Assembly (NCBI RefSeq): GCF_012027305.1 | Contig: NZ_SNUF01000003.1 | Coordinates: forward strand, 124,001 to 188,000 | From: Thermococcus sp. MAR1 | Lineage (GTDB): Archaea; Methanobacteriota_B; Thermococci; Thermococcales; Thermococcaceae | Direction: 5' to 3' | DNA length: 64,000 nt | Made by a program: the position numbers and the translations under genes | Part shown: one piece after another, positions 1-64,000 of the stretch | How positions within the stretch are numbered: position 1 is the stretch's first letter | Layout: each line of letters begins with the position of its first letter | Notes under the pieces: model-generated | Databases searched by the model: none | What the model saw: the letters and a program-made list of their open reading frames with translations, nothing else | What the model was told of the DNA's origin: nothing

Positions 1-87
1 TATTTTTCCGATACGAACAGAATTACCATGATATACTCAAAGAGAACAGTCACAAGTCATAAAAATGATAAATGAATTGTAGAACTT

Positions 88-1287
88 TCAGTCCCACTCC
101 AGGTAGATCTCGTAGTAGTTTCTTCCATTGCTGTCCTTATATGCGTAGTATAGTCTAGAATGTGTTCCCCAGTTGTTTATCTGGACATTATAGTGTGGTC
201 TGTATCCTGACTCACTCTTTCTGTACGTACTCACACTGCCCGAGAAACAGACCTGAACTCCAATCCCGCCACATACTGAGACTGATATTGAGGTTGTGAA
301 ATACACACCTCCGTTGTCAGATGGAGCATCGAACAGTATGTTGAATGAGTTCATGTTGTCGTTTTTGTCCCTGTATTCTGTTGGCATTCCTGAGGGAATG
401 CCCCCGCTGTAGTGTCCCCAAGGAGTCCCATGGAAGTTTCTTATGTGATCAGGAGTGAGTGACCATATAACGCGGCACCATAGGTATGTGCATATCCTTG
501 TTTCGGTAATTTTATAGTCCACATTCGAGGTTACAACGCGGACATCCCCATCGGAGACTGTTATATCCCCAGATACATCCTTCTTCGTTACAAGGGCTAT
601 TCCGCTGCTTTCCCAGCTATTCTCGTCAGGTGGACTACCCCACGTTTCTTGAGAGAAGCTCTCATACGCTATTGCGTCATCTCTGCCAACGACCCAGCTC
701 ACAGTTACCCCAGCTATGCTTCTTACTATTGCAGTTTTTATTCCCTCCATCGTGAGAGTCCCGTGGTCTATTGTTTCTCCGCTCTCAATTTGGAACTCTC
801 CTTTCTTGGCAGGTTCATAATGGAGCGGCACCTCTATGGTCAAACTTGTCATGGGCTTGTTGGGCTCAAAACTTACAGTACGAGCTCCCCAGTAGTCTTC
901 ATCGGCCACTATTATCAGCAGGGTCACCGGTTTGAATCTGACCTTCTCCACGGTTTCTGTTTTGCCATTGGTTACTTCAGTCTCGAGATACGTCCCCATA
1001 GGTTTTCTCTCTATTTTGACTGTGGGATTGTAGAGGCTTCCGAAATATTTCTGTTCAGATTTTTGTGAGGTTAGGTCTATTACAACTATCCGGGGATTTG
1101 TTAGCTTTTTGTCCGTCTGTATGTTTATCTGTGCTAATCCAACTGGTTTTCCTTGGAGCCAGTCGAGGTATACCGAGTAAAGGGTTCCAGCGTTCTCAGG
1201 CTGGACGCCGTACGCGGAGGGTACTATTATAGTCAGCATCACTGCCACTATTACTGCCGTCACTGCGAGCTTTCTTTTACTTCTCAA
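88..1287 (-). CDS. Secreted protein of unknown function
   Basis: I do not recognise this family. About 399 residues. A basic N-terminus (RSKRK) followed by a hydrophobic stretch to about residue 27 is a signal peptide or anchor, so the protein is probably exported. The rest looks beta-rich and extracellular, with four cysteines in the C-terminal half (RICTYLWC and, later, VCGGIGVQVC) that could form disulfides. I chose the TTG at 1287 because AAGGTGG lies just upstream; a GTG at 1296 in the same frame is the alternative and has no ribosome binding site. It stands as a single gene behind its own TATA promoter, downstream of thrC on the same strand. Confidence 0.6.
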   Translation of the reverse strand: MRSKRKLAVTAVIVAVMLTIIVPSAYGVQPENAGTLYSVYLDWLQGKPVGLAQINIQTDKKLTNPRIVVIDLTSQKSEQKYFGSLYNPTVKIERKPMGTYLETEVTNGKTETVEKVRFKPVTLLIIVADEDYWGARTVSFEPNKPMTSLTIEVPLHYEPAKKGEFQIESGETIDHGTLTMEGIKTAIVRSIAGVTVSWVVGRDDAIAYESFSQETWGSPPDENSWESSGIALVTKKDVSGDITVSDGDVRVVTSNVDYKITETRICTYLWCRVIWSLTPDHIRNFHGTPWGHYSGGIPSGMPTEYRDKNDNMNSFNILFDAPSDNGGVYFTTSISVSVCGGIGVQVCFSGSVSTYRKSESGYRPHYNVQINNWGTHSRLYYAYKDSNGRNYYEIYLEWD

Positions 1288-1329
1288 GGGAGCCACCTTG
1301 GTGACTCACAGAAGTTTATGTTTTCCATC

Positions 1330-1337
1330 TTATATAA
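1330..1337 (-). promoter_or_regulatory. TATA box for the secreted protein gene
   Basis: The plus-strand sequence TTATATAA sits about 43-50 bp upstream of the chosen start of the secreted-protein gene. A purine-rich stretch in the BRE position precedes it on the minus strand. The expected start of transcription is near 1305, giving a short leader that contains the GGTGG site. Confidence 0.55.
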
Positions 1338-1394
1338 GTATTTCGAGATCCGATGTATTCACAAACACATCGTTACAATTTTGGTCGATTTATG

Positions 1395-2525
1395 TCAATG
1401 TAGACATCCTTCCAGTCCCTCAAGCGGACATTCCCATATTCTACCCGCCCGTGTCCCCTTCAGGGTCTTGAGGCCCGAACCCGTGAGTATGGAAACGACC
1501 TTCGCGCCCTCCGGCAGATTCATCTTTTTGAGGGCCGCTATCCCCGTCGCGCTCGCCGGCTGGACGAAGAGCCCTTCCTTGGCCAGCTTCTTCTGGGCTT
1601 CAAGGATTTCATCGTCGCTCACTGAAACGCATTTCCAGCCGAACTCCTTCAGCAGTTTCAGAACCGCGTTCCCGCTCGGCGGGTAGGGGTTGGCTATGGC
1701 CTTTGCTATCGTCTTCGGGTTCTCAAAGCGCTCGATTCTGGCTTTTCCCTCGCTGAAGGCCGTGCACATTGGCGAACAGCCCTCGGCCTGAACCGCTATG
1801 AGTGCTGGAACTGTATCGATGAGCCCGCTCTCGTGAAGCTCGATAAAGCCCTTGGCGATTCCCCTGAAGAGTCCACCCGAGCTGGTCGGAATTAGAACGT
1901 AGTCCGGTGTCAGCTCTTCCGCTATCTCGAAGGCAATGCCCTTGTAGCCCTCAATCCTGAAGGGGTTGTCCGAGTTGATGAAATAGACTCCGAGCTTTTC
2001 TCCTATAGCCAAGCTCTCGAAGTAGAGCCTCCCGTAGTCGCCAAGAACCCTAATGACCTCTCCACCATAGACGGAGATGGCCTTGAGCTTCTCGTCGCTG
2101 GCACTTTGGGAGACGAGGATTTTGGCCTTCAGCCCAAAGCGGGAAGCGTAAGCCGAAACGCTCGCTGCCATGTTGCCGGTTGAGACCGTTCCAACGGTTT
2201 TGTAGCCGGCCTTTAGGGCGTGGCTCATTGCCAGGAACGTCCCCCTGTCCTTGAAGCTCCACGTCGGGTTTATTGTCTCGTTTTTGAGGTAGAGCTTCAC
2301 TCCAAGCTCTTCGCCAAGCTTCGACTTCACAAGGGGTGTGTCACCCTCGCCGAGGGAGAACTCCAGTGTTGGTTCCACCGGCCAGAAGTCCCAGAACCGC
2401 TCCCAGACGCTCCTTCCTATGTACGGTTCGCCCCTGAACCTTTCAAACTCAACCGATTCACCGCATTCGCACCTCTGAACCGGTTTATCGTAGGTTTTCC
2501 CGCAGACGGGACAGATAAGCTTCAT
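1395..2525 (-). CDS. thrC: Threonine synthase
   Basis: PLP-dependent conversion of O-phosphohomoserine to threonine in the cytoplasm. 376 residues, normal for the archaeal type. An N-terminal zinc ribbon with C5, C8, C19 and C21 is followed by the fold-type II PLP domain: SFKDRG with the Schiff-base lysine K92, the phosphate-binding STGN motif and the PTSSGG loop. The ATG start is preceded by GGAGGG. It begins 2 bp after the stop of the upstream HExxH gene, so the two are probably co-transcribed. I see no other threonine biosynthesis gene nearby. Confidence 0.93.
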   Translation of the reverse strand: MKLICPVCGKTYDKPVQRCECGESVEFERFRGEPYIGRSVWERFWDFWPVEPTLEFSLGEGDTPLVKSKLGEELGVKLYLKNETINPTWSFKDRGTFLAMSHALKAGYKTVGTVSTGNMAASVSAYASRFGLKAKILVSQSASDEKLKAISVYGGEVIRVLGDYGRLYFESLAIGEKLGVYFINSDNPFRIEGYKGIAFEIAEELTPDYVLIPTSSGGLFRGIAKGFIELHESGLIDTVPALIAVQAEGCSPMCTAFSEGKARIERFENPKTIAKAIANPYPPSGNAVLKLLKEFGWKCVSVSDDEILEAQKKLAKEGLFVQPASATGIAALKKMNLPEGAKVVSILTGSGLKTLKGTRAGRIWECPLEGLEGCLH

Positions 2526-2526
2526 T

Positions 2527-3618
2527 TTATTCCCTCCTTTCGGCGATCAGGAGAACGGAGCTTCCATCGATTCTTATCGTGTAGTTCGCGTAGGTGTTTC
2601 CCTCCGCGAGCTTGGAGAGGGTTTCCCCAAAGGTCTTCGCGGCGTTCTCGCTTGAGAAGACGAGCTTCCACTGGAGGAGGTAGGCACTCACGTTCTGGGT
2701 TAGGAGGAGCCTGTCCCCGCGCCACGCACTCGAGACGTTCCAGGCGGTCTCGTTGTCAAGCTTCGCAACGTCCCTGAGGAGGAGGTAGACGTAGTATTCT
2801 CCCAGTCTATCTTCCTTGAGAATCCGAGAGTTTGGCGGTGAGTTCGGGATGACGTTGAGGGGGGTAACGTTTTCGAGGTACAGCTCCGGATGCATGACCT
2901 GCTGCGCCGAGACGGGATAGTACCTGTAGGCCTCATTAACGAGCTCCCAGCCGCCTTTCTCGTACAGATAACGAACAAACTTGTCGCCGAAGACGTATGA
3001 GAAGATGTGGAGGTCTGTGAGCGGATCCCCGCTCAGCGAGCGTATTTTGTGGATCGGTATCCCGTTCCTCTCGCAGTAGAGGTCCGCGACGAGGTCTGCA
3101 TCACCTTCGATTAGTGACTGGACCGCTATCGTCCCGTCGTAGGTGTCGGCTCCATAGCGCGCGTCGAACCACTGCTTCTGGAGGACGTGAACAGACTCGT
3201 GGGCTATCGTCCTCTGGGCGACGTCGAGGTTTGACATGAAGTTCTCCTGGATGATGTAGATGGTATCCCCAACCGTCGCGGCTATCCAGTTGGCGCTCCT
3301 CTCGGTTTCCTTTTTGATGTACTGGTAGTCCGGGGGAAGAAGGAGGGTCATCTTGTAGGTAAGCTCCTCGGTTTTCATCCTCTCGATGTCGGCTTTTCCG
3401 GGCTTCCATTTGGCCAGGGCCTCGTTCTTCGTGAGAACCACTATCTTCGGCCTCTCCTTGAATGTGAGGTTCCTTATCTCCTGAACCTGGTCGAGTATCT
3501 CGTTTACCTGACTTAGAACCGTGTTCGGGTTGACGGTTAGTCTCTCGGCTGCGTAGAGCGCCGAGATGAGCAGTGCTATCAGCCCGAGAACCGCCAGCTT
3601 TTCCGGGAGATTCCGCAT
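2527..3618 (-). CDS. Membrane-anchored HExxH putative metalloprotease
   Basis: 363 residues of no family I can name. One hydrophobic segment at about residues 7-23 should anchor it with the bulk outside the cell. An HESVH motif lies near residue 140, and EGDADLVAD follows about 25 residues later. That spacing matches a gluzincin zinc site (HExxH plus a downstream glutamate), so a metallopeptidase-like fold is likely; proteolytic activity is inference. It is directly upstream of thrC with overlapping expression signals, although no functional link to threonine synthesis is evident. Confidence 0.65.
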   Translation of the reverse strand: MRNLPEKLAVLGLIALLISALYAAERLTVNPNTVLSQVNEILDQVQEIRNLTFKERPKIVVLTKNEALAKWKPGKADIERMKTEELTYKMTLLLPPDYQYIKKETERSANWIAATVGDTIYIIQENFMSNLDVAQRTIAHESVHVLQKQWFDARYGADTYDGTIAVQSLIEGDADLVADLYCERNGIPIHKIRSLSGDPLTDLHIFSYVFGDKFVRYLYEKGGWELVNEAYRYYPVSAQQVMHPELYLENVTPLNVIPNSPPNSRILKEDRLGEYYVYLLLRDVAKLDNETAWNVSSAWRGDRLLLTQNVSAYLLQWKLVFSSENAAKTFGETLSKLAEGNTYANYTIRIDGSSVLLIAERRE

Positions 3619-3672
3619 GTTACCAACTCGAAAAGGGAATTAAAAAGGGCTTTGGTGCGACCGCTTAAATGT

Positions 3673-4275
3673 TCACTCCTTGAACTCGGCGAACTCTTCC
3701 TTCATGCCCTCCTTCGTTATGACGACGACCTGAACCTTCCTGCTGCCGGTGTAGACGTCCCTCTTTCCGGCCGTCCTGACGGCCCTGACCGCGAGCTCCT
3801 TGGCCTCATCGATGGTCAGGTCCTTTTTAAAGCCGTCCTCAAGAACCGCAATCGCGAAGGGGCTTCCGGAGCCGGTTGCGGTGTAGTCGTCGAAGATAAG
3901 TCCACCCATTGGGTCGAGGTTGGCGAGGGTCGGCTCCTCAACGTGGCCGCCTATGATTATCTGGACGAGGTAGGGGAACCACTTGTTCTCGTTGAGTATG
4001 TTGCTGAGCAGGTTTGCCATTGCCTTGGTGCTCATGGGCCTGCCCCAGGTGAACTGGTAGTATCTGGCTTCGGCCTCAAGCATTCTCGCCAGAGCCTGAA
4101 CGTCGCCAACGCTTCCGGCGGTGGTTATCGCTATCCTGTCGGTGATGGGGACTATCTTCCTGATGTTGAGGGTTTCGACCATGTGGTCGAGGGAAGCCTG
4201 CGTATCCGCGGCCAGAACAACACCATCTCTGGCCTTTATTCCCACGGTGGTGGTACCGGTTTTCTTAGTTTCCAT
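3673..4275 (-). CDS. psmB: Proteasome beta subunit
   Basis: Catalytic subunit of the 20S proteasome, 200 residues. The short propeptide METKKTG is removed to expose the N-terminal nucleophile T8 (mature Thr1). The partner residues D24 (mature Asp17) and K40 (mature Lys33) are in place. I place the start at the ATG at 4275, behind GGGGTGAGA; a longer reading frame to 4353 only adds non-conserved residues. It is a separate unit from the ABC transporter genes upstream. The regulatory ATPase PAN is encoded in the same window at about 51 kb. Thermococcales have two beta subunits; I cannot say which one this is. Confidence 0.93.
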
Positions 4276-4321
4276 TCTCTCACCCCTAACCCTTCTTCTC
4301 ACGCCGGGTTTTAAACCTTTG

Positions 4322-5044
4322 CTAGACGTTGGCGAGAAGAACCCTGTGACCATCGACCTCCGCTATCCTCGCCTTCACGCCGTAGATTTCTTCGATGATC
4401 TCAGGCTTCAGCTCCTCCGGTTTTCCTTCCCAGTGCTTCTGTCCGTTGTAGAGGAGCATCAGCTTGTCCGCGTAGCGGAGGGCCAGATTGAGGTCGTGGA
4501 GAACCGCTATGACGATTTTCTCCCGGCTCATTTCCCTCAGGAGCTTCATTATCTCAAGGGCGTGATTTATGTCGAGGTGGCTCGTCGGCTCGTCCAGGAG
4601 AACCACTTCGCTGCCCTGAGCTAGGGCCCTGGCTATCAGTGCGAGCTGATACTCACCGCCACTCAGAGCGGTTATCTGCTCCCTCCGGCGCTCCCAGAGG
4701 CCGACCCTTTCCAGGGCTTCCTTTACGTCTCCCCTCGTCGCGTAGGTACCGAGCTCGACGAACTCCTCTATGGTGAATGCGAACTCGGGGAACGAGCTCT
4801 GGGGAACGTAGGTTATCAGTTTGGCCCTATCCCTGGGCTTAAGCTCAAGCAGGTTTGTTCCGTCGAAGATCACGTGGCCCCTCGGCCTGAGGATTCCGAC
4901 CAGGCACTTGAGTAGGGTTGACTTCCCGGCACCGTTGGGGCCGATTATGGCTAAAAGCTCCCCCCTCTCAGCGATGAACTCCACCTCCCGGAGAACTTCC
5001 CTCTCACCGTAGGCGAAGGAAATTTTAACCTCAAGCGCCTTCAT
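4322..5044 (-). CDS. ABC transporter ATP-binding protein, FecE/BtuD type
   Basis: 240-residue nucleotide-binding subunit of an importer for a metal chelate or cobalamin-like compound. Walker A (GPNGAGKS), the Q-loop region (VPQSSFPEF), the signature [16 protein letters not shown] and Walker B ([12 protein letters not shown]) are all present. Its ATG overlaps the stop of the permease gene as ATGA, so the two are translationally coupled. The substrate is not readable from the ATPase; iron siderophore, haem and cobalamin importers all use this subfamily. Confidence 0.88.
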
Positions 5045-6063
5045 GAGTACAGCTCCCCCCTCTTATGCTTCATCAGGAGGTAGAGGAAAAAGGGCGCGCC
5101 CATTAGGGCGGTTATTATGCCAACGGGCAGTTCCGTCGGCTTTGCGACGGTTCTCGCGAGCAGGTCAGCGAAAACGAGCAGAACGCCTCCGAAGAGGGCA
5201 CTTGCAGGGGTCAGCTCCCTGTGGTTTGGTCCGAGGAGAAGGCGCATTATGTGCGGACTGACGAGGCCGACGAAGCCAATTATCCCCGCGGTCGAGACGG
5301 CAAAGGCGGTTAGGACGGCTATTGCTCCGATAAAGAGCTTTCTGTAGAGGTGGACGTCCAGACCGAGGGCAATGCTTTCCTCTCCGAAGAGTATCAGGTT
5401 CAGCTCGCGCCACTTCCATACGAGGAAGCCGAGGCCGAGGAGTGCAATGATAAACATCTCGCCCACGTCTCCCCAACCAGCGCCGTTGAACGTCCCCATG
5501 AGCCACATCCAAGTTACGTGGGTCCTTTCGCTTTGGCTTATTATGAGGTACCACGTTATCGCGCTCGCCAGGAAGCCATAGGCTATTCCCGCCAAGAGGA
5601 GTGTATCGACGGGAACTTTTCCATCAACCCTTGAGACGGAGTAAACTATGAACACCGAGAGCAGGGCCGAGGCCAGGGCCAGGCCGCCCATATGCTGTGG
5701 GGCGTAGATAGCCCCCAGCGCCGCACCTATGCCCGCCCCTGCGCTGACGCCGATTATGTACGGGTCGGCCAGGGGATTCCGGAAGAGTGCCTGACTCGCC
5801 ACACCGGCGGAAGCTAAGGAGAGTCCGACCAGATAGGCCAACAGAACCCTCGGGAGGCGGAGCTCCCACACGATGATGAAAGCCTTCGGTCTCTCACCGG
5901 GTTTTATGAAGGAAAATACCCGCGATAAGGCTGATTTTACTCCATAGACTACGCTGGCGGTTACTTCCGAGGGAGTCAGGTTAACCGAGCCTACGTAGAT
6001 GCCGAGGAAGGCCGCTATGATCGAGAGGGCCAGCAGAGTTGGGAGCCATTTTTTCATGGCCAT
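5041..6063 (-). CDS. ABC transporter permease, FecCD/BtuC family
   Basis: Membrane subunit of the importer, 340 residues with about nine or ten hydrophobic segments. The FecCD-family stretches are visible (ELRLPRVLLAYLVG, SQALFRNPLADPYIIG, GLVSPHIMR). The ATG at 6063 lies about 20-25 bp from a TTTAAA box, so the message is probably leaderless; a second ATG at 6057 is possible. No substrate-binding protein gene adjoins the pair, so it must be encoded elsewhere or shared. Confidence 0.87.
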   Translation of the reverse strand: MAMKKWLPTLLALSIIAAFLGIYVGSVNLTPSEVTASVVYGVKSALSRVFSFIKPGERPKAFIIVWELRLPRVLLAYLVGLSLASAGVASQALFRNPLADPYIIGVSAGAGIGAALGAIYAPQHMGGLALASALLSVFIVYSVSRVDGKVPVDTLLLAGIAYGFLASAITWYLIISQSERTHVTWMWLMGTFNGAGWGDVGEMFIIALLGLGFLVWKWRELNLILFGEESIALGLDVHLYRKLFIGAIAVLTAFAVSTAGIIGFVGLVSPHIMRLLLGPNHRELTPASALFGGVLLVFADLLARTVAKPTELPVGIITALMGAPFFLYLLMKHKRGELYS

Positions 6064-6096
6064 GGATTATTTGTCCAGGCGTTTAAAGCTTTCGGG

Positions 6097-6107
6097 CTAA
6101 ATATAAA
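6097..6107 (+). promoter_or_regulatory. TATA box of the S-layer-like secreted protein gene
   Basis: The sequence AAATATAAATAG about 45 bp upstream of the ATG at 6145 fits an archaeal TATA element. It is divergent from the TTTAAA box at about 6085-6090 that serves the permease operon. GGTGAGG precedes the start codon. Confidence 0.5.
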
Positions 6108-6144
6108 TAGTTCGGAAGCGTTACCTTATGTTGGTGAGGACACT

Positions 6145-8097
6145 ATGGATAAACTCAAAGCGGTTTTTGCAATACTGTTGCTGTTCGGTATGCTCCTCCC
6201 ACCGGCATCCTCGGCTGTGATAGTCTCTGAACTGCGGCCGCCTATAATAATCGTGGGCAACATCCCCAAGGATTTTGTCATTGGTCCCTACGAGGAGTTC
6301 ACGGTGTACTTTTACATAGCCGATGACTTCGGGGTCACTGTGGGCAACGGCAAGGTTGAGGCATACTACCGGATAAACGGCGGAGACTGGAAACCCGCCT
6401 ACGTTAGAACCGCCGCGGCCGGTGAGAACTGGTCCCTCTACCAGTCGATAATACACCGCTTCTACGGCGAGAGCCAGAACTTCTACGTCTTCTACCGCAA
6501 GATAAACCTGCCGGGAGCGCCGCCTGGAAGCAGGATAGAGTTTAAGATAGTCGTCACAGACGTCGAGGGCCACACATCCTACAGCCCCGTTTACTCTTAC
6601 TACGTTGCCAACCCCGGCGGGCCGAAGGTTCTCATAGTTGACCCCTCGGTCGAGGCGATGGCCTTCGAGAAGTCCCTGGATTTCCTGATGACCCAGTTCA
6701 ACGTCTCCAGGGGCTTTTACCACTACAACCTCTCGGACTTCGAGGCCGTCGCCGGGCCCCTGACCAAGCTCAAGCCCTGGATGCTCTCGGATCATCACTG
6801 GGAGGGCCTGGCCAAGTACTACAACATAAAGATAGTCTCCCCCGATGAGCTCGTCAATGCCTTGGGGAGCTTCCAGCCCCAAGCAGTGATACTCTCAAAC
6901 CTCTGGCTTCCGGAGTGGGGTCTCTCAGAGGAGCAGATTTCAGCCCTTGGGGACTATCTTGAAACTCACCACGCCGGCCTTGTGGTCACGGCGGGAACCC
7001 TATTTGATGCCACGAATCCGCAGCACGTTGGAGGTACAGAGGACCCGCCGAGTCTGGCGAAACTCCTTGGCCTTGACTCGCTGGCCATTGCGGATGCGGC
7101 CAGGGAGGAACTAAACCTCACCCAGGCCTCGGCGATGGTTCCGTATGTGAACACCGGCTATTCCCTGATACTCTCTGACAGGGGGCCGTTCAACGGCGGC
7201 ACAATTGATGTTAGCGCTTACTCCACCGTTGGATGGCAGTACCTGCTTTCCCCAGCCCATTTCGGCATAGCCAAGAGGAGCGTCTCGCGCTTCGCCTCGG
7301 AGAACGGCCTCAGGATGCGCGAGATGGACGAGTCCATTAAGAACATCACCGGTGTGCAGTTCAACTTCTCGCTCTCGGCGTCAATGGTTCTGCCGGAGGT
7401 TATCTCCTCCATGGATGTTACGGACAGAAGTGTTGTGATGGGCTACAATGACATGGTGGCGGAGATTCCCATCGAGAGGAAGCTCCTTGAGCGCGTCAGG
7501 CTCCTCCATGCCCTCAAGGGCTACGTCCCGATGCTTCTGGCCCGCACCAGCGATTACAGTGGTGGAATACTTGCCACCGAGGGGAACTACCGTGCAGTCT
7601 ACAGTTCTCTGGAACTTGAGGCCGGCAGTGAGGGAGAGCTCTCGGTTCTCAGGGAGCTGGTGGACTGGACCCTGAACTACAGGCCCGTTCAGATGCCAGA
7701 GGTTGTTATCCTCGCCAACGACATAGACTGGAGCATCAAGGGCAACCTGCTGGCTTCACAGCTCGGTGCATTTGGTCTCTCGGTTAGGCACGTCACCGCC
7801 GACGATTTCGGGGCCTACAGGGACTCGAAGATAATCATAATCCTCGGCGGGCCCGACGCCTACGACGGCGTTGGTGGCTACGTAAGGCAGGTTCTAACCC
7901 CCGGCGAGCAGAGTGCGGTGAGAAACGGAGAGAGGGGCATGTTCGTTAAGACCAACGTCTGGGCCGAGGGACAGGTTGTCATAGTCCTCGCCGGGCAGGA
8001 CAGGTGGGCTACCGGAGGAAAAATAAGGGACTACATGAACGGCATCGACGGCTCGTACCTGAGAATCCTGGCGACCTTTAGTGTCTCGGTTTCCTGA
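6145..8097 (+). CDS. Large secreted protein, S-layer-like C-terminus
   Basis: 650 residues with a clear signal peptide (about residues 1-24, ending PPASSA). The N-terminal region looks like a beta-sandwich module (ADDFGVTVGNGKVEAYYRINGG) of the kind found in archaeal cell-surface proteins. The end of the protein (VVIVLAGQDRWATGGKIRDY) resembles the repeated cell-wall-binding pattern of Thermococcales S-layer-like proteins. No protease or glycosidase motif was seen. It probably works at the cell envelope; the exact role is unknown. It is a monocistronic gene convergent with nurA. Confidence 0.6.
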   Translation: MDKLKAVFAILLLFGMLLPPASSAVIVSELRPPIIIVGNIPKDFVIGPYEEFTVYFYIADDFGVTVGNGKVEAYYRINGGDWKPAYVRTAAAGENWSLYQSIIHRFYGESQNFYVFYRKINLPGAPPGSRIEFKIVVTDVEGHTSYSPVYSYYVANPGGPKVLIVDPSVEAMAFEKSLDFLMTQFNVSRGFYHYNLSDFEAVAGPLTKLKPWMLSDHHWEGLAKYYNIKIVSPDELVNALGSFQPQAVILSNLWLPEWGLSEEQISALGDYLETHHAGLVVTAGTLFDATNPQHVGGTEDPPSLAKLLGLDSLAIADAAREELNLTQASAMVPYVNTGYSLILSDRGPFNGGTIDVSAYSTVGWQYLLSPAHFGIAKRSVSRFASENGLRMREMDESIKNITGVQFNFSLSASMVLPEVISSMDVTDRSVVMGYNDMVAEIPIERKLLERVRLLHALKGYVPMLLARTSDYSGGILATEGNYRAVYSSLELEAGSEGELSVLRELVDWTLNYRPVQMPEVVILANDIDWSIKGNLLASQLGAFGLSVRHVTADDFGAYRDSKIIIILGGPDAYDGVGGYVRQVLTPGEQSAVRNGERGMFVKTNVWAEGQVVIVLAGQDRWATGGKIRDYMNGIDGSYLRILATFSVSVS

Positions 8098-8107
8098 GCT
8101 TTCTTTT

Positions 8108-9436
8108 TTACTCCAGCGGGCTCCTCCCGTACTTCAGGAATACCCTCAGCTCGGGGCTTTCGGCCTTTATTATATTGAGCAGTGCCTTCAGCTCGGCATC
8201 GAAGGCCTTCTTCTCGATCTTCACTCCCTCGTGGGCCCTCTGGAGCGGCCTGAAGTAGCCGTTCCTCTCGTGCCAGAGTATCTCAGCCAAGAGGTCGTCG
8301 TTTATCTCCCTGTTGCTCTGGAGGAGGTATATGACACCGCCCTTCATGGTGCGGATGTACGCGGAGGGAACACCCCGAGAGCTTATGTCCTCGATTTTTG
8401 GAAAGAACTCTCTCAGCGACTCTGGGAGGGAGTGCTCAACTTTCACCGGTTCGGGGAATGGTAAGTATCCTGGTATCTCTTCGCCGAATTTTTTCCGTAT
8501 GTAGACATCAAGATACGGTACATCTGGAAGATCAACACCGGCTTTCTTTGAAAACCGCTTTGTATAGAAACTTTTGGCGACGTAAATTAGATTCATATCG
8601 AGAAGTTGCTCCAACGAGTAGAGGTATTCAATGTAGCTTAAAACCACATGGATGGCTTCCCTGATATCTTCGATCACTATCTCCCTGCAGTATTTTTTCC
8701 TCAGGTTCTCGACGGCTTCTTCAACACTCCTTCCTCTATACCTCTCGAGGGCATCGAGTGGTATTAGCACTTTCTCCGGTGCTGTTTCGCAGTTTCTTAT
8801 CCTGATTCCTTTGGAGTGTGCAATGAGTTTGTTTCTGAAGAACTTTCTGAAAACGTCCCTCATAAGGGACTCCGCAAATATCACTTCCTCATGGCTTTTT
8901 CCTTCTTTTTTGAGCCTTGATTCCAGATCCTGGTAGTTTTTCTCAAGTCTTTCCAGCACAAACTCTATCATGGAGGCGAACTCGTCTTCTAACACAACCT
9001 GAAGGGCGTTTATCCCCCGCACGCTCTCCGGATAAACTGGCGGCCTCGTCAGAGAACCAGTTAAAGTTCCGTCCATCATGACGTAGTCCACGTTGCCAAT
9101 CTTCGCCGCGAGGTAGCCCAGCTTGTTCTCAAGGGTCTCCATCTGGAGGCGGATTATCTGGTCGGATATACCTTGGTTGTAGAGCATTGCGTTGGTGTAG
9201 ACCAGCCTGTATGCCGGGCCGTTGCCGAAGGCGTAACTTGAGACGGCGTAGAAAATCGTTCCGCTGAGCCTCTGCTTTCCTTGGCTCCCGTCGATTGCAT
9301 AGACTTTGCTTTCCCTCCTGTCCGGCAGCTCACGCCACTCTATGGTTTTCAGCTTATCCTGCGCCTCGGCGTAGCCCCTCAGCAGCATGCCTTTTATTCT
9401 GTCAACGCTCGCCCTGTCTATGAGCCTGTACCCCAT
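8108..9436 (-). CDS. nurA: DNA double-strand break repair nuclease NurA
   Basis: 5'-3' nuclease that works with HerA to resect DNA ends for homologous recombination. 442 residues. The metal-binding aspartates are seen in VYAIDGSQ (near residue 50) and [10 protein letters not shown] (near residue 147). The start is the ATG at 9436 behind GGGGGTGTGA; a GTG two codons earlier is in frame. It is the last gene of the herA-mre11-rad50-nurA operon, starting right at the rad50 stop. Confidence 0.93.
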
Positions 9437-9438
9437 CG

Positions 9439-12096
9439 TCACACCCCCAGCTCGACCTCTTTGACCACCGAGACGCCGTTCTCAAGGCTCACCCGTATCA
9501 CCCTGTCGGCGGCGTCTTTCAGCTCCTCGTCGTGCGAAACGACTATTACCTGAGGTATTTTCCTTAGGTAGCGCTGCATTATGTCAACGAGCCTTCTCCT
9601 TCTCTCGTCGTCGAGGTATGGTGTTGGCTCGTCGAGAATGAGGAGGCTTATCTCTCCAGCCAGATAGAGCGAGAGCGCCAGCCGGAAGGCCAGGCCGAGG
9701 GCTATCCTCTCCCCGCCGCTGAGGAACCCGAGGCCGTATTCCCTGCCGTTGTATAGCACCCCAAGCCGTATCTTGTTCTCCTCCGCCTTCACTGTAACCC
9801 CGGAGTACTTCTCCTCGGTCAGCTCCTCGAATATCTCGCTGGCTATCTCGCCGACCTTTGCCAAGGCGTTTTCCTTGAGCATGGCCTTGTAGCGCCTCAC
9901 CTTCTCCCTGAGCTCCTGCACTCTCTCACGGGCTTTCTTAAGCTCCTCAAGTTCCTTTGCCTTCTCCTTTCTGCGCTCCCTCTCCTCCTTGAGCTTCCTG
10001 AGGTTCTCCATGGTCTCGTCGCGCTTCTTCTTTAGAGCCTCCAGCTGGGCCCTCTTCCCGGCCAGCTCCTCCCTGAGCGAGGCGAAGGCTTCCCGGGTCT
10101 TTTCGTGCTCCTCCATGCTGTAAAGCTTCTCTTTCTTTGACAGCTCATCCATCCGCTCCTTCAGTGCTCTGCTCTCAGCATCCAGGCTACTCTTTACCTC
10201 CTCAAGCTCCAGCTTGAGCCTCTCCAGCTTGCTCTTCTCCCGCTCAAACTCCTCCTTGGAGTTCCTCAGTTCCAGGTAGCGCTTGTAGGACGGTTCGAGC
10301 TCTGCAAGCTTTTCGTCGAGCTCTTCAACCTTTGAAAAGCCCATCCCCTCAAGCTCCTCATTGAGCTTCCTCAGCTTCTCCTCGATAAGCTTGAGCTTCT
10401 CCCCGGCGATTGTCTTCTTCTTTTTGAGTGCCTTCGCCTTCTCAAGCTCGGCTTTCGTGCTCTCCAGTTCACCCATGAGCCTGCTCAGTTCGCTCTTCGC
10501 TCTCTCGTACTCCTCCGCCTTCTTCCTGAGCTTCTCAAGCTTGTATCCCTTCAGCTTCTCCTCAAGCTCAGCTATCTGGTCGAGGAGCTCTTTCTGCCTT
10601 ATAAGCTCGCGCTCCCTCTTCAGGATCTTCTCTATCTTGACGAGCTCGCTCCTGAGGTCCCTTTCCCTTTCGTCGAGCTCCTTCAGGGACTGGGAAACAT
10701 CTTTGAGCTCGGCCTGGTACTTCTCGATTATCTCCTTTCTGTGCTTCTCGGTCAGCTTTCTGCCGCAGACGGGACATTTACCTTTGGCTTTTTTCAGCTC
10801 CATTATGGCCCTGTTCCTTTCCTTGGCCAGGTTTTTCAGCCCGCCACGCTCCCCGTTTATCTCGTTTAGCTCTGCCTGTATCTCTTCCTTCCTCTTCTTT
10901 GCATCCTCGATCTCTTCGATGAACTTTTCTATCTCTTCTCTGGAGAGTTTGAGGCGTTTTCTGAGGTCTTCCAGTTGCGATGATAACGATCTGGCATCTT
11001 CGTATGCTCGGACGTCCTTTTCGAGCCCCTTGAGTTTCCTTTCGAGTTTGTCCCTCTCTTTCTCCAGTCCCCTGAGGCGCTTCTCCAGTTCGCTCAGCTC
11101 CTTGAGGCGCTCCTCTATCGCCGAAATCTGTGCCCGGTAGTTCTCGGCGAGCTTCTCGTTCCTGGCCTTCTCGTCCACATAGCGCCTTCTGAAGTTCGAG
11201 AGCTTCAGGTAGAGCTCTGCTTTCTCCTTAAGCCTCTGGAACTCCTTCACAAGTTCTCTCAGCTCACTCAATCTTTCTTTGCTCTCGGTTATGCGTTTTT
11301 CAAGTCCATCCAGCTTCGTCTCAAGCCGCTTTCGGTTCCCTTCCCTCTCCTTGACCTCAAGTCTGAGGGAGTTTATTTCCTTCTCCAGGGCATCGAGTTC
11401 CTTGAGCTTTCTCTCTACTCCTTCCAGTTCCTTCTCCAGCTTTGGAATCTGGGGTGAGAGCTCGTTTATCTCTTTGAGGGTCTTGGACAGCTCCCTCTCC
11501 ATCTCTCCGATCAGCTCGTCGAGGTTTTCCGTGCTCTTGAGGTAGTCTTCCGTTGATTTTATTCTCCGCTCAATCTCTTTCCTAACTTCGAGGAGGTTCC
11601 TGTAGGCGTTCTCGTATTTTTCAAGGCCGAGAACCTGTCTGACAACCTTCTCCCTGCTCTCGTCGCTCTCAAGGATGGCGTCGATTTCTCCCTGCCTTAT
11701 GTAAATCGCGTTGAGAAAGACGTCGTACGGAACGAGCTTTTCCATCCAGTCCCTCACAGCCTTCTGGCTGGTCTCTGTAGCATGCTTCCAGGAGCTCCCA
11801 TCGTGGTACTTGGCGAAGGCCATTCCCCGGGTTATGTTCCTGTGGAGCTGGTATTTGACGCCGTCCTTCTCGAAGAAGACCGTTATCTCCGTGGACTTTC
11901 CGTCCACCCTGAGTATGTCCTCCTTTTTGAGGTCTTTGGGCTTGCTCGGCCAGTAGAGGCCGACGAGGAGCGCATCGAGGAGGGAGCTCTTACCGCTTCC
12001 GTTCTGTCCGATTATGAGGTTTATCCCGCTCGTGAAGTTGACCTTCGTCAGTGAATGGGAGCGGAAGTCCTTGATTATGAGCTTTTCAATCTTCAT
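9439..12096 (-). CDS. rad50: DNA repair ATPase Rad50
   Basis: SMC-like ATPase partner of Mre11 in double-strand break processing. 885 residues. Walker A (GQNGSGKSS) is near the N-terminus. Two long charged coiled-coil arms flank the zinc hook CPVCGRK at about residues 438-444. The signature [13 protein letters not shown] and Walker [13 protein letters not shown] close the C-terminal half. I start at the ATG at 12096, behind GGTGGTGGAG, which overlaps the mre11 end by 11 bp. The regular coiled-coil composition creates long serine-rich shadow frames on the other strand that are not genes. Confidence 0.96.
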
Positions 12097-13426
12097 CTCC
12101 ACCACCGATCCAGGCGAGAATGCTCGTGGGCTTGCCCTTTGGCTTGGGTTTCTCCGATTTCCGCGCCCTTTCGGGTTTTTCCTCTCTCTTCTGCTTTTCC
12201 TCCTCGGCCGGGGCGGGCTCTTCGCGCTTCTCCTCTCCCGGCTTTTCGGGATTCTTCTCCTCGGCTTTCAGAAACAGCTCGACGACGGTATCTATGGCAT
12301 CGAACTTCTTCTCGCCGGTCAGCTCTATCGCCCTCAGCTCCGCTGGGGTGAAATACTCGGCCGGCTTCGGCACTTCTCCGCCGGCGGCGGCCTTCAGCTT
12401 CCTTTCAAAGCGCGTTCTCAGATAGAGGTATTTGACCTCCAGGATTTCTTGAAAGCTGGAAACGTCGTAGGGCTTCTCCCAGCGCAGGTCGAGCCTTACG
12501 AAGGCCTCCCCTGGTATCTTGCTCCTGAGGCGCTTCAGCTCCCTCTTGGCGGTCTCCTCGTCGGCCTTGAGTTTGACGTCTATGAAGGGCCTCACCCTCA
12601 GTTCGATGAACTTCGGCTTAAAGTCCTCGACTACGTAGAAGCCCTTCCTCGTACCGGCCTCCGGGGTGAAGCTCCTCCCGTTCCAGCGGTACCTGAGCTC
12701 ATAGTCTCCAAAGTCCCAGCGCTGGAGCGAGCCCGGGTAGACCAGAGTCCCTATGTCGTAGCTGGTCTCGAAGTTCCTGTGGATGTGGCCGAGCGCGTAG
12801 TAGAGGTAGCCCTTTGGCAGGTCTTCCATCCTCAGCTCGAAGTAGTCGCGCTGGCTCTCGGGGATTATCCCCATCATCTTCTCTATGAGCTCCTTTACCC
12901 CCTGGTGGAGCATCAGGATTGCATCGCCTTCCGGCCTGAAGATCTCCCCCAGCCTGTTCCTTTCAAGCCATGCCGCGCTCATGTACTTCAGTCCGTGGAT
13001 CTCGACGCTCTTTCCGCCCCTCTCAAAGACGCCCTTAACGAGGTATTTGCCCCCAAGCCTCTCGCTCGTCAGATACTCGTTCTCGACTTTCTCGTCCCTC
13101 AGACCGACGAGGTGGAGCAGACCGAGCCCCTCAAGGAGATGATATGCCGAGACCTTCCTCTGCGTCCTGTCGTGGTTCCCCTCTATGGCGAAGACAGGAA
13201 TTTCGGCTTCTTTCGGCTTTTTCAGTATCTCTATCGCGGTCTTTATGGTCTCCGGGCTGGGCCGGCTTGAGTGGAACAGGTCGCCGGCTATGAGGATGAA
13301 GTCAACTTCCTCCGCTATCGCTTTTTCCATTGCCTCCCTGAAGGCCTGGGCAAACTCCTCGGCACGGTAGGGAAGGCGGTACTGCTCGAAGCCGAGGTGG
13401 ACATCTGCCATGTGGGCGAACTTCAT
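12086..13426 (-). CDS. mre11: DNA repair exonuclease Mre11
   Basis: Mn-dependent nuclease of the Mre11-Rad50 complex, 446 residues. The phosphoesterase motifs run in order: MADVHLG, IAGDLFH, EGNHDR, a later LMLHQG and YALGHIH. The C-terminal tail after about residue 385 is rich in Glu, Lys, Pro and Arg and looks disordered. It ends in TSILAWIGG, probably a Rad50-binding or accessory segment. GAGGTG precedes the ATG and overlaps the herA stop codon, which couples the two genes. Confidence 0.95.
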
Positions 13427-13435
13427 GCTAACACC

Positions 13436-15202
13436 TCAGAAGTCCAGCTCTATGCCCTCCTCCTCGTAGAGCTCCTCCTTCTTCTCCTCTGCCCTCTCGC
13501 GCTCCGCCCTTTCCCTCCAGCGCCTCACGACGCCTATGTCTTCCCCGCCGTAGTCGCCGCCGAGGGCCTTGAAGTTGTGTATCTTCACCAGCGCCGGCAG
13601 GCTTATGGCCTGGCCTACTATCACCGCCTCGCCCTTGCCGAGGCCGGCTATGTCGCCCATCAGTTCGCCGCTCAGTTGCTCGCTGGCCTTTATGACGTAG
13701 TTCTGGTCGTTCGGGTTCACGATGCGCATTATTATCTTGGTGTTCGTCTGGCTGAGGACGTCTTCACTGAGCCTGCTCGGTCTCTGGGATACCAAACCTA
13801 CCCCGACCCCGAACTTCCTGCCCTCCCTGGCGATTCTGCTTAGAATCCTCACGGTTCCGCCCTTCTCGCCGTGGGGTGCGAAGATGTGGGCCTCTTCCAC
13901 TATTATGAGTATAGGTTCTGAGAGGGCCGGATAGCTCGCCTCAACCGAGCGGATGAACCTCTCAAGCTCCTCCACCTCTTCCGAAACGGCCGAGATCCTG
14001 CTCCCGTACTTTCTCCTGAGGTATTCGAGCCTCTTTCTGGCCTTCTCGTAGTCCATTCTGGTTTCGAACATCTTTTCGAGGAGCTTTGCTGCGACAAGCT
14101 TCATCTGGCCCTCGTCGAGCGGTCCGAGGTCTATAACGTTCACCATCCCGGCTCTGATGGATGCTACTATGTCCTCGCTTGAGAGCAGGTGGCCGTAGTT
14201 CCTCAGGAAGCGGGATATCTTCATCGTGAGCCTCGTTATCGTTTCCCTCTCGGTTGCCTTTATCTCGCCCAGGTCGCGGTATTTGTTCGCGTGGGGGTCC
14301 CAGTAGCTCCCCCCGGCGTTGGCCACCCAGTTCTGGAGCAGGTCGAGGACGGCCTTAACTATCTCCCTTCCACCGAGGTTGGGGTTCTCGTGGAGAACCG
14401 TGTCCCAGGCGCGGAGCAGGTAGGAGCGCTGTATGGTTGCGTTGCTCTGTATCTCCATTAGGTCAGCCAGCTCCTCGCCGTCCATCGTCTCCGGCTGAAT
14501 CCTTGCCTCGATGAGGTTGACGTACTTTGTGCCCGTGTTGGGAAGACTAAGGCGCATGTAATCGCCGTGTGGGTCGAGGACGACGACGGTTCCCCTCAGG
14601 TCTTCCACCATCTTCCAGAGCATTACCGAAACGGTGTTGCTCTTGCCGGCCCCGGTGACGGCTAAAACTGCGAAGTGCCTTGAAACCAGCTCGTCGGCGT
14701 TGAGGTATATCGGCACGTCCTCCCTCAAAAGCAGGGTCCCCACCTCGATGAAGCCCTCCCCGCCGTAGTAGATAGCCCTGAGGAGGTCTGAGCTGGCTAT
14801 GTAGACTTTGTTTCCGTTGGGGACGGGGACACGGTTGGGGACTATCTCGGCAACCTCACCCCTGAACTCTATCCTTCCCAGCACGTGGACGGTGACTATA
14901 AGCGCCTCGTTCTCGCCTATGCTCTCCCCGTACTCCCTCAGGTCGAGGTCGAGGCTCGCGAAAGTGCTCTTCCCCTCGCTGAGGAGCCAGTTGATGTTTT
15001 TAATCCCCCTGATGGTGCCTATAACCCACTCATCGCCGTTCCAGCGGCAGTTCCTGTCCTTCGCCTCCTTGCACAGCTTTGCAACAACGAAGTCTCCAAA
15101 CTTGAGGTCGCTATCGGGATGAGCGTAGAACTGGAAGGAGCTGACCGTGGCTTCACCGGTCACGATTCCAACCGGGTTGTTAAGGTCTTCGGCTATGCGC
15201 AT
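13436..15202 (-). CDS. herA: DNA double-strand break repair helicase HerA
   Basis: Hexameric bipolar DNA translocase of the HerA/FtsK superfamily that partners NurA. 588 residues. The N-terminal HAS-barrel precedes Walker A ([10 protein letters not shown], near residue 170). Walker B is the hhhhEEAH stretch [13 protein letters not shown], and an arginine-rich region [12 protein letters not shown] follows. It is the first gene of the four-gene repair operon. The start has a good GGTGATG site. A C/D guide RNA candidate and the rimI promoter occupy the gap upstream. Confidence 0.95.
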
Positions 15203-15265
15203 AACATCACCTATCGGCTGACTTGGTTCTCGGGGGCTTTAAACTTTACTCCAGAAAGTAGGGGA

Positions 15266-15330
15266 AAGAATCAGCCAGGAATCCGGTCATCATCCCGGGG
15301 TCAGGTTCGAGAGTGCTCATCACGCGGGGT
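15266..15330 (-). ncRNA. C/D box guide RNA candidate (2'-O-methylation sRNA)
   Basis: Reading the minus strand, the boxes are C GTGATGA (15323-15317), a 12-nt guide (15316-15305), D' CTGA (15304-15301), a 7-nt spacer, C' ATGATGA (15293-15287), a second 12-nt guide (15286-15275) and D CTGA (15274-15271). Order, spacing and size match archaeal double-guide C/D sRNAs bound by L7Ae, Nop5 and fibrillarin. The second guide complements CAGGAATCCG in 23S rRNA at 36494-36503. The rule of the fifth nucleotide before box D predicts methylation of the G at window position 36497. I found no convincing target for the first guide. A TTTTAA element at about 15359-15367 is placed to drive it. The ends are estimates. 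Confidence 0.8.
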
Positions 15331-15388
15331 GGCCACCCCACATGAAGTCCTCCTCAAGTCTTAAAAGCTTTGGCGTGTAGTTTATAAC

Positions 15389-15892
15389 ATGAGCGTGTCC
15401 GTTAGGGAAGCCGGTGGGAGGATTCCCCTGGCGATGGTCGTCATAAGGCCGGCGAAGCTGTTCGACATACCCGACGTCGTCAGGATAGAACGGCTCTCAT
15501 TCCGCGAGGAATATCCGAGGGGGGTTTTTCTCGTTTTTCTTGAGAACAATCCGGACACGTTTCTGGTTGCCGAGTACAGGGGGAGGGTCATCGGCTACGT
15601 GATGGCCTATCTGAGGCCCGATCTGGAGGGGCATATAATGAGCATAGCCGTCGACCCCCAGTACCGGGGCAGCGGCATTGGTTCGGCCCTGCTTAGTGAG
15701 GCCATCGAAAGGCTCATAAAGAAGGGCGCCCGCTACATAGGCCTGGAGGTTCGCGTGAGCAACGAAAGGGCCATAAAGCTCTACGAGCGCTTTGGTTTCA
15801 AGCGCATCAAGCGCATAATCGGCTACTACGCCGACGGGGAGGATGCCTATTACATGCTTCTACCTGCTGAGGAATGGGGTGGGAGGAATTGA
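15389..15892 (+). CDS. rimI: Ribosomal-protein-alanine N-acetyltransferase RimI-like
   Basis: GNAT acetyltransferase, 167 residues, probably the archaeal N-terminal acetyltransferase that acts on many proteins including Alba. The acetyl-CoA loop QYRGSGIGSALL, preceded by IMSIAVDP, is clear, and the C-terminal GNAT motif ERFGFKRIKRIIGYY follows. The ATG lies about 25 bp after a CTTAAAAG box, so the transcript is likely leaderless. Its stop overlaps the TTG start of endA, forming a small operon. Confidence 0.85.
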   Translation: MSVSVREAGGRIPLAMVVIRPAKLFDIPDVVRIERLSFREEYPRGVFLVFLENNPDTFLVAEYRGRVIGYVMAYLRPDLEGHIMSIAVDPQYRGSGIGSALLSEAIERLIKKGARYIGLEVRVSNERAIKLYERFGFKRIKRIIGYYADGEDAYYMLLPAEEWGGRN

Positions 15893-16404
15893 AGGAGCCG
15901 ATAATCTTCCATCTCAGCGGGGACAGAGTCTTCAGCGAGCGTGAAAAGGCGATAAACCAGTTCTACAACAAGCGCTACTTCGGCGAGGTTGTGAACGGGA
16001 AGCTCTTTCTCTCGCTCATAGAGGCGGCTTATCTTATGGAGAAGGGCAGAATAAGGGTCTTCGACGGCGAAAAAGAGCTCTCTTTCAGGGAACTGGTCGA
16101 ACTCGGAAGGAAAAGGGACGAGCAGTTCGACATAAAGCTCCTGGTTTACACCGACCTGCGCGACAGGGGGTACACGGTGAAGTCCGCCCTCAAGTTCGGC
16201 TCCCACTTCCGCGTTTACAGGCGCGGGATGGACGAGCACTCCCAGTGGCTCATCTGGGTGGTTCCGGAGAACCTCCGCTTTAGCCCCAATGATATAACGG
16301 CGCGCGTGAGGGTTGCCCACGGCGTCAGGAAGAACATGGTGATGGCCGTCGTTGACGAGGACAACGACGTGGTGTACTATAAAATAGAATGGGTGAAGTT
16401 TTGA
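15889..16404 (+). CDS. endA: tRNA-splicing endonuclease
   Basis: Cuts bulge-helix-bulge sites in pre-tRNA and pre-rRNA. 171 residues from the TTG at 15889. The catalytic triad is visible: Y in FRVYRRG, H in DEHSQW and K in VRKNM (about residues 110, 117 and 148). I chose TTG because GGTGGGAGG precedes it and it overlaps the rimI stop as TTGA; an ATG at 15874 would add five residues. Its likely substrates include the bulge-helix-bulge of the 16S processing stem in this window. Confidence 0.92.
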   Translation: MKEPIIFHLSGDRVFSEREKAINQFYNKRYFGEVVNGKLFLSLIEAAYLMEKGRIRVFDGEKELSFRELVELGRKRDEQFDIKLLVYTDLRDRGYTVKSALKFGSHFRVYRRGMDEHSQWLIWVVPENLRFSPNDITARVRVAHGVRKNMVMAVVDEDNDVVYYKIEWVKF

Positions 16405-16803
16405 ATGGGGTGGGGCGTGTTATCCATTGCATCGGTGATTTTCCTGCTGGTCTGGGGCATGGTCGGTGCTCCCTGGTTCGTAGTCCGTCTTCTGGCTGGT
16501 AGGGTTTACCTTGGGCTTTGGCCTGGGAGGAAATGCCTCCTTAAGATTTTTGCGCTCTCTTTGATTCCTGTCTTCTGTTTCTTCTTGCTCCGCGGTGGCA
16601 TTCTCCTGATAGGGTGGCCGTTGATTTTTGTGGGAATTATTCCCCTTCTGGATTATCTATTTGTCCTCCCCTACGACCGCGATGATGCCTGGGAGAAGAA
16701 CAGAGCACTCAACTTTGCTCTCGCTACTGGGTTCATCGCGGCGGTAATTTTCATTGTTATCTATCTGGAGTTCTCCTGTCTGTTCACCTTCTGTGGTGCT
16801 TGA
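16405..16803 (+). CDS. Small membrane protein of unknown function
   Basis: 132 residues with about four hydrophobic segments and no recognised motif. It begins immediately after the endA stop, with GGGTGAAG upstream, so it is part of the rimI-endA transcript. The last segment ends with two cysteines (EFSCLFTFCGA). Function unknown. Confidence 0.55.
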   Translation: MGWGVLSIASVIFLLVWGMVGAPWFVVRLLAGRVYLGLWPGRKCLLKIFALSLIPVFCFFLLRGGILLIGWPLIFVGIIPLLDYLFVLPYDRDDAWEKNRALNFALATGFIAAVIFIVIYLEFSCLFTFCGA

Positions 16804-16822
16804 GTCAGTTTAAGCTTTCGGT

Positions 16823-17638
16823 TCACGAGGGTTTCATTCTCAGCCTCTCAAACTCCCTGTACATGAGGTTCACGCTCTTCTCGTCTACTCCCTCTTCCTT
16901 TAAGGGGACTATAACCACGGTGTTGTAGATGGTGGTGTAGTCCTTTAGGGTAGTTAGGAACTTGAAGACAGGCACGAAGCCGTTTTCTAAGATGAGGTAT
17001 TCGACCCCATCGAGAAAGATTATCTTCGGGTCCTCTGTCTTTCTCATGAAGTCCACCATCGTCTGGAGGAGGAACTCAAGCCTGGTGGGAGAAACCGTGT
17101 TTTTGCCCCTGATCGTGGTCAGCCAGAGTACTGGGGTTTTCTCGATTTTTAGGCGTTGCCTGATGACCTCGGGCGGGTGCCTTGAGACTATCAACCCAGC
17201 CCTTCCACGCAGGAGCTTGGCTATTACCGGGTAGCAGTTCGGCAGGTTGCAGAGGTAGAGGCCGGGTTTGAGGACGTTTCCCCTTTCATTTTCGGCGAAC
17301 TCGATCACGGGTATCAGCTCGTACCTCTCCATGAGGGCTTTTAGAAGGTTTACCCAGCCAATTAAGAACATAGCTGTTGCGACTAGGATAAGTGCGTTGC
17401 CCCCAGCGTTTATCAGTGACGCCTCCTCAGGGGTCAGGGGGATCATACCGTTGTCCCTAAGGTCCAAAAACAAGAAGGTGAACTTGGCCGCTGCCCCTGT
17501 AATGAAGGCGGAAAGGGTGTAATCATAGAACTTCTTAAGCTCCGGGTAGTGGGATGTGAACCTACCCCGGTACCTGAGGGCCAGGAGGGCTACACCCACG
17601 AATGAAATCTCCACCAGTATGGCTGGAATCAGGGTCAT
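16823..17638 (-). CDS. DUF835 membrane protein
   Basis: 271 residues with about three N-terminal hydrophobic segments (roughly residues 3-20, 40-60 and 75-95) and a cytoplasmic C-terminal DUF835-like domain. That domain resembles a stripped RecA fold: GLIVSRHPP, VLWLTTIRGKNTVSPTRLEFL and KIIFLDGVEYLILENGF, without a Walker A motif. Thermococcales encode several such proteins, and their role is unknown. I place the start at the ATG at 17638 behind GGGGGTG; upstream in-frame ATGs at 17656 and 17755 exist but add non-conserved residues. It is convergent with the membrane protein to its left. Confidence 0.6.
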   Translation of the reverse strand: MTLIPAILVEISFVGVALLALRYRGRFTSHYPELKKFYDYTLSAFITGAAAKFTFLFLDLRDNGMIPLTPEEASLINAGGNALILVATAMFLIGWVNLLKALMERYELIPVIEFAENERGNVLKPGLYLCNLPNCYPVIAKLLRGRAGLIVSRHPPEVIRQRLKIEKTPVLWLTTIRGKNTVSPTRLEFLLQTMVDFMRKTEDPKIIFLDGVEYLILENGFVPVFKFLTTLKDYTTIYNTVVIVPLKEEGVDEKSVNLMYREFERLRMKPS

Positions 17639-17814
17639 CGGGGGCACCCCCGTCATAACCTGGTTATCACACATTTTATTGTATTCTCTCCCAAGAATTA
17701 TATTTTTCGGTGGATGTGGGGCAGATCCAGTAATTCTTTGGTTTTTACCCAACACAGAAAAGGGGGCAGTAGTTGGTATTTCGAACTAAAACTGGAAAAG
17801 ATGTAAAAACCGGT

Positions 17815-19002
17815 TCACTTCAAAAAGCCGGTCTTCTTTCCGAGGTCTTCAAAGGCATCCAGAACGTACTGGAGGTCCTCTTTGGTGTGGGCTGCTGAAG
17901 GTTCGAGCCTTATACGGGCCGTTCCGAGCGGGACGGTCGGGTAGACTATCGCCTGTGCGAAGATGTTGTACTCGTCGTATAAGCGCTTTGAGAACTCCTG
18001 GGCGGTCTTCTCGTCGTAGAGCATGACCGGCGTAATCGGGTGCTTGGTGTTGCCGAGGTCGTAGCCCAACTCCCGCAACCCGTTCTGGAGGAAGTGGGTG
18101 TTGTCCCAGAGCTTCTTAACCAGCTCGTCGCTGTGCTGGAGTATCTCAACGGCCGCTATAGCTGCCGCGACATCGGGCGGGTTGGGCGCGCTTGAGAAGA
18201 GGAACGGTCTTCCGCGCTGCCTGAGGTACTCTATGGCCTCCTCCGGTCCGGCGACGTAGCCGCCGATGACGCCGAAGGCCTTGCTCAGCGTACCCATCTC
18301 GAAGTCAACCTTGTCGTGGAGCTTGAAGTGGTCGACTATACCCCTTCCGCTGTCTCCCAAAACGCCTTCACCGTGGGCATCATCGATGTAGAGCATTGCA
18401 TCGTACTGTTCAGCTAATTCGGCCATCTCCGGGACCGGCGCAAGGTCACCGTCCATCGAGAAGACACCGTCGCTGACGATTATCTTCTTCTCCTTGTCCT
18501 TGTTCTCTTCAAGCTTCTTCTTGAGGTCCTCCATGTCGAGGTGCTTGTAGATGACCTTAGGAGCGCCGCTGAGGCGCATTCCGTCTATGATGCTTGCATG
18601 GTTGAGCTCCTCGCTGATAAAGACACCGTTGTCCTTCTTGGTGAGCAGAGCACTTAATGCGCCGAGGTTTGCGTTGTAGCCGCTCTGGAAGAGTATAGCG
18701 GCTTCCCTCTTCTTGAACTTGGCGAGCTTCTCCTCGAGCTCCACGTGGAGTTCCATGGTTCCGGCTATGGTTCTGACGGCTCCGGCACCGACGCCGTAGT
18801 CGAGGATTGCCCTTATGGCGGCCTCCTTTATCTTGGGATGGGCCGCTAAACCGAGGTAGTTGTTCGAACACATATTCAGAACGCGCTTTCCGTCAACGAC
18901 GACCCAGGGGCCCTGGGCGCTCTCAAGCTTTCTGATGGTCACGTAAAGGCCCTTCTCCTTGAGCTCCTTGAGCTCTTCCCTAATCCAGTCGAGCTTCGCC
19001 AT
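17815..19002 (-). CDS. kbl: Glycine C-acetyltransferase (2-amino-3-ketobutyrate CoA ligase)
   Basis: PLP enzyme of the alpha-oxoamine synthase family that cleaves 2-amino-3-oxobutyrate with CoA into glycine and acetyl-CoA in threonine breakdown. 395 residues. Motifs: [12 protein letters not shown], the cofactor aspartate region [10 protein letters not shown], and the PLP lysine in [17 protein letters not shown]. The start is the ATG at 19002 behind GGTGG; a longer frame to 19074 is unlikely. It is divergent from rfcS. Related acyltransferases such as serine palmitoyltransferase share the fold, so substrate is inferred from family. Confidence 0.85.
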
Positions 19003-19106
19003 GAGAACCACCGGTGATTTTTGGACATCGAGGTATAAAAGTTTTGCACATGGCAAAAGGCTTAATACCCCCAAAGCTCATAAGCCCTTTAGGTAGGGTG
19101 ATAGCT

Positions 19107-20087
19107 ATGCCGGAGGAAGTTAAGGAGGTTAAAATCCTCGAAAAGCCCTGGGTTGAGAAGTACAGGCCTCAAAAGCTCGACGACATGGTGGGTCAGGATC
19201 ACATAGTCAAGAGGCTCAAGCACTACGTTAAAACCGGTTCCATGCCGCACCTTTTATTTGCCGGGCCGCCCGGCGTCGGGAAGACGACGGCCGCTCTGGC
19301 CCTCGCGAGGGAGCTCTTCGGCGAGGGCTGGAGGCACAACTTCCTCGAACTGAACGCGAGCGATGAAAGGGGCATAAACGTGATTAGGGAGAAGGTGAAG
19401 GAGTTCGCGAGAACGAAGCCGATAGGCGGGGCCAGCTTCAAGATAATCTTCCTCGATGAGGCCGATGCCCTGACCCAGGACGCCCAGCAGGCGCTGAGGA
19501 GAACGATGGAGATGTTCTCGAACAACGTCCGCTTTATACTCAGCTGCAACTACTCCTCAAAGATAATCGAGCCGATACAGTCGAGGTGTGCCATCTTCCG
19601 CTTCAGGCCGCTGAGGGACGAGGACATAGCGAGGCGCATAGAGCTCATAGCCGAGAACGAGGGGCTTGAACTGACGGAGGAAGGACTCCAGGCGCTCCTC
19701 TACGTTGCAGAGGGCGACCTCAGAAGGGCCATAAACGTCCTGCAGGCTGCAGCGGCCCTCGACACCAAGATAACCGATGAGAACGTCTTCCTCGTTGCCA
19801 GCAGGGCCCGTCCGGAGGACGTCAGACAGATGATGGCCTTGGCCTTGGAGGGCAACTTCCTCAAGGCTAGGGAGAAGCTCAGGGAGATACTCCTCAAGCA
19901 GGGCCTGAGCGGCGAGGATGTTCTCATCCAGATGCACAAGGAGGTCTTCAACCTGACGATACCTGAGGACAAGAAGGTGGCATTGGCGGATAAGATAGGA
20001 GAGTACAACTTCCGCCTCGTTGAAGGCGCCAACGAGATGATACAGCTTGAAGCTTTACTCGCCCAGTTCACCCTGATGGGTAAGTGA
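19107..20087 (+). CDS. rfcS: Replication factor C small subunit
   Basis: AAA+ subunit of the clamp loader that opens PCNA. 326 residues from the ATG at 19107 behind AGGTAGGGTGAT. Motifs: the RFC box WVEKYRP, Walker [10 protein letters not shown], Walker [10 protein letters not shown], and the SRC arginine finger ([11 protein letters not shown]). Many Thermococcales rfcS genes carry an intein; this one is continuous across Walker A. It is followed directly by rfcL. Confidence 0.96.
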
Positions 20088-20092
20088 TGGCC

Positions 20093-21571
20093 ATGACGGA
20101 GATGCCCTGGGTTGAGAAGTACCGGCCGAGGCGCCTGGCGGAGCTGATAAACCAGACCAAGGCCCTGGGACAGGTGAAGGCATGGATAGAGGCGTGGCTC
20201 CAGGGCAGTCCGCCGAAGAAGAAGGCGCTGATCCTGGCCGGCCCTCCTGGAACAGGTAAGACGGCGACGGTTTACGCTATAGCCAGGGAGTACGGCTTCG
20301 AAATAATCGAGCTCAACGCCAGCGACGAAAGAACCTTTGAGAAGGTGGAGCGCTACGTTCAGGCCGCATACACCCTGGACATCCTGGGGAAGCGGAGGAA
20401 GCTCATATTCCTCGATGAGGCAGACAACATGGAGCCGAGCGGCGCTCGCGAAATAGCGAAGCTGATAGACCGGGCAAGGAACCCAATAATAATGAGCGCC
20501 AACCACTACTGGGAGGTTCCGAGGGAGGTAAGGAACAAGGCCCAGATCGTTGAATACAAGCGCCTGACCCAGAGGGACATCATAAAGGGGCTCGTGAGGA
20601 TCCTTCATGCAGAAGGCTTAACCGTTCCGAAGGAGGTGCTCTACGAGATAGCGAAGAGAGCGAACGGCGATCTTCGCGCAGCGATCAACGACCTCCAGAC
20701 GGTTGTGTCCGGCGGGGTGGAGGATGCCGCCGACGTTCTCGCCTACCGCGACACGGAAAAGAGCGTCTTCCAGGCTCTGGCTCAGCTCTTCGCAACCGAC
20801 AACGCCAAGAAGGCCAAGCTGGTCGTCCTCGGAGTTGACATGTTCCCCCACGAGCTCCTCCAGTGGATAGACGAGAACCTTCCCTACGTCTACTACAGGC
20901 CAGAGGACATAGCGAGGGCCTACGAGGCTCTCAGCAGGGCGGACATATACCTCGGCAGGGCCCAGAGAACGGGGAACTACGGCCTCTGGAAGTACGCCAC
21001 GGACATGATGACGGCGGGGGTTGCTGTTGCGGGCGTTAAGAGGAAGGGCTTCGTGAGGATTTATCCGCCCAAGACCATAAAGCTCCTCACGGAGAGCAAG
21101 GCCGAAAGGGGACTGAGGGACTCGGTACTCAGGAAGATAATGAAGGAGATGCACATGGCGAAGCTCGAAGCCCTGGAGACCCTCAACGTTCTGAAGGCGA
21201 TATTCGAGTACAATCCGGAGGTGGCGGCGCACTTCGTCGTCTACCTCGACCTTGACCTCAAGGAGGTCGAGTTCATAGTTGGCGATAAAGAGAAGGCTAA
21301 GACCATATGGGGCAAGAGCATGAACATCGAAAAGAAGCTCAAGGAGCGGGGTGAGCTTGAGGAGCACGTGAGGGTCGCCGCTGAGATAGGAGGAGAAGAA
21401 ATTGAGGGGGAGAAAGGAGCCGAAGAAGAGGTGGAGGAAGAGATAAGCGAGGAGGAGCTCCAGAAGGCCGAGGAGGAAATGGAAGCCGTCGGGGAAAGCG
21501 AGGGGAAGGTAGACAAGCCCAAGAAGAAGGGCAAGCAGGCGACGCTGTTCGACTTCCTCGGGAAGAAGTGA
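20093..21571 (+). CDS. rfcL: Replication factor C large subunit
   Basis: Large clamp-loader subunit, 492 residues. Motifs: WVEKYRPRR, Walker [10 protein letters not shown] and Walker [10 protein letters not shown]. The C-terminal fifth is highly acidic and then lysine-rich ([17 protein letters not shown]), and it ends with the PCNA-interacting motif [11 protein letters not shown]. Two ATGs and a GTG crowd the start (20084, 20087, 20093). I prefer 20093 because the conserved sequence starts there. It is coupled to rfcS. Confidence 0.95.
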
Positions 21572-21583
21572 AGGAATTGCTCT

Positions 21584-22630
<1,047 letters not shown>

Positions 22631-22640
22631 TTAAAAACGC

Positions 22641-23567
22641 TTACCTCCAGTAGGGCTCTCTCATAAGAACGGCCCGTCTGAATATCTCGACGAGTTCGGC
22701 ATCGCTCGCCCCATTTCTTAGGGCAGTGGCGAAGTCTATCAGGTCATTTTTCCTCAGCAGGCAGGTCTTGAACTTGCCGTCGGAGGTAACCCTCAAGCGG
22801 GTGCAGTTGGCGCAGAAAACGGTGTTGTGCATCGCTCTGACTACCTCGACCTCAGCTATTCCGTAGTCAGTTGGGACGAAGTACTTCTTTCGCCTGTGCA
22901 TTCTCCTCTCGCGGATTTCAACGGCCATCTCCTCAAGCTTTCTCTCAACCGGTTTGAGGGGGTAGAAGTACTTTTTAAAAAAGCGCGTCTCCGTGAACTC
23001 TCTAGGGGCCTCAAGCTCTATGAGCTGGAGAATTGCCCCGGTCTTTGCCGCAAAGTTCACCATCTCCCATATCTCGCCGTCATTTAGGCCCTTCATCACC
23101 GTCATGTTGAGTTTTACCGGGCTGAGGTACTTCACGGCCTCATTGATCCCCTCGATAACGACGTCGAGCATGTCAACGCCTGTGATTCTCCTATACACCT
23201 CTGGTCTGAGGCTGTGGAGCGAGACGTTGACCCTGTCCAGGCCGGCCTCCGCCAGCGGTCTGGCCAGTTCCTTTAAGCGGCTCCCGTTGGTCGTCATGGA
23301 GAGGTCTCTAAGGTAGGGTTTTATCCGTCTCACAATTTCGATGATGTCCCTCCTCACCGTTGGTTCGCCGCCGGTGAGCTTCACCTTCCTTATTCCGAGT
23401 CTTGAGGCTATACGCACAAGCCTTTCTATCTCATGAGGGGTCAGCTCAAGGCTCGCGTTGAAGTGCTGCCCCTCCCTGTGGCAGAAGAAGCAGCGAAAGT
23501 TGCAGTCCTGGGTAAGCGAAATCCTCAGATTCGTTACTGGCCTGCCGAAGCGGTCGTAGAGCGTCAT
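22641..23567 (-). CDS. moaA: GTP 3',8-cyclase MoaA
   Basis: Radical SAM enzyme that starts molybdopterin/tungstopterin synthesis. Tungstopterin is the cofactor of the aldehyde oxidoreductases of Thermococcales. 308 residues. The N-terminal cluster motif CNFRCFFC, the GGEPTVR loop and the C-terminal second cluster ([19 protein letters not shown]) are present. Family members usually end in a GG tail; this one ends MREPYWR, as other Thermococcales proteins may. No intein is present. moaA and taw22 may be co-transcribed. Confidence 0.9.
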
Positions 23568-23694
23568 TCAACCACCGGGGTGATTAGTATTCCGGCTTAA
23601 AAAAAGGTTTTGGGTAAGTGTTTTTGTTTAACTAATTCCCATCGAAAACTACAAGTAGGGGGAGGCGCAAGATTAAGGCCAGGGGGTTTTCCGC

Positions 23695-24442
23695 ATGAAC
23701 GTTGAGGAGGTTAAGGCCCAACTTTCACACCTCGAGTCGCTTCACTCGGCTTTTGAGAGGCAGTTTCCAGCAATCTATGAGGAACGGGACGGAGAGGCTC
23801 TTCTGGAGAAGGTGAGGTCCCTGTACAACATGTCGAGGGAGAAGCTTGAGATAGCGTCATCTCTGTACCGCGAGATGGGGAGCTTTGGCGGTCACATGGA
23901 GGAGCAGGCGAAAGAACTGTACCGCAACGAGTACCAGATGAAGTTTCGCCTTGAGGAGATACTCTCTCTCCTGGTCAAAGAGCACGATTACGACACCAGG
24001 ATAAAGCTCTCGACGGCCCTGGACCGGCTCGTCCAGTTCCACAGGGTTTACGACTACGCGGTTAGAAAGGCACTGGGCGAGATGCTCCGGGAGGTCGAGG
24101 GGCTGAGCCTTTTGGCGGGGGGCGAAAAGGAGAAAAAGGTACCCGTTGGTATAATGGAGGAACTCAGAAAAATTAAGAAACTTGAGGCCGAGCTTGAAAT
24201 CTTAAAGGTTTTCCTGCTCAGGCTTTACACTCATCCGGGGGACGTGCACAAGGTAGAAGAGGCTCTGAGGGACTGGCACTCAAGGGGGACTGCTCTGGGT
24301 CGAGGCGAGAAACGTTGAGAAACTCAGCGGCGTTGAGGGGGTTGAGGATATACTTGAAGGGCTCACGCTCATTGGAGTGGTGGAAAAGAAGATGAGGGGT
24401 GGTGAAGGTGTCTACAGACACAGGAGTTTCAGTTCGGGTTAG
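23695..24442 (+). pseudogene. Coiled-coil protein gene interrupted by a frameshift at a G5 run
   Basis: The first frame encodes 207 residues of mostly charged helix (23695-24318) and no known family. Past 24288 the +1 frame carries sensible protein (LLWVEARNVEKLSGVEGVEDILEGLTL in parts) to a TAG at 24442, while the first frame degenerates to GTALGRGEKR. Removing one G from the GGGGG at 24284-24288 joins the two into about 248 residues, ending in what looks like a small winged-helix-like tail ([19 protein letters not shown]). Either this is a genuine disruption, a sequencing error in a homopolymer, or slippage. Its end overlaps the start of the FAU-1 gene. Confidence 0.6.
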
Positions 24443-25823
24443 GGGCATCTACTCAACGGCCCTTACAAAGCTCTTCCTCGACAGGGGCTTCGGAATCTCG
24501 CAGCCCAGCAACAGGATCGTCGAGAGACTTGGGCTTGAAAAGACCTACGACGAGTTCGATGTTGATGTTTACGACAAGAAGGACCACCACGGAGTAGTTC
24601 TCGTTGGAACGAAGGTTGAGGAGGTTAAGGCTGCCCTTGAGGATGAACTCATAGACGTTTTCTTTAGGAGGCTCCCGTACCAGCTCTACGGGATTTACAA
24701 GGGAATGGTCGTCAAGAGGGACGAGCGCTACGTCTACATAGACATTGGGAGCGCCATCGGAACAGTGCAGAGAAGCGAACTGCCGCGCGCGATGGAGGGT
24801 GACGAGGTTCTCGTTCAGGTTAAGAAGCACAACCTCCTTCCCCAGCTGAGCGTCACCTTAACGATTCCAGGGGACTATGCAGTTCTGATTCCCAAGCCCA
24901 TAGGCGCGCAGAGGCACGTCAAGATATCCAGAAAGATAAGGGAACAGAGCGAGCGCGAGCGGTTGCGCATCCTAGGCCTAAGCATAGACCTGGGAGAATG
25001 GGGAATCCTCTGGAGAACGGCCGCAGCTTATAAAGACTGGAACACCCTCCGTGATGAGATAATAAACCTCTCCAAGCTTGCCGACCGGCTCAAGAAGGCT
25101 GATTCATACACGGCTCCCTCACTCATCATCGAGGGGAGGAACATCTACGAGGTCGAGTTTGGCGGAGGGGCCAAAAGAAAGCTCGATGAGATCAGGAACA
25201 AGGTCGTGCCAACCGTTGAGGGCCACCACCAGCTGAAGGCCTACGATCCCGAGCTGAGCTTCGCTGTGGACATAGCGGAGGGAATTCTCTCAAAGGTTCC
25301 CGCCCAGAGAGAGAAGGTAAAGACCGGCTTCTGGGAGGCTCTCATAACCAACAAGGGGCCGAAGAAGGGCTGGCTCTTCAGCCTTGAGCACTACAAGCCC
25401 GACGGGCAGAGGATAAAGATAGGGCCCGGTGAGATACTTGAGGTCTCGATGAACCCGCTGAAGATAACCTTCAAGCGCCACCTGAAGCCAGGGAAGTTCT
25501 ACGACGGGCTGGACATACCCATAGAGTTCGGTGATTACGTCATAACGGAGATAGAGGCCGGAAAGTGGTGGTTCGTGCACCGCTACTACGACCGCAACGG
25601 CAACCTCAAGGGCGAGTACTACAACATCAACACGCCGGTGGAGATATACCCCGACAGGGCACGCTACATAGACCTTGAAGTGGACATCGTTAAATGGCCG
25701 GACGGCAAAAAGGAGATAATAGACAAGGAGAAGCTGACCGAGCACTACGAGGAGGGCATAATTACCGAGAAGCTCTACCGCTCTGTCCTCAGAATAGTCC
25801 AGGAGGTTTACGAGAGGGTTTGA
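24408..25823 (+). CDS. Probable ribonuclease FAU-1 (RNase E/G-like, DUF402)
   Basis: Homologue of the Pyrococcus AU-rich RNA-binding protein FAU-1, an RNase E/G-like enzyme implicated in rRNA processing. About 471 residues. An N-terminal S1-like segment ([14 protein letters not shown], then [20 protein letters not shown]) is followed by the central region and a C-terminal DUF402 domain ([33 protein letters not shown]). I favour GTG at 24408, behind GAGGGGTGG; GTG at 24399 or 24402 also works. It overlaps the frameshifted upstream gene, suggesting translational coupling. Confidence 0.82.
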
Positions 25824-26206
25824 GGCAGGGTTTTGATGCCCAGCTTTTCCGCTTCTTTTTTCAGTCTCTTATCGTACGTGGCGAGCTTTTTAAAATCCTC
25901 CGCTGTGGCAAGGATTACCATGTCGTTAAAGCGTTTTGGGTTCTTGGTCAGTTCCAGCGCGCGTTTTGTGTATTTACCGCCGTCACCGATTACCTTCGTC
26001 CTCGGACTGTTTAGGATTGAGGAGATGACCTCCATTATTTCCTCACTTTTATAACCTTCCTCCCTGAAGAACCAGTAGAGTTCGTAAAGGACTATGCTGG
26101 GGACAACCCATCTCTCCAGCCCGGCCAGCAGTTTCCTCGCTTCTCCGTTGAACTCGGAATCTTTGAGAACCGCGTACACGAAGACGTTGGTGTCTATCAC
26201 CGTCAT
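25808..26206 (-). CDS. vapC: PIN-domain toxin VapC
   Basis: 132-residue PIN-domain ribonuclease, likely the toxin of a type II toxin-antitoxin pair. The acidic metal-binding residues are visible: D5 in [10 protein letters not shown] in LYELYWF, D in [11 protein letters not shown] and D in ATYDKRL. Its ATG overlaps the stop of vapB as ATGA, the usual antitoxin-toxin order. The 3' end overlaps that of the FAU-1 gene by 16 bp on the opposite strand. Confidence 0.88.
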
Positions 26207-26427
26207 TCCTCTTCACCCTGCCCCCTTCTTATGGCCTCTTCGATGTCTTCCACCTTCAACCCCTTTCCTCCCGGAAGAAGGGGAAGCTCAAGTTCACTTT
26301 TTTTGAGCACTACCTTTCCGTCTTCAACATCGACCACTAGAACGTCCCCTACCCTAATCCCCAGCTTCTTCCTAACATCGCTTGGTATAGTAATCTGATA
26401 GTTTCTAGTTACTTTTGTGAGCCCCAT
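26203..26427 (-). CDS. vapB: AbrB-family antitoxin VapB
   Basis: 74-residue swapped-hairpin DNA-binding protein: TKVTRNYQITIPSDVRKKLGIRVGDVLVVDVEDGKVVLKK in parts matches SpoVT-AbrB. The acidic C-terminal tail should bind the VapC partner. I start at ATG 26427, behind GGTGAG. The pair probably represses its own promoter, since a TTTTTAT box lies about 35 bp upstream. Confidence 0.85.
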   Translation of the reverse strand: MGLTKVTRNYQITIPSDVRKKLGIRVGDVLVVDVEDGKVVLKKSELELPLLPGGKGLKVEDIEEAIRRGQGEEE

Positions 26428-26576
26428 AGTCTCACCAAATATAGTTGGAACGTGGCGATAAAAAGTTTTCTGGAAACTTTCAATCTCAATTTTTAGCACT
26501 TATTGAAGCGGACGATTGAACTCGTAAGGGAGCTTGAGAAAATAGATCCGAAGTTTTGATTTTCTTTTCCGCAACC

Positions 26577-26614
26577 CTTAAATATTACCAAATCAGTAAT
26601 ATACCAGGTGGGTA
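26577..26614 (+). promoter_or_regulatory. Promoter with two tandem TACC-N5-RGTA operator-like sites
   Basis: A TATA-like CTTAAATATT (26577-26586) is followed by two imperfect palindromes of the same form: TACC-N5-AGTA at 26586-26598 and TACC-N5-GGTA at 26602-26614. They are 16 bp apart, each flanked by AT, and fill the space from the TATA box to the start codon at 26617. That position suggests binding of a dimeric repressor on one face of the helix, possibly autoregulation by the DUF234 ATPase unit or by the neighbouring VapB. Confidence 0.45.
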
Positions 26615-26616
26615 AT

Positions 26617-28002
26617 ATGTTCTACGACAGGGAGCGCGAGCTGTGGAAGCTCAACGAGGTTTATTCTTTTCCCGGTTCGAGTTTTCTGGTAATCTACGGC
26701 AGGCGGAGGGTGGGAAAGACGGCCTTGGTGAGGGAATTCCTAAAAGACAAACCCGGTCTCTACTTCTTCGTCGGTGAAAAGGACGAAAAGCTGCTCCTTG
26801 AGGAATGGTCGCGCGAGATCGTGGAGAGGCTCTCCGATTACCTCCCCTCCTATGTGAAGCCGCGATTTTCTTCCCTCGAAGAGCTGGTAGGGTTTCTCCT
26901 GGACTTCTCACGCGAGAGAAGGCTCGTGGTGGTGTTCGATGAGTTCCAGAACTTCAAGGCGGTTAAGCCCTCTTTCTTTTCATCCCTCCAGGAGCTCTGG
27001 GATGAGAAAAAGGACGGCTCAAACCTGATGCTCATTGCAGTAGGCTCGTACGTCGGCATGATTAAGCGAATCTTCATGGACAGAAAGGAGCCCCTCTTCG
27101 GTAGGGCCGACGAGTGGATGAAGCTCAAGCCCTTCGACTTCTGGAGGGCTTACGGTTTTGTGCGCTCTATGGCTGATGTGAACCCAAGGCACTTTGTTGA
27201 GTTCTATTCGGCTTTAGGGGGAATGCCGAGGTATCTTCTCTATCTTCCGCGCTACTATCGCGGAGACTCGGTTGAGACTCTCGGGAGGCTTTTCTTTGAC
27301 GAGTTCGCCCCGCTCAGGGAGGAGGGATTGAACGTCCTTAAACTTGAGTTCGGCAGGTTCTATCGCTCTTACTTTTCGATTCTCGAAGCAGTCAGCCTCG
27401 GCTACGTTACGCCCAAGGAGATAAGCGACAAAACGGGCATGAAGCCGCTGACGGTGGGCAAATACCTCAGCGAGCTGACCAATCACTACGAGTACCTGGT
27501 TAGGGAGGTGCCAGTTACCGAGAACCCGCTGAAGACGAGGAAGGTAGCCTATAAGATAAGTGACGAGTTCTTCAGCTTCTGGTTCCGCTTTATTTATCAC
27601 AACTACACGGCCCTTGAGGAGAATCCAGATAGGGTTTTTGAGCGCTTTAGAGCGGAGTTTCCCGCCTTCGTTGGTGAAACCTACGAGAGAATAGCGAGGG
27701 AGTTCGTGAAAAGGCTTGACCTCGGTTTTAAGCCGGAGCGCGTTGGCAGGTGGTGGCACAGGGGGGAGGAGATAGACGTGGTGGCATACGACCGGCAAAA
27801 CGTTGCCCTCTTCGAGGTAAAGTGGAAGAACCTAAGCCAGAGGGATGCAAAGAGAGTTCTGAAAGCCCTTGAGAAAAAGGCAGAACTCCTACCTCTGAGG
27901 GGAAACTATAGGTTCGGCGTCATAGCGAGGAAGCTTGAGGATAAAGACTGGCTCAGGAAGGAGGGCTTTTTGGCCTTTGGCCTTGAGGATATCATTCGCT
28001 GA
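26617..28002 (+). CDS. Archaeal AAA ATPase with DUF234 nuclease-like C-terminus
   Basis: 461 residues. The N-terminal ATPase has Walker A GRRRVGKTALVREF and Walker B VVFDEFQNF. A winged-helix segment (YVTPKEISDKTGMKPLTVGKYL) follows, and the C-terminal DUF234 region carries a PD-(D/E)XK pattern (EEIDVVAYD, then FEVKWK). This family is greatly expanded in Thermococcales, mobile in distribution and of unknown role. The start is ATG 26617 behind AGGTGGG. It neighbours VapBC, so this spot is a small accessory cluster. It is convergent with radB (11-bp overlap). Confidence 0.82.
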   Translation: MFYDRERELWKLNEVYSFPGSSFLVIYGRRRVGKTALVREFLKDKPGLYFFVGEKDEKLLLEEWSREIVERLSDYLPSYVKPRFSSLEELVGFLLDFSRERRLVVVFDEFQNFKAVKPSFFSSLQELWDEKKDGSNLMLIAVGSYVGMIKRIFMDRKEPLFGRADEWMKLKPFDFWRAYGFVRSMADVNPRHFVEFYSALGGMPRYLLYLPRYYRGDSVETLGRLFFDEFAPLREEGLNVLKLEFGRFYRSYFSILEAVSLGYVTPKEISDKTGMKPLTVGKYLSELTNHYEYLVREVPVTENPLKTRKVAYKISDEFFSFWFRFIYHNYTALEENPDRVFERFRAEFPAFVGETYERIAREFVKRLDLGFKPERVGRWWHRGEEIDVVAYDRQNVALFEVKWKNLSQRDAKRVLKALEKKAELLPLRGNYRFGVIARKLEDKDWLRKEGFLAFGLEDIIR

Positions 28003-28657
28003 CGTCCTCAATTCCCTTCTCCGTTATCCTGAAGTAGACCATTCCTCCTTCTGGCCTGAACCTGTGTCTTTCTAGGATCGCTACCCTCAGCCCCGGTGTG
28101 CTGAGCTTATCGAGCCTTAAAATGTCCTTCGTCCGGTAGTTGAGGGTGTGCTCGGCAACGGGTTTCATTCTCTCCGCCCGGCTGTCGAAGTGAACCTGGT
28201 TAATGACTATCACCGGAATGCGGTTTCTTCTGGCTATCCAGAGGAGAACCTGGAGCTGTTTGCCGAGCTCAGCGGTGAGGTTCCTTCTGTGCTCTTCTAC
28301 ACGGTAATGGGCCGTTATGGAGTCCACAACAACGAGGGAAAAGGAGCCGTCAAGGACCTTCTTCAGGCTTCCTATGGTACGCCTCTGCTCCTTGAAGTCC
28401 GATGGCGTGAAGAGGATGAACCTCTGGAGTGCCTCTTCTGGGTCTAACCCCCTCGCCTCAGCCATCTGGCTCAGTCTTTCGGGAGAAAATCCCCCCTCGG
28501 TATCGACGTAGGCGACCTTTCCAGGACTCAGGAGGCCGACCTGCACTGCGAGCGTCGTCTTTCCGGTGGCAAAGCTCCCGTAAATTTGTGTCAGTACCCC
28601 CTCGGCTATCCCGCCGCCGAGAAGCTCGTCGAGTGATTTTACCCCCGTGGTGAGCAT
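27992..28657 (-). CDS. radB: DNA repair and recombination protein RadB
   Basis: RadA paralogue with only the RecA core, about 221 residues, that modulates RadA and Holliday junction processing. Walker A GSFATGKTT and Walker B SLVVVDSITAHY are clear, and there is no N-terminal helix-hairpin-helix domain, as expected for RadB. I start at ATG 28657 behind GGTGGGG. It is 11 bp downstream of the UPF0173 gene and probably co-transcribed with it. Confidence 0.92.
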   Translation of the reverse strand: MLTTGVKSLDELLGGGIAEGVLTQIYGSFATGKTTLAVQVGLLSPGKVAYVDTEGGFSPERLSQMAEARGLDPEEALQRFILFTPSDFKEQRRTIGSLKKVLDGSFSLVVVDSITAHYRVEEHRRNLTAELGKQLQVLLWIARRNRIPVIVINQVHFDSRAERMKPVAEHTLNYRTKDILRLDKLSTPGLRVAILERHRFRPEGGMVYFRITEKGIEDVSE

Positions 28658-28668
28658 CAGCCCCACCG

Positions 28669-29304
28669 CTAGAGGGTGAGCTCTTCGTAGAGCTCCATGG
28701 GGCGGACCATGACCCATATGCGCTTTTTCTTCAGCTCGTCCTGGAGTTTTTCGACGCTTCCCGTGCCGTATACTCCGTAGTGCATCGGGATGACGATTCT
28801 GGGCCTTATGTCCTCGATTATCTGCGCCGCCTCGCGCTCGTTGGCCGTTGAGCGGCCGCTGATGGGCACCAGGAGAACGTCCACCTTTCCCCGGAGCTTC
28901 TGCAGGACGGGCGTTGAATAGGTGTCCCCCGTGTGGAACAGTCTCTTGTCCCCCTGGATCAGGTAACCAACGGGATACTGGCTCGATGGGTGCTCCATGT
29001 AGATGGCGGTGACCTTAACGCCGTTCCCGAGCTCTATCGTCTGGCCTTCCTCTATCTCCTTTACCTTCGTCACTCCATCGCTGATGGCCATCATATAGAC
29101 GGGCTTCGGGCCTATCACGGTCGCATCGCGGAGCCTTGAGAGCAATTCCACCTTGCCATAGTGGTCAACGTGCTCGTGGGTTATCAGTATGTAGTCGACT
29201 TCGCCTATCCTGTCGTCGTCAACCTCTGGATACGGGTCGATGAGCAGTCTCACACCATTCGTCTCGACCCAAAAGCACGCGTGTCCGTACCAGATAATCT
29301 TCAT
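28669..29304 (-). CDS. Metallo-beta-lactamase fold hydrolase, UPF0173
   Basis: 211 residues starting at ATG 29304 behind GGAGGAGGT. Metal-binding motifs: the N-terminal [21 protein letters not shown] (HxHxDH), FHTGDTY and IPMHYG. UPF0173 members are general metal-dependent hydrolases without a settled substrate. An 8-bp inverted repeat (CTCCAATG at 29317-29324, CATTGGAG at 29353-29360) brackets its TATA-like TTTAAG and could be a regulatory site. Confidence 0.83.
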
Positions 29305-29405
29305 CGGTGATACCTCCTCCAATGGGTTCGGTGAGGTGGACTTAAAGTTTTTCATTGGAGCTTCTTTTTGGAAATCTGGCAAGCTTCGGAAAATCCGGCG
29401 TAGGT

Positions 29406-29413
29406 TTTATATA
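29406..29413 (+). promoter_or_regulatory. TATA box of the leaderless ASCH-domain gene
   Basis: TTTATATA lies 23-30 bp before the ATG at 29436, and no ribosome binding site is present in between. The predicted start of transcription falls on or next to the start codon, so the message should be leaderless. Confidence 0.55.
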
Positions 29414-29435
29414 CTTCGTTTTCGTCACCATACTG

Positions 29436-29813
29436 ATGTGCGCCGAGAATTCAAACCGCAAAAAGGGTCTGATAGTTCGCGAACCCTTTGCGACCCTCAT
29501 AGCGGAAGGAAAGAAGGTCTGGGAGATTAGAAAATCCCGGACGAGGATTAGGGGTGAGGTTCTTATTCTCGCCGGCGGCAGGGCGGTTGGAAGTGCGGAG
29601 CTCGTTGACGTTCTCGGCCCGTTCACTGCGGAGGAGCTGGCTCAGCACTCTGACAAGCACCTCGTTGACTTGGAATTTCTGAGGAAATACTCCAAAGGCA
29701 AGCTCCTCTACGCCTGGGTCTTCAGCAACGCGAAAAAATTCAATGGGCCGAGGAAAGTCCGCATCGCGAGAGGCGCCCAGGTCTGGGCCAACGTGGTGGT
29801 GGAGGATGAATAA
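29436..29813 (+). CDS. ASCH (PUA-like) domain protein
   Basis: 125 residues. The ASCH pattern is seen at the N-terminus: GLIVREPFATLIAEGKKVWE, then RTRIRGEVLILAGGRAVGSAELVDV. The family is thought to bind RNA or act on modified nucleosides; the exact role is unknown. I start at ATG 29436 rather than the upstream in-frame codon at 29355, because the TATA box is between the two. Its end overlaps the next gene by 8 bp. Confidence 0.75.
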   Translation: MCAENSNRKKGLIVREPFATLIAEGKKVWEIRKSRTRIRGEVLILAGGRAVGSAELVDVLGPFTAEELAQHSDKHLVDLEFLRKYSKGKLLYAWVFSNAKKFNGPRKVRIARGAQVWANVVVEDE

Positions 29814-30510
29814 GAGGCGCTTCATAATTCCACCCGTTTCGCTTCCGGTTCTCCTTCTAATATTCCTTCTCCTCCTGGCGGTTTTCGTAGTCTTCTCCAG
29901 CATAGTCATGGCCGCCTTTGAGAAGCTTGGAATCCCCCCTGAGGTGGCCTATGCCCTCTTCCTCTTCGCCCTCCTAGGGAGCTTCATCAACATCCCCATA
30001 GCAGAGGAGGTCTCCTACGAGCCCATCGTCGCCCTTAGGGAGGTTCGCTTCTTCGGCATCTCCTACCCAGTCCCCTACTTCGACTGGGCTGAGAAGAGGG
30101 TGATAATAGCGATAAACGTCGGCGGGGCACTGGTTCCCATCAGCATCGTTATGTACGAAATCTTCAGGCTTCTCTACTTCGGTCAATTCGGGTTGCTTTT
30201 CAACACGGCACTTGCGACTGTGATAGCGGCCCTCTTCAGCCACGCCTTCGCCAGACCCGTCAGGGGTCTGGGGATAGCGATGCCAATGTTCCTTCCCCCG
30301 CTGATAGCCATGACCCTAGGCTGGCTTCTGGGAGATGGCAATCCTAATCTGGTAGCCTACGTCAGCGGAACGATGGGGGTGCTTATAGGGGCGGACGTTA
30401 TGAACTGGGGAAAGATCAAGAACCTCGGTGCGCCGATGGTCAGCATAGGTGGGGCTGGAACCTTCGACGGAATATTCCTCGCGGGTGTTATTGCCGTCCT
30501 TCTGGTATAA
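29806..30510 (+). CDS. DUF1614 membrane protein
   Basis: 234 residues with about six or seven hydrophobic segments. An initial membrane anchor (PVSLPVLLLIFLLLL) is followed by SFINIPIAEEV, NVGGALVPISIVMYE and, at the end, GADVMNWGKI and GGAGTFDGIFLAGV. The conserved glycine and acidic residues match DUF1614, a family without known function. It starts inside the ASCH gene end with GGTGGTGGAGG as ribosome site, so both are co-expressed. Confidence 0.75.
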   Translation: MNKRRFIIPPVSLPVLLLIFLLLLAVFVVFSSIVMAAFEKLGIPPEVAYALFLFALLGSFINIPIAEEVSYEPIVALREVRFFGISYPVPYFDWAEKRVIIAINVGGALVPISIVMYEIFRLLYFGQFGLLFNTALATVIAALFSHAFARPVRGLGIAMPMFLPPLIAMTLGWLLGDGNPNLVAYVSGTMGVLIGADVMNWGKIKNLGAPMVSIGGAGTFDGIFLAGVIAVLLV

Positions 30511-30566
30511 CGGTGGGTTTATAAGCTCCCGGTTGAACACTTCAACGGCAAAACGAGGTGATGCCC

Positions 30567-31406
30567 ATGTTCGTGGTTGGGAGCGGTGCCAGGCATCTGG
30601 AGGATGAGCTGAGAGCTCTCGGCGGTGAGGTTCTCAACGTTGAAATAAAGCGGTTCCCGGACGGTGAGAAGTACGTTAGGGTCATGGGTTCTTCGGAGGA
30701 GGTTACGGTTGTTCAGTCCACTTTTGCCCCCCAGGACGAGCATCTGGTCGAACTCATCCTGCTCGCTGATGCGCTGCGCGAGAGGGGAGTTCAGAAGCTC
30801 AGGGCGGTCGTTCCGTACCTTGCCTACTCGAGACAGGATAGGGTCACGAAGGACGGCGAGCCTGTAAGCGTGAGGGCGGTGATGAGAACCCTCGCGGTTT
30901 ACTACGACGAGCTCTACGTCTTTGACCTTCACAACCCCGAAACGCTGAGGTTTTTCCCCGGGAAGGCAGTCAACCTTTCCCCAGCGAGGGCTGTAGCCGA
31001 GTACTTTGGCGAGAAGCTCGGTGAGGGCGTTGTTCTCGCCCCTGACAAAGGCGCCCTTGGAAGGGCAAAGGCCGTTGCCGAAAAGCTGGGCCTTGAGTAC
31101 AGCCACTTCCACAAGGTTCGCATCTCTCCGACGGAGGTTCAGATGAAGCCGGTTGACGTTGATGTTAAGGGAAAGAACGTGCTCATAGTTGACGACATCA
31201 TAAGCACGGGAGGGACCATGATCAGGGCCGCAAACCTGCTCAGGGACATGGGCGCGGAGAAAGTTTTCGTCGCTGCAACTCACGGAGTTTTTGCGGAAGG
31301 GGCAATAGAGAGGGTGAGCAAAGCCGTTGACGAGCTCGCCGTCACGAACACCATACCCACTCCCGTCTCAAAGATAAGCATAGTGCCCGATATACTGAAG
31401 CTGTGA
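30567..31406 (+). CDS. prs: Ribose-phosphate pyrophosphokinase
   Basis: Makes PRPP from ribose 5-phosphate and ATP for nucleotide, histidine and tryptophan synthesis. 279 residues, the short archaeal form. The FPDGEKYVR flexible-region motif, [13 protein letters not shown] and the PRPP loop [10 protein letters not shown] are present. I start at ATG 30567 because GAGGTG sits 6 bp ahead; an ATG at 30561 is also in frame. Confidence 0.94.
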
Positions 31407-31415
31407 GGTGGGGCA

Positions 31416-31709
31416 ATGGCCAGGGCGTCTTCTCTCATCGCCCCCTTAACCTTTCTGACATTTTTTGGAGCCGGATTCTTAATGGTGGTTTCTTTCTTCG
31501 TGGTTGATAGTCTGGGATCGGTGATTCCCTTCGCGGACGGCTTCTCCATGGTCCTCTCTCTTCTGATTCTCCTCCCGCTGACGAAGCATCTCTTCATCTC
31601 TATTGGGGTGGAGGACGGAAACGCCGGAAAGCTTGCCCTCCTGGTCGGCCTCCTCGCGGTTCTGGTGTTCTACGTGACAATACCGAGGGCCTGCGGGTGG
31701 TGCCGCTGA
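31416..31709 (+). CDS. Small membrane protein of unknown function
   Basis: 97 residues with three hydrophobic segments (about 7-30, 42-55 and 70-88) and the short cysteine pair RACGWC near the end. No family recognised. It follows prs by 9 bp behind GAGGTGGGG and overlaps the next gene by one base, so all three are one transcript ending just before the rRNA operon. Confidence 0.55.
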   Translation: MARASSLIAPLTFLTFFGAGFLMVVSFFVVDSLGSVIPFADGFSMVLSLLILLPLTKHLFISIGVEDGNAGKLALLVGLLAVLVFYVTIPRACGWCR

Positions 31710-31975
31710 TGAAGAGAATCACAATCTATACCATTGGTTTCGTCCTCATGACGCTTATCGCGGCAGTTAATTTCGTCCTCTTTGTGGGGAGGCTTGCTCC
31801 ATTGAGGGGACGGTGGATTCCTTTCTTGGTTTCACTTCCGATGGTGGCACTCGGCGGCTACGTTGGGTGGGCAACGGGAAGGGGTCTCGGGCTGAGTCAC
31901 GATGATGCGGTCGAGATGGGAGTTGTTGTTTCAGTGGTCTCTGGTTTTCTGCTCCTCGTCTTTTTCACCCTCTGA
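31709..31975 (+). CDS. Small membrane protein of unknown function
   Basis: 88 residues, also with three hydrophobic segments, and no recognised motif. Its ATG overlaps the stop of the preceding gene (TGATG), so the two small proteins are coupled and may act together in the membrane. It is the last gene before the rRNA leader. Confidence 0.55.
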   Translation: MKRITIYTIGFVLMTLIAAVNFVLFVGRLAPLRGRWIPFLVSLPMVALGGYVGWATGRGLGLSHDDAVEMGVVVSVVSGFLLLVFFTL

Positions 31976-32355
31976 CCGTGCAAAAATTTTTGACATTTTA
32001 ATGTCTAATATTGTGCAATTTAACGGCGTCTTTTGACAGCTCCTTTTTCAAAAATCTGACCAAAAATCCGTTTTGCAAAAATTTTTCACTGTGGGGGTTC
32101 ACCCCTATTGGGTGGAGCGCCCGAACAGGGCGCGAAACACCCGGGCGCCAAGACGGCGGCGTCGGGGGGACAGGGTGCAAAGCACCCACTCATGAACCCC
32201 GCCCTCCAGCCCGGGTCACAAAAGGTGCGCTCCCGAGGAAACGCCGAAAGGCGGACCCCTCGGGGGTAAGGCAGGCCCGACATCCCGACTAAACCCCGGA
32301 CGGATATTTGGTACTTCCCCTTGAGGGAAGTCCCACCGGCCGTACTCCTTGCTCA
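31976..32355 (+). promoter_or_regulatory. rRNA operon promoter and leader region
   Basis: This 380-bp gap has no protein gene. The AT-rich first third carries a 12-bp direct repeat GCAAAAATTTTT at 31980-31991 and 32075-32086, and between the copies a near-perfect palindrome GACATT-TT-AATGTC at 31992-32005. The promoter of the rRNA operon must lie here, but I could not fix the TATA box. The remaining part is GC-rich leader, including the 5' arm of the 16S processing stem (32270-32305). Confidence 0.6.
32270..32305 (+). other. 5' arm of the 16S rRNA processing stem with bulge-helix-bulge
   Basis: Bases 32270-32286 pair perfectly with 33874-33890 (17 bp), and 32294-32305 pair with 33855-33866 (12 bp). 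Between them GACT (32287-32290) pairs with GGTC (33867-33870), leaving 3-nt bulges AAA (32291-32293) and TAA (33871-33873). That is an exact archaeal bulge-helix-bulge, the substrate of the splicing endonuclease, whose gene is at 15.9 kb. Confidence 0.88.
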
Positions 32356-33843
<1,488 letters not shown>

Positions 33844-33854
33844 ATCGCCGGAAA

Positions 33855-33890
33855 ATCCGTCCGGGGGGTCTAAGGGATGTCGGGCCTGCC
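33855..33890 (+). other. 3' arm of the 16S rRNA processing stem
   Basis: Complements 32270-32305 as described for the 5' arm. It includes the 4-bp central helix GGTC and the TAA bulge. Cleavage by the splicing endonuclease would release pre-16S between the arms. Confidence 0.88.
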
Positions 33891-33896
33891 ATCCGT

Positions 33897-33973
33897 GGGC
33901 CGGTAGCTCAGCCTGGGAGAGCGTCGGCTTTGCAAGCCGAAGGCCCCGGGTTCGAATCCCGGCCGGTCCACCA
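33897..33973 (+). tRNA. tRNA-Ala (UGC) in the 16S-23S spacer
   Basis: A cloverleaf can be drawn directly. Acceptor GGGCCGG pairs with CCGGTCC and contains the G3-U70 wobble that identifies tRNA-Ala. The D arm carries GGTAGCTCAG, the anticodon TGC lies in the loop CTTTGCAAG, and GGTTCGAATCC forms the T arm. CCA is encoded at 33971-33973. Its position between 16S and 23S is typical of Thermococcales. Confidence 0.97.
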
Positions 33974-34041
33974 CGAAGAGGTGCACATCCCAAGCGAAGC
34001 TTGGGGTGGAAGGGTCCTAGGCCCCGAACAGGGGTCACGAT

Positions 34042-34086
34042 GAGGACCGTGCACAGGCCGATTGACCCAAAAAATGCCCAGCCCCC
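34042..34086 (+). other. 5' arm of the 23S rRNA processing stem
   Basis: Bases 34042-34067 pair perfectly with 37149-37174 (26 bp), and 34073-34086 pair with 37130-37143 (14 bp). The internal loop between them can be folded as a bulge-helix-bulge with one C-A mismatch, so it is a likely endonuclease site but less exact than the 16S one. Two small hairpins (33989-34005 and 34021-34034) sit upstream in the spacer. Confidence 0.8.
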
Positions 34087-34098
34087 TGAGTAGGGGGC

Positions 34099-37128
<3,030 letters not shown>

Positions 37129-37129
37129 G

Positions 37130-37174
37130 GGGGGCTGGGCATTTGATAGGTCAATCGGCCTGTGCACGGTCCTC
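37130..37174 (+). other. 3' arm of the 23S rRNA processing stem
   Basis: Complements 34042-34086: 14 bp next to the mature 3' end, a 5-nt internal loop, then a 26-bp uninterrupted helix. After it the sequence becomes AT-richer, and I see no clear terminator before the next gene at 37289. Confidence 0.8.
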
Positions 37175-37288
37175 AAGCCCTTAAATCTCGTTTCCCTTCT
37201 GGTTGATTGCATTGCAATGTTGAACCCTGGTTAGGATGCTTTTCCGCAACCGTTAAAACCCTCCAGCGGAGCTTTTCTTGGTGGTTGA

Positions 37289-37765
37289 ATGAAGCTCTTA
37301 GTTCTTGACCTAGACGGGACACTCTGGGATCACGAAGATGCATCCAGGCTTACGCCGCCATACGAGTTCCACGGCGATTATCTGGTTGATTCTACAGGTG
37401 AGGAACTCCATCTCTTCCATGGAGTCAGGGAGTTCCTCGAATGGGCGGGTGAGAGGTTTGTCCTATCCATTGCCAGCTGGAACGTTGAGGAGAGGGTCAG
37501 GCCGATCCTTGAGGGCTTTGGACTCTGGGACTACTTCGTTTTTCCGAAAATTGAAAACCACCCGAACAAGGCGGATATGATAGCGAGGACACTCAAGGAA
37601 CTGGAACTTTCGGGGTACGATGTTGAGGGAGTAATCTACGTGGACGACAGAGATATTCACATCGAAGACGTTAAAACTACCGTCCCCTCTATTCGGTTCA
37701 TCCACATGTGGAAAGATGCCAAAAGCTTTGAGGAGTTGAGGGAACTTCTTGAGAGGATGGGGTGA
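37289..37765 (+). CDS. Magnesium-dependent phosphatase-1 family protein (HAD)
   Basis: 158-residue HAD-superfamily phosphatase. The nucleophile motif is LDLDGTLWDHED, motif II is SIASWN and the last acidic motif is IYVDDRDIHIED. The WDH and ASWN signatures fit the MDP-1 group, whose proposed substrates are protein phosphotyrosine or sugar phosphates and are unsettled. It is the first gene after the rRNA operon and nearly touches the next gene. Confidence 0.82.
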   Translation: MKLLVLDLDGTLWDHEDASRLTPPYEFHGDYLVDSTGEELHLFHGVREFLEWAGERFVLSIASWNVEERVRPILEGFGLWDYFVFPKIENHPNKADMIARTLKELELSGYDVEGVIYVDDRDIHIEDVKTTVPSIRFIHMWKDAKSFEELRELLERMG

Positions 37766-37769
37766 TAGC

Positions 37770-38336
37770 ATGGAGCTGCTCATCGTTAGGGATAGACGCA
37801 TAGACTACGACGGTTCCGCGATAGGGAGCCACTGGGCCTACAGGAACTTCGGAATACTCGGCAACTCTCTCGTCATCTTCCGGGGAAGGTGCGACGTTAA
37901 GGTTGAGGAGATGATTGACATCGAAGATTTGAGGGCAAGCAAGGAAATCAAGAGCGATGACATGATCCACTACATAATCGAGGTCTTTGACCTTGTCAAT
38001 ACCCTCTTCGCCTCGACGCTCCAGAAGCTTTTCATAGCGAGGCTCTGTGAGGTTTTGGGGGAATACGGTGTGAAGACCTACAGGAAAGGCGATGACATAT
38101 ATGTGAACGGCAAGAAGCTCAGCATCTCGATAGCCACCGTTTCACCGGTCAGCGTCAAGATCCATATCGGGATAAACGTCGAGGCGAAGGGAATCCCAGA
38201 GGGCGTTGATGCCATCGGCCTCAGGGAGCTTGGCATTACTGAGGTCAAGAACTTCATGGAGACGACTGGGAAGGCCCTCGTCGAGGAGTTCAACAAGGTG
38301 AAGAAGGACAGCCTGAAGGTCAGGTGGGCTCAGTAG
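37770..38336 (+). CDS. DUF366 family protein
   Basis: 188 residues from ATG 37770, behind GGGGTGAT, 4 bp after the phosphatase stop. Conserved features: DGSAIGSHWAYRNFGILGNSLVIFRG at the N-terminus and HIGINVEAKGIPEGVDAIGL in the second half. The family is archaeal or bacterial and uncharacterised. The adjacency with an HAD phosphatase suggests co-expression only. Confidence 0.75.
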   Translation: MELLIVRDRRIDYDGSAIGSHWAYRNFGILGNSLVIFRGRCDVKVEEMIDIEDLRASKEIKSDDMIHYIIEVFDLVNTLFASTLQKLFIARLCEVLGEYGVKTYRKGDDIYVNGKKLSISIATVSPVSVKIHIGINVEAKGIPEGVDAIGLRELGITEVKNFMETTGKALVEEFNKVKKDSLKVRWAQ

Positions 38337-38941
38337 AGGAGAAAGAGAACGCTCCCAACCAGCGGAACGGCTAAGTTGTCGTCGACCCAGCCTTGGTATT
38401 CCGCCAGGGTCAGGATGACCGCCCATCCTATTTTTCCAACCGTCCCAGCTTCGAGGAAGAGGAACGCGATTATAGCGGCTGTTATGAGGTAGCCAAGGCT
38501 CCCGGTCCAGTGCTTCTTCAGCTTGACGTTGAAGCCGTGCCTCCTGAAGTAATAGTGCCGTATTATCCCGGTCACGCCGTCGCTGATAGCCATCGCGAGT
38601 AGCAGAGCCGTCGCGTACTCCCTTGGGAGGACCAGCGGAATGACCGAGGCGGAAAAGGCGAAGAAGACCTCCCCGTAGTTGTGCTCTATCTGGTACCATG
38701 AGAACTCCCTCTTTTTGAGGTGCGGCCAGAGCTGAAAAATGCCGAAGACGAAAGCCGCTCCGCTGAAAACCTCTGGGGGTATTTTCTCGTAGTAGAACAT
38801 CAGAACGGCAGGAACTATGCTGAAGTGGATTATCTTCCTGTTCACCCAGGCCCACTCTGGGCCGAGCCTTTTCGTGAGGCCTATGGCGGCAAGTATGAAT
38901 GCAGCGGCGATGCCTGCGTAGATTCCCCAGCTTGGGAGCAT
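38330..38941 (-). CDS. Dolichol/phytol kinase-like CTP-dependent membrane kinase
   Basis: 203 residues with about six hydrophobic segments. Family motifs: NRKIIHFSIVPAVL, AISDGVTGIIRHYYFRR and KKHWTGSLGYLITA, which resemble the polyprenol/phytol kinase (SEC59/VTE5) group. A role in making dolichyl phosphate or recycling isoprenoid alcohols for lipid and glycan synthesis is plausible. The start is ATG 38941 behind GGTGGAAC; a GTG at 38953 is part of that site. It is convergent with DUF366 (7-bp overlap). Confidence 0.7.
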   Translation of the reverse strand: MLPSWGIYAGIAAAFILAAIGLTKRLGPEWAWVNRKIIHFSIVPAVLMFYYEKIPPEVFSGAAFVFGIFQLWPHLKKREFSWYQIEHNYGEVFFAFSASVIPLVLPREYATALLLAMAISDGVTGIIRHYYFRRHGFNVKLKKHWTGSLGYLITAAIIAFLFLEAGTVGKIGWAVILTLAEYQGWVDDNLAVPLVGSVLFLLY

Positions 38942-38974
38942 TCGTTCCACCAAAAAAGAAGAAGGGGGTTGGGG

Positions 38975-39859
38975 TTAATATGAGTTGCCCCCGAAGACCC
39001 TTCCTACGGTCTCCAGAGCCGCTATGAAATCGCTCGCGTGGACGACGATATACCACTCGTCCGTTCTAGTGAGTTCTCCCCGGGATTTTCCGGCCAGTTC
39101 GCCGTAGAGCCCCTGGATTTTAACCCTCGGTTCAGTCGTCGAGAGCTTGAGCGTTATTTCGACGGGCTTCCCGTTCTCCCAGACGATACCGACCTTAAGT
39201 CCTGCCTTCGTTTCCTTCCTCTTCTTCAAGCCGAGTTTGAGGTAGCGGAGCCTCTCCTCAGGAACCCCATTCTCTTTGGCCTTCTCCCTGAGGTACTCGT
39301 CGGCCAAGGTCAGTCCGTGCAGGCCTAAAGAGTAGCCAAAAACCGGAATTCCCAGGTCTTTTCTGCTCCTCCCCTTGTATGCGTAGACCTCTATCCTTCC
39401 GCCGGAGCCCCGAGAGGCAGTGTAAAATCCATTCCCTTTGCCGTTTTGGAATTCAGTGAGGAAGTCCAGAAGCCGTTCGTACGCCGAAAACGGAAGCGAA
39501 AAGCTCGCCCACGTTCCCCAGACCCTCGGAGGAATCGAGGGGAATCCTATTTCCTCAAGGTGGTACTCGACCGGCTTTGGTCTCAGTATCAGGAACCCCT
39601 TATCCGTGGGCTCCAGCTCCAGCAGTGCCCTTTCATCCGGCACCACTGCAAACTTTCCATCGCTTTCAAAGTCTTTGGCCTTCAGGAGCCGGCTCCTCCG
39701 TATTCTTCTTCCCTCCCGCGAACTCACCACTACCGGAATCGGTGTCTTCCTTCCGCTCTCCTTGTCGTAGGGTACTCTGAAACCTGCCTTGAGCAACTCC
39801 TCTTGAATCTCCAGCGATGCCGGGAAGAATACCTGCATCCTCAAAGGTTGTAGCTTCAT
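38975..39859 (-). CDS. Conserved hypothetical protein of unknown function
   Basis: 294 residues, no recognised domain. It has no membrane segment or signal, is rich in Lys and Arg, and carries repeated basic stretches ([32 protein letters not shown]). That composition would suit nucleic acid binding, but this is speculation. The start is ATG 39859 behind AGGAGGCG. It is upstream of the polyprenol-kinase-like gene on the same strand and divergent from lysS. Confidence 0.6.
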
Positions 39860-39990
39860 GGGGACGCCTCCTGTTACTTCCACAGGTAGTTTTACTATTG
39901 TATCTTATAAAATTTTCCATCTCTGAGTTGTCACGAGCGGCCGAGCTTAAGCTTAAAAAGCCCTCAGCGGAGCTAAACCCGGTGGTGAGA

Positions 39991-41571
39991 ATGGTTCACT
40001 GGGCTGATTATATGGCTGAAAAGATCATCAGGGAGCGTGGCGACAAGGATGAATACGTTGTTGAGAGCGGGATAACGCCGAGCGGTTACGTTCACATAGG
40101 GAACTTCAGGGAGTTTTTCACGGCCTATATAGTCGGCCACGCCTTGAGGGACAGGGGTAAGAAGGTTCGTCACATCCACATGTGGGATGACTACGATAGG
40201 TTTAGGAAGGTGCCGAAGAACGTTCCGCCCGAGTGGAAGGAACACCTCACGAAGCCGGTTAGGGAGGTTCCAGACCCCTGGGGCTGCCACGACAGCTACG
40301 CCGAGCACTTCATGGAGCTCTTTGAGAGCGAGGTTGAGAAACTTGGCATTGAGGTGGACTTTCTACACGCCTACGAGCTGTACAAGTCCGGCGAGTACGC
40401 CGAGGAGATAAAGCTCGCCCTGGCCAAGCGCGAAGAGATAAAGGCCATACTCGACAAATACCGTGAGAGGGCCAAGCAGCCGCCCCTCGAAGAGGACTGG
40501 CAGCCGGTCATGATTTACTGCCCGAAGTGCAGGAGAGAAGCCCAGTTCGTTTCGTGGGACGGCGAGTGGAAGGTCTCTTACAAGTGCCCCCACTGCGGTA
40601 GCGAGGGCGAGACCGACATAAGGGACGGCAACGTCAAGCTTCGCTGGCGCGTGGACTGGCCGATGCGCTGGGCGCACTTCAGGGTGGACTTTGAGCCGGC
40701 AGGAAAAGACCACCTGGCAGCTGGTGGCTCGTACGACACTGGCAGAGAGATAGTGGAGAAAGCCTTTGGCTGGCCCGCGCCTATAACGCTCATGTATGAG
40801 TTCGTCGGAATAAAGGGCCAGAAGGGCAAGATGAGCGGTTCAAAGGGCAACGTCATACTCCTCAGCGACCTCTACGAGGTTCTTGAGCCGGGAATAATAC
40901 GCTTCATATACGCCAAGGCGAGACCGAACAAGGAGCTCAAGATAGACCTAGGTCTCGGTCTTCTCAACCTCTACGACGAGTTCGACAAGGTGGAGCGCAT
41001 CTACTTCGGCCTTGAGCGGGCGAAGAACCCGGAGGAGGAAGAGGAGCTCAAGAGAACCTACGAGCTCTCGATGCCGAAGGTTCCCGATAGACTGACCGCG
41101 CAGGCACCCTTCAGGTTCCTTGTTACACTTGTCCAGATGCCCCACCTCGACGAGAGTGGGATAATCCGAGTCCTTCGGGAGCAGGGTCACGTTCCGAGGG
41201 AGCTGAGTGAAGATGACGTCGGGCGCATAAGGCTCCGCATAAGGCTCGCCAAGAACTGGGTTGAGAAGTACGCACCGGAAAATGTGAAGTTCAGCATCTT
41301 GGAAGAGCCGCCCCAAATCGAACTGGGGCCTGAAATCCGGGAGGCCATGGTCGAGGTCGCAGGATGGCTTGAAGCCCACGAGGGCTTCACCGTTGAGGAA
41401 CTCAACAACGCGCTCTTCGATATCGCTAAGAAGCATGAGATTCCGAGCAAGGAGTGGTTCAAAGCGCTTTACAACCTCTTTATTGGCAAGGATCGCGGAC
41501 CGAGACTGGCACCTTTCTTGGCTTCCCTTGACAGGGAATTCGTCATAAAGCGCCTTCGCATGGAGGGATGA
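39991..41571 (+). CDS. lysS: Lysyl-tRNA synthetase, class I
   Basis: Archaeal class I enzyme that charges tRNA-Lys. 526 residues from ATG 39991, behind GGTGGTGAGA. Signature motifs: SGYVHIGNF (HIGH equivalent, HIGN) and KMSGSKGN (KMSKS equivalent). A zinc-binding set CPKC and CPHC lies at about residues 175-200, and a helical anticodon-binding domain follows. A longer frame back to 39817 is not supported. Confidence 0.95.
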
Positions 41572-41692
41572 TTTAGTTCTTCAACTTTTTCTGCTCTTTT
41601 TCCGTGGTATTTTCGGGGCTTTTTCAAGCCTGTCGAATTTTCTGGACAACAGGTTTTTATCGCCTCCCTTCCAAGGCCTTCCGGTGGTGCTC

Positions 41693-42277
41693 ATGGAGTT
41701 CAACCTGATAATCACCGGCGTCGGGGGACAGGGTGGTCTGACGCTTTCGAGAATAGTTGGAAACGCAGCGATGAGCGAGGGCTACAACGTCCGCATAGGT
41801 GAGACCCTCGGGATGAGCCAGCGATACGGGAGCGTTCTCAGCTACCTCCGCTTTGGTGAAGAGGTCTACTCACCCCTCATCGAAGAGGGTAAAGCGAACC
41901 TTATGCTCGCCCTTGAACCTGCCGAGGCGCTGAGGAACGCCCGCTTCTTGGGAAAGGACAGCCACGCAGTGGTCAACGCCTACCCAATACACACCGCGAC
42001 GACCCTTGTCGGGAAGGAGAAGTATCCGGAGCTGGGAGAGATAAGGGAGGCCATCGGCAGAATCTGCCCGGTTCACATGCTGAACTTCCAGCGCGAGGCA
42101 GATAGGATAAACCCCAGAACCCTCGGTGTCCTTATGCTCGGCTACGCCTATGGGAAAGGCCTTGTGCCACTCAAGAAGGATTCCCTGCTGGAGGGAATAA
42201 GGCTCACCCTCAGGGAGAAGCTCTGGGAGGTCAACTTCAGGGCCCTTGAGCGTGGAATCGAACTCGCGAAGGGCTGA
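41693..42277 (+). CDS. iorB: Indolepyruvate:ferredoxin oxidoreductase beta subunit
   Basis: Gamma-type 2-oxoacid oxidoreductase subunit that, with IorA, oxidises arylpyruvates from aromatic amino acids to aryl-CoA. 194 residues. Motifs: ITGVGGQGGLTLSRIVG at the N-terminus, RIGETLGMSQRYGSV and NAYPIHTATT. The start is ATG 41693 behind GGTGGT. IorA is usually adjacent; here the next gene is convergent MFS, so iorB stands alone in this window. Confidence 0.85.
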   Translation: MEFNLIITGVGGQGGLTLSRIVGNAAMSEGYNVRIGETLGMSQRYGSVLSYLRFGEEVYSPLIEEGKANLMLALEPAEALRNARFLGKDSHAVVNAYPIHTATTLVGKEKYPELGEIREAIGRICPVHMLNFQREADRINPRTLGVLMLGYAYGKGLVPLKKDSLLEGIRLTLREKLWEVNFRALERGIELAKG

Positions 42278-42290
42278 CTTTTCTTTTCCC

Positions 42291-43457
42291 TCACTCGTTG
42301 TGCTTTATGAAGAAGGCGTAGAATATCGCCGTTGCTATTACATAGAGCGCCGCCGTCGCGTAGAACGGGTAGCTCAGGGACATGCCGAAGAGCAGGCCGC
42401 CGACGTAGTTCCCCCCACCGCGCATGAAGGTTGAAAACGCCCTCCTTATTCCCGCCGCGGTGGCCTTCTCCTCTGTCGAGAAGAAGCCCATCATGAAGGA
42501 GTCGTTTATGGGCCAGACTATGTTCATGAGGATGGAGCGGACGACGTAGAGGGCCGATGCTATCAGGAAGGTCTCTATCGAGGGGAATATCGCGAAGAGA
42601 AAGGCCGCTATGCTCTGGAAGGACGTTATCACCTTCACAGGCCCTATCCTGTGAACCAGCCTTGGAAGGCCGAAGGAACCGAGGCCCATCGCCAGCTGCT
42701 GGAAGAAGAATATCCCGCTTATGGCCGCGAGCGTCTGCCCGAACTGGAGCTTGAAGTAGAGGCTCATGTAGGGTATGGTTATCCCCGCGCCAAAGCCTAT
42801 CAGCGCGCTCGGAAGGGAGAACTTGAGTATCTTGACGACCAGCTCGCGGTTCCAGTTTATCCTTGGATTCTTCACGGGAACGTCGCGGATTATGAGTAAG
42901 GCAGGAATCACGAGAACGAACTGGAGGAGCGCCAGTGAGATGACCAGCCGGTAGGCTATACCCTCGCTCAGCCCAAGCCCTACGAAAAGGCCCGGGGCAA
43001 AACCCGCTATGAGGACTCCCAGGGCGTTGAATATAGTTCCCAGGCCGAAGCTTATCGAGAACGCGTGATGGCGCTTCTCCTCGCCGACCTCCTCGCTGAG
43101 CAGGGCGGTGAAGTTCGGCTGTCTCATCCCCATGTTCGCACCAACGAGGAAGAATCCAAGGGCTAGGACATAGTCGTTTATCGCGGCCACCTGGAGGAGC
43201 CTCCCGGCCAGTCCGAGGAGGGCGGAGATGAGGAGAGTTCTCCGGTAACCAAGCCGAAGGGAAACCTGGCCGGCTATCAGGAAGAACAGTCCCCCCGTGA
43301 ACGTCTGTATCGAGAAAAACGTTCCCATCGCCGCCATATCGTAGCCCAAAACTGCCAGATAGAAGGGCATGATGAATATTGAGAACTGGAGGAAGAGCTG
43401 GCCCGCTGCGTTTGCCGCTATGAGTATCTTTGCGTCTCTGCCGTAGCCCTGGAACAT
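42291..43457 (-). CDS. Major facilitator superfamily transporter
   Basis: 388 residues with about twelve hydrophobic segments. The MFS loop motif is seen as GQVSLRLGYRRTLLI, and SFGLPRLVHRIGP marks the second half. The substrate is unknown; drug, sugar or metabolite export are all possible. It is divergent from a PhoU-type regulator. The promoter has an inverted repeat over the presumed start of transcription, so it may be controlled by a local regulator. Confidence 0.75.
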   Translation of the reverse strand: MFQGYGRDAKILIAANAAGQLFLQFSIFIMPFYLAVLGYDMAAMGTFFSIQTFTGGLFFLIAGQVSLRLGYRRTLLISALLGLAGRLLQVAAINDYVLALGFFLVGANMGMRQPNFTALLSEEVGEEKRHHAFSISFGLGTIFNALGVLIAGFAPGLFVGLGLSEGIAYRLVISLALLQFVLVIPALLIIRDVPVKNPRINWNRELVVKILKFSLPSALIGFGAGITIPYMSLYFKLQFGQTLAAISGIFFFQQLAMGLGSFGLPRLVHRIGPVKVITSFQSIAAFLFAIFPSIETFLIASALYVVRSILMNIVWPINDSFMMGFFSTEEKATAAGIRRAFSTFMRGGGNYVGGLLFGMSLSYPFYATAALYVIATAIFYAFFIKHNE

Positions 43458-43459
43458 GT

Positions 43460-43511
43460 GCTAACGTTAATCTTAGCGTTTATAAGTATATCGAACCGAA
43501 GCCTTTTATAC
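43460..43511. promoter_or_regulatory. Divergent promoter region with inverted repeat over the MFS start
   Basis: On the minus strand a TTATAAA element (about 43481-43488) gives a start of transcription next to the MFS ATG at 43457. GCTAA-N8-TTAGC (43460-43477) covers that point and contains TAACGTTA at its centre. On the plus strand TTTTATAC (about 43504-43511) fits the PhoU-type gene. The repeat is a plausible operator; the binding protein is unknown. Confidence 0.4.
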
Positions 43512-43545
43512 GTAGTCGTTCGTCTATATACCGGCGGTGATATCT

Positions 43546-44460
43546 ATGGAGTTCAGAAAAATCCAATTTACCGGTAGGAGTTCATACATAATCTCCCTCC
43601 CCAAAAAGTGGGTTAGGGAGCACGGCCTCAGCCAAGGCGATGTAGTTCCGCTCATCATAAACCCCGACGGGAGCATAACCATATTCCCCAAGGAGCCGAG
43701 GGAGGTGAGCGAGAGGAAAGTTCTCACCATGTCCCGCGAGTATTCCCCGGATATGGCCGTCAGGCTTGTCATATCCGCCTACATCCAGGGTTACGACATC
43801 CTTGAGATTCACCTCGTTGAAGAGATGCCGATATACAAGGTCAAGATAAGAAAGGTCCTCCAGAGCCTTCCCGGGGTCGAGATAATACTCGACGAACCCC
43901 AGAGGATAGTCGCCAAGAGTCTGCTCGACGAGGAGGAGGTGAACCTCGCGGAACTCCTCAACAGGATCCGCTCGCTCATAATATCGATGCTCGGCGACCT
44001 CGAGCTGCTGATAGCCTCGCCCAGGGACGACGAGATTCTGCGCGACATAAACGACCTCGAGAACGAGCTGGACAGGTTCTACTTCCTCATAATCCGTGCA
44101 GTCAACAGGCTTCTGAGCAAGCGCGGCGTCACGGAGGAGAGCGGCATAATCAGAAGAACATTTGATCTGCTCGGCATACTCTTCATAGTCAGGAACATCG
44201 AACGTATCGGAGACCACATAACTAGGATAGCCGAGAACCCCAGCGAGATAAACGTCGCCTATCTGAAGGAAAAGTTCGAGGGGATGATGACCCAGATCGA
44301 GGAGAGGGACCTGGGCAAGATAGACCAGCTCATGCTCGAACTGAAGGAGGAGATACGCTCAATAGACTACCGTCAGTCGATAGCCCTCGAGAGCTACCGG
44401 AGGATACTGGAATACCTTGAGAACATCGGCGAGACGATAATCAACATGGCCCTGAGCTGA
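43546..44460 (+). CDS. AbrB-PhoU regulator of phosphate uptake
   Basis: 304 residues from ATG 43546, behind GGCGGTGAT. The N-terminal 50 residues are a swapped-hairpin SpoVT-AbrB domain (MEFRKIQFTGRSSYIISLPKKWV). The rest is PhoU-like three-helix bundles rich in acidic and aliphatic residues (ERIGDHITRIAENP, DYRQSIALESYRRI). Proteins of this form control phosphate transport genes in archaea. No phosphate transporter is nearby, although an MFS gene is divergent. Confidence 0.82.
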   Translation: MEFRKIQFTGRSSYIISLPKKWVREHGLSQGDVVPLIINPDGSITIFPKEPREVSERKVLTMSREYSPDMAVRLVISAYIQGYDILEIHLVEEMPIYKVKIRKVLQSLPGVEIILDEPQRIVAKSLLDEEEVNLAELLNRIRSLIISMLGDLELLIASPRDDEILRDINDLENELDRFYFLIIRAVNRLLSKRGVTEESGIIRRTFDLLGILFIVRNIERIGDHITRIAENPSEINVAYLKEKFEGMMTQIEERDLGKIDQLMLELKEEIRSIDYRQSIALESYRRILEYLENIGETIINMALS

Positions 44461-44526
44461 AGTTCCTATCTTTTCGTTTCCACAATCCTTTTAACCGTTC
44501 GAGGGCTTTTTATTACGGTGGTTCTC

Positions 44527-45447
44527 ATGGTTGCGATAATAGTTCACGGCGGTGCAGGTACGATAAGGAAGGAGGAGCGCATTCCAAAGGTCATCGAGGG
44601 CGTTAGGGAGGCGGTTCTGGCCGGCTGGCGCGAGCTCAAGCGGGGTTCTGCTTTGGATGCGGTCGAGGAGGCCGTCAAGGTTCTTGAGGACAACCCGCTC
44701 TTCAACGCGGGAACTGGGAGCGTCCTTACCCTCGACGGGAAGGTCGAGATGGACGCGGCAATAATGCGCGGAAGAACTCTGGAAGCCGGCGCCGTTGCCG
44801 GAATCTGGGGTGTTAGGAACCCTATAAGCGTAGCGAGAAAGGTCATGGAGAAGACAGACCACGTGCTCCTCATAGGCGAAGGTGCCGTAAAGTTCGCCCG
44901 CTTGCTCGGCTTCGAGGAGTACAACCCTGTGACCGATGAGAGGCTGAAGCAGTGGGAGGAGCTGAGGAAGAAGCTGCTCGAAACCGGTGAGACGAGACAC
45001 TGGAAGAAGCTCAACGAGCTCATCAGGGAGTATCCTGAAGTCCTCAGGAGTACGGTCGGAGCGGTTGCCTTCGATGGTGAAGAGATCGTTGCCGGAACGT
45101 CCACCGGTGGAGTGTTCCTCAAGATGTTCGGCAGGGTTGGCGACACCCCGATAATCGGCGGCGGAACCTATGCCAACGAGGTCGCGGGGGCTTCCTGCAC
45201 GGGGCTCGGTGAGGTGGCGATAAAGCTCGCTTTAGCCAAGAGCGCCACCGACTTCGTCCGCCTCGGAATGGACGCCCAGGCCGCGAGCGATGCAGCTATA
45301 AGCCTCGCCACAAAGTACTTCGGCGCCGACACCATGGGCATAATAATGGTTGATGCGAAAGGTAACGTCGGCTTCGCCAAGAACACGAAGCACATGAGCC
45401 ACGCCTTCATGAGAGACGGCATGGACGAACCCACAGCGGGGGTTTGA
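44527..45447 (+). CDS. Plant-type L-asparaginase / isoaspartyl peptidase (Ntn hydrolase)
   Basis: 306 residues. The proenzyme self-cleaves before the threonine in LRSTVGAVAFDGE (about residue 180), giving alpha and beta chains. The beta chain carries AGTSTGGVFLKMFGRVGDTPIIGGGTYA. N-terminal HGGAGT is diagnostic. It should hydrolyse asparagine and beta-aspartyl peptides. The start is ATG 44527 behind GGTGGT. It heads an operon with an MFS transporter and a radical SAM enzyme. I recall the T. kodakarensis equivalent as TK2246. Confidence 0.93.
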   Translation: MVAIIVHGGAGTIRKEERIPKVIEGVREAVLAGWRELKRGSALDAVEEAVKVLEDNPLFNAGTGSVLTLDGKVEMDAAIMRGRTLEAGAVAGIWGVRNPISVARKVMEKTDHVLLIGEGAVKFARLLGFEEYNPVTDERLKQWEELRKKLLETGETRHWKKLNELIREYPEVLRSTVGAVAFDGEEIVAGTSTGGVFLKMFGRVGDTPIIGGGTYANEVAGASCTGLGEVAIKLALAKSATDFVRLGMDAQAASDAAISLATKYFGADTMGIIMVDAKGNVGFAKNTKHMSHAFMRDGMDEPTAGV

Positions 45448-45450
45448 GCC

Positions 45451-46626
45451 ATCGAGAGAACGCTCCGTGACATCTGGCTCCTCAACTTCTCGACCTTCTT
45501 TTTCTTCCTGGGGATAAGTGTAGTCAACCCCATAATATCGCCCTTCGCGATAACCCTCAACGCCACCCCATTCCTGGTTGGCCTGGTCGCGGGGGTTGCC
45601 TCGGTTGTCTCGCTGTTCTCAAAGCCCGTCGGCGGTCTCATCGGCGACAGGGGCTACAGGTTCCAGGCCATGATGGCCGGCAACGTCCTGGGAATGCTGG
45701 CCGGGCTCCTCTACATAGCCTCCGCGCTCCTTGGGAACCTGTGGATATTCGCCTTCGCCAGGGCCATACACGGCTTTTCCATGGGGATATTCTTTCCCTC
45801 CAGTCTTTCAACCGCAGTTGACCTTGCGCCCCCGGGTAGGGTCGGCGAGACCCTGGGCTGGAGGGGCATGATGTTCTCCCTCGGCAACATAGTCGGCCCG
45901 GCCCTCGGCGGATACCTCTCCGACCTCCTCGGCTTCGTCGGGGCCTTCTTATTCACCGTGCTGTTTTCCCTCGTTGGCCTCGCCCTTGTAGTCCCGGTCT
46001 GGCTCGATGGCAGAAAGGCCGTTCCCAGAAGGGAGGAGAGGCACGAGGACGTCAGCTACTCGGAGCTCCTCAGGAGCTATTTCGTTGCCGCGTCACTGGC
46101 GCTGTTCTTCTTCTCCTTCTCCTACGCCGGCGTCATAACGTACCTTCCAGCCCTCTACAAGGTTCTGGGAATGCCCCAGAGCCTGTTCGGCTTCTACATG
46201 ATGGTCATAGGAGTGGCGAGCTTCGTAATGAGGCTCTTTGGTGGCAGGAGCGCCGACAGGATGGGTCCTATTCCGGTCATACGTGCCGGCATGCTCCTTG
46301 TTATCATCGGCTACATTGTTCTGATTCTCTACAGGCTCCCGCCATACTCCTACGCCAGCGCGCTCCTCATCGGCGCGGGCTTCGGTTTATCCGTTCCCGC
46401 GATGCAGCTCATGGCCCTTGGAAACCTCCCTCAGAGGATAAGGACGATGGGTTCGAGCGTCTACACGATGTTCTTCGACCTCGGAATGCTTGGCGGCCAG
46501 GTGACCCTCGGCTACGTGGCACAGCTTGAGGGCTACGCCGGGGTCTTTCCCCTGCTCCCCTTCATAGCGGGCGCATCACTTATAATAGTCCACGCGCCCC
46601 TCATACTTGGAGGTAGGAAGGAATGA
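45451..46626 (+). CDS. MFS transporter starting at a non-canonical ATC
   Basis: 391 residues with about twelve hydrophobic segments. Protein-like sequence begins right after the asparaginase stop: ERTLRDIWLLNFSTFFFFLG, then VVNPIISPFAITLNA and SLFSKPVGGLIGDRGYRFQ, the MFS loop. No ATG, GTG or TTG lies between the stop at 45445 and the first helix, only ATC at 45451 with GGGGGT about 7 bp ahead. The first ATG, at 45670, would remove about two helices. The frame is the same as that of the asparaginase gene. Its stop overlaps the next ATG. I recall the equivalent as TK2247. Confidence 0.75.
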   Translation: MERTLRDIWLLNFSTFFFFLGISVVNPIISPFAITLNATPFLVGLVAGVASVVSLFSKPVGGLIGDRGYRFQAMMAGNVLGMLAGLLYIASALLGNLWIFAFARAIHGFSMGIFFPSSLSTAVDLAPPGRVGETLGWRGMMFSLGNIVGPALGGYLSDLLGFVGAFLFTVLFSLVGLALVVPVWLDGRKAVPRREERHEDVSYSELLRSYFVAASLALFFFSFSYAGVITYLPALYKVLGMPQSLFGFYMMVIGVASFVMRLFGGRSADRMGPIPVIRAGMLLVIIGYIVLILYRLPPYSYASALLIGAGFGLSVPAMQLMALGNLPQRIRTMGSSVYTMFFDLGMLGGQVTLGYVAQLEGYAGVFPLLPFIAGASLIIVHAPLILGGRKE

Positions 46627-47570
46627 AAGTCAGGGTCTCCTACGGGACGGCAATAGCGATGGGGCTGATAAGGGCCAGGATGCTCGCAAGACCGACCACC
46701 GCTTACCTCATGACGTACCACGAGGGCCGCTGCAGAAACAACTGTGCCTTCTGTCCCCAGGCGAGGGAAAGCAGGGCCGATCTGAAAAAGCTCTCCAGGA
46801 TAACCTGGCCTGCCTTTGACGTTGAAGAGGTCGTTGAGGCCCTTCCTTCTGGGATGTTCGCGAGGATATGCCTCCAGACTGTTGATTATCCGGGCCTGGT
46901 CTCCGACGTTATCGAACTCCTTGACCTCTTCCAGCCGCTGGGCCTTCCGGTCTCGGTCTCGATAACCCCCGTGAATAGAGCCACCCTTGGAGAGTTCAAA
47001 TCAAAGGGTGTTGACTACATCGGCGTTGGCCTCGACGTGGCCAGTGAGAGGCTCTACCCGGAGATAAAGGACTCCCTCTACTCCTGGGACGAGATGTGGC
47101 GTTTCACGAGGGACGTTGTCGACGTCTTCGGCGATGGAAAGGCCCTCGTGCACCTCATAATCGGGCTCGGGGAGACGGATAGAGAGGCAGTGGAGACAAT
47201 CTGGAGGGCGTACTCGATGGGTGCCTGGGTTTCCCTCTTTGCCTTCACCCCCATACGGGGAACCCGCCTTGAGAACGCGAAGCCCCCAAGCCTCGCGAGA
47301 TACAGGAGAATCCAGGTGGCCCACTACCTCATAAAGGAGGGGCTCGCTGCGCCGGAGGATTTCGAGTTCGATGCGGGCGATTCCTTGGTTGGCTTTAGGA
47401 TTGATAAAGAAAAGCTTGCCAAACTCCTTCCCCCGGGGATATTCGCCACCCACGGCTGTCCGGGCTGCAACAGGCCGTACTACAACGAAAGACCCAAAAA
47501 GGAACCCTACAACTTCCCCGAAAGTCCAGGAAGGGACTACGTGAGGTGCGTTCTTGACTCTATCCTTTGA
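46623..47570 (+). CDS. lipS2: Radical SAM protein, lipoyl synthase subunit LipS2-like
   Basis: 315 residues. The radical SAM cluster motif is CRNNCAFC, and a second cysteine pair with conserved context, HGCPGCNRPYYNERP, lies near the C-terminus. It is often annotated as a biotin synthase-like protein. It resembles the T. kodakarensis TK2248 product, which I recall as one of two subunits (LipS1/LipS2) of an unusual lipoyl synthase. The gene order asparaginase - MFS - radical SAM matches TK2246-TK2248 as I remember it. LipS1 is not in this window. Confidence 0.7.
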   Translation: MKVRVSYGTAIAMGLIRARMLARPTTAYLMTYHEGRCRNNCAFCPQARESRADLKKLSRITWPAFDVEEVVEALPSGMFARICLQTVDYPGLVSDVIELLDLFQPLGLPVSVSITPVNRATLGEFKSKGVDYIGVGLDVASERLYPEIKDSLYSWDEMWRFTRDVVDVFGDGKALVHLIIGLGETDREAVETIWRAYSMGAWVSLFAFTPIRGTRLENAKPPSLARYRRIQVAHYLIKEGLAAPEDFEFDAGDSLVGFRIDKEKLAKLLPPGIFATHGCPGCNRPYYNERPKKEPYNFPESPGRDYVRCVLDSIL

Positions 47571-48054
47571 GGAGCTCGATTATCTCGTTGAACTCCTCCA
47601 GCGAGAACCGCTCCTCGACCTTTTCTCCCCCCGCTATCCTTATGAGCGTTTGAACGAAGCGGTAAAGTTCGTCGTTGTTTCTAACCAGGCCCAGCGTAAC
47701 GTCCATGTCTTTGGATATCTCGCCGAGCCGGTTCTCCTCCTTCATTATGAACAGAATGTCGCCGAGCCTCCTTATCCCCAGCCTGTAGAGGTCCTCATTT
47801 GGCGCGCGATGTATTCCCCTGAGGGCGCACTTAACCGCTCCCCTGTAGTTGTCCTCCTGAAGGAAAATCTCCGCGAGCCTGAAGCAGGCCTCGAAGTAGA
47901 ACTCCGGCTCCTCCTCCCTCGCCAGCTCCATTATCTCGTCCAGCTTCCTCTTGGCGGTTTCGAGGTCCCTGGCGTTCTCTGCCTCTATGGCTTCTCTGAA
48001 GAGCCTCATGATCCTCTCACGCCTGTTCAGGGGTTCGTGTTTTGGGACCATCAT
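47560..48054 (-). CDS. TPR-like helical protein of unknown function
   Basis: 164 residues, all helical, with a loose tetratricopeptide-like pattern ([21 protein letters not shown], then FRLAEIFLQEDNYRGAVKCA). No catalytic motif. Its ATG overlaps the rio2 stop (ATGA), so it is co-translated with the RIO2 kinase and may support ribosome maturation or scaffolding. It overlaps the end of the convergent radical SAM gene by 11 bp. A second ATG follows directly. Confidence 0.6.
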   Translation of the reverse strand: MMVPKHEPLNRRERIMRLFREAIEAENARDLETAKRKLDEIMELAREEEPEFYFEACFRLAEIFLQEDNYRGAVKCALRGIHRAPNEDLYRLGIRRLGDILFIMKEENRLGEISKDMDVTLGLVRNNDELYRFVQTLIRIAGGEKVEERFSLEEFNEIIELLKG

Positions 48055-48977
48055 CCCTCACCCCGGCTCTCGAGCCAGGCCTTCTCAAAGTTCGGCCAGA
48101 CATCTTCAAACCTCTTATTCACGCGCCATCTTCTTCGGAATGCATTGAGGAGCACGGTTATGTCCCTTTTGAGAAGCTCGTAACTCTCCGGGCGGGCGGT
48201 CGTGATGTACTGGGCCCAGTCTATTATGAGAACGCCCCCGTCGTGGGTCAGCACGACGTTAAACTCGCTCATGTCCGAGTGAACGATGCCGAAGCGGACT
48301 ATCTTGAGGTATTCATCCAGAACGGCATCAAGTAGCTCCCTCGCTTCCTCCGTGGAGATGTCAGTGTCGCGAATCTCCGCCAGCTCGGTTCCTTCTATGA
48401 ACTCCATAACGATAACGTGCCTGTTCCATGCTACCGGCCTCGGAACGCTGGCTATCGGGCTCAGCAGAGTCAGCGCCTCGTACTCCTTTTTGGCTATCAG
48501 CCTTGAGACGTAGAGCCAGCTCGTGTGCCTTTTGTCCGCGAATACATCCCCGTGATAGGCAGCTTTTCTTGAGGCGGTTCTGCCGCCTATGCGGTTGAAC
48601 TTGACGGCGACTTTCTCCCCGCTGGGAGTCACTCCAACGTAAACGTCGGCATCCTTTCCAACGCCTATCTGTGTCGTGCTTATGGCCTCTACAACGCCCT
48701 TCTTTGCCAGCGCCCTTATCGCCAGGACATCGTAGCCGTGTATCGTGAGCTGGTAGCCTATGTAGCCTATGTCGCTCCTCCGCCTGACGAGGGACAGGTC
48801 GTCGAGCTTGCCCAGCCTGAAGGATGCTGTCTCAACGTCAACCCTTGCGAACCTGGCTATGTCCTCGAGAGGAACCCACCTGTGGTGCCGCATATTCAGC
48901 TCTACCCCTCTGAGTATCCTGAAGTCCAGGTCTCTAAGACTGGGATAGGCCTCAAGTGCCAGTAGCTTGCTCACCAT
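48051..48977 (-). CDS. rio2: Serine/threonine protein kinase RIO2
   Basis: Atypical kinase/ATPase needed in late 30S (pre-40S in eukaryotes) maturation. 308 residues from ATG 48977. The N-terminal winged helix (residues about 1-90) is followed by the kinase fold: nucleotide loop GVGKDADVYVG, lysine in VAVKFNRIG, catalytic HSDMSEFNVV and the metal aspartate in IIDWAQY. It is upstream of the TPR-like gene in one operon. Confidence 0.94.
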   Translation of the reverse strand: MVSKLLALEAYPSLRDLDFRILRGVELNMRHHRWVPLEDIARFARVDVETASFRLGKLDDLSLVRRRSDIGYIGYQLTIHGYDVLAIRALAKKGVVEAISTTQIGVGKDADVYVGVTPSGEKVAVKFNRIGGRTASRKAAYHGDVFADKRHTSWLYVSRLIAKKEYEALTLLSPIASVPRPVAWNRHVIVMEFIEGTELAEIRDTDISTEEARELLDAVLDEYLKIVRFGIVHSDMSEFNVVLTHDGGVLIIDWAQYITTARPESYELLKRDITVLLNAFRRRWRVNKRFEDVWPNFEKAWLESRGEG

Positions 48978-49074
48978 CTCCCTTCCCTGAAGTCGGTTTC
49001 CGGCTGGCATTTATAAAGGTAGTTGGACGCTCCTGTCCAATATACTTTTAAACGCTTAGTCCTTTATCGAAACC

Positions 49075-50169
49075 ATGCGGAAGAGGCTCCTCCTGCTGGT
49101 CTCGCTTGGCTGGGTCTTCAACTACGCCCACAGGATGGCAATCCCGCCCCTTATTCCGATGATAAAGGCCGAGCTGGGAATAAACAACGCCGAGGCCGGG
49201 CTTTTGATGACCGCCCTTCTGCTCCCCTACGCCATCATTCAGGTTCCGGCCGGATACATCGGCGACCGCTTTGGGAGGAAGAGGCTCCTTGTTCTCAGCA
49301 TAATCGGCTACTCGCTCTCATCCGCTCTCATAGTCTTTGCCCGCGAGTACTGGGAACTGCTCGCGGTTCGGGCACTCTACGGCCTCTTTTCCGGCCTCTA
49401 CTATGCCCCCGCAACGGCGCTGATAAGCGAGGTCTATCGGGAGAGAAAGGGCTCCGCGCTGGGTGTCTTCATGGTCGGCCCGCCCGTCGGCAGCGGGATA
49501 GCGCCGCTGATAGTCGTCCCCATGGCGGTGAACCTCGAATGGCGCTACGCCTTTCTGGCACTCTCAATGCTGAGTCTGGCAATCGGAATAGCTCTTACCT
49601 TTGCGGTCAGGGGCGAGGTCTCAAAGCCGTCTCGGGTTAGGTTCTCGATTCCCCGGAACGTTTTTCTGCTCAGCGCGGCGAACTTCATAGTCCTTGCCGC
49701 GTTCTTTGGGCTTCTCACGTTCCTGGTCTCTTTCCTGGTGAACGCAGGCGTTTCCTTCGAAACGGCCTCTTGGCTGTTCTCCCTTCTATCCGTCATAGGG
49801 ATCGCAGGTTCTCTCTTCGGCGGCGGCCTCTACGACAGAATCGGGAGGAGGAGCATAACGGTGGTCTTCGGTCTCAACGCATTCCTCACGCTGATCCTTG
49901 CCTTAACGGCCTCTCCGTGGGTCATAATCCCCTTGGGGCTGGCGTTCTATTCGGTAGGCGCCATAGTCACGGCCTACACGTCAGAAAAGGCCACCGGAGA
50001 GAACCTCGGTTCAGTCATGGGCTTCGTCAACATGGTCGGGTTCTTTGGTGCAACCGTCGGCCCCTATGCCGTCGGTCTCCTGATAGATCACTTCGGCTAC
50101 GAAAAGGCTTTCCTGTCGATACCGGCTATGTACCTGCTGGCGTGGGCGCTGATAAAACTGGAGGAGTGA
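49075..50169 (+). CDS. Major facilitator superfamily transporter
   Basis: 364 residues with about eleven or twelve hydrophobic segments. The MFS motif is GYIGDRFGRKRLLVLSI between helices 2 and 3, and GLYDRIGRRSITVVF in the second half. The substrate is unknown. It is divergent from rio2 and has no obvious partner gene. It is the third MFS transporter in this window. Confidence 0.78.
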   Translation: MRKRLLLLVSLGWVFNYAHRMAIPPLIPMIKAELGINNAEAGLLMTALLLPYAIIQVPAGYIGDRFGRKRLLVLSIIGYSLSSALIVFAREYWELLAVRALYGLFSGLYYAPATALISEVYRERKGSALGVFMVGPPVGSGIAPLIVVPMAVNLEWRYAFLALSMLSLAIGIALTFAVRGEVSKPSRVRFSIPRNVFLLSAANFIVLAAFFGLLTFLVSFLVNAGVSFETASWLFSLLSVIGIAGSLFGGGLYDRIGRRSITVVFGLNAFLTLILALTASPWVIIPLGLAFYSVGAIVTAYTSEKATGENLGSVMGFVNMVGFFGATVGPYAVGLLIDHFGYEKAFLSIPAMYLLAWALIKLEE

Positions 50170-50183
50170 GTTGCTTGCCATGA

Positions 50184-50744
50184 TCAGCCAGTACAGTTTG
50201 GGGCATAAAACGGTTCAAGCACCACCGTTGAGAGCGTCCCCTTGTATTTGAAGAGGCCGTCTCGGACTTCTACGGTAACCCACATTAAGAGTTTCTCTTC
50301 GGGTGCCCGATCCAAAAACGTCAGCTCGTATGTTCCTTCTCCCGCTTCACCGAGGTCTTTGACCTGAATGAGGTAGGTCATTCCTTCTTGGCTTTCCGCT
50401 CTGCTGATCTCAACTTTTCCGTACCAGGGAGGCTCGACCTCAAGGTACAGGGCGTTTAGAAACTCCCTTTTTACCACCACCCGTATGTAGAGCGTCCTCG
50501 CACCTTCCCTAGGGGTTATCCAGAGGCGTATCTTGTCGAAGCTTCGCGTGATTACGACGTAAAAATGCCCGCTGAAGTTTGCCCTCAGGCTCTCGTCCCG
50601 TCCCACCCAGCTGGTGGGATTCTCTGAATCGGTGTACGATACCTTAGAGAGATGGGGTTCGAGTGTCATGGGTACTTGGCTCGCGATGGTAAGGATCACT
50701 ACGATGATGGCTACACCCAGAACGTAGAGGTGTCCCTTACTCAA
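50184..50744 (-). CDS. Membrane-anchored protein of unknown function
   Basis: About 186 residues with one N-terminal hydrophobic anchor (HLYVLGVAIIVVILTIASQV) and a beta-rich outside domain with no known family. I place the start at TTG 50744, because AGGTGGGAGGG lies immediately upstream; GTG at 50768 is in frame but poorly supported. It ends in CTG with a single cysteine. It is convergent with the MFS gene to the left, and PAN lies upstream on the same strand. Confidence 0.5.
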   Translation of the reverse strand: MSKGHLYVLGVAIIVVILTIASQVPMTLEPHLSKVSYTDSENPTSWVGRDESLRANFSGHFYVVITRSFDKIRLWITPREGARTLYIRVVVKREFLNALYLEVEPPWYGKVEISRAESQEGMTYLIQVKDLGEAGEGTYELTFLDRAPEEKLLMWVTVEVRDGLFKYKGTLSTVVLEPFYAPNCTG

Positions 50745-50803
50745 CCCTCCCACCTGCAGAACTACCACAACAAAGGATAAAAAAGTTGCGGTGAAAGTTG
50801 CCT

Positions 50804-52000
50804 TCAGCCATACATGACCTCGTGCATGGCTATCTGCTGGGCGAGCCTCTGCTCCGCGCCGAAGACCTTCTCGATGGCCTTCATGAAGTCTTCCTGGGTG
50901 ACGTACTCGCGCCTCGCCCTTATGGCGAACATTCCGGCCTCGGTCGCTATGGCCTTCAGGTCCGCACCGCTGGCCCCATCGGTCATCTCCGCGATTACGC
51001 GCAGGTCGACGTCCTTGAGGTTCATCTTCCTCGTGTGCACCTTGAGTATCTCCAGCCTGCCCTTGAAGTCTGGAAGCGGAACTTCTATCAGTCTGTCGAA
51101 CCTGCCGGGTCTCAGCAGAGCTGGATCGAGGATGTCCGGCCTGTTGGTTGCCGCTATGACTTTCACGTTGCCCCTTGGGTCGAAGCCGTCCATCTCAGCC
51201 AAGAGCTGCATCAGGGTTCTGTTGACCTCCCTCTCGCCGCCGGTGGTCTCGTCCATCCTCTTCGCTCCTATTGCATCTATCTCATCTATGAAAATTATGG
51301 TCGGGGCCTTCTCCTTGGCGAGTTCAAATAACTCGTGAACCAGCCTTGCCCCTTCGCCTATGAACTTCCTCACCAGCTCGCTGCCGACGACCTTTATGAA
51401 TGTGGCGTTGACCTCGTGGGCGAGGGCCTTTGCCATGAGGGTCTTCCCACAGCCCGGCGGACCGTAGAGGAGGACGCCCTTCGGCGGCTCAATTCCTACC
51501 TTCTCAAAAAGCTCCGGATGCCTGAGCGGGAGCTCCACGGCCTCCCTTAGCTCCTGCAGCTGCTTGTCCAGGCCGCCGATGTCCCTGTAACTCACTTCCG
51601 GCCTCTCGATGACCTCGAAGCCGAGAACGCTCGGGTCCTTCTCGCTGGGGAGGAGCTCCACAACTGCCATCGTCCTCTGGTCGAGGGCAACCCTCGAACC
51701 CGGCTTAAGGTTCTCGCGCTCAATCCATGGCGCTATCCTGACGACAAAGCGCGGTCCGTTGAAGTTCTGGACTATCGCTCTGTCCTCGTCGAGCACCTCG
51801 AGGAGCGTGCCCGCGAATGCCGGGGGCTGCCTTAGCCGGGACATCTCCATTCTGAGACGGGAGAGCTCTCTCTCCAGCCTCTCCTTATCTGCCTCCAGGG
51901 TTCTCACTTGGAGTTCGAGCTGCCTGATTCTCCTCTTGAGGTACATGATGTAATCATCGTACTCGTCCGATGGTTTAACTCCGACGTCTTCAACGCTCAT
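50804..52000 (-). CDS. pan: Proteasome-activating nucleotidase PAN
   Basis: AAA+ unfoldase that feeds substrates to the 20S proteasome. 398 residues from ATG 52000. An N-terminal coiled coil (about residues 15-60) is followed by an OB domain ([19 protein letters not shown]). Walker A is GPPGCGKTL, Walker [12 protein letters not shown] and the second region of homology [20 protein letters not shown]. The C-terminus MYG fits the HbYX gate-opening motif. The promoter lies near 52083-52092. Confidence 0.95.
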
Positions 52001-52082
52001 ATTTTTCACCTCTCACATCTAAAACTGTGTAGAAGGGTCTTTTTAACTCTATCTTTCCCATGCATGCTCTGGGGTACCCGGC

Positions 52083-52092
52083 TTTATATACC
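52083..52092 (-). promoter_or_regulatory. TATA box for pan
   Basis: GGTATATAAAG on the minus strand lies about 85 bp upstream of the ATG, which predicts a leader of roughly 60 bases. On the plus strand CTATAAAGG at about 52187 can serve the Cas6-like gene. The two promoters are divergent in a 218-bp gap without other features. Confidence 0.5.
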
Positions 52093-52218
52093 TTTGGTAC
52101 GGGATGTGCGGATTTTTCCTGACTTAATTTTGAAGTAATGGAACCATGGTTTATTTGCGAAATTCTTATTAACTTCGAGTACCAACTATAAAGGGGTTAT
52201 AGCAAGGGGTGGGATGTA

Positions 52219-52968
52219 ATGAGAGTTGAGATAAAGTTCAGGCCCGCAAAGGAGGGCACGATTCTCCCGTTCAATTATAACTATGACGTTTACGCTCAGC
52301 TTCTTGAAAAGATGGCTATAGTTTCACCCGAAATAGCCCGGGAGGCCGAGGTAAGTCACGTTGATTACTTCACCTTCTCCCGCATCATGGTTAGGAAGCG
52401 TGAACTTCTACCAGACAGGGGAATAAAGGTGCTCTCCGACGATGTTTCCCTTTATGTCTCCTCGTCTTCCAGCGAGCTGATAAAGGCCGTTGTGGAGGGC
52501 TTTATTGACAGTCCAGTTCTCCAGCTGGGCGATGCAGCTTTCATAGCGGACGACATCAAGATCCTTAAGGAACCCCGCATAAAGGACGGGGCGCTCTTCT
52601 CAACGCTCAGTCCAATAATGGTTAGAACCGTCAAGCTCAGCGGCAACAAGATGAAGATATGGGACCTCTACCCGAATGAGGGGGCCTTCTTTGACAAGCT
52701 CCGCAAGGTAATGCTAATGAGGTATTCGGCGATAATGGGCACCATGCCGGAGGAGAGGGACTTCACAATTGATGTCATCAAGTTCAAGCCCGTCAGGATT
52801 CTCGTCAGGGACACCTACTACCGCGGCTCCCTCATGATATTCCGCTACCACGGTTCCCTTGAGATAGCCCGCTTCGGCTACGAGAACGGCTTCGGCGAAA
52901 AGACCCGCTACGGCTTTGGAATGGTCAAAGTAATTGATGAAGAGCCCAAACGAGAAGGCCAAGAGTGA
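52219..52968 (+). CDS. Cas6-like protein, possibly non-catalytic paralogue
   Basis: 249 residues with the two ferredoxin-like halves and the C-terminal glycine-rich loop GFGEKTRYGFGMVKV typical of Cas6, the CRISPR RNA endoribonuclease. Aligning by eye with my recollection of P. furiosus Cas6, the catalytic Tyr31, His46 and Lys52 map to Leu29, Ala43 and Asp49 here, so the usual triad appears missing. It may belong to the non-catalytic Cas6 paralogues known in Pyrococcus (PF0393, PH0350), which bind but may not cut repeats. No CRISPR array or other cas gene lies nearby. The 3' end overlaps the GT4 gene by 44 bp. Confidence 0.75.
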   Translation: MRVEIKFRPAKEGTILPFNYNYDVYAQLLEKMAIVSPEIAREAEVSHVDYFTFSRIMVRKRELLPDRGIKVLSDDVSLYVSSSSSELIKAVVEGFIDSPVLQLGDAAFIADDIKILKEPRIKDGALFSTLSPIMVRTVKLSGNKMKIWDLYPNEGAFFDKLRKVMLMRYSAIMGTMPEERDFTIDVIKFKPVRILVRDTYYRGSLMIFRYHGSLEIARFGYENGFGEKTRYGFGMVKVIDEEPKREGQE

Positions 52969-53830
52969 GCTCTATCAGCCACACAATCGCCACAAGCTTG
53001 GGCTCCGTCACCTTAACTCTTCTCATTATTGTCCCCAGGAAGCTGGGGTACGGCGGCGCCTGAAGCGTTCCGTCTGGGAGAACCCTCGTTCTCCCATGCC
53101 TCCTCACGCCGAAGCGAACACCCGTTGCCTTTATGGCGAAGTCGAGGAAGTGGGGAATCAGAAGCAACGCGGCGTAAACTTCTGCCTTTCCGGTGATGGC
53201 GACAAGACCTATCAGGGCGCCGGCGCTGAGCGTTCCGGTGTCACCCGGAAAAACCCTCGCAGGGTAGCGGTTCCACCAGAGGAACCCGAGGGTTGCCCCC
53301 ATGCCAGCGAGGGCAATGAGCCTTGCATCCCCATCGGTTATCCCGGCCAGAACTCCGAGGATTATTGCGGAAGTGCCTATCTCCAGCCCGTTGAATCCCG
53401 CGAGCATGTTAACTAAATTCGCCGAGCCGGTGACGAAGAGCACCGCGAAGACAGGGTACAGGATGCCGAGGTTGAGCGCGTAGCCGAAGATGTCCACCTC
53501 CGGTGAGATGCCGAAAAACGCCACCGGAATTGAGACCAAGAGCGATAGAAAGACCTTGTGGAGCTGCCTCAGATTAGTGAGGTCGTCTATGATCCCAACG
53601 ACTCCGAAGAGCAGAAAGACCGTGAGAACCCTCACGATTTCCTCGTCCATGAAGGGCGAGAGCGCCAGAGGGACGGCGAGAAGAACAGCTATACCACCCA
53701 TCTCCGCCACTTCCGGCTGGTCCATTTTGTGAATGTCTCTCCCAATGATTCCAGCCCTCTTCATTCTCCCCGCTACGTAAGGGGTGAGGATGAGCGTTAG
53801 GGTTAAACCTATAAGGACTGGAGCCATCAT
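52925..53830 (-). CDS. Glycosyltransferase family 4 (UDP-sugar:polyprenyl-phosphate sugar-1-phosphotransferase)
   Basis: 301 residues with about nine hydrophobic segments. Family motifs: HKMDQPEVAEMGG, VVGIIDDLTNLRQLHK (DDxxx metal site), NLVNMLAGFNGLE and FPGDTGTLSAGA. This family loads GlcNAc-phosphate or a similar sugar onto dolichyl phosphate, the first step of archaeal N-glycan assembly. It is divergent from the HAD-glycosyltransferase gene, so the two probably share a pathway. Confidence 0.85.
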   Translation of the reverse strand: MMAPVLIGLTLTLILTPYVAGRMKRAGIIGRDIHKMDQPEVAEMGGIAVLLAVPLALSPFMDEEIVRVLTVFLLFGVVGIIDDLTNLRQLHKVFLSLLVSIPVAFFGISPEVDIFGYALNLGILYPVFAVLFVTGSANLVNMLAGFNGLEIGTSAIILGVLAGITDGDARLIALAGMGATLGFLWWNRYPARVFPGDTGTLSAGALIGLVAITGKAEVYAALLLIPHFLDFAIKATGVRFGVRRHGRTRVLPDGTLQAPPYPSFLGTIMRRVKVTEPKLVAIVWLIELTLGLLVWALHQLL

Positions 53831-53886
53831 ATCTTAGACACCCAATCCCCTTAGAACAAGCCAAAAATAAACCCTTCGGTGAGAAC

Positions 53887-55209
53887 ATGGACGTGAAACT
53901 GGTGGTCTTTGACCTTGACGGAACGCTGGTCGGTGCACCTAAGCCTTTTGCCGAGATCAAGGAAGAGCTCAAGTCCCGGCTCGTTGAGATGGGAATCCCT
54001 AAGGAGATAATCGGCGACATGACGCCGATGTACGAGAATCTGCTGAGAATATCTCAGGAGACTGGAAGGGACTTCGGGGAGCTTTACTCAATCCTTGTGA
54101 AGCTCGAAACAGAGAGGATAGGTGATAGCTTTCTCTTTGAAGGCGTTCTGGAAGTTCTGGACTTTCTGAGGAAAAGGAACGTCAAGATGGCGATAATGAC
54201 CCGGAGCTCCCGGAAGGCGGCCCTTAAGGCGCTGGAGATGCATGGAGTGAGTGGCTATTTTGAGGTTGTCTCCACCCGTGACGATGTTCCGCCGGACGAG
54301 CTCAAGCCCAATCCAGGACAGCTTCGGCGGATAATCGAGGCCTTTGGCCTTGAACCGACCAAGGTATTAGTGGTTGGCGACCACGGCTACGACATACTCC
54401 CGGCCAGGGAGCTCGGTGCGTTGAGCGTTATGATAACGGGCCACACCGCCGGGAGGATGAGCTTTTCAGTTGACTCAACCCCGGATTTTGATGTTGAAGA
54501 CATGGGGGGACTCCTTGGACTCCTGGAAAACCTTCTAAGCACTTACGTTGTTGTGCCGGCCTACAACGAAGAGATGACCATCGGTGCCGTCCTCGACGAC
54601 CTGCTCAGGTACTTCAGGCGGGATGAGATAGTCGTTGTCAACGATGGCTCCCGTGACAGAACCCGGGAGATAGCCCGCTCGAAGGGCGTTCACGTTCTTA
54701 CCCACCTCGTCAACAGGGGCCTGGGCGGTGCACTGGGGACTGGAATCACCTACGCCCTTAGGCAGAAGGCCAGGCTCATACTAACATTCGACGCCGACGG
54801 CCAGCACCTCGTGAGCGACGCCCTGCGCGTTATGAAGCCCGTCGCCGAGGGAAAAGCCGACTTTGCCGTTGGTTCGAGGCTCAAGGGCGACACCAGCCAG
54901 ATGCCCTTTGTGAAGCGCTTTGGAAACTTTGTCCTGGACACAATAACTGCCGTTTTTGCGAGAAAATACGTCAGCGACAGTCAGAGCGGGCTGAGATGCT
55001 TCAGCCGTGACTGTGCCGCCAGGATAAGGATAACCTGCGACCGCTACGCTGTTTCGAGCGAGATTATAATTGAAGCGGCGAGAAATAAGTGCCGCATCGT
55101 TGAGGTACCCATCCGTGCCGTCTACACGGAGTACTCGATGAAGAAGGGGACAAACATCTTGGAGGGAGTTAAGATAGCCCTCAACCTGCTGTTTGACAAA
55201 CTGAGGTGA
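53887..55209 (+). CDS. HAD phosphatase - family 2 glycosyltransferase fusion
   Basis: 440 residues in two parts. Residues 1-215 are a HAD phosphatase (VFDLDGTLVG, IMTRSS and VVGDHGYDI). From about 218 a GT2 domain follows (YVVVPAYNEEMTIGAVLDDL, VNDGSRDRT, FDADGQH and SGLRCFSRD), like dolichol-phosphate mannosyl- or glucosyltransferases. The frame is continuous, so I take it as a natural fusion rather than two genes. The phosphatase partner may act on a sugar or polyprenyl phosphate; that is inference. The next gene overlaps it closely. Confidence 0.82.
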   Translation: MDVKLVVFDLDGTLVGAPKPFAEIKEELKSRLVEMGIPKEIIGDMTPMYENLLRISQETGRDFGELYSILVKLETERIGDSFLFEGVLEVLDFLRKRNVKMAIMTRSSRKAALKALEMHGVSGYFEVVSTRDDVPPDELKPNPGQLRRIIEAFGLEPTKVLVVGDHGYDILPARELGALSVMITGHTAGRMSFSVDSTPDFDVEDMGGLLGLLENLLSTYVVVPAYNEEMTIGAVLDDLLRYFRRDEIVVVNDGSRDRTREIARSKGVHVLTHLVNRGLGGALGTGITYALRQKARLILTFDADGQHLVSDALRVMKPVAEGKADFAVGSRLKGDTSQMPFVKRFGNFVLDTITAVFARKYVSDSQSGLRCFSRDCAARIRITCDRYAVSSEIIIEAARNKCRIVEVPIRAVYTEYSMKKGTNILEGVKIALNLLFDKLR

Positions 55210-55214
55210 TTGTG

Positions 55215-55580
55215 ATGTACGCGGTTCAGTACATAGCCATAGCAGTTGTACTGGCCCTGATGCTCTACGTGCTTGGCAAATATGGAAAGAGGGAACTTGA
55301 GTGGGGTGACCTCCTGTTCTGGGGAGCCATCCTGGTCGGCCTCCTGGTGGTCTCAATATTCCCCATCGAGATAGCCATGACGATAAAGCGACTCCTGGGT
55401 CTCGGAAGGGGCCTTGATTCGCTCTTCGTCGTTGCCATAGGGCTGGCGTACCTGATGATATTCAAGGTCTACCTTGCCGTGGACAGGACTGAGAGGGAGA
55501 TAACTGAGCTGACGAGGAAAATCGCCATCGAACTTGAGGAGATGAACAGAAGACTAGAGAAAATCGAGGAGAAGCTCTAA
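55215..55580 (+). CDS. DUF2304 membrane protein
   Basis: 121 residues with three hydrophobic segments (about 3-20, 34-52 and 70-88) and a charged coiled-coil tail (ITELTRKIAIELEEMNRRLEK). DUF2304 is commonly next to, or fused to, GT2 dolichol-phosphate glycosyltransferases, as here. It probably anchors or assists the upstream enzyme. The start is ATG 55215, behind GAGGTGAT, 6 bp after the fusion gene. Confidence 0.75.
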   Translation: MYAVQYIAIAVVLALMLYVLGKYGKRELEWGDLLFWGAILVGLLVVSIFPIEIAMTIKRLLGLGRGLDSLFVVAIGLAYLMIFKVYLAVDRTEREITELTRKIAIELEEMNRRLEKIEEKL

Positions 55581-56113
55581 TCTGCGAACTCCCCGAAGAG
55601 CTCCTCCAAAAAGGCCCGTACTCTCTCCTTCGGGAGCCTGAACTGTCTTATCCTGACTATTCCTTTTTCCTGCGCTTCCTTCAGGAGAATCTCAGTCGCC
55701 TCGTTGGGGTACATCTCCTCGTAGACTATCTCCCGAATTCCGGCGTTGATGACCAGCTTGAAGCAGGTGTCACAGGGAAAGTGGGTGACATAAAGCGTCG
55801 CCCCCTCGAGGCTTATCCCTTTTCTGGCCGCCATCGCTATGACGTTCTGTTCTGCATGGACGGCCCTGTGGCAATGGCCGTCGACGATGAGGCATCCGGC
55901 GTCTATGCAGTGCTCCATGCCCCTCGGTGCACCGTTATAGCCTGTCGCTAAAATGTAGCCGTCCTTGACCGCTACCGCTCCAACCCTCAGGCGCGGACAG
56001 GTCGCCCTGAGCGATACGAGCTTGGCTATGAGCATGAAGTACTCGTCCTTGGTGGGCCGTATGCGCTTTATCCTCTCGGCCCTTTCCCTGTCCAGTACTA
56101 TCTCCACCGCCAT
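55577..56113 (-). CDS. Deoxycytidylate deaminase-like protein
   Basis: 178 residues of the cytidine/deoxycytidylate deaminase family, converting dCMP to dUMP for dTMP synthesis. The zinc site is HAEQNVI and FPCDTCF, with GYNGAPRG upstream, typical of dCMP deaminase rather than free cytidine deaminase. It follows the M48 gene by 6 bp and may share its transcript, but functionally it is separate. Confidence 0.85.
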   Translation of the reverse strand: MAVEIVLDRERAERIKRIRPTKDEYFMLIAKLVSLRATCPRLRVGAVAVKDGYILATGYNGAPRGMEHCIDAGCLIVDGHCHRAVHAEQNVIAMAARKGISLEGATLYVTHFPCDTCFKLVINAGIREIVYEEMYPNEATEILLKEAQEKGIVRIRQFRLPKERVRAFLEELFGEFAD

Positions 56114-56119
56114 AAGGCA

Positions 56120-56902
56120 TCACTGCATTCTCCTGTTGAACATGTTGTTGCCGTGAATCTCGACGAGTATCCTGAATATCCTCTCATCGTAGCTCGGATG
56201 GGTTTCTATTCTCGGGACCTTCTGGCGCCTCTCTATGGATGGCTCTATGCTGGGCACGGCGCTCAGCCTTACATCGGCCCTGAGGTCCTCGTAGTACTTG
56301 AGCTCCTCAAGGGCATGCTTCAGACTCATGGGCACCTCCAGCAACCGGAGTGCCGATTCATCCGCCAAGAACTCCCTGCCCTTGAGGAAGTTCGCTCTGG
56401 CGACCTCGTAGAGAGCGTAGAGGAGCAACGCCGCCAGCGTAATGCTCGGCCTGTGGGCGAGGAGTATCAGTATTCCCGTGAAGACCATCATCAGGTACCT
56501 GCCGTACGCCAGTACCGGGAATACCTTGGTGTCACCGTTCTTTATGTGGCCCAGTTCGTGGGCAGCAACTGCGAGTATCTCCTCCCTGTCAAGCACCTCA
56601 AAGAGACCGAGGGAAAGTACTATCGTGTTTTTGAACGAGTACGCGTTCGGTATGTAGTCGTCCAGGATGTATATCTTGGGCATTGGGAGCCCTGCCTTTT
56701 TGGCCATCTCCGCGATGCCGTCGTAGAGCCAGGGTATCTCGCTCCTCTGCAGGGTCACGTAGTTGCCCTTGACGTCCTTGGTTGAGACCCAGAAGTAGAG
56801 AAGCACTATGGAGCCGAAGGCGGCCATGGCTATCTTAAGGCCCAGCTCCCTTAGGGCTATTACCGCCAGCAGGACTTCAAGGACCATGATGATGAACAGC
56901 AT
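56120..56902 (-). CDS. M48 family membrane metalloprotease (HtpX-like)
   Basis: 260 residues with about four membrane segments. The zinc motif HELGH, in AVAAHELGHIKNG (about residue 115-120), and the downstream glutamate in FLADESALRL fit M48. These proteases act on membrane or misfolded proteins. It is 6 bp downstream of a BlaI-type repressor gene. A BlaI plus membrane-protease pair recalls the BlaI/BlaR and MecI/MecR sensors, so this protease may cleave or relieve the repressor; that is inference. Confidence 0.82.
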   Translation of the reverse strand: MLFIIMVLEVLLAVIALRELGLKIAMAAFGSIVLLYFWVSTKDVKGNYVTLQRSEIPWLYDGIAEMAKKAGLPMPKIYILDDYIPNAYSFKNTIVLSLGLFEVLDREEILAVAAHELGHIKNGDTKVFPVLAYGRYLMMVFTGILILLAHRPSITLAALLLYALYEVARANFLKGREFLADESALRLLEVPMSLKHALEELKYYEDLRADVRLSAVPSIEPSIERRQKVPRIETHPSYDERIFRILVEIHGNNMFNRRMQ

Positions 56903-56908
56903 TTCTCA

Positions 56909-57274
56909 TCACTTCTTGATTTTGGACAGGTACGCGTAGGTCGCCTCCTTGAAGTTTGTCATTAGTGCGTCTAGGATGCTCTGGACAACCCTCTCCTCAA
57001 ACTCTTCCCTGGTTGTCGTTATTGAGTAGACGTATCTCATCCCGCCTCTGCCCTTCTCAACACTCCTCTTGAGAAGGCCGCGCTCGCACAGGCGGTTCAT
57101 GAGGATGCTTATGGTGGAGCGCCTTATGTCCGGGTGCTTCACCTTCATGTACTCGTATACTTGGCCGGCGGTGGCAACCTGAACCTTCCACATGTGCTCC
57201 ATTATCTCGGCTTCAAGGGGTGGAAGAACGGCCTTTATACCCTCCTCGGTGAGCTTGAATTCATGCGGTTCCAT
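56909..57274 (-). CDS. BlaI/MecI family transcriptional regulator
   Basis: 121 residues with an N-terminal winged helix (LPPLEAEIMEHMWKV, then RRSTISILMNRLCERGLLKR), which fits the BlaI/CopY group. A C-terminal helix (EEFEERVVQSILDALM) should dimerise. Repressors of this kind are inactivated by cleavage near the domain junction in bacteria. The start is ATG 57274 behind GGAGGAA. It sits in an operon with the M48 protease. Confidence 0.8.
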   Translation of the reverse strand: MEPHEFKLTEEGIKAVLPPLEAEIMEHMWKVQVATAGQVYEYMKVKHPDIRRSTISILMNRLCERGLLKRSVEKGRGGMRYVYSITTTREEFEERVVQSILDALMTNFKEATYAYLSKIKK

Positions 57275-57416
57275 GGTTCATTCCTCCTTCGTCCTGTTCT
57301 GTGTAGGGTGCCCAGGCTAAAAAGTTTTTGTGCTTTTCAATGCCTTAATGAACATTGTGGTCCATTCGTCTGGGTGATTAGGTTTTTAAATTCACCCGGG
57401 GAATACCTATGGGCGT

Positions 57417-57494
57417 GGGCCGGTGGCCTAGTCAGGACAGGGCGTCGGCCTCCGGAGCCGAAGGTCGCGGGTTCAAATCCCGCCCGGCCCGCCA
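57417..57494 (+). tRNA. tRNA-Arg (CCG), with integrated-element junction
   Basis: The cloverleaf has acceptor GGGCCGG pairing with CCGGCCC, discriminator G, encoded CCA at 57492-57494, T arm GGTTCAAATCC and anticodon CCG at 57452-57454 in the loop CTCCGGA. It decodes CGG. A TATA-like TTTTTAAA (about 57383-57390) lies upstream. The 3' half is read antisense by an integrase-like fragment, so this tRNA is the probable attachment site of the mobile element that follows. Confidence 0.95.
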
Positions 57495-57638
57495 GAAATT
57501 TTGATTTTGTTGCGTTCCTGACATTATTGCCATATACAAAAGAGCTGCTGCCTCAAAAAATGCAGACTTCTGAATGTCGTTCTCATTCAAAAAAGCAATT
57601 ATTTGGTCGCTCACTGTGATACATATGCGCTTCCTCAA
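57432..57638 (-). pseudogene. N-terminal fragment of an SSV-type integrase, Int(N), overlapping the tRNA
   Basis: Reading the minus strand from TTG at 57638 (behind GGGGGTGAG), a 68-residue frame starts with a ribbon-helix-helix-like stretch (RICITVSDQIIAFLNENDIQ) and then reads through the tRNA 3' half as RAGRDLNPRP. SSV-type integrases carry their attachment site inside the gene, and after integration an N-terminal piece stays at one border; SSV1 Int has a similar tRNA-derived passage. No catalytic domain is present. The C-terminal fragment should lie at the other border, beyond the window. The tRNA-derived tail alone would be a translation artefact, so support rests on the first 50 residues. 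Confidence 0.55.
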
Positions 57639-57872
57639 AGTCCTCACCCCCAATGCGCAAAAATATCACAAAACTGATACTATTTTGGCCGACGGTCATA
57701 TTTATTTTTGCCTCTTACAAGCCTCCATCTCAAAAATTGACTGATACAAAGGCAAGTTTTATTTCGATGATGTGCAATAGCCGATGGTCACCTCGAGGTG
57801 GCCGCGTGAATAGCATCTTGCCATCATCCTGTGGCTACGTATGGCCGGGGGGCTATTGCCCCCCACCAGAAC
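57639..57872. other. Element left border, no gene seen
   Basis: AT-rich DNA then a structured part. It contains a perfect hairpin GGGGGGC-TATT-GCCCCCC (57847-57864), a near-palindrome GGTCACCTCGAGGTGGCC (about 57785-57802) and an inverted pair GCAATAGCC/GGCTATTGC (about 57774 and 57851) enclosing the palindrome. The hairpin lies just past the helicase stop and may end that transcript, though no T-run follows. No reading frame of interest. Confidence 0.4.
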
Positions 57873-59528
57873 TCAAAACCTCACGTACCCCAACACAGAC
57901 CTCTTTGACTTGCTCGTGAGAACATAAAGACTCTCTCTCGCACGAGTCATCGCAACGTAGAGAACCCTTACCTCTTCCTTCAGAGCATTCTCATCCCTTT
58001 GAATCTCTTTTTCGATCTTACGATTCACGAAATCAATGACAATGACAACATCGGCCTCTTCGCCCTTTGCGGCGTGCATCGTGTCCACGTAGATTATCTT
58101 TCCATTCCTCCTCTTTCTGAGCCCAGCCAAAACACGCTTCTCTTCCGGATCAAGGACATCAAGATAATGGTTCTCAATGAACCTCGCAAGGGATAGAACG
58201 TCATCAGAGCACTCTCCGGCTCCATTGTCTTCATTATTGGAGCTTTCCTCTCCAGTAAGGCATTCTTCGACCTTTATTATAGCATCTACAGGCGTTTTGA
58301 ACAGTGATCGAAGACGAATTCCTTCCTCATTCAGAGAAGTTACAGCGAAGAACAGCCTCAGCCCAATGCTCCTTTTCTCCTCGAAGGCGATGACTTCCTC
58401 AAGAAGGTCATAAAGACTGTCGTCATTCTTTATTCTTGAGACTCTGTATCCTGCCTCGATGATGTACTTTTCAATCTCTCTCGCTTGCTTGTTTGTTCGT
58501 GTAAGGACGAACACGGTCTTATCTTCATCCATAATGCTTTCAAGAATCTGAATTACTCTATCACCGGTTGTTCTGTCCATCTTGAGGAGATTGGACTTTT
58601 TCAGGTACTCTGTGATGGCCTTACCAGGTTCCTCACGTGGCTCATACTCGAAGTGGACCCCGAGCCACCGTGTGAGCATCTCCGCCTTGTTGTACACGTG
58701 CTTGGGTAGCCTATAACTTTTCTTCAATACAACAACTGTACCGGACGCCATAAAATTTGCAAACTCGGAAGGGTCAGCCCCCTGGAATGAATATATCGAC
58801 TGATTCGGGTCTCCAGCTGCAACGACATAGTCAAGGAGACCAATGCTTCTCAACCTCTTCACGACTGCCCATTGAAGAGGACTGAAGTCCTGAGCTTCGT
58901 CCATTATCATGACCCTGGGCTCACTGCCCTCCTTTTCTGGAGCGAGTGTAGCAGGAGTGGTTGTAAGGAAGTATCTGAGAACTGACGCATAGTCAAAAAT
59001 GCCCTTTTCTTCCTTCCATGCTACGTAGTCCCTTATTCTCTGGTACACGGCGTCTTTCTCCTGTTGTTTTACGATTTTGAGGATTTCATTGCTGTCTTTA
59101 TCATAATAGACGTTGAAATAGTAGTTGTACCTTATCTCGGCAACGTTCGACGGGTGTGAACTGAACCGATCCCTGAAGTCATAGCCATAGTTCATTTCCA
59201 TCATCGCGGCAATAAATGGCTCTCTCATGAATCCTGCGGGTGTGAGGAGTTTATTCCGCATAAGAACCCTTGTGATGTAACTATGCAGAGTGTACGCGTT
59301 GTAAATTCCTCTCTCTTTCAGAACCCTGACCGCAGAAGTTGTAAAGGTGAGAAAGAGAACCTCATCGCCCGTGTAATCCCTCCTCATGATGAGCTTGTTG
59401 AGGCCGTATCGTTGCACGAAGTTGGCAACGTCTTTGGAAACGTCTCCGGTAAAGTACTTGTAAAGATTGAAGAGAGCAGAGGTTTTTCCTGTCCCTGGAG
59501 GCCCCAGAATGGTTATCTGAGCGTTCAT
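57873..59528 (-). CDS. UvrD/Rep-like superfamily 1 DNA helicase
   Basis: 551 residues with the SF1A helicase motifs in order: [10 protein letters not shown] (residues about 8-16), II MIMDEAQDFS, III AAGDPNQSIYSFQGA, IV KKSYRLP, V DTMHAAKGEEADVV and VI LYVAMTRARE. UvrD-type helicases are rare in Thermococcales chromosomes but typical of their plasmids and integrated elements. The ATG overlaps the primase stop (ATGA). It is the last gene of the presumed replication operon. Confidence 0.85.
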   Translation of the reverse strand: MNAQITILGPPGTGKTSALFNLYKYFTGDVSKDVANFVQRYGLNKLIMRRDYTGDEVLFLTFTTSAVRVLKERGIYNAYTLHSYITRVLMRNKLLTPAGFMREPFIAAMMEMNYGYDFRDRFSSHPSNVAEIRYNYYFNVYYDKDSNEILKIVKQQEKDAVYQRIRDYVAWKEEKGIFDYASVLRYFLTTTPATLAPEKEGSEPRVMIMDEAQDFSPLQWAVVKRLRSIGLLDYVVAAGDPNQSIYSFQGADPSEFANFMASGTVVVLKKSYRLPKHVYNKAEMLTRWLGVHFEYEPREEPGKAITEYLKKSNLLKMDRTTGDRVIQILESIMDEDKTVFVLTRTNKQAREIEKYIIEAGYRVSRIKNDDSLYDLLEEVIAFEEKRSIGLRLFFAVTSLNEEGIRLRSLFKTPVDAIIKVEECLTGEESSNNEDNGAGECSDDVLSLARFIENHYLDVLDPEEKRVLAGLRKRRNGKIIYVDTMHAAKGEEADVVIVIDFVNRKIEKEIQRDENALKEEVRVLYVAMTRARESLYVLTSKSKRSVLGYVRF

Positions 59529-61534
59529 GCTGTAACACCCTTCTCGGCAATCTCATCAAGATCCAAGTACTCCTGTTCATTCAAGTACTCATCAATGGTC
59601 TTTATGGGAGGCTTTATGGCGTTCTCTTTCTCAAGGAAGTCAAAGAATCTGTCTGAAATCAGATAATAGAGGTATACATGCCTCCCATTCTTCAAAGATT
59701 TGCTCCGTCTGACTTCTCTCCAAGTTTTCTTGTCAATAATACCCATTCTGTGAAGGAACTTGGCAAGAGTTCTGGCGAATCCACGGGTGTCAGATCCGTA
59801 CTCGAGAAGGTGAGGATCGAAGTAGATTCTGTTCTCGTTTTCGGCGTAGATCATTATCCTCTTCCTGAACAGCTCATCTACACGGTCTCCGCTTATTGAA
59901 TTCAGCTCGTCGATTTTCACTATCCAAAAGACCTCAGTCTCGATGATATTCAGGAAACCATTCTTGACATCTTCGTACTCTTCTATTACAATCTCCTTTG
60001 CGTTTCTTGTAACGAATGCATAGTAATCCAGCATTATTTTGGCGAGAACGTCGTTGAACTTTCTCCTTTCCTGTTTGTTGAGATTCCTGATTGAAAGCGG
60101 ATCAACGATGTAAACCCCGAAATGAGCCATAAAGTCCTCGTTGAGGGAGTAGAACATCTTTTCCTTCTCTGTCCGCTCCTTGTTCTTGAGAACGATCGTC
60201 TCAACCTTTCCAGCTGTCTCCACGGTAAACGAGACCTTATATGTCACCTTACCGCTCCGTTCGTCCACTTCCTTGATTATATCGGAGGTGCGTTCGATAA
60301 GCCACTCAAGAAGGTCAAAATTATTGGAGAGAACTCTCCGAGCACTTGTTACAGAGTACTCACTTGGCTTATCCCCTGTTTTTCTCATTGCTCGCTGGTA
60401 GTAAGAGCGGAGTGCTCTGTTGAGCTCCCAGATGGTACCTTTCCCCAGATAGCTCTTGTAGTTCTTCAGCGTCGCCGAGTACGTATCCAGAACTGCTCTC
60501 TCCCGGTCCTCCCATGGATCACTATCCTGGGTCTCAATGTACACTCTTCTCACAACTTCGAGTGTATCCTCCACTGGAATCCCCCGGTGCCAGGCAAAGG
60601 CGGCAAATCCAAGGATGAGATTGTGCCTCCTGCCCGGCATGTAGTACTTTTTCAGGACTTCTACCAAGGCGTCTTTTTCCTCGCTGTTGAGCCTTATGTT
60701 GCCCCTATTCTCAATGTGAAGCTCTTCCTGCGTTGTGATCCCTTCCCGGAGCTTCTTCTCAATAAGTCCCTCAATTTCGAGCCTGTTTGTTCCAGAAACT
60801 TCAACTATCTTTGAAACGGACTCGTAGATTGTTCCAGCTATCTCACGCCTGTTCACGGTCCAAGCAACTCTCATAATGCGCGAGGGATTGTACACGCTCT
60901 TGTCTACGGCATTCTCGACGAGATAGACGTAGTTGGGGTCTATACTCTCTTTGAGAACCCTCTCAAACTCGTCTGCGAGTTCCCTCCCGACTTCCCGAAA
61001 AGCCGCCTGCCAGTTTCTGTCCCCAACCTCTACGGGATTTACCTTGAGATACACATGGAAGCCAAAGCCTGAGAAAACCAGCATGTACCTGAAGTTGTAC
61101 TTCCCAAACAGCTTCTGAACAGCTCTCTTTATCGCTTCCTTCACGGCTGATATCTCAACCCCAGAGGGGGCCCTATTGTGGAAGACATCCACATCAATTG
61201 GCAGGTTTATCACTTCAAGTATGTCATCGTTCGTAAAGGAACCCTCCTTCTGACCTCCCGCTGGATTTATCGTGACATATATACCCTTTATTCTGCTGTC
61301 CGAGTTCATTTCTCTGATGATGTAATTCGTAGCCCTTCCAATGTCCTTGATTCTGAACATCCTACGCTTTACGCTTTCATCCATCCCGAGAATTCTTATC
61401 TCGAACCAGTACTCTTGGTTCGTGTTCTCATAGAGAAACTCCAAGTATTTCTTTATCATGCCAGAAAGAGCTTCCCTGTTTTCGAGGATTGCCCTGTCTT
61501 CGTCGCTGATAAGACTGGCGTACTTCGGCATCAT
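59525..61534 (-). CDS. Archaeo-eukaryotic primase-polymerase of a mobile element
   Basis: 669 residues. The N-terminal part has the catalytic pattern of the archaeo-eukaryotic primase superfamily: D114 and D116 in PIDVDVFH, S155 and H160 in FSGFGFH, and D211 in VDKSVYNPSRIMR. The C-terminal half, of winged-helix or helical character, is not recognised. It resembles the primase-polymerases of Thermococcales plasmids such as pTN2, as I recall, and probably primes replication of the element with the downstream helicase. GGTGATGG precedes the start. A defence role cannot be excluded. Confidence 0.72.
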   Translation of the reverse strand: MMPKYASLISDEDRAILENREALSGMIKKYLEFLYENTNQEYWFEIRILGMDESVKRRMFRIKDIGRATNYIIREMNSDSRIKGIYVTINPAGGQKEGSFTNDDILEVINLPIDVDVFHNRAPSGVEISAVKEAIKRAVQKLFGKYNFRYMLVFSGFGFHVYLKVNPVEVGDRNWQAAFREVGRELADEFERVLKESIDPNYVYLVENAVDKSVYNPSRIMRVAWTVNRREIAGTIYESVSKIVEVSGTNRLEIEGLIEKKLREGITTQEELHIENRGNIRLNSEEKDALVEVLKKYYMPGRRHNLILGFAAFAWHRGIPVEDTLEVVRRVYIETQDSDPWEDRERAVLDTYSATLKNYKSYLGKGTIWELNRALRSYYQRAMRKTGDKPSEYSVTSARRVLSNNFDLLEWLIERTSDIIKEVDERSGKVTYKVSFTVETAGKVETIVLKNKERTEKEKMFYSLNEDFMAHFGVYIVDPLSIRNLNKQERRKFNDVLAKIMLDYYAFVTRNAKEIVIEEYEDVKNGFLNIIETEVFWIVKIDELNSISGDRVDELFRKRIMIYAENENRIYFDPHLLEYGSDTRGFARTLAKFLHRMGIIDKKTWREVRRSKSLKNGRHVYLYYLISDRFFDFLEKENAIKPPIKTIDEYLNEQEYLDLDEIAEKGVTA

Positions 61535-61989
61535 TGCCCATCACCCCTGAGAAGCCTCTGAATCTCTTCTACATGCCATGCAAGGTGCTTTTTGTCCCAT
61601 TCCGTAAGTCCATCTTCCCTCATTATCCTATGGATGGCTATTGAGACATAGTTGAGAGAAGCGACAAGATCTTCATGATTGTTGTAGAACTCCCTCACAA
61701 CATCGCCCACGATTGCATCTACGGCCTTTATGTACTCCCGTATCCCCTTTGGATTGTCCGTACGAACCGGAAAGACTGCCTTGAAGGAGAATTCTTCTTC
61801 TGTTTCCTTGAGAAACCTTATCCTCTCCTTGTCTTTCAAATCAAGGCCCCAATAGGTTATGTCATCAATAGTGATCTCACCACGGGCTATCTTTTTTGCC
61901 AGCTCTACCTGGGTAGTCATAAACCTCTTTGAAGCCCTTCTGAGAAGGTACTTTGTGGATGCAGGTATGTACAGATTGTACCTACCCAT
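61531..61989 (-). CDS. Element operon leader gene, unknown function
   Basis: 152 residues, largely helical, no recognised family. The N-terminus (RYNLYIPASTKYLLRRASKRF) resembles a basic DNA-binding start, and the C-terminal half could be a helical bundle. It is the first gene of the 152-aa protein - primase - helicase operon and overlaps the primase by 4 bp. Given the palindrome in its promoter, it could encode the local repressor or a replication accessory. GAGGTGAAATC precedes its ATG. Confidence 0.6.
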   Translation of the reverse strand: MGRYNLYIPASTKYLLRRASKRFMTTQVELAKKIARGEITIDDITYWGLDLKDKERIRFLKETEEEFSFKAVFPVRTDNPKGIREYIKAVDAIVGDVVREFYNNHEDLVASLNYVSIAIHRIMREDGLTEWDKKHLAWHVEEIQRLLRGDGQ

Positions 61990-62010
61990 CTGATTTCACC
62001 TCAACATTAT

Positions 62011-62031
62011 GTGTGCGCACACTATATAAAA
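62011..62031 (-). promoter_or_regulatory. Element promoter: TATA box adjoining a perfect 12-bp palindrome
   Basis: On the minus strand a TTTATATA box (62031-62024) is followed 1 bp later by GTGTGCGCACAC (62022-62011), an uninterrupted palindrome. It sits between the TATA box and the start of transcription, the usual place for a repressor operator in archaea. The ATG of the 152-aa gene is about 22 bp further on. Confidence 0.6.
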
Positions 62032-62254
62032 ACTTTTTCGTCTCAATACTGAAGGACAATTCCCTCAAAACTGGGGATAAACTACGAACAGGGAGATCAA
62101 TAATAGTAACCATCGGGTCGATTCACGACTCCTGATGTACGAGGTGGGGTAGTGTAGGGGCTATCTCTATTGATGCCATTGAATATGTTGGTGGATCGTG
62201 CTTCGTGAATCAAATCCCTCACAGCTACTTATAAGGGGAGCAAAAGAGAAAAGA
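62032..62254. other. Element intergenic region with inverted repeat, no gene seen
   Basis: The region holds the 9-bp inverted pair GATTCACGA (62120-62128) and TCGTGAATC (62203-62211). A replication origin or regulatory site could lie here next to the primase operon, but I see no repeated iterons. No convincing reading frame. Confidence 0.35.
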
Positions 62255-64000
62255 TTACTCCTTCCCAAGTTCCTCAACGTCAATACCCAGCTGTCTGAAC
62301 GTCTCAAGCAGATTCTCATACTCCATCGGGCTCATGTTCCCATTCTCCGCCTTTATCTCGATGGTAACTCTCTCAAACTTGCTCTTCAGCAGGTTCAACG
62401 CCCTCAATATGTCCCTCAGCCCTCCAGTTCCGGGCCCCAGTGTCAGGTGCAGGTGAATGGACTCTACCTGGCTTTCCACAACTTCTTTTCTTCCCTCTGT
62501 TTCCGAGGGCACAAGCATGGCCTGCTTGTCCCTGACTGCTGGAGGCTTCCATTCCTCCTCAGGAGCTCCAGCTACGCTCTCAGCTGTAGCTTTTTCTTGA
62601 GCTATAGCTTGAGCTTCTGCCTCAGCTTCAGCCTTTGCTCTCTCCCTCAGCTCTTCGCAGTACTTCCTGTTCACGATGACCTCTTTCTCGTCAAGGGTAA
62701 CCGTAGGCCTTTCACCAAGGTACTCGCAGGTTACCTCCTCTCCCGTGAGGTACCCCAATCCAAAGCGCCCCTCGCTTACCCCCTGCCGTATCGCGTCTAT
62801 AAGCACGCTCTTACTCTTCAAGAGTGGCATCCCCGGGGTCTTGAGGAAGCTCTCGTAGAGTGCCTTCGTTGGGATATACCCCTTCCCGTCCAAGTATTTC
62901 ATCTCGATGACCACTGGAGCCATCTTCTCGACGAGCTTACCCTCTTCTCTGAGCTTCTCGTAGACGAGCTCCTCGATGGTCTTCTTGATGCCCACGGGCT
63001 TCATGCCGAGGTCAAGCTCTTCGTAGCCGCCACGAGTGGGAAGCAGTACGAGCCTGTAAAGCTCTGCTATCTTCTGAACGATGTCTTCTCTTGCCCGCTT
63101 CAAATTCTCCTTCACGTCATCCTTTTGCTCTGAAGTGAGCTCCAGAGAACCCTTCTTTGCCTTCTCGTCGATGGTCTTCCATGCAATATACCTCCTCACG
63201 AGCCTGTTGAAACTGGCCCTCTCCGTCTCCCTTGGAACGAGGAAGATGAGGGTGTTCTTGTGAACCCTCTCGCTACCGCCGTAAGATTGCAGAATCTGGA
63301 GAACCTTCTCCTTGTCATACTCAGGAAGAACAACGAGCTTCAAGCTTGGATCGCTATCAGGAACGTCCACCGGTTTACTCGGCCACAGATAGACCTTGAA
63401 GTATCTGCCCTTGAGCTGACCCTTCAGCAGTTCGTGCTCAACATCCCTTATCTGTTCCTCGCTCACGTTGTTCATCTCGTCCACAACGAGCTTGTTGAGG
63501 CTTGGCTCAAGGCTGAAGAAGTACCGACCATCGCGGTAGTGAAGGTAGAGCAGATTGTCTTTGAGGTAGAGGATGGCGTCTCCCACTATACTACTCGAGT
63601 ACCTTGTATCGGCACAGGAGAGCTTTATTTCCTTCGTGGTGGCTCCCTTCACGTCTCCGCCTGAGAAGGAGTACATGAAGATGACAGTGGCCGCTCTCGT
63701 CCCCACGCGATAGTGCTCGTAGGATTCTCCGACCATCCTGTCAACCCGCTTTGCGCCGGAGTTGGGCGAGAGAATGTCCGCATCAAGGACGGAATAGTAC
63801 CTGCTCTCCCCTATGATGTCTATGAGCTCGTCCCTGAGCGTCTTGACACTCAAGTCGAAGTCAGATAGCCTGATGAAGGATACATCCCTTCCGATGAGCG
63901 AGTGGACCACTATTGAGAGAAGCCTCAGCACACCCCTTGTTCTCTGGAACTTCGGCAGACTACCCCAGCGGTGGTAGAGAACGTCAATGACCTCCGGCTG
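62255..64000 (-). CDS. DUF499 family ATPase, 5' part beyond the window
   Basis: The frame is open to base 64000, so the start of the gene is missing; 582 residues are visible. The part nearest the edge, LYHRWGSLPKFQRTRGVLRLLS, is characteristic of DUF499 proteins, which are about 1000 residues with an N-terminal P-loop ATPase not seen here. A low-complexity Ala/Glu linker (about 62570-62650) precedes a C-terminal domain (ESIHLHLTLGPGTGGLRD). DUF499 genes are known from defence islands beside DUF1156 DNA methylases. The neighbour just outside the window would decide this. Confidence 0.72.
   Translation of the reverse strand, partial: QPEVIDVLYHRWGSLPKFQRTRGVLRLLSIVVHSLIGRDVSFIRLSDFDLSVKTLRDELIDIIGESRYYSVLDADILSPNSGAKRVDRMVGESYEHYRVGTRAATVIFMYSFSGGDVKGATTKEIKLSCADTRYSSSIVGDAILYLKDNLLYLHYRDGRYFFSLEPSLNKLVVDEMNNVSEEQIRDVEHELLKGQLKGRYFKVYLWPSKPVDVPDSDPSLKLVVLPEYDKEKVLQILQSYGGSERVHKNTLIFLVPRETERASFNRLVRRYIAWKTIDEKAKKGSLELTSEQKDDVKENLKRAREDIVQKIAELYRLVLLPTRGGYEELDLGMKPVGIKKTIEELVYEKLREEGKLVEKMAPVVIEMKYLDGKGYIPTKALYESFLKTPGMPLLKSKSVLIDAIRQGVSEGRFGLGYLTGEEVTCEYLGERPTVTLDEKEVIVNRKYCEELRERAKAEAEAEAQAIAQEKATAESVAGAPEEEWKPPAVRDKQAMLVPSETEGRKEVVESQVESIHLHLTLGPGTGGLRDILRALNLLKSKFERVTIEIKAENGNMSPMEYENLLETFRQLGIDVEELGKE

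Follow-up and report, generated by a model that had tools for sequence, protein, structure and literature searches.

An sR5 C/D box guide RNA gene between herA and rimI of Thermococcus sp. MAR1, with two predicted 23S rRNA targets 33 bases apart

We examined the region between herA and rimI in a 64,000-nucleotide stretch of the Thermococcus sp. MAR1 genome (contig NZ_SNUF01000003.1, positions 124,001 to 188,000), referred to below as the window. On its minus strand, between 15271 and 15323, we found in the correct order the C, D', C' and D boxes and the two 12-nt guides that an earlier note had read from the letters (Table 1). The locus agrees with the archaeal C/D consensus (C RUGAUGA, D' CUGA, C' RUGAUGA, D CUGA, guides of about 12 nt). 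The four-box pattern had a single occurrence in the window, 300 same-size first-order Markov windows yielded none, and the C-D'-C' part of the pattern was found at 8 sites across the 2.02 Mb genome, with none in the reversed control. When the window was scanned with Rfam release 15, one of the six matches was sR5 (RF01304), which covered the whole model (1-53) and scored 45.6 bits, the gathering score being 40 (E 2.7e-7 for the 64 kb searched). The locus thus belongs to a curated Rfam family of archaeal C/D box RNAs. The boxes and the family match upheld both the C/D box guide RNA identity and the strand, and the feature very probably encodes sR5, an archaeal C/D box sRNA. The novelty implied in the earlier note fell away, since Rfam already holds sR5: this is a local copy of a small RNA already catalogued for Thermococcus-type archaea, real but ordinary, the palindrome upstream of it excepted. 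The window RNA folded no better than its shuffles (z 0.22), which for a C/D RNA neither helps nor harms the assignment.

Table 1. Features of the sR5 locus and its predicted 23S rRNA targets (window coordinates).
Feature	Position	Strand	Basis or remark
sR5 C/D box guide RNA	15270-15326	minus	Rfam RF01304 covariance-model match
Box C GTGATGA	15323-15317	minus	box pattern read from sequence
D' guide GCACTCTCGAAC, 12 nt	15316-15305	minus	box pattern and 23S pairing
Box D' CTGA	15304-15301	minus	
D'-C' spacer CCCCGGG, 7 nt	15300-15294	minus	
Box C' ATGATGA	15293-15287	minus	
D guide CCGGATTCCTGG, 12 nt	15286-15275	minus	box pattern and 23S pairing
Box D CTGA	15274-15271	minus	
Palindrome GGGGTGGCCACCCC	15326-15339		2 nt upstream of box C (centre 9-10 nt upstream)
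TATA-like TTTTAA (minus)/TTAAAA (plus)	15361-15366	both	probable shared sR5/rimI promoter
Pyrimidine-rich tract after box D	15261-15270	minus	probable termination region
herA TTTAAA box	15238-15243		between sR5 and herA start codon
D guide 23S target	36493-36503	plus	predicted Gm 36497 (23S position 2404, counted from 34094)
D' guide 23S target	36462-36471	plus	predicted Gm 36464 (23S position 2371, counted from 34094)

Further Rfam matches were observed beside this one. Sub-threshold matches to RF01304 numbered up to 14 in one genome and are probably other C/D RNAs. A second match above the cut-off (41.5-43.3 bits) lay at another site in five genomes of genus g5 (G086, G087, G090, G091 and G092; loci L090-L093 and L095); these matches did not fit the four-box expression and are probably another C/D RNA. 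Within the window, the H/ACA guide RNA Pab19 (RF02794, 99.1 bits) was located at 32117-32220, just upstream of 16S, and a snoRNA in the 16S leader has been described for T. kodakarensis (PMC4247193).

The D guide forms 10 contiguous Watson-Crick pairs with 23S rRNA at 36494-36503, followed by a G:U at 36493, and the N+5 rule leads to G36497 in a G-C pair; the match and the choice of this G as the predicted methylation site, both proposed earlier, were exact. The first guide had been described as having no clear target in the window, which was wrong. We found that the D' guide pairs with 23S at 36462-36471 through 10 contiguous pairs, one of them G:U, and that its fifth position stands opposite G36464 (G-C). 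The two predicted Gm sites are 33 nt apart, the D' site being upstream of the D site, suggesting that sR5 is a classical double guide acting on neighbouring hairpins. Among permuted D guides, 460 of 20,000 reached at least 10 contiguous Watson-Crick pairs somewhere in 16S and 23S. Among 20,000 permuted D' guides, 84 found a run of at least ten pairs (no more than one G:U) at a distance of up to 100 nt from the D site; 257 of 4,000 had such a run anywhere in 16S and 23S. A single guide match would not be compelling, whereas both jointly, neighbouring and conserved, are compelling, and sR5 most likely directs two 23S methylations 33 bases apart.

When the target region was folded, the D' target formed the 3' strand of the hairpin at 36443-36471 (GCACACCCTCGAAAAGGTATCGAGGGTGC), downstream of GGGGCGG at 23S 2344, which we take to be the P-loop sequence of domain V. 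The D target lies in the following 23S hairpin, taking in its loop and its 3' strand, and the helices of the two target hairpins are presumably H81 to H83. With its two guides and N+5 geometry, the window sR5 resembles the archaeal double-guide C/D box sRNAs, and domain V of 23S has been described as a hotspot of predicted archaeal C/D sites (PMC4644070, PMC7994747).

The conservation of the RNA was then read from its relatives. RF01304 scored above the cut-off in 60 of 94 genomes from the taxonomic family to which the window belongs; the phylum set of 115 genomes, which includes the family, gave the same number, and four genomes of the same class outside the family had only weak matches (E about 5e-4). 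A strict D-half pattern was found in 60/94 genomes and in 54 of the 74 of high quality, with none in the reversed control; the RF01304 and D-half sets differ by G009, which has a variant C' box, and G063, which has a half copy. The earlier note had proposed that the boxes be sought in syntenic gaps of other Thermococcales; boxes and guides proved conserved in most relatives and absent or decayed in a minority. The best sR5 locus was taken from the 60 genomes, and 59 copies fit the four-box expression, G009 being left out by the misfit of its C' box. Guides were compared with 23S in 45 of these 59 copies, those with an available 23S region (the other 14 are not counted), and rows were kept only with GGATTC in the second guide, a filter that excludes the five second matches of g5 and also G009. 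At the same 23S site, the D guide formed at least 9 contiguous Watson-Crick pairs in 45/45 copies and at least 10 in 44/45. The D' guide formed 9-11 contiguous pairs at its site, G:U allowed, in 37/45 copies (27 from g1, 5 from g4 and 5 from g5); the exceptions were five g3 copies with one internal mismatch, two g3 copies that, read by eye, required a one-base bulge, and the single g2 copy, whose D' guide had no pairing at the site. In a cross table of eight hand-picked guide-target pairs, from which the g2 guide row was left out, the own guide was the best among those listed for the g1, g4a, g5a and g5b targets and was not the best for g4b or for both g3 targets, so co-variation between guide and rRNA is claimed as partial only.

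The highest scorers against RF01304 were members of g3, which we take to be the Pyrococcus group, and the D guide of the window was identical in all 8 g3 copies that fit the expression. The D' guide differed, being GCGCCATCGATG and variants of it in g3, but both forms target the same 23S site, and the D'-C' spacer was 7 nt in the window compared to 3 nt in g3 copies. Forty-six sRNAs have been reported across three species of Pyrococcus, and Northern blots served for verification in P. abyssi (PMC7994747), and RiboMeth-seq data for P. furiosus are available at GEO (GSE153501; PMC7758197). A literature search covering mainly open-access papers returned none on this locus or on sR5 targets. The main texts searched for expression of a T. 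kodakarensis copy did not name the locus.

To place the RNA among its neighbours, we recorded the genes around each copy. Of the 59 copies, 41 were within 300 nt of rimI, divergent in every case, and 33 had herA in the same orientation no more than 300 nt downstream. Twelve copies adjoined neither gene and the guides were kept in copies away from both, so sR5 is independent of its neighbours. As a side observation, 12 g1 copies adjoined rimI without herA beside them. The best matches of herA (13436-15202) within the genus formed two groups, one at about 68-100% identity and one mostly at 44-47%, a pattern which suggests that herA may have been replaced or relocated in relatives.

The TTTTAA box pointed out in the earlier note was present, and its back-to-back geometry with the rimI promoter fits: it is 37 nt upstream of box C on the minus strand, and in the TTAAAA reading 22 nt upstream of the start codon of rimI (15389, plus). 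In P. furiosus the promoter TATA is placed at -30 to -23; where a promoter is bidirectional (BRE-TATA-BRE), its two starts are about 49-50 bp apart (PMC6640164). The TATA spacing here is as in those bidirectional promoters, so the geometry fits a promoter common to sR5 and rimI. By this analogy the two probably use one bidirectional TATA, which would place the start of sR5 near 15336-15341. A probable bidirectional promoter of its own, shared with rimI, would set the window sR5 apart from most archaeal C/D sRNAs, among which independent promoters are a minority (PMC7994747). Past box D, 47/59 sR5 copies had seven or more pyrimidines among the next 10 nt, compared to 114 of the 590 CTGA sites that the window contains. 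A scan with bacterial promoter and terminator models, which are not applicable to archaea, found nothing.

The same-strand position upstream of herA in 33/59 copies would also suit a K-turn element in the herA 5' region that is bound by L7Ae and regulates herA instead of serving as a free guide RNA, and it has been cautioned that snoRNAs predicted in 5' regions may in some cases act as regulators in cis (PMC4247193). We consider this very unlikely, since herA has a TTTAAA box of its own, located between sR5 and the herA start codon, 26/59 copies are not beside herA, and the rRNA pairing of both guides, unneeded by a herA leader, has been kept. A free sR5 guide RNA is the reading that we retain.

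Loss of the RNA was also found. The D-half pattern was absent from 19 of the 74 high-quality genomes, with the variant copy of G009 counted as present, and in 18 of 19 genomes lacking sR5 (G009 excluded) the 23S targets were identical to those of the window over the 45 compared bases, suggesting that the methylations are dispensable or otherwise supplied. In the rimI gaps of G051 (L147) and G066 (L151) we observed decayed copies with mutated boxes, and in those of G056 (L098) and G063 (L101) half copies, one consisting of a D' half only and the other of a D half only. The remaining gaps without intact sR5 held nothing recognisable. These visibly decayed and half copies occupy the same gap, and the window copy might likewise be decayed or non-expressed; this is extremely improbable, however, because it keeps the four boxes and both pairings and because guides identical to its own occur in G070, G071, G031 and G013. 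Nor is it at all probable that this is a C/D RNA with its real targets elsewhere (16S near 32490-32501, tRNA or mRNA). The D guide does align there, one mismatch and two G:U included, and the tRNA scan covered the window, but the 16S run amounts to 7 pairs only and the 23S pairings of sR5 are neighbouring and conserved.

A search for substitute guides to the D site, carried out with relaxed spacing, gave five extra matches of the form TGATGA...GGATTCCT...CTGA (G013:C1:881953-881972, G017:C1:1790470-1790489, G039:C2:94833-94852, G029:C1:713068-713091 and G089:C3:396818-396841). Two of the five showed C/D-like spacing, and it is possible that the extra matches are further guides to the same 23S site. 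Only G039 among these genomes was without intact sR5, and its match misses two bases between the guide core and the D box.

We also analysed the palindrome before box C. Its core, GTGGCCAC, was present in 25 of 36 sR5 leaders of genus g1 (Thermococcus), with the centre always 9 or 10 nt from box C, in 0/23 sR5 leaders of other genera, and in 0/32 rimI or herA gaps without intact sR5. The sequence GGGTGGCCACCC was unique in the genome with up to one mismatch allowed. The distance from box C to TATA in g1 leaders was 25-35 nt without the core and 35-39 nt with it. A hairpin of at least 5 Watson-Crick pairs was possible in 17 of 33 distinct g1 leaders, and per-sequence shuffles gave fractions from 0.006 to 0.8 among the 25 leaders with the core, single cases being unremarkable. 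Common descent can explain part of this distribution. It is possible, if rather doubtful, that GGGGTGGCCACCCC is a functional element near the transcription start, acting either as a hairpin of the primary transcript, with a role in protecting or setting its 5' end, or as an operator modulating the bidirectional sR5/rimI promoter. The palindrome marks Thermococcus-genus sR5 copies, unlike archaeal C/D box sRNAs in general, and to our knowledge no such element has been known from C/D sRNAs.

In the C/D sRNPs that have been studied, L7Ae binds the kink motifs, Nop5 and fibrillarin are also present, and the ribose is methylated according to the N+5 rule. Beyond the boxes, family match, conservation and pairing observed here, we infer promoter use, protein assembly, methylation and chaperoning along the same lines. 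The RNA would probably be transcribed from its own promoter, divergent from rimI, and would terminate within the pyrimidine-rich tract that precedes the herA promoter. L7Ae would recognise the kink motifs formed by C/D and C'/D', with Nop5 and fibrillarin joining it, and at each D box fibrillarin would methylate the ribose of the rRNA nucleotide pairing with the guide base five positions ahead of the box. The D' guide sequence resembles the 5' strand of the first target hairpin, suggesting that bound sR5 would compete with that helix, and its binding might keep the hairpin open until release. A chaperone role for sR5 is thereby plausible, and such a role has been proposed for other archaeal C/D RNAs (PMC4644070).

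The finding opens no new kind of biology. For annotation, it provides one small RNA and two predicted Gm sites in neighbouring domain V hairpins, 33 nt apart. Since sR5 is present in most, not all, members of one archaeal family, its natural loss with unchanged targets would allow methylated and unmethylated ribosomes to be compared in close relatives.

Follow-up and report, generated by a model that had tools for sequence, protein, structure and literature searches.

The integrated element tgv2 of Thermococcus gammatolerans EJ3 was reported in 2009 (Zivanovic) with a tRNA-Arg target, a 48-bp att repeat, a split integrase, a resolvase and a UvrD helicase (PMC2718504). It was first described as virus-related, and its 'type III' restriction-modification (R/M) proteins were both detected in the proteome (PMC2718504). 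The prim-pol of tgv2 was linked to pIRI48 in 2013 and the pTN2 replicase is a demonstrated primase-polymerase (PMC3543421). Hma (Payne 2021, PMC8565338) is a type-1 BREX-related system, in which a C-terminal PD-(D/E)xK nuclease on the helicase is typical (79% of cases) (PMC12839542).

The window, a stretch of 64,000 nucleotides (C3:124001-188000) from the 2.02 Mb genome of Thermococcus sp. MAR1 (G000), was analysed within its contig, C3, and relatives were sought in a comparison set of 94 Thermococcales genomes, designated by G-numbers. Positions in L014 are converted to window positions by adding 57000. A preliminary description of the window had placed an integrated element at tRNA-Arg(CCG), cut by the window edge, and the element was indeed found to run on beyond the edge to a second att copy (Table 1). 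The locus is very probably a plasmid of the tgv2 kind that has inserted into the 3' half of tRNA-Arg(CCG) and that carries a replication module together with the full set of Hma genes.

Table 1. Positions of the features delimiting and occupying the left part and ends of the MAR1 element (window coordinates unless a contig or locus is named)
Feature	Position	Strand	Evidence
tRNA-Arg(CCG), integration target	57417..57494	+	ARAGORN
attL core, 48 bp	57447..57494	+	blastn 48/48 vs attR
Int(N), first 68 residues of an SSV-type integrase, after which the frame continues into the tRNA	57432..57653	-	97-100% aa identity to Int(N) of G007/G011
SF1 (UvrD/Rep-like) DNA helicase, 551 aa	57873..59528	-	Pfam UvrD-helicase 5.2e-21; Walker motif
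Replication protein of 669 aa, AEP-type primase (prim-pol)-like	59525..61534	-	hhalign to pIRI48/pTN2 replicases
152-aa protein, upstream of primase	61531..61989	-	AlphaFold pLDDT 92-97 over residues 1-40
HmaC, DUF499 AAA+ ATPase, 904 aa	62255..64000, on to window-equivalent 64969	-	PADLOC HmaC 2e-131
Int(C)	L014:18974-19831	-	Pfam Phage_integr_3, 2.8e-24
attR, identical 48-bp copy	C3:200781-200828 (window-equivalent 76781-76828)		blastn 48/48

The exact att core, GGCCTCCGGAGCC...CGCCA, is a direct repeat of 48 bp, and the element measures 19,334 bp from core to core. A repeat of the tRNA 3' part had been predicted from 57452-57494 (43 bp); the repeat exists, but its true extent is the 48 bp listed in Table 1. 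The tRNA 3' part recurs 12.8 kb beyond the window edge, at C3:200781-200831, and the other tRNA genes of G000 match the 3'-part query far less well. Chance does not account for 48 bases matching exactly between the 3' end of a tRNA gene and the terminus of an integrase gene at a distance of 19 kb. The tRNA gene is kept intact because the element supplies its 3' part. Relatives with an empty tRNA-Arg(CCG) locus, named beforehand as the comparison to make, were identified in G019, G059 and G002, in which the left flank, the tRNA and the right flank are contiguous; G019 is the closest relative of MAR1 (dS 0.22-0.31 over three neighbouring genes).

Contig C3 comprises 200,957 bases, of which 12,957 follow the window, and stops 129 bp after attR. 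The break is explained by the 126 bases on the right-hand side of attR, which belong to a dispersed intergenic repeat that also terminates contig C2. The right flank was therefore rejected as unique sequence and assigned to a dispersed intergenic hairpin repeat. Such an ending would suit the view that faulty assembly produced the repeat and the join, but both att copies lie within this one contig. G007 and G011, whose chromosomes are each a single contig, independently show the same arrangement and in practice refute an artefact; that explanation was rejected as having practically no likelihood. By comparison with G002, the chromosome would resume at C1:1 after a gap of approximately 133 bases. 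The dispersed hairpin repeat (GAAACTTT-N-AAAGTTTCATCA) is found in contigs C1, C2 and C3 (e.g. L014:19908-19935), with 16 exact copies in the G000 genome against 0 for the reversed control, and a longer intergenic repeat has several copies near tRNA genes, one of them terminating C3. Approximately 1.2 kb of intergenic sequence after tRNA-Arg(CCG) (L191, C1:1-1238, and L030) is 97.5% identical between G000 and G002, despite a coding dS of about 1.3 between the two genomes. Further Int(N)-like remnants lie at tRNA-Arg(CCG) in G046 (L187:10012-10110) and G035 (L190:8753-8962), pointing to apparent reuse of the site by other elements. Elsewhere in G000, on C2 (L203:4691-10151), a 425-aa integrase comes after tRNA-Gln(TTG), together with a pair of genes that recalls, by eye, the COG5340/COG2253 toxin-antitoxin genes from the P. 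yayanosii island PYG1.

The Int(N)-like frame seen in the window by the preliminary description is antisense over the 3' half of tRNA-Arg(CCG), as it had stated, and the right end that it expected downstream was located with both the second att copy and Int(C). When the right end, core and left end were joined as a circle, Int(N) and Int(C) fused in frame into a single open SSV-type integrase of 341 aa. For its catalytic part, structures of the SSV integrase were matched, namely 3VCF (E 2.9e-6) and 4DKS, with the conserved Arg and Tyr positions of the tyrosine recombinase catalytic domain in alignment. The attP site is inside int, and integration leaves Int(N) and Int(C) at opposite ends of the element, where both halves were found. 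A ribbon-helix-helix fold considered for Int(N) is no more than a guess, having neither Pfam nor significant Foldseek support. The pT26-2/pTN3-type suicidal-integrase elements likewise have an SSV-type integrase with attP within the gene and a tRNA 3' target; however, integrase identity to the pT26-2/TGV1-type enzymes is merely 27-35%, and the replication genes of the pT26-2/pTN3-type elements are unlike those of the MAR1 element.

From the left, the element encodes Int(N), the SF1 helicase, the primase-like protein, the 152-aa protein, HmaC, a 361-aa protein with one membrane helix, a 252-aa protein, a PIN-domain protein (weak Pfam match, below cut-off), HmaB, a 151-aa membrane protein, HmaA, a serine recombinase (Pfam Resolvase, 2.9e-38), an 87-aa coiled coil, small genes and Int(C). 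The earlier statement that only minus-strand genes lie behind the tRNA holds within the window but not beyond it, where the genes for the 252-aa protein, the PIN-domain protein, the serine recombinase and the 87-aa protein are on the plus strand. The 252-aa gene overlaps the PIN-domain gene (L014:9147-10573) on the strand opposite to the Hma operon, and in G007 and G055 PIN is lost and the 252-aa gene kept; this presence pattern fits a toxin-antitoxin pair, but there is no family support and no such pair is claimed. The G+C content differs between the replication part (45-48%) and the Hma part (50-56%), so that the element is probably a mosaic.

A UvrD-type helicase with an AEP primase had been recognised as the replication module of Thermococcales plasmids, which was corroborated by helicase identities of about 27% over 97-99% to those of pIRI48/pTN2 and by an hhalign match of the primase-like protein to the pIRI48/pTN2 replicases (P=97%, E=9.6e-11). 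For the window copy of the latter, the Pfam search gave no match and no curated family was matched, and a PDB sequence search returned nothing; one aligned homologue has weak AEP-family matches. Three AEP motifs are present (DVD at 114-116, SGFGFH at 155-160 and D211...R219..R222), and the top Foldseek matches, obtained with a low-confidence model, are primases (best 5e-4). Profile comparison, motifs and weak fold matches together point to an AEP-type primase-like replication protein. The 152-aa protein, modelled with an N-terminal strand-helix-helix, is possibly a ribbon-helix-helix regulator, for which fold there was no Pfam support and no significant Foldseek match. The order of small gene, prim-pol and SF1 helicase is that of the pTN2/pIRI48 plasmid family, but the C-terminal half of the MAR1 primase has no match there and the MAR1 element is integrated by means of its own integrase. 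By sequence relationship the replication part is a module related to pTN2/pIRI48; the element is not classed as a pTN2-like plasmid, the likeness being that of the helicase-primase module. No close free plasmid form was present in the plasmid set searched. A provirus, in place of a plasmid, might be suggested by the first account of tgv2 as virus-related (PMC2718504) and by the occurrence of SSV-type integrases in viruses; however, the element has no structural gene (the PHROG matches are the helicase, recombinase, integrase and one weak match of unknown function), IMG/VR contains no relatives of the primase or hmaA, and the replication genes are plasmid-like. On the first two of these grounds a provirus was rejected as highly improbable.

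The DUF499 gene that the window edge truncates is one of the three genes of a complete Hma system, and the element is a relative of tgv2, neither of which the preliminary description had been in a position to see. PADLOC identified HmaA (7e-193) and HmaB (4e-140) in addition to HmaC, completing the gene set inside the element. HmaA is an SNF2 helicase with a C-terminal NOV_C nuclease domain (5.3e-22), HmaB a DUF1156 methylase and HmaC a DUF499 ATPase; the motifs GAGKT, DEAH, DPPY and GYDI...IEVK are present, and the PD-(D/E)xK residues D1010, E1023 and K1025 of HmaA, for which nuclease activity is predicted, are invariant in six copies. With a dN/dS of 0.04-0.06, hmaA is under purifying selection as estimated from these substitution rates. 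All three core proteins, the domain order and the motifs agree with Hma and type-1 BREX-related systems, but in MAR1 hmaA-hmaB-hmaC is interrupted by the 151-aa membrane gene, the 361-aa gene and the opposite-strand 252-aa/PIN pair, and HmaC is without the N-terminal HEPN extension, its ATPase beginning near residue 100. The best HmaA found outside Thermococcales is 53-55% identical. The MAR1 element is thus predicted to encode a complete Hma anti-virus system.

The element of G007 (C1:1520296-1540712 of that genome, 20.4 kb) has the length and content of tgv2, and G007 was taken as T. gammatolerans EJ3. It occupies the same tRNA with the same 48-bp att, and shares with the MAR1 element the split integrase (93-97%), helicase and primase (89-93%), HmaA (96% identity), HmaB (88%) and HmaC (94%). 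It differs in its host, which is another species, in two additional ATPase-type genes, a divergent serine recombinase (56%) and a truncated 252-aa gene, in the absence of the PIN, 361-aa and 151-aa genes, and in that its system was originally described as type III R/M and not as Hma. Gene order is collinear in G007 and G011, with the integrase, replication module and R/M-type genes shared. On these comparisons the MAR1 element is a sister of tgv2, a new copy of an already known element. The synteny of 57.5-64 kb is not conserved, the primase gene being found at >=88% in 5/94 Thermococcales genomes. Horizontal movement is indicated by the vacant site of the nearest relative together with the presence of the element in more distant species, and horizontal spread by a dS between G000 and G011 that is lower for the element (0.31 for hmaA, 0.48 for the primase) than for three host genes (1.2-1.9).

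Close Hma loci, defined by an HmaA identity of >=80%, were found in nine of the 94 genomes, and all nine sit in tRNA-anchored elements that use four tRNA genes and at least three backbones: tRNA-Arg(CCG) (G000, G007, G011, G060 and G061), tRNA-Ile(GAT) (G055 and G047), tRNA-Gly(GCC) (G029) and tRNA-Val(GAC) (G071). Two att copies are present in 8/9 (on two contigs in G047), the G060 locus being one-sided and decayed, and an intact integrase of 341-411 aa could be rebuilt across attP in seven of the nine elements, including that of MAR1, at four tRNA genes. Replication genes are of the tgv2 type in five elements; G071 has a distant helicase and primase, G061 an MCM-like gene (a reading of a 557-aa ORF), and none were recognised in G029 or left in G060. 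Among the other Thermococcales DUF1156 loci, 0/19 lie within about 80 kb of such an integrase on the same contig, with split hits counted once (Fisher p about 1e-7 for 9/9 vs 0/19, or 3e-7 for 0/17; some of these loci are on short contigs). The nine loci form one clade, and the association is therefore a property of a lineage and not nine independent events. It suggests that in Thermococcales such plasmids are the usual carriers of the Hma system. In G056 (L189:7803-8123), the first 42 residues of HmaA adjoin the last 62 of HmaB beside tRNA-Thr(GGT), which has the structure of a scar of a deleted Hma locus.

As a free circle, the plasmid would replicate by means of the SF1 helicase and primase, and its intact integrase would recombine attP, inside int, with the tRNA gene, as judged from the families of these proteins. 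Integration would leave int in two parts, Int(N) and Int(C); the element should consequently be unable to excise alone and would need integrase supplied in trans. Once resident, it is predicted to use restriction-modification to guard the cell and thereby itself: self DNA would be marked by HmaB, the ATPase HmaC would recruit, and HmaA, an SNF2 motor with a C-terminal PD-(D/E)xK nuclease, would attack unmarked DNA. The benefit to the element is probably host protection together with the exclusion of rivals. It is also conceivable, if rather unlikely, that the element is no longer mobile, having been captured and kept only for the help of its defence genes to the host on the way to a chromosomal defence island. 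A split integrase is incapable of excision alone (PMC8371274), and at the same tRNA in G060 (L087:9446-20000, L088:1-1250) the Hma genes are intact with mere integrase traces, no replication genes and a hmaA dN/dS of 0.058, a locus best described from its remaining genes as an element reduced to defence genes with hmaA under purifying selection. In MAR1, however, both int halves, the helicase and the primase are all open and conserved (primase dN/dS about 0.1), and close copies occur in distant species, which speaks against such a capture.

The copies at tRNA-Ile (G055) and tRNA-Arg (G000) were compared over an aligned 5 kb around attP, in which identity is mostly 78-95% but falls to 69-72% in a block of approximately 450 bases at attP, from which it climbs gradually to 80% in both directions. 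Identity drops again (74-77%) in the small gene next to Int(C), and a single short window farther away, at 69%, is also low in G011. Across the attP block, the Arg-site copies G007 and G011 remain at 95-99%. The G055 and G000 integrases share 11/40 residues in the stretch that includes the att-coded part and mostly 31-40/40 in the catalytic part, against 36-39/40 throughout for G007 and G000. An Ile-type Int(N) (80%) is also found at a tRNA-Ile in G009, apart from a tgv2-type backbone. The sister elements are likely a natural example of target switching, and the pattern agrees with the model of int(N)/int(C) exchange proposed by Badel and colleagues (reviewed in PMC8371274); no donor for such an exchange was found, and rapid divergence around att is an alternative explanation of the dip at attP. 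About even weight is given to the broader proposal that this Hma clade lives in Thermococcales only as cargo of suicidal-integrase plasmids, which would switch tRNA by swapping a short int(N)-attP block and so carry one defence cassette to different tRNA genes, sometimes leaving it there (G060).

The 'virus-related' element of 2009 is hereby re-read as one of a family of plasmids that carry defence genes, at least nine of which are recognised when remnants are included, and BREX-related defence is linked to archaeal suicidal integrases. What is new from the comparison is that the nine close Hma loci all lie in tRNA-anchored elements, with a likely target switch at tRNA-Ile. Sister elements in two tRNA genes permit a direct test of the proposed target-switching mechanism and, since T. 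gammatolerans is cultured, the questions of defence and of target switching are accessible to experiment.

Follow-up and report, generated by a model that had tools for sequence, protein, structure and literature searches.

Described systems related to the locus

The Hma system consists of the HmaA helicase, the HmaB methylase and the HmaC ATPase (Payne 2021, PMC8565338). It has since been renamed the Type-1 DUF499-centred BREX-related (BR) system, with DUF3780 and PglZ as the markers of BR Types 2 and 3, respectively; anti-phage action has been reported for a helicase of the family, and the DUF499 systems are homologous to BrxC, BrxX and BrxHII (PMC12839542). That Hma can harbour additional defence genes between its own is already known as well (HEC/PDC, preprint 10.1101/2024.01.29.577857, as far as it is cited in PMC12988326).

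An Hma cluster at the edge of the window

The DNA analysed here, referred to as the window, is a stretch of 64,000 nucleotides from Thermococcus sp. MAR1, positions 124001-188000 of a contig of 200,957 bases (G000:C3, G000 being the label of this host genome in the genome comparisons). The contig extends 12.9 kb beyond the window, and coordinates there continue those of the window (contig position minus 124000). A first-pass annotation had read the gene at this edge as a DUF499 ATPase, possibly the defence cargo of a mobile element and the partner of a DUF1156 methylase. Inside the window the gene runs from 62255 to 64000 (minus strand) and is open at the edge, comprising the C-terminal 581 of 904 aa. 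The complete gene and its two partners are as follows:

62255-64969, minus strand: hmaC, DUF499 AAA+ ATPase (profile matches, intact motifs)
67579-70368, minus strand: hmaB, 929-aa DUF1156 adenine methylase (DUF1156 1.8e-23; PADLOC HmaB 3.8e-140)
70817-74119, minus strand: hmaA, SNF2 helicase of 1100 aa carrying NOV_C at its C-terminus (NOV_C 5.3e-22; PADLOC HmaA 7.4e-193)

The start of hmaC is a TTG at 64969, with ATG codons at 64960 and 64957. The check that the first-pass annotation had proposed, a DUF499 profile search with the full protein, gave 141.7 bits in Pfam against a cut-off of 23 (E=3e-41); the ATPase and its DUF1156 partner were both borne out. Full-length HmaC also matches the PADLOC HmaC model (E=2e-131) and NCBIfam DUF499_antiphage (3e-52, yet far under that model's equivalog cut-off), and its Walker motifs, GGGKT (A) and VDE (B), are intact. 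A near relative with 93% identity across the full protein is found in a metagenome-assembled Thermococcus; there is no relative in phage records and no close relative in viral contigs. With regard to the RRM/ferredoxin-like domain at the C-terminus of Type-1 BR ATPases, a single-sequence model of this end gave β-α-β-α-β (pLDDT 70), and no PDB entry matched it below E 0.001.

Each of the three proteins is matched across most of its length by its PADLOC Hma model, and the three genes form one cluster. HmaB combines the DUF1156 N-terminus with the N6-type methylase motifs FxGxG (FAGGG) and DPPY and with zinc-binding cysteines. HmaA carries a DEAH helicase motif, and its NOV_C domain, judged from the domain and the motif residues E, GYD and EVK, is a predicted PD-(D/E)XK nuclease. 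As in Type-1 BR systems (PMC12839542), an ATPase and a DUF1156 methylase thus stand with an SNF2 helicase that has a C-terminal PD-(D/E)XK-type domain, in the absence of DUF3780 and PglZ; the HEPN fusion on the ATPase, in contrast, was not found here. The arrangement differs from that of the original Hma (PMC8565338) in that hmaC is split from hmaAB by two opposite-strand genes, more genes are embedded, and the system is borne by an archaeal element with an SSV-type integrase.

Neither DUF3780 nor an HKD nuclease at the helicase N-terminus is among the Pfam matches of the cluster genes, and a Type-2 BR system was rejected on these grounds. Type 3 was rejected because no gene of the cluster matches PglZ in the Pfam and PADLOC profiles. 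HmaA also matches the BrxH and DrmD profiles, and DISARM, in which DrmA, DrmB and DrmC accompany such a helicase, was rejected since the DrmD-like helicase alone is present and scores higher as HmaA (641 vs 453 bits). By its sequence, then, HmaABC is a complete, intact and already described antiviral system of restriction-modification-like type, Hma, alias the Type-1 DUF499-centred BREX-related system.

The ATP-binding, methyl-transfer, helicase and nuclease motifs are intact in all nine loci compared (the host and eight related ones). This bears on a BREX-like reading, in which methylation would mark self, HmaC and HmaA would stall phage replication without cleaving DNA, and NOV_C would be structural. 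The homology of the DUF499 systems to BREX components (PMC12839542) and the BrxH and DrmD matches of HmaA speak for it; the E, GYD and EVK residues, kept in nine of nine HmaA copies, would not be required of a purely structural domain, and we regard such a block as distinctly improbable.

The integrated element

The Hma system occupies most of a 19.3-kb element, whose remaining parts were identified as follows:

57417-57494, plus strand: tRNA-Arg(CCG); its 3′ 48 bp (57447-57494) constitute the left element border, attL
57495-57653, minus strand: IntN, N-terminal part of a split SSV-type integrase, running out to the left att
57873-59528, minus strand: UvrD-family SF1 helicase of the replication module (Pfam 5.2e-21; 27% identity to the pIRI48 helicase)
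59525-61534, minus strand: AEP-like primase of the replication module (weak pIRI48 similarity; DxD and SGxGxH motifs)
61531-61989, minus strand: 152-aa protein, overlapping the start of the primase gene and kept in four sister elements
74237-74992, plus strand: small serine recombinase, divergent from hmaA
76001-76780, minus strand: IntC, C-terminal piece of the integrase, starting at the right att (Phage_integr_3 2.1e-24)
76781-76828 (contig 200781-200828): attR

The 48-bp copies of the tRNA-Arg(CCG) 3′ end at the two borders lie 19,334 bp apart. With its integrase split by att and the 3′ end of the tRNA gene repeated at the other border, the element is of the SSV integrative type, and IntN and IntC would be joined through att in the excised circle. 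The empty site, with the flanks joined and unbroken, is present in two relatives, G014 and G071, to which the left flank is identical at 220/268 and 247/275 positions and the right flank at 130/130 and 129/130, respectively. The 130 bp after attR, at the contig end, are near-identical in these genomes although the left flank is 82-90% identical, possibly reflecting a mobile hairpin or a recent exchange.

The adjacent SF1 helicase and primase genes are reminiscent of Thermococcus plasmids that belong to the pTN2 family, such as pIRI48 (PMC3543421). The pair is only 27-28% identical to that of pIRI48, which has no Hma gene, and the present element, unlike pIRI48, is integrated and has an SSV-type integrase. 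Neither Pfam nor NCBIfam gave a match for the primase, which is called AEP-like from its DxD and SGxGxH motifs and its weak similarity to the pIRI48 protein. No clear inverted repeats that would suggest a DNA-inversion role for the serine recombinase were seen around Hma.

The first-pass annotation had placed the ATPase on a mobile element next to an AEP primase and a UvrD helicase. The att repeat, the split integrase and the empty sites agree with the first of these statements, and the helicase is confirmed by its Pfam match (5e-21); the AEP assignment holds to the extent of motifs and weak similarity. Upstream lie the Hma genes instead of the ordinary partition or conjugation genes that had been named as the contrary outcome. 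An intact Hma system on an integrated element makes defence cargo the predicted function, as had been proposed, and cargo of a known kind. The idea of an uncharacterised system has to be given up, Hma (Type-1 BR) being already described, and so has the suggestion of a DUF3780-type protein among the neighbours, none being found in the cluster with Pfam. Hma is carried into hot-vent archaea by a 19-kb integrated element.

Distribution in the Thermococcaceae

A close copy of Hma (HmaC identity at least 82%) is present in 9/94 Thermococcaceae genomes, the host included, and any DUF499 relative in 25/94. Perfect repeats of 44-55 bp, 17.6-21.9 kb apart, flank seven of the nine loci; of the other two, that of G059 is cut by a contig end, and no repeat was found for G072. 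The Hma elements sit in at least three different tRNA genes, several of them at tRNA-Arg(CCG). Sites with a called border tRNA gene are tRNA-Arg(CCG) and tRNA-Ile(GAT), and tRNA-Arg(GCG) in G041 and tRNA-Val(GAC) in G011 were assigned by position. Since the element backbone is unlike between some of the loci, the system moves between element types.

Seven loci are carried by integrative elements whose ends can be demonstrated, and several of these use tRNA-Arg(CCG) in common. This would also be expected if Hma served mainly in the exclusion of other elements, so that the modified element and host are tolerated and competing plasmids or elements are restricted, rather than being chiefly antiviral. 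Exclusion as the main role seems unlikely to us; a restriction system would also hit viruses, so the two roles are not mutually exclusive.

A second, distant type of DUF499/DUF1156 system (~25-30% identical, with an ATPase frame of ~1100 aa) is common in the Thermococcaceae, and G059 and G067 harbour both types.

Swapped segments in HmaB

Between the loci, the DNA of hmaB keeps 80-94% identity outside the variable segments. At residues 441-520, by contrast, most locus pairs agree in only 27-46% of amino acids and 41-53% of nucleotides. Residues 361-400 and 581-600 vary independently, and at least five HmaB alleles are present among the nine loci. HmaA and HmaC are ~93-97% identical in the closest loci. 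In the host and G023, for instance, HmaB is identical at 361-400 and 30% identical at 441-520, with HmaA and HmaC ~96% identical.

These patterns show that target-recognition segments in HmaB are swapped between loci, which is apparently a new detail. Because the segments change while HmaA and HmaC change little, it is probably HmaB alone that sets the specificity, with HmaA and HmaC following, in the manner of systems whose recognition domains can be exchanged. Shuffling of the methylase by phase variation was considered and rejected: there is no second (silent) copy of the HmaB segments in the host genome, nor are there convincing inverted repeats around the Hma locus, and the swaps therefore most likely arose by recombination between elements. 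A complete Hma with natural swaps of recognition segments is available in archaea among which there are genetically tractable laboratory species, and the target of Hma and the subunit that sets its specificity become open to testing via the methylomes of the carriers.

A candidate toxin-antitoxin pair between hmaB and hmaC

Two overlapping genes lie on the strand opposite to the Hma genes:

66147-66905, plus strand: o252, 252 aa, between hmaB and hmaC
66875-67573, plus strand: PIN232, 232 aa, with a PIN match, overlapping the upstream o252 and beside the hmaB stop

A putative PIN-domain toxin whose gene overlaps that of a partner lying upstream recalls VapBC. The partner, in contrast, is 252 aa long and without a match to a known antitoxin family in Pfam or NCBIfam, and the PIN protein is longer than the usual VapC. 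Membership in VapBC was rejected, PIN232 reaching 21.2 bits against Pfam PIN, just under the cut-off of 23.6, and o252 having no VapB-type antitoxin match. A match of o252 to DUF155 was below cut-off, and a similarity of PIN232 to KwaB was judged spurious at 18-19 bits. The structure model of o252 was too poor for use (pLDDT 47).

The comparison of the loci was more informative. In the hmaB-hmaC gap the pair is intact in five loci, o252 stands alone in two, and the PIN gene is broken in one. Overall, an intact PIN gene is accompanied by an intact o252 in 8/8 cases, o252 occurs twice without PIN, and PIN without o252 once, in broken form. This is, in small numbers, the polarity expected of a toxin and its antitoxin. 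In G019 the C-terminus of o252 runs into the final residues of PIN, apparently left over from a deletion. Distant o252-like genes directly precede a PemK/MazF-like gene (PF02452 7e-13) in three more inspected loci; such arrangements were seen in other genomes of the same genus at L119:5429-6564, L120:5519-6647 and L121:605-1724. Gene order, overlap, the polarity of loss in a few loci, the swapping of partners and the PIN match make o252/PIN232 a likely toxin-antitoxin pair. It is apparently a new detail too, o252 being likely a candidate antitoxin that no family library names.

The pair might instead serve Hma specifically, as an accessory effector or as a regulator. Seven of nine loci have it in the hmaB-hmaC gap, two of them with o252 only, and its position next to the hmaB stop is fixed; the same pair also occurs without Hma nearby in three genomes (G093:C19, G041:C1 and G008), and two Hma loci are altogether without an intact pair, which leaves this explanation rather unlikely. 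Returning to the toxin-antitoxin reading, a wider proposal makes o252 the founder of an archaeal antitoxin family of ~240 aa, so far without a name, that can neutralise unrelated toxins (PIN RNases or MazF-like proteins). Embedded in the Hma systems of mobile elements, it would have been recruited for backup or addiction, alongside cassettes that are exchangeable (o361, TM151, the membrane-anchored Holliday-resolvase-like nuclease and archaeal ATPases). We offer it tentatively, as a real possibility that falls somewhat short of an even chance. The newest parts are this antitoxin-like family, which has no name yet, and the swaps in HmaB; the defence system itself is of a known kind.

Proposed course of restriction

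Taking gene content, catalytic motifs, element ends, empty sites, recurrent carriage and the HmaB swaps together, we consider it probable that the locus as a whole is an intact Hma on an element that has an SSV-type integrase and a pTN2-like replication module, acting by methylation-guided restriction, with o252/PIN as its addiction or backup module. From motifs and domains we infer that HmaB would methylate adenine at a site read by its own variable segments, so that host and element DNA are marked as self; the HmaC ATPase would assemble with HmaB and scan incoming DNA, and HmaA would travel along unmodified DNA and cut it via its C-terminal PD-(D/E)XK nuclease. The element would thereby shield the host and its own niche from viruses and rival elements. 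The PIN RNase toxin, with o252 as the antitoxin, would most likely punish loss of the element or back up failed restriction.

Other embedded genes

Two further genes are embedded on the minus strand:

64950-66035, minus strand: o361, between hmaC and o252
70349-70804, minus strand: TM151, 151-aa membrane protein, between hmaB and hmaA

Like the Hma-embedded candidates (HEC/PDC, as far as their source is cited), these extra genes lie between the core genes of Hma and differ from locus to locus. They represent concrete defence candidates. In contrast to those candidates, none of the four proteins (o252, PIN232, o361, TM151) has a match among the HEC and PDC models of PADLOC at E<=0.01, so that PIN232 is not PDC-S70 by these models; o252, PIN232 and o361 have no close relative in viral contigs.

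The hmaA-hmaB gap is empty in four loci, holds the 151-aa membrane protein in two, and in three a nuclease of 184 aa that is anchored in the membrane and akin to Holliday-junction resolvases (Endonuc_Holl 1.1e-50). The hmaB-hmaC gap also holds o361 in five loci, one copy being broken, and archaeal ATPases (L039:13990-15111, L044:12485-13633). The archaeal ATPase of G019 has a PF01637 match and a weak one to the defence candidate PDC-S27 (4e-10). In o361, nine N-glycosylation sequons were counted compared with ~3 expected by shuffling (P ~0.0025), and three full-length orthologues have eight or nine each. A membrane-anchored domain on the outside of the cell is predicted for o361, and such an extracytoplasmic protein is odd in a DNA-restriction operon.
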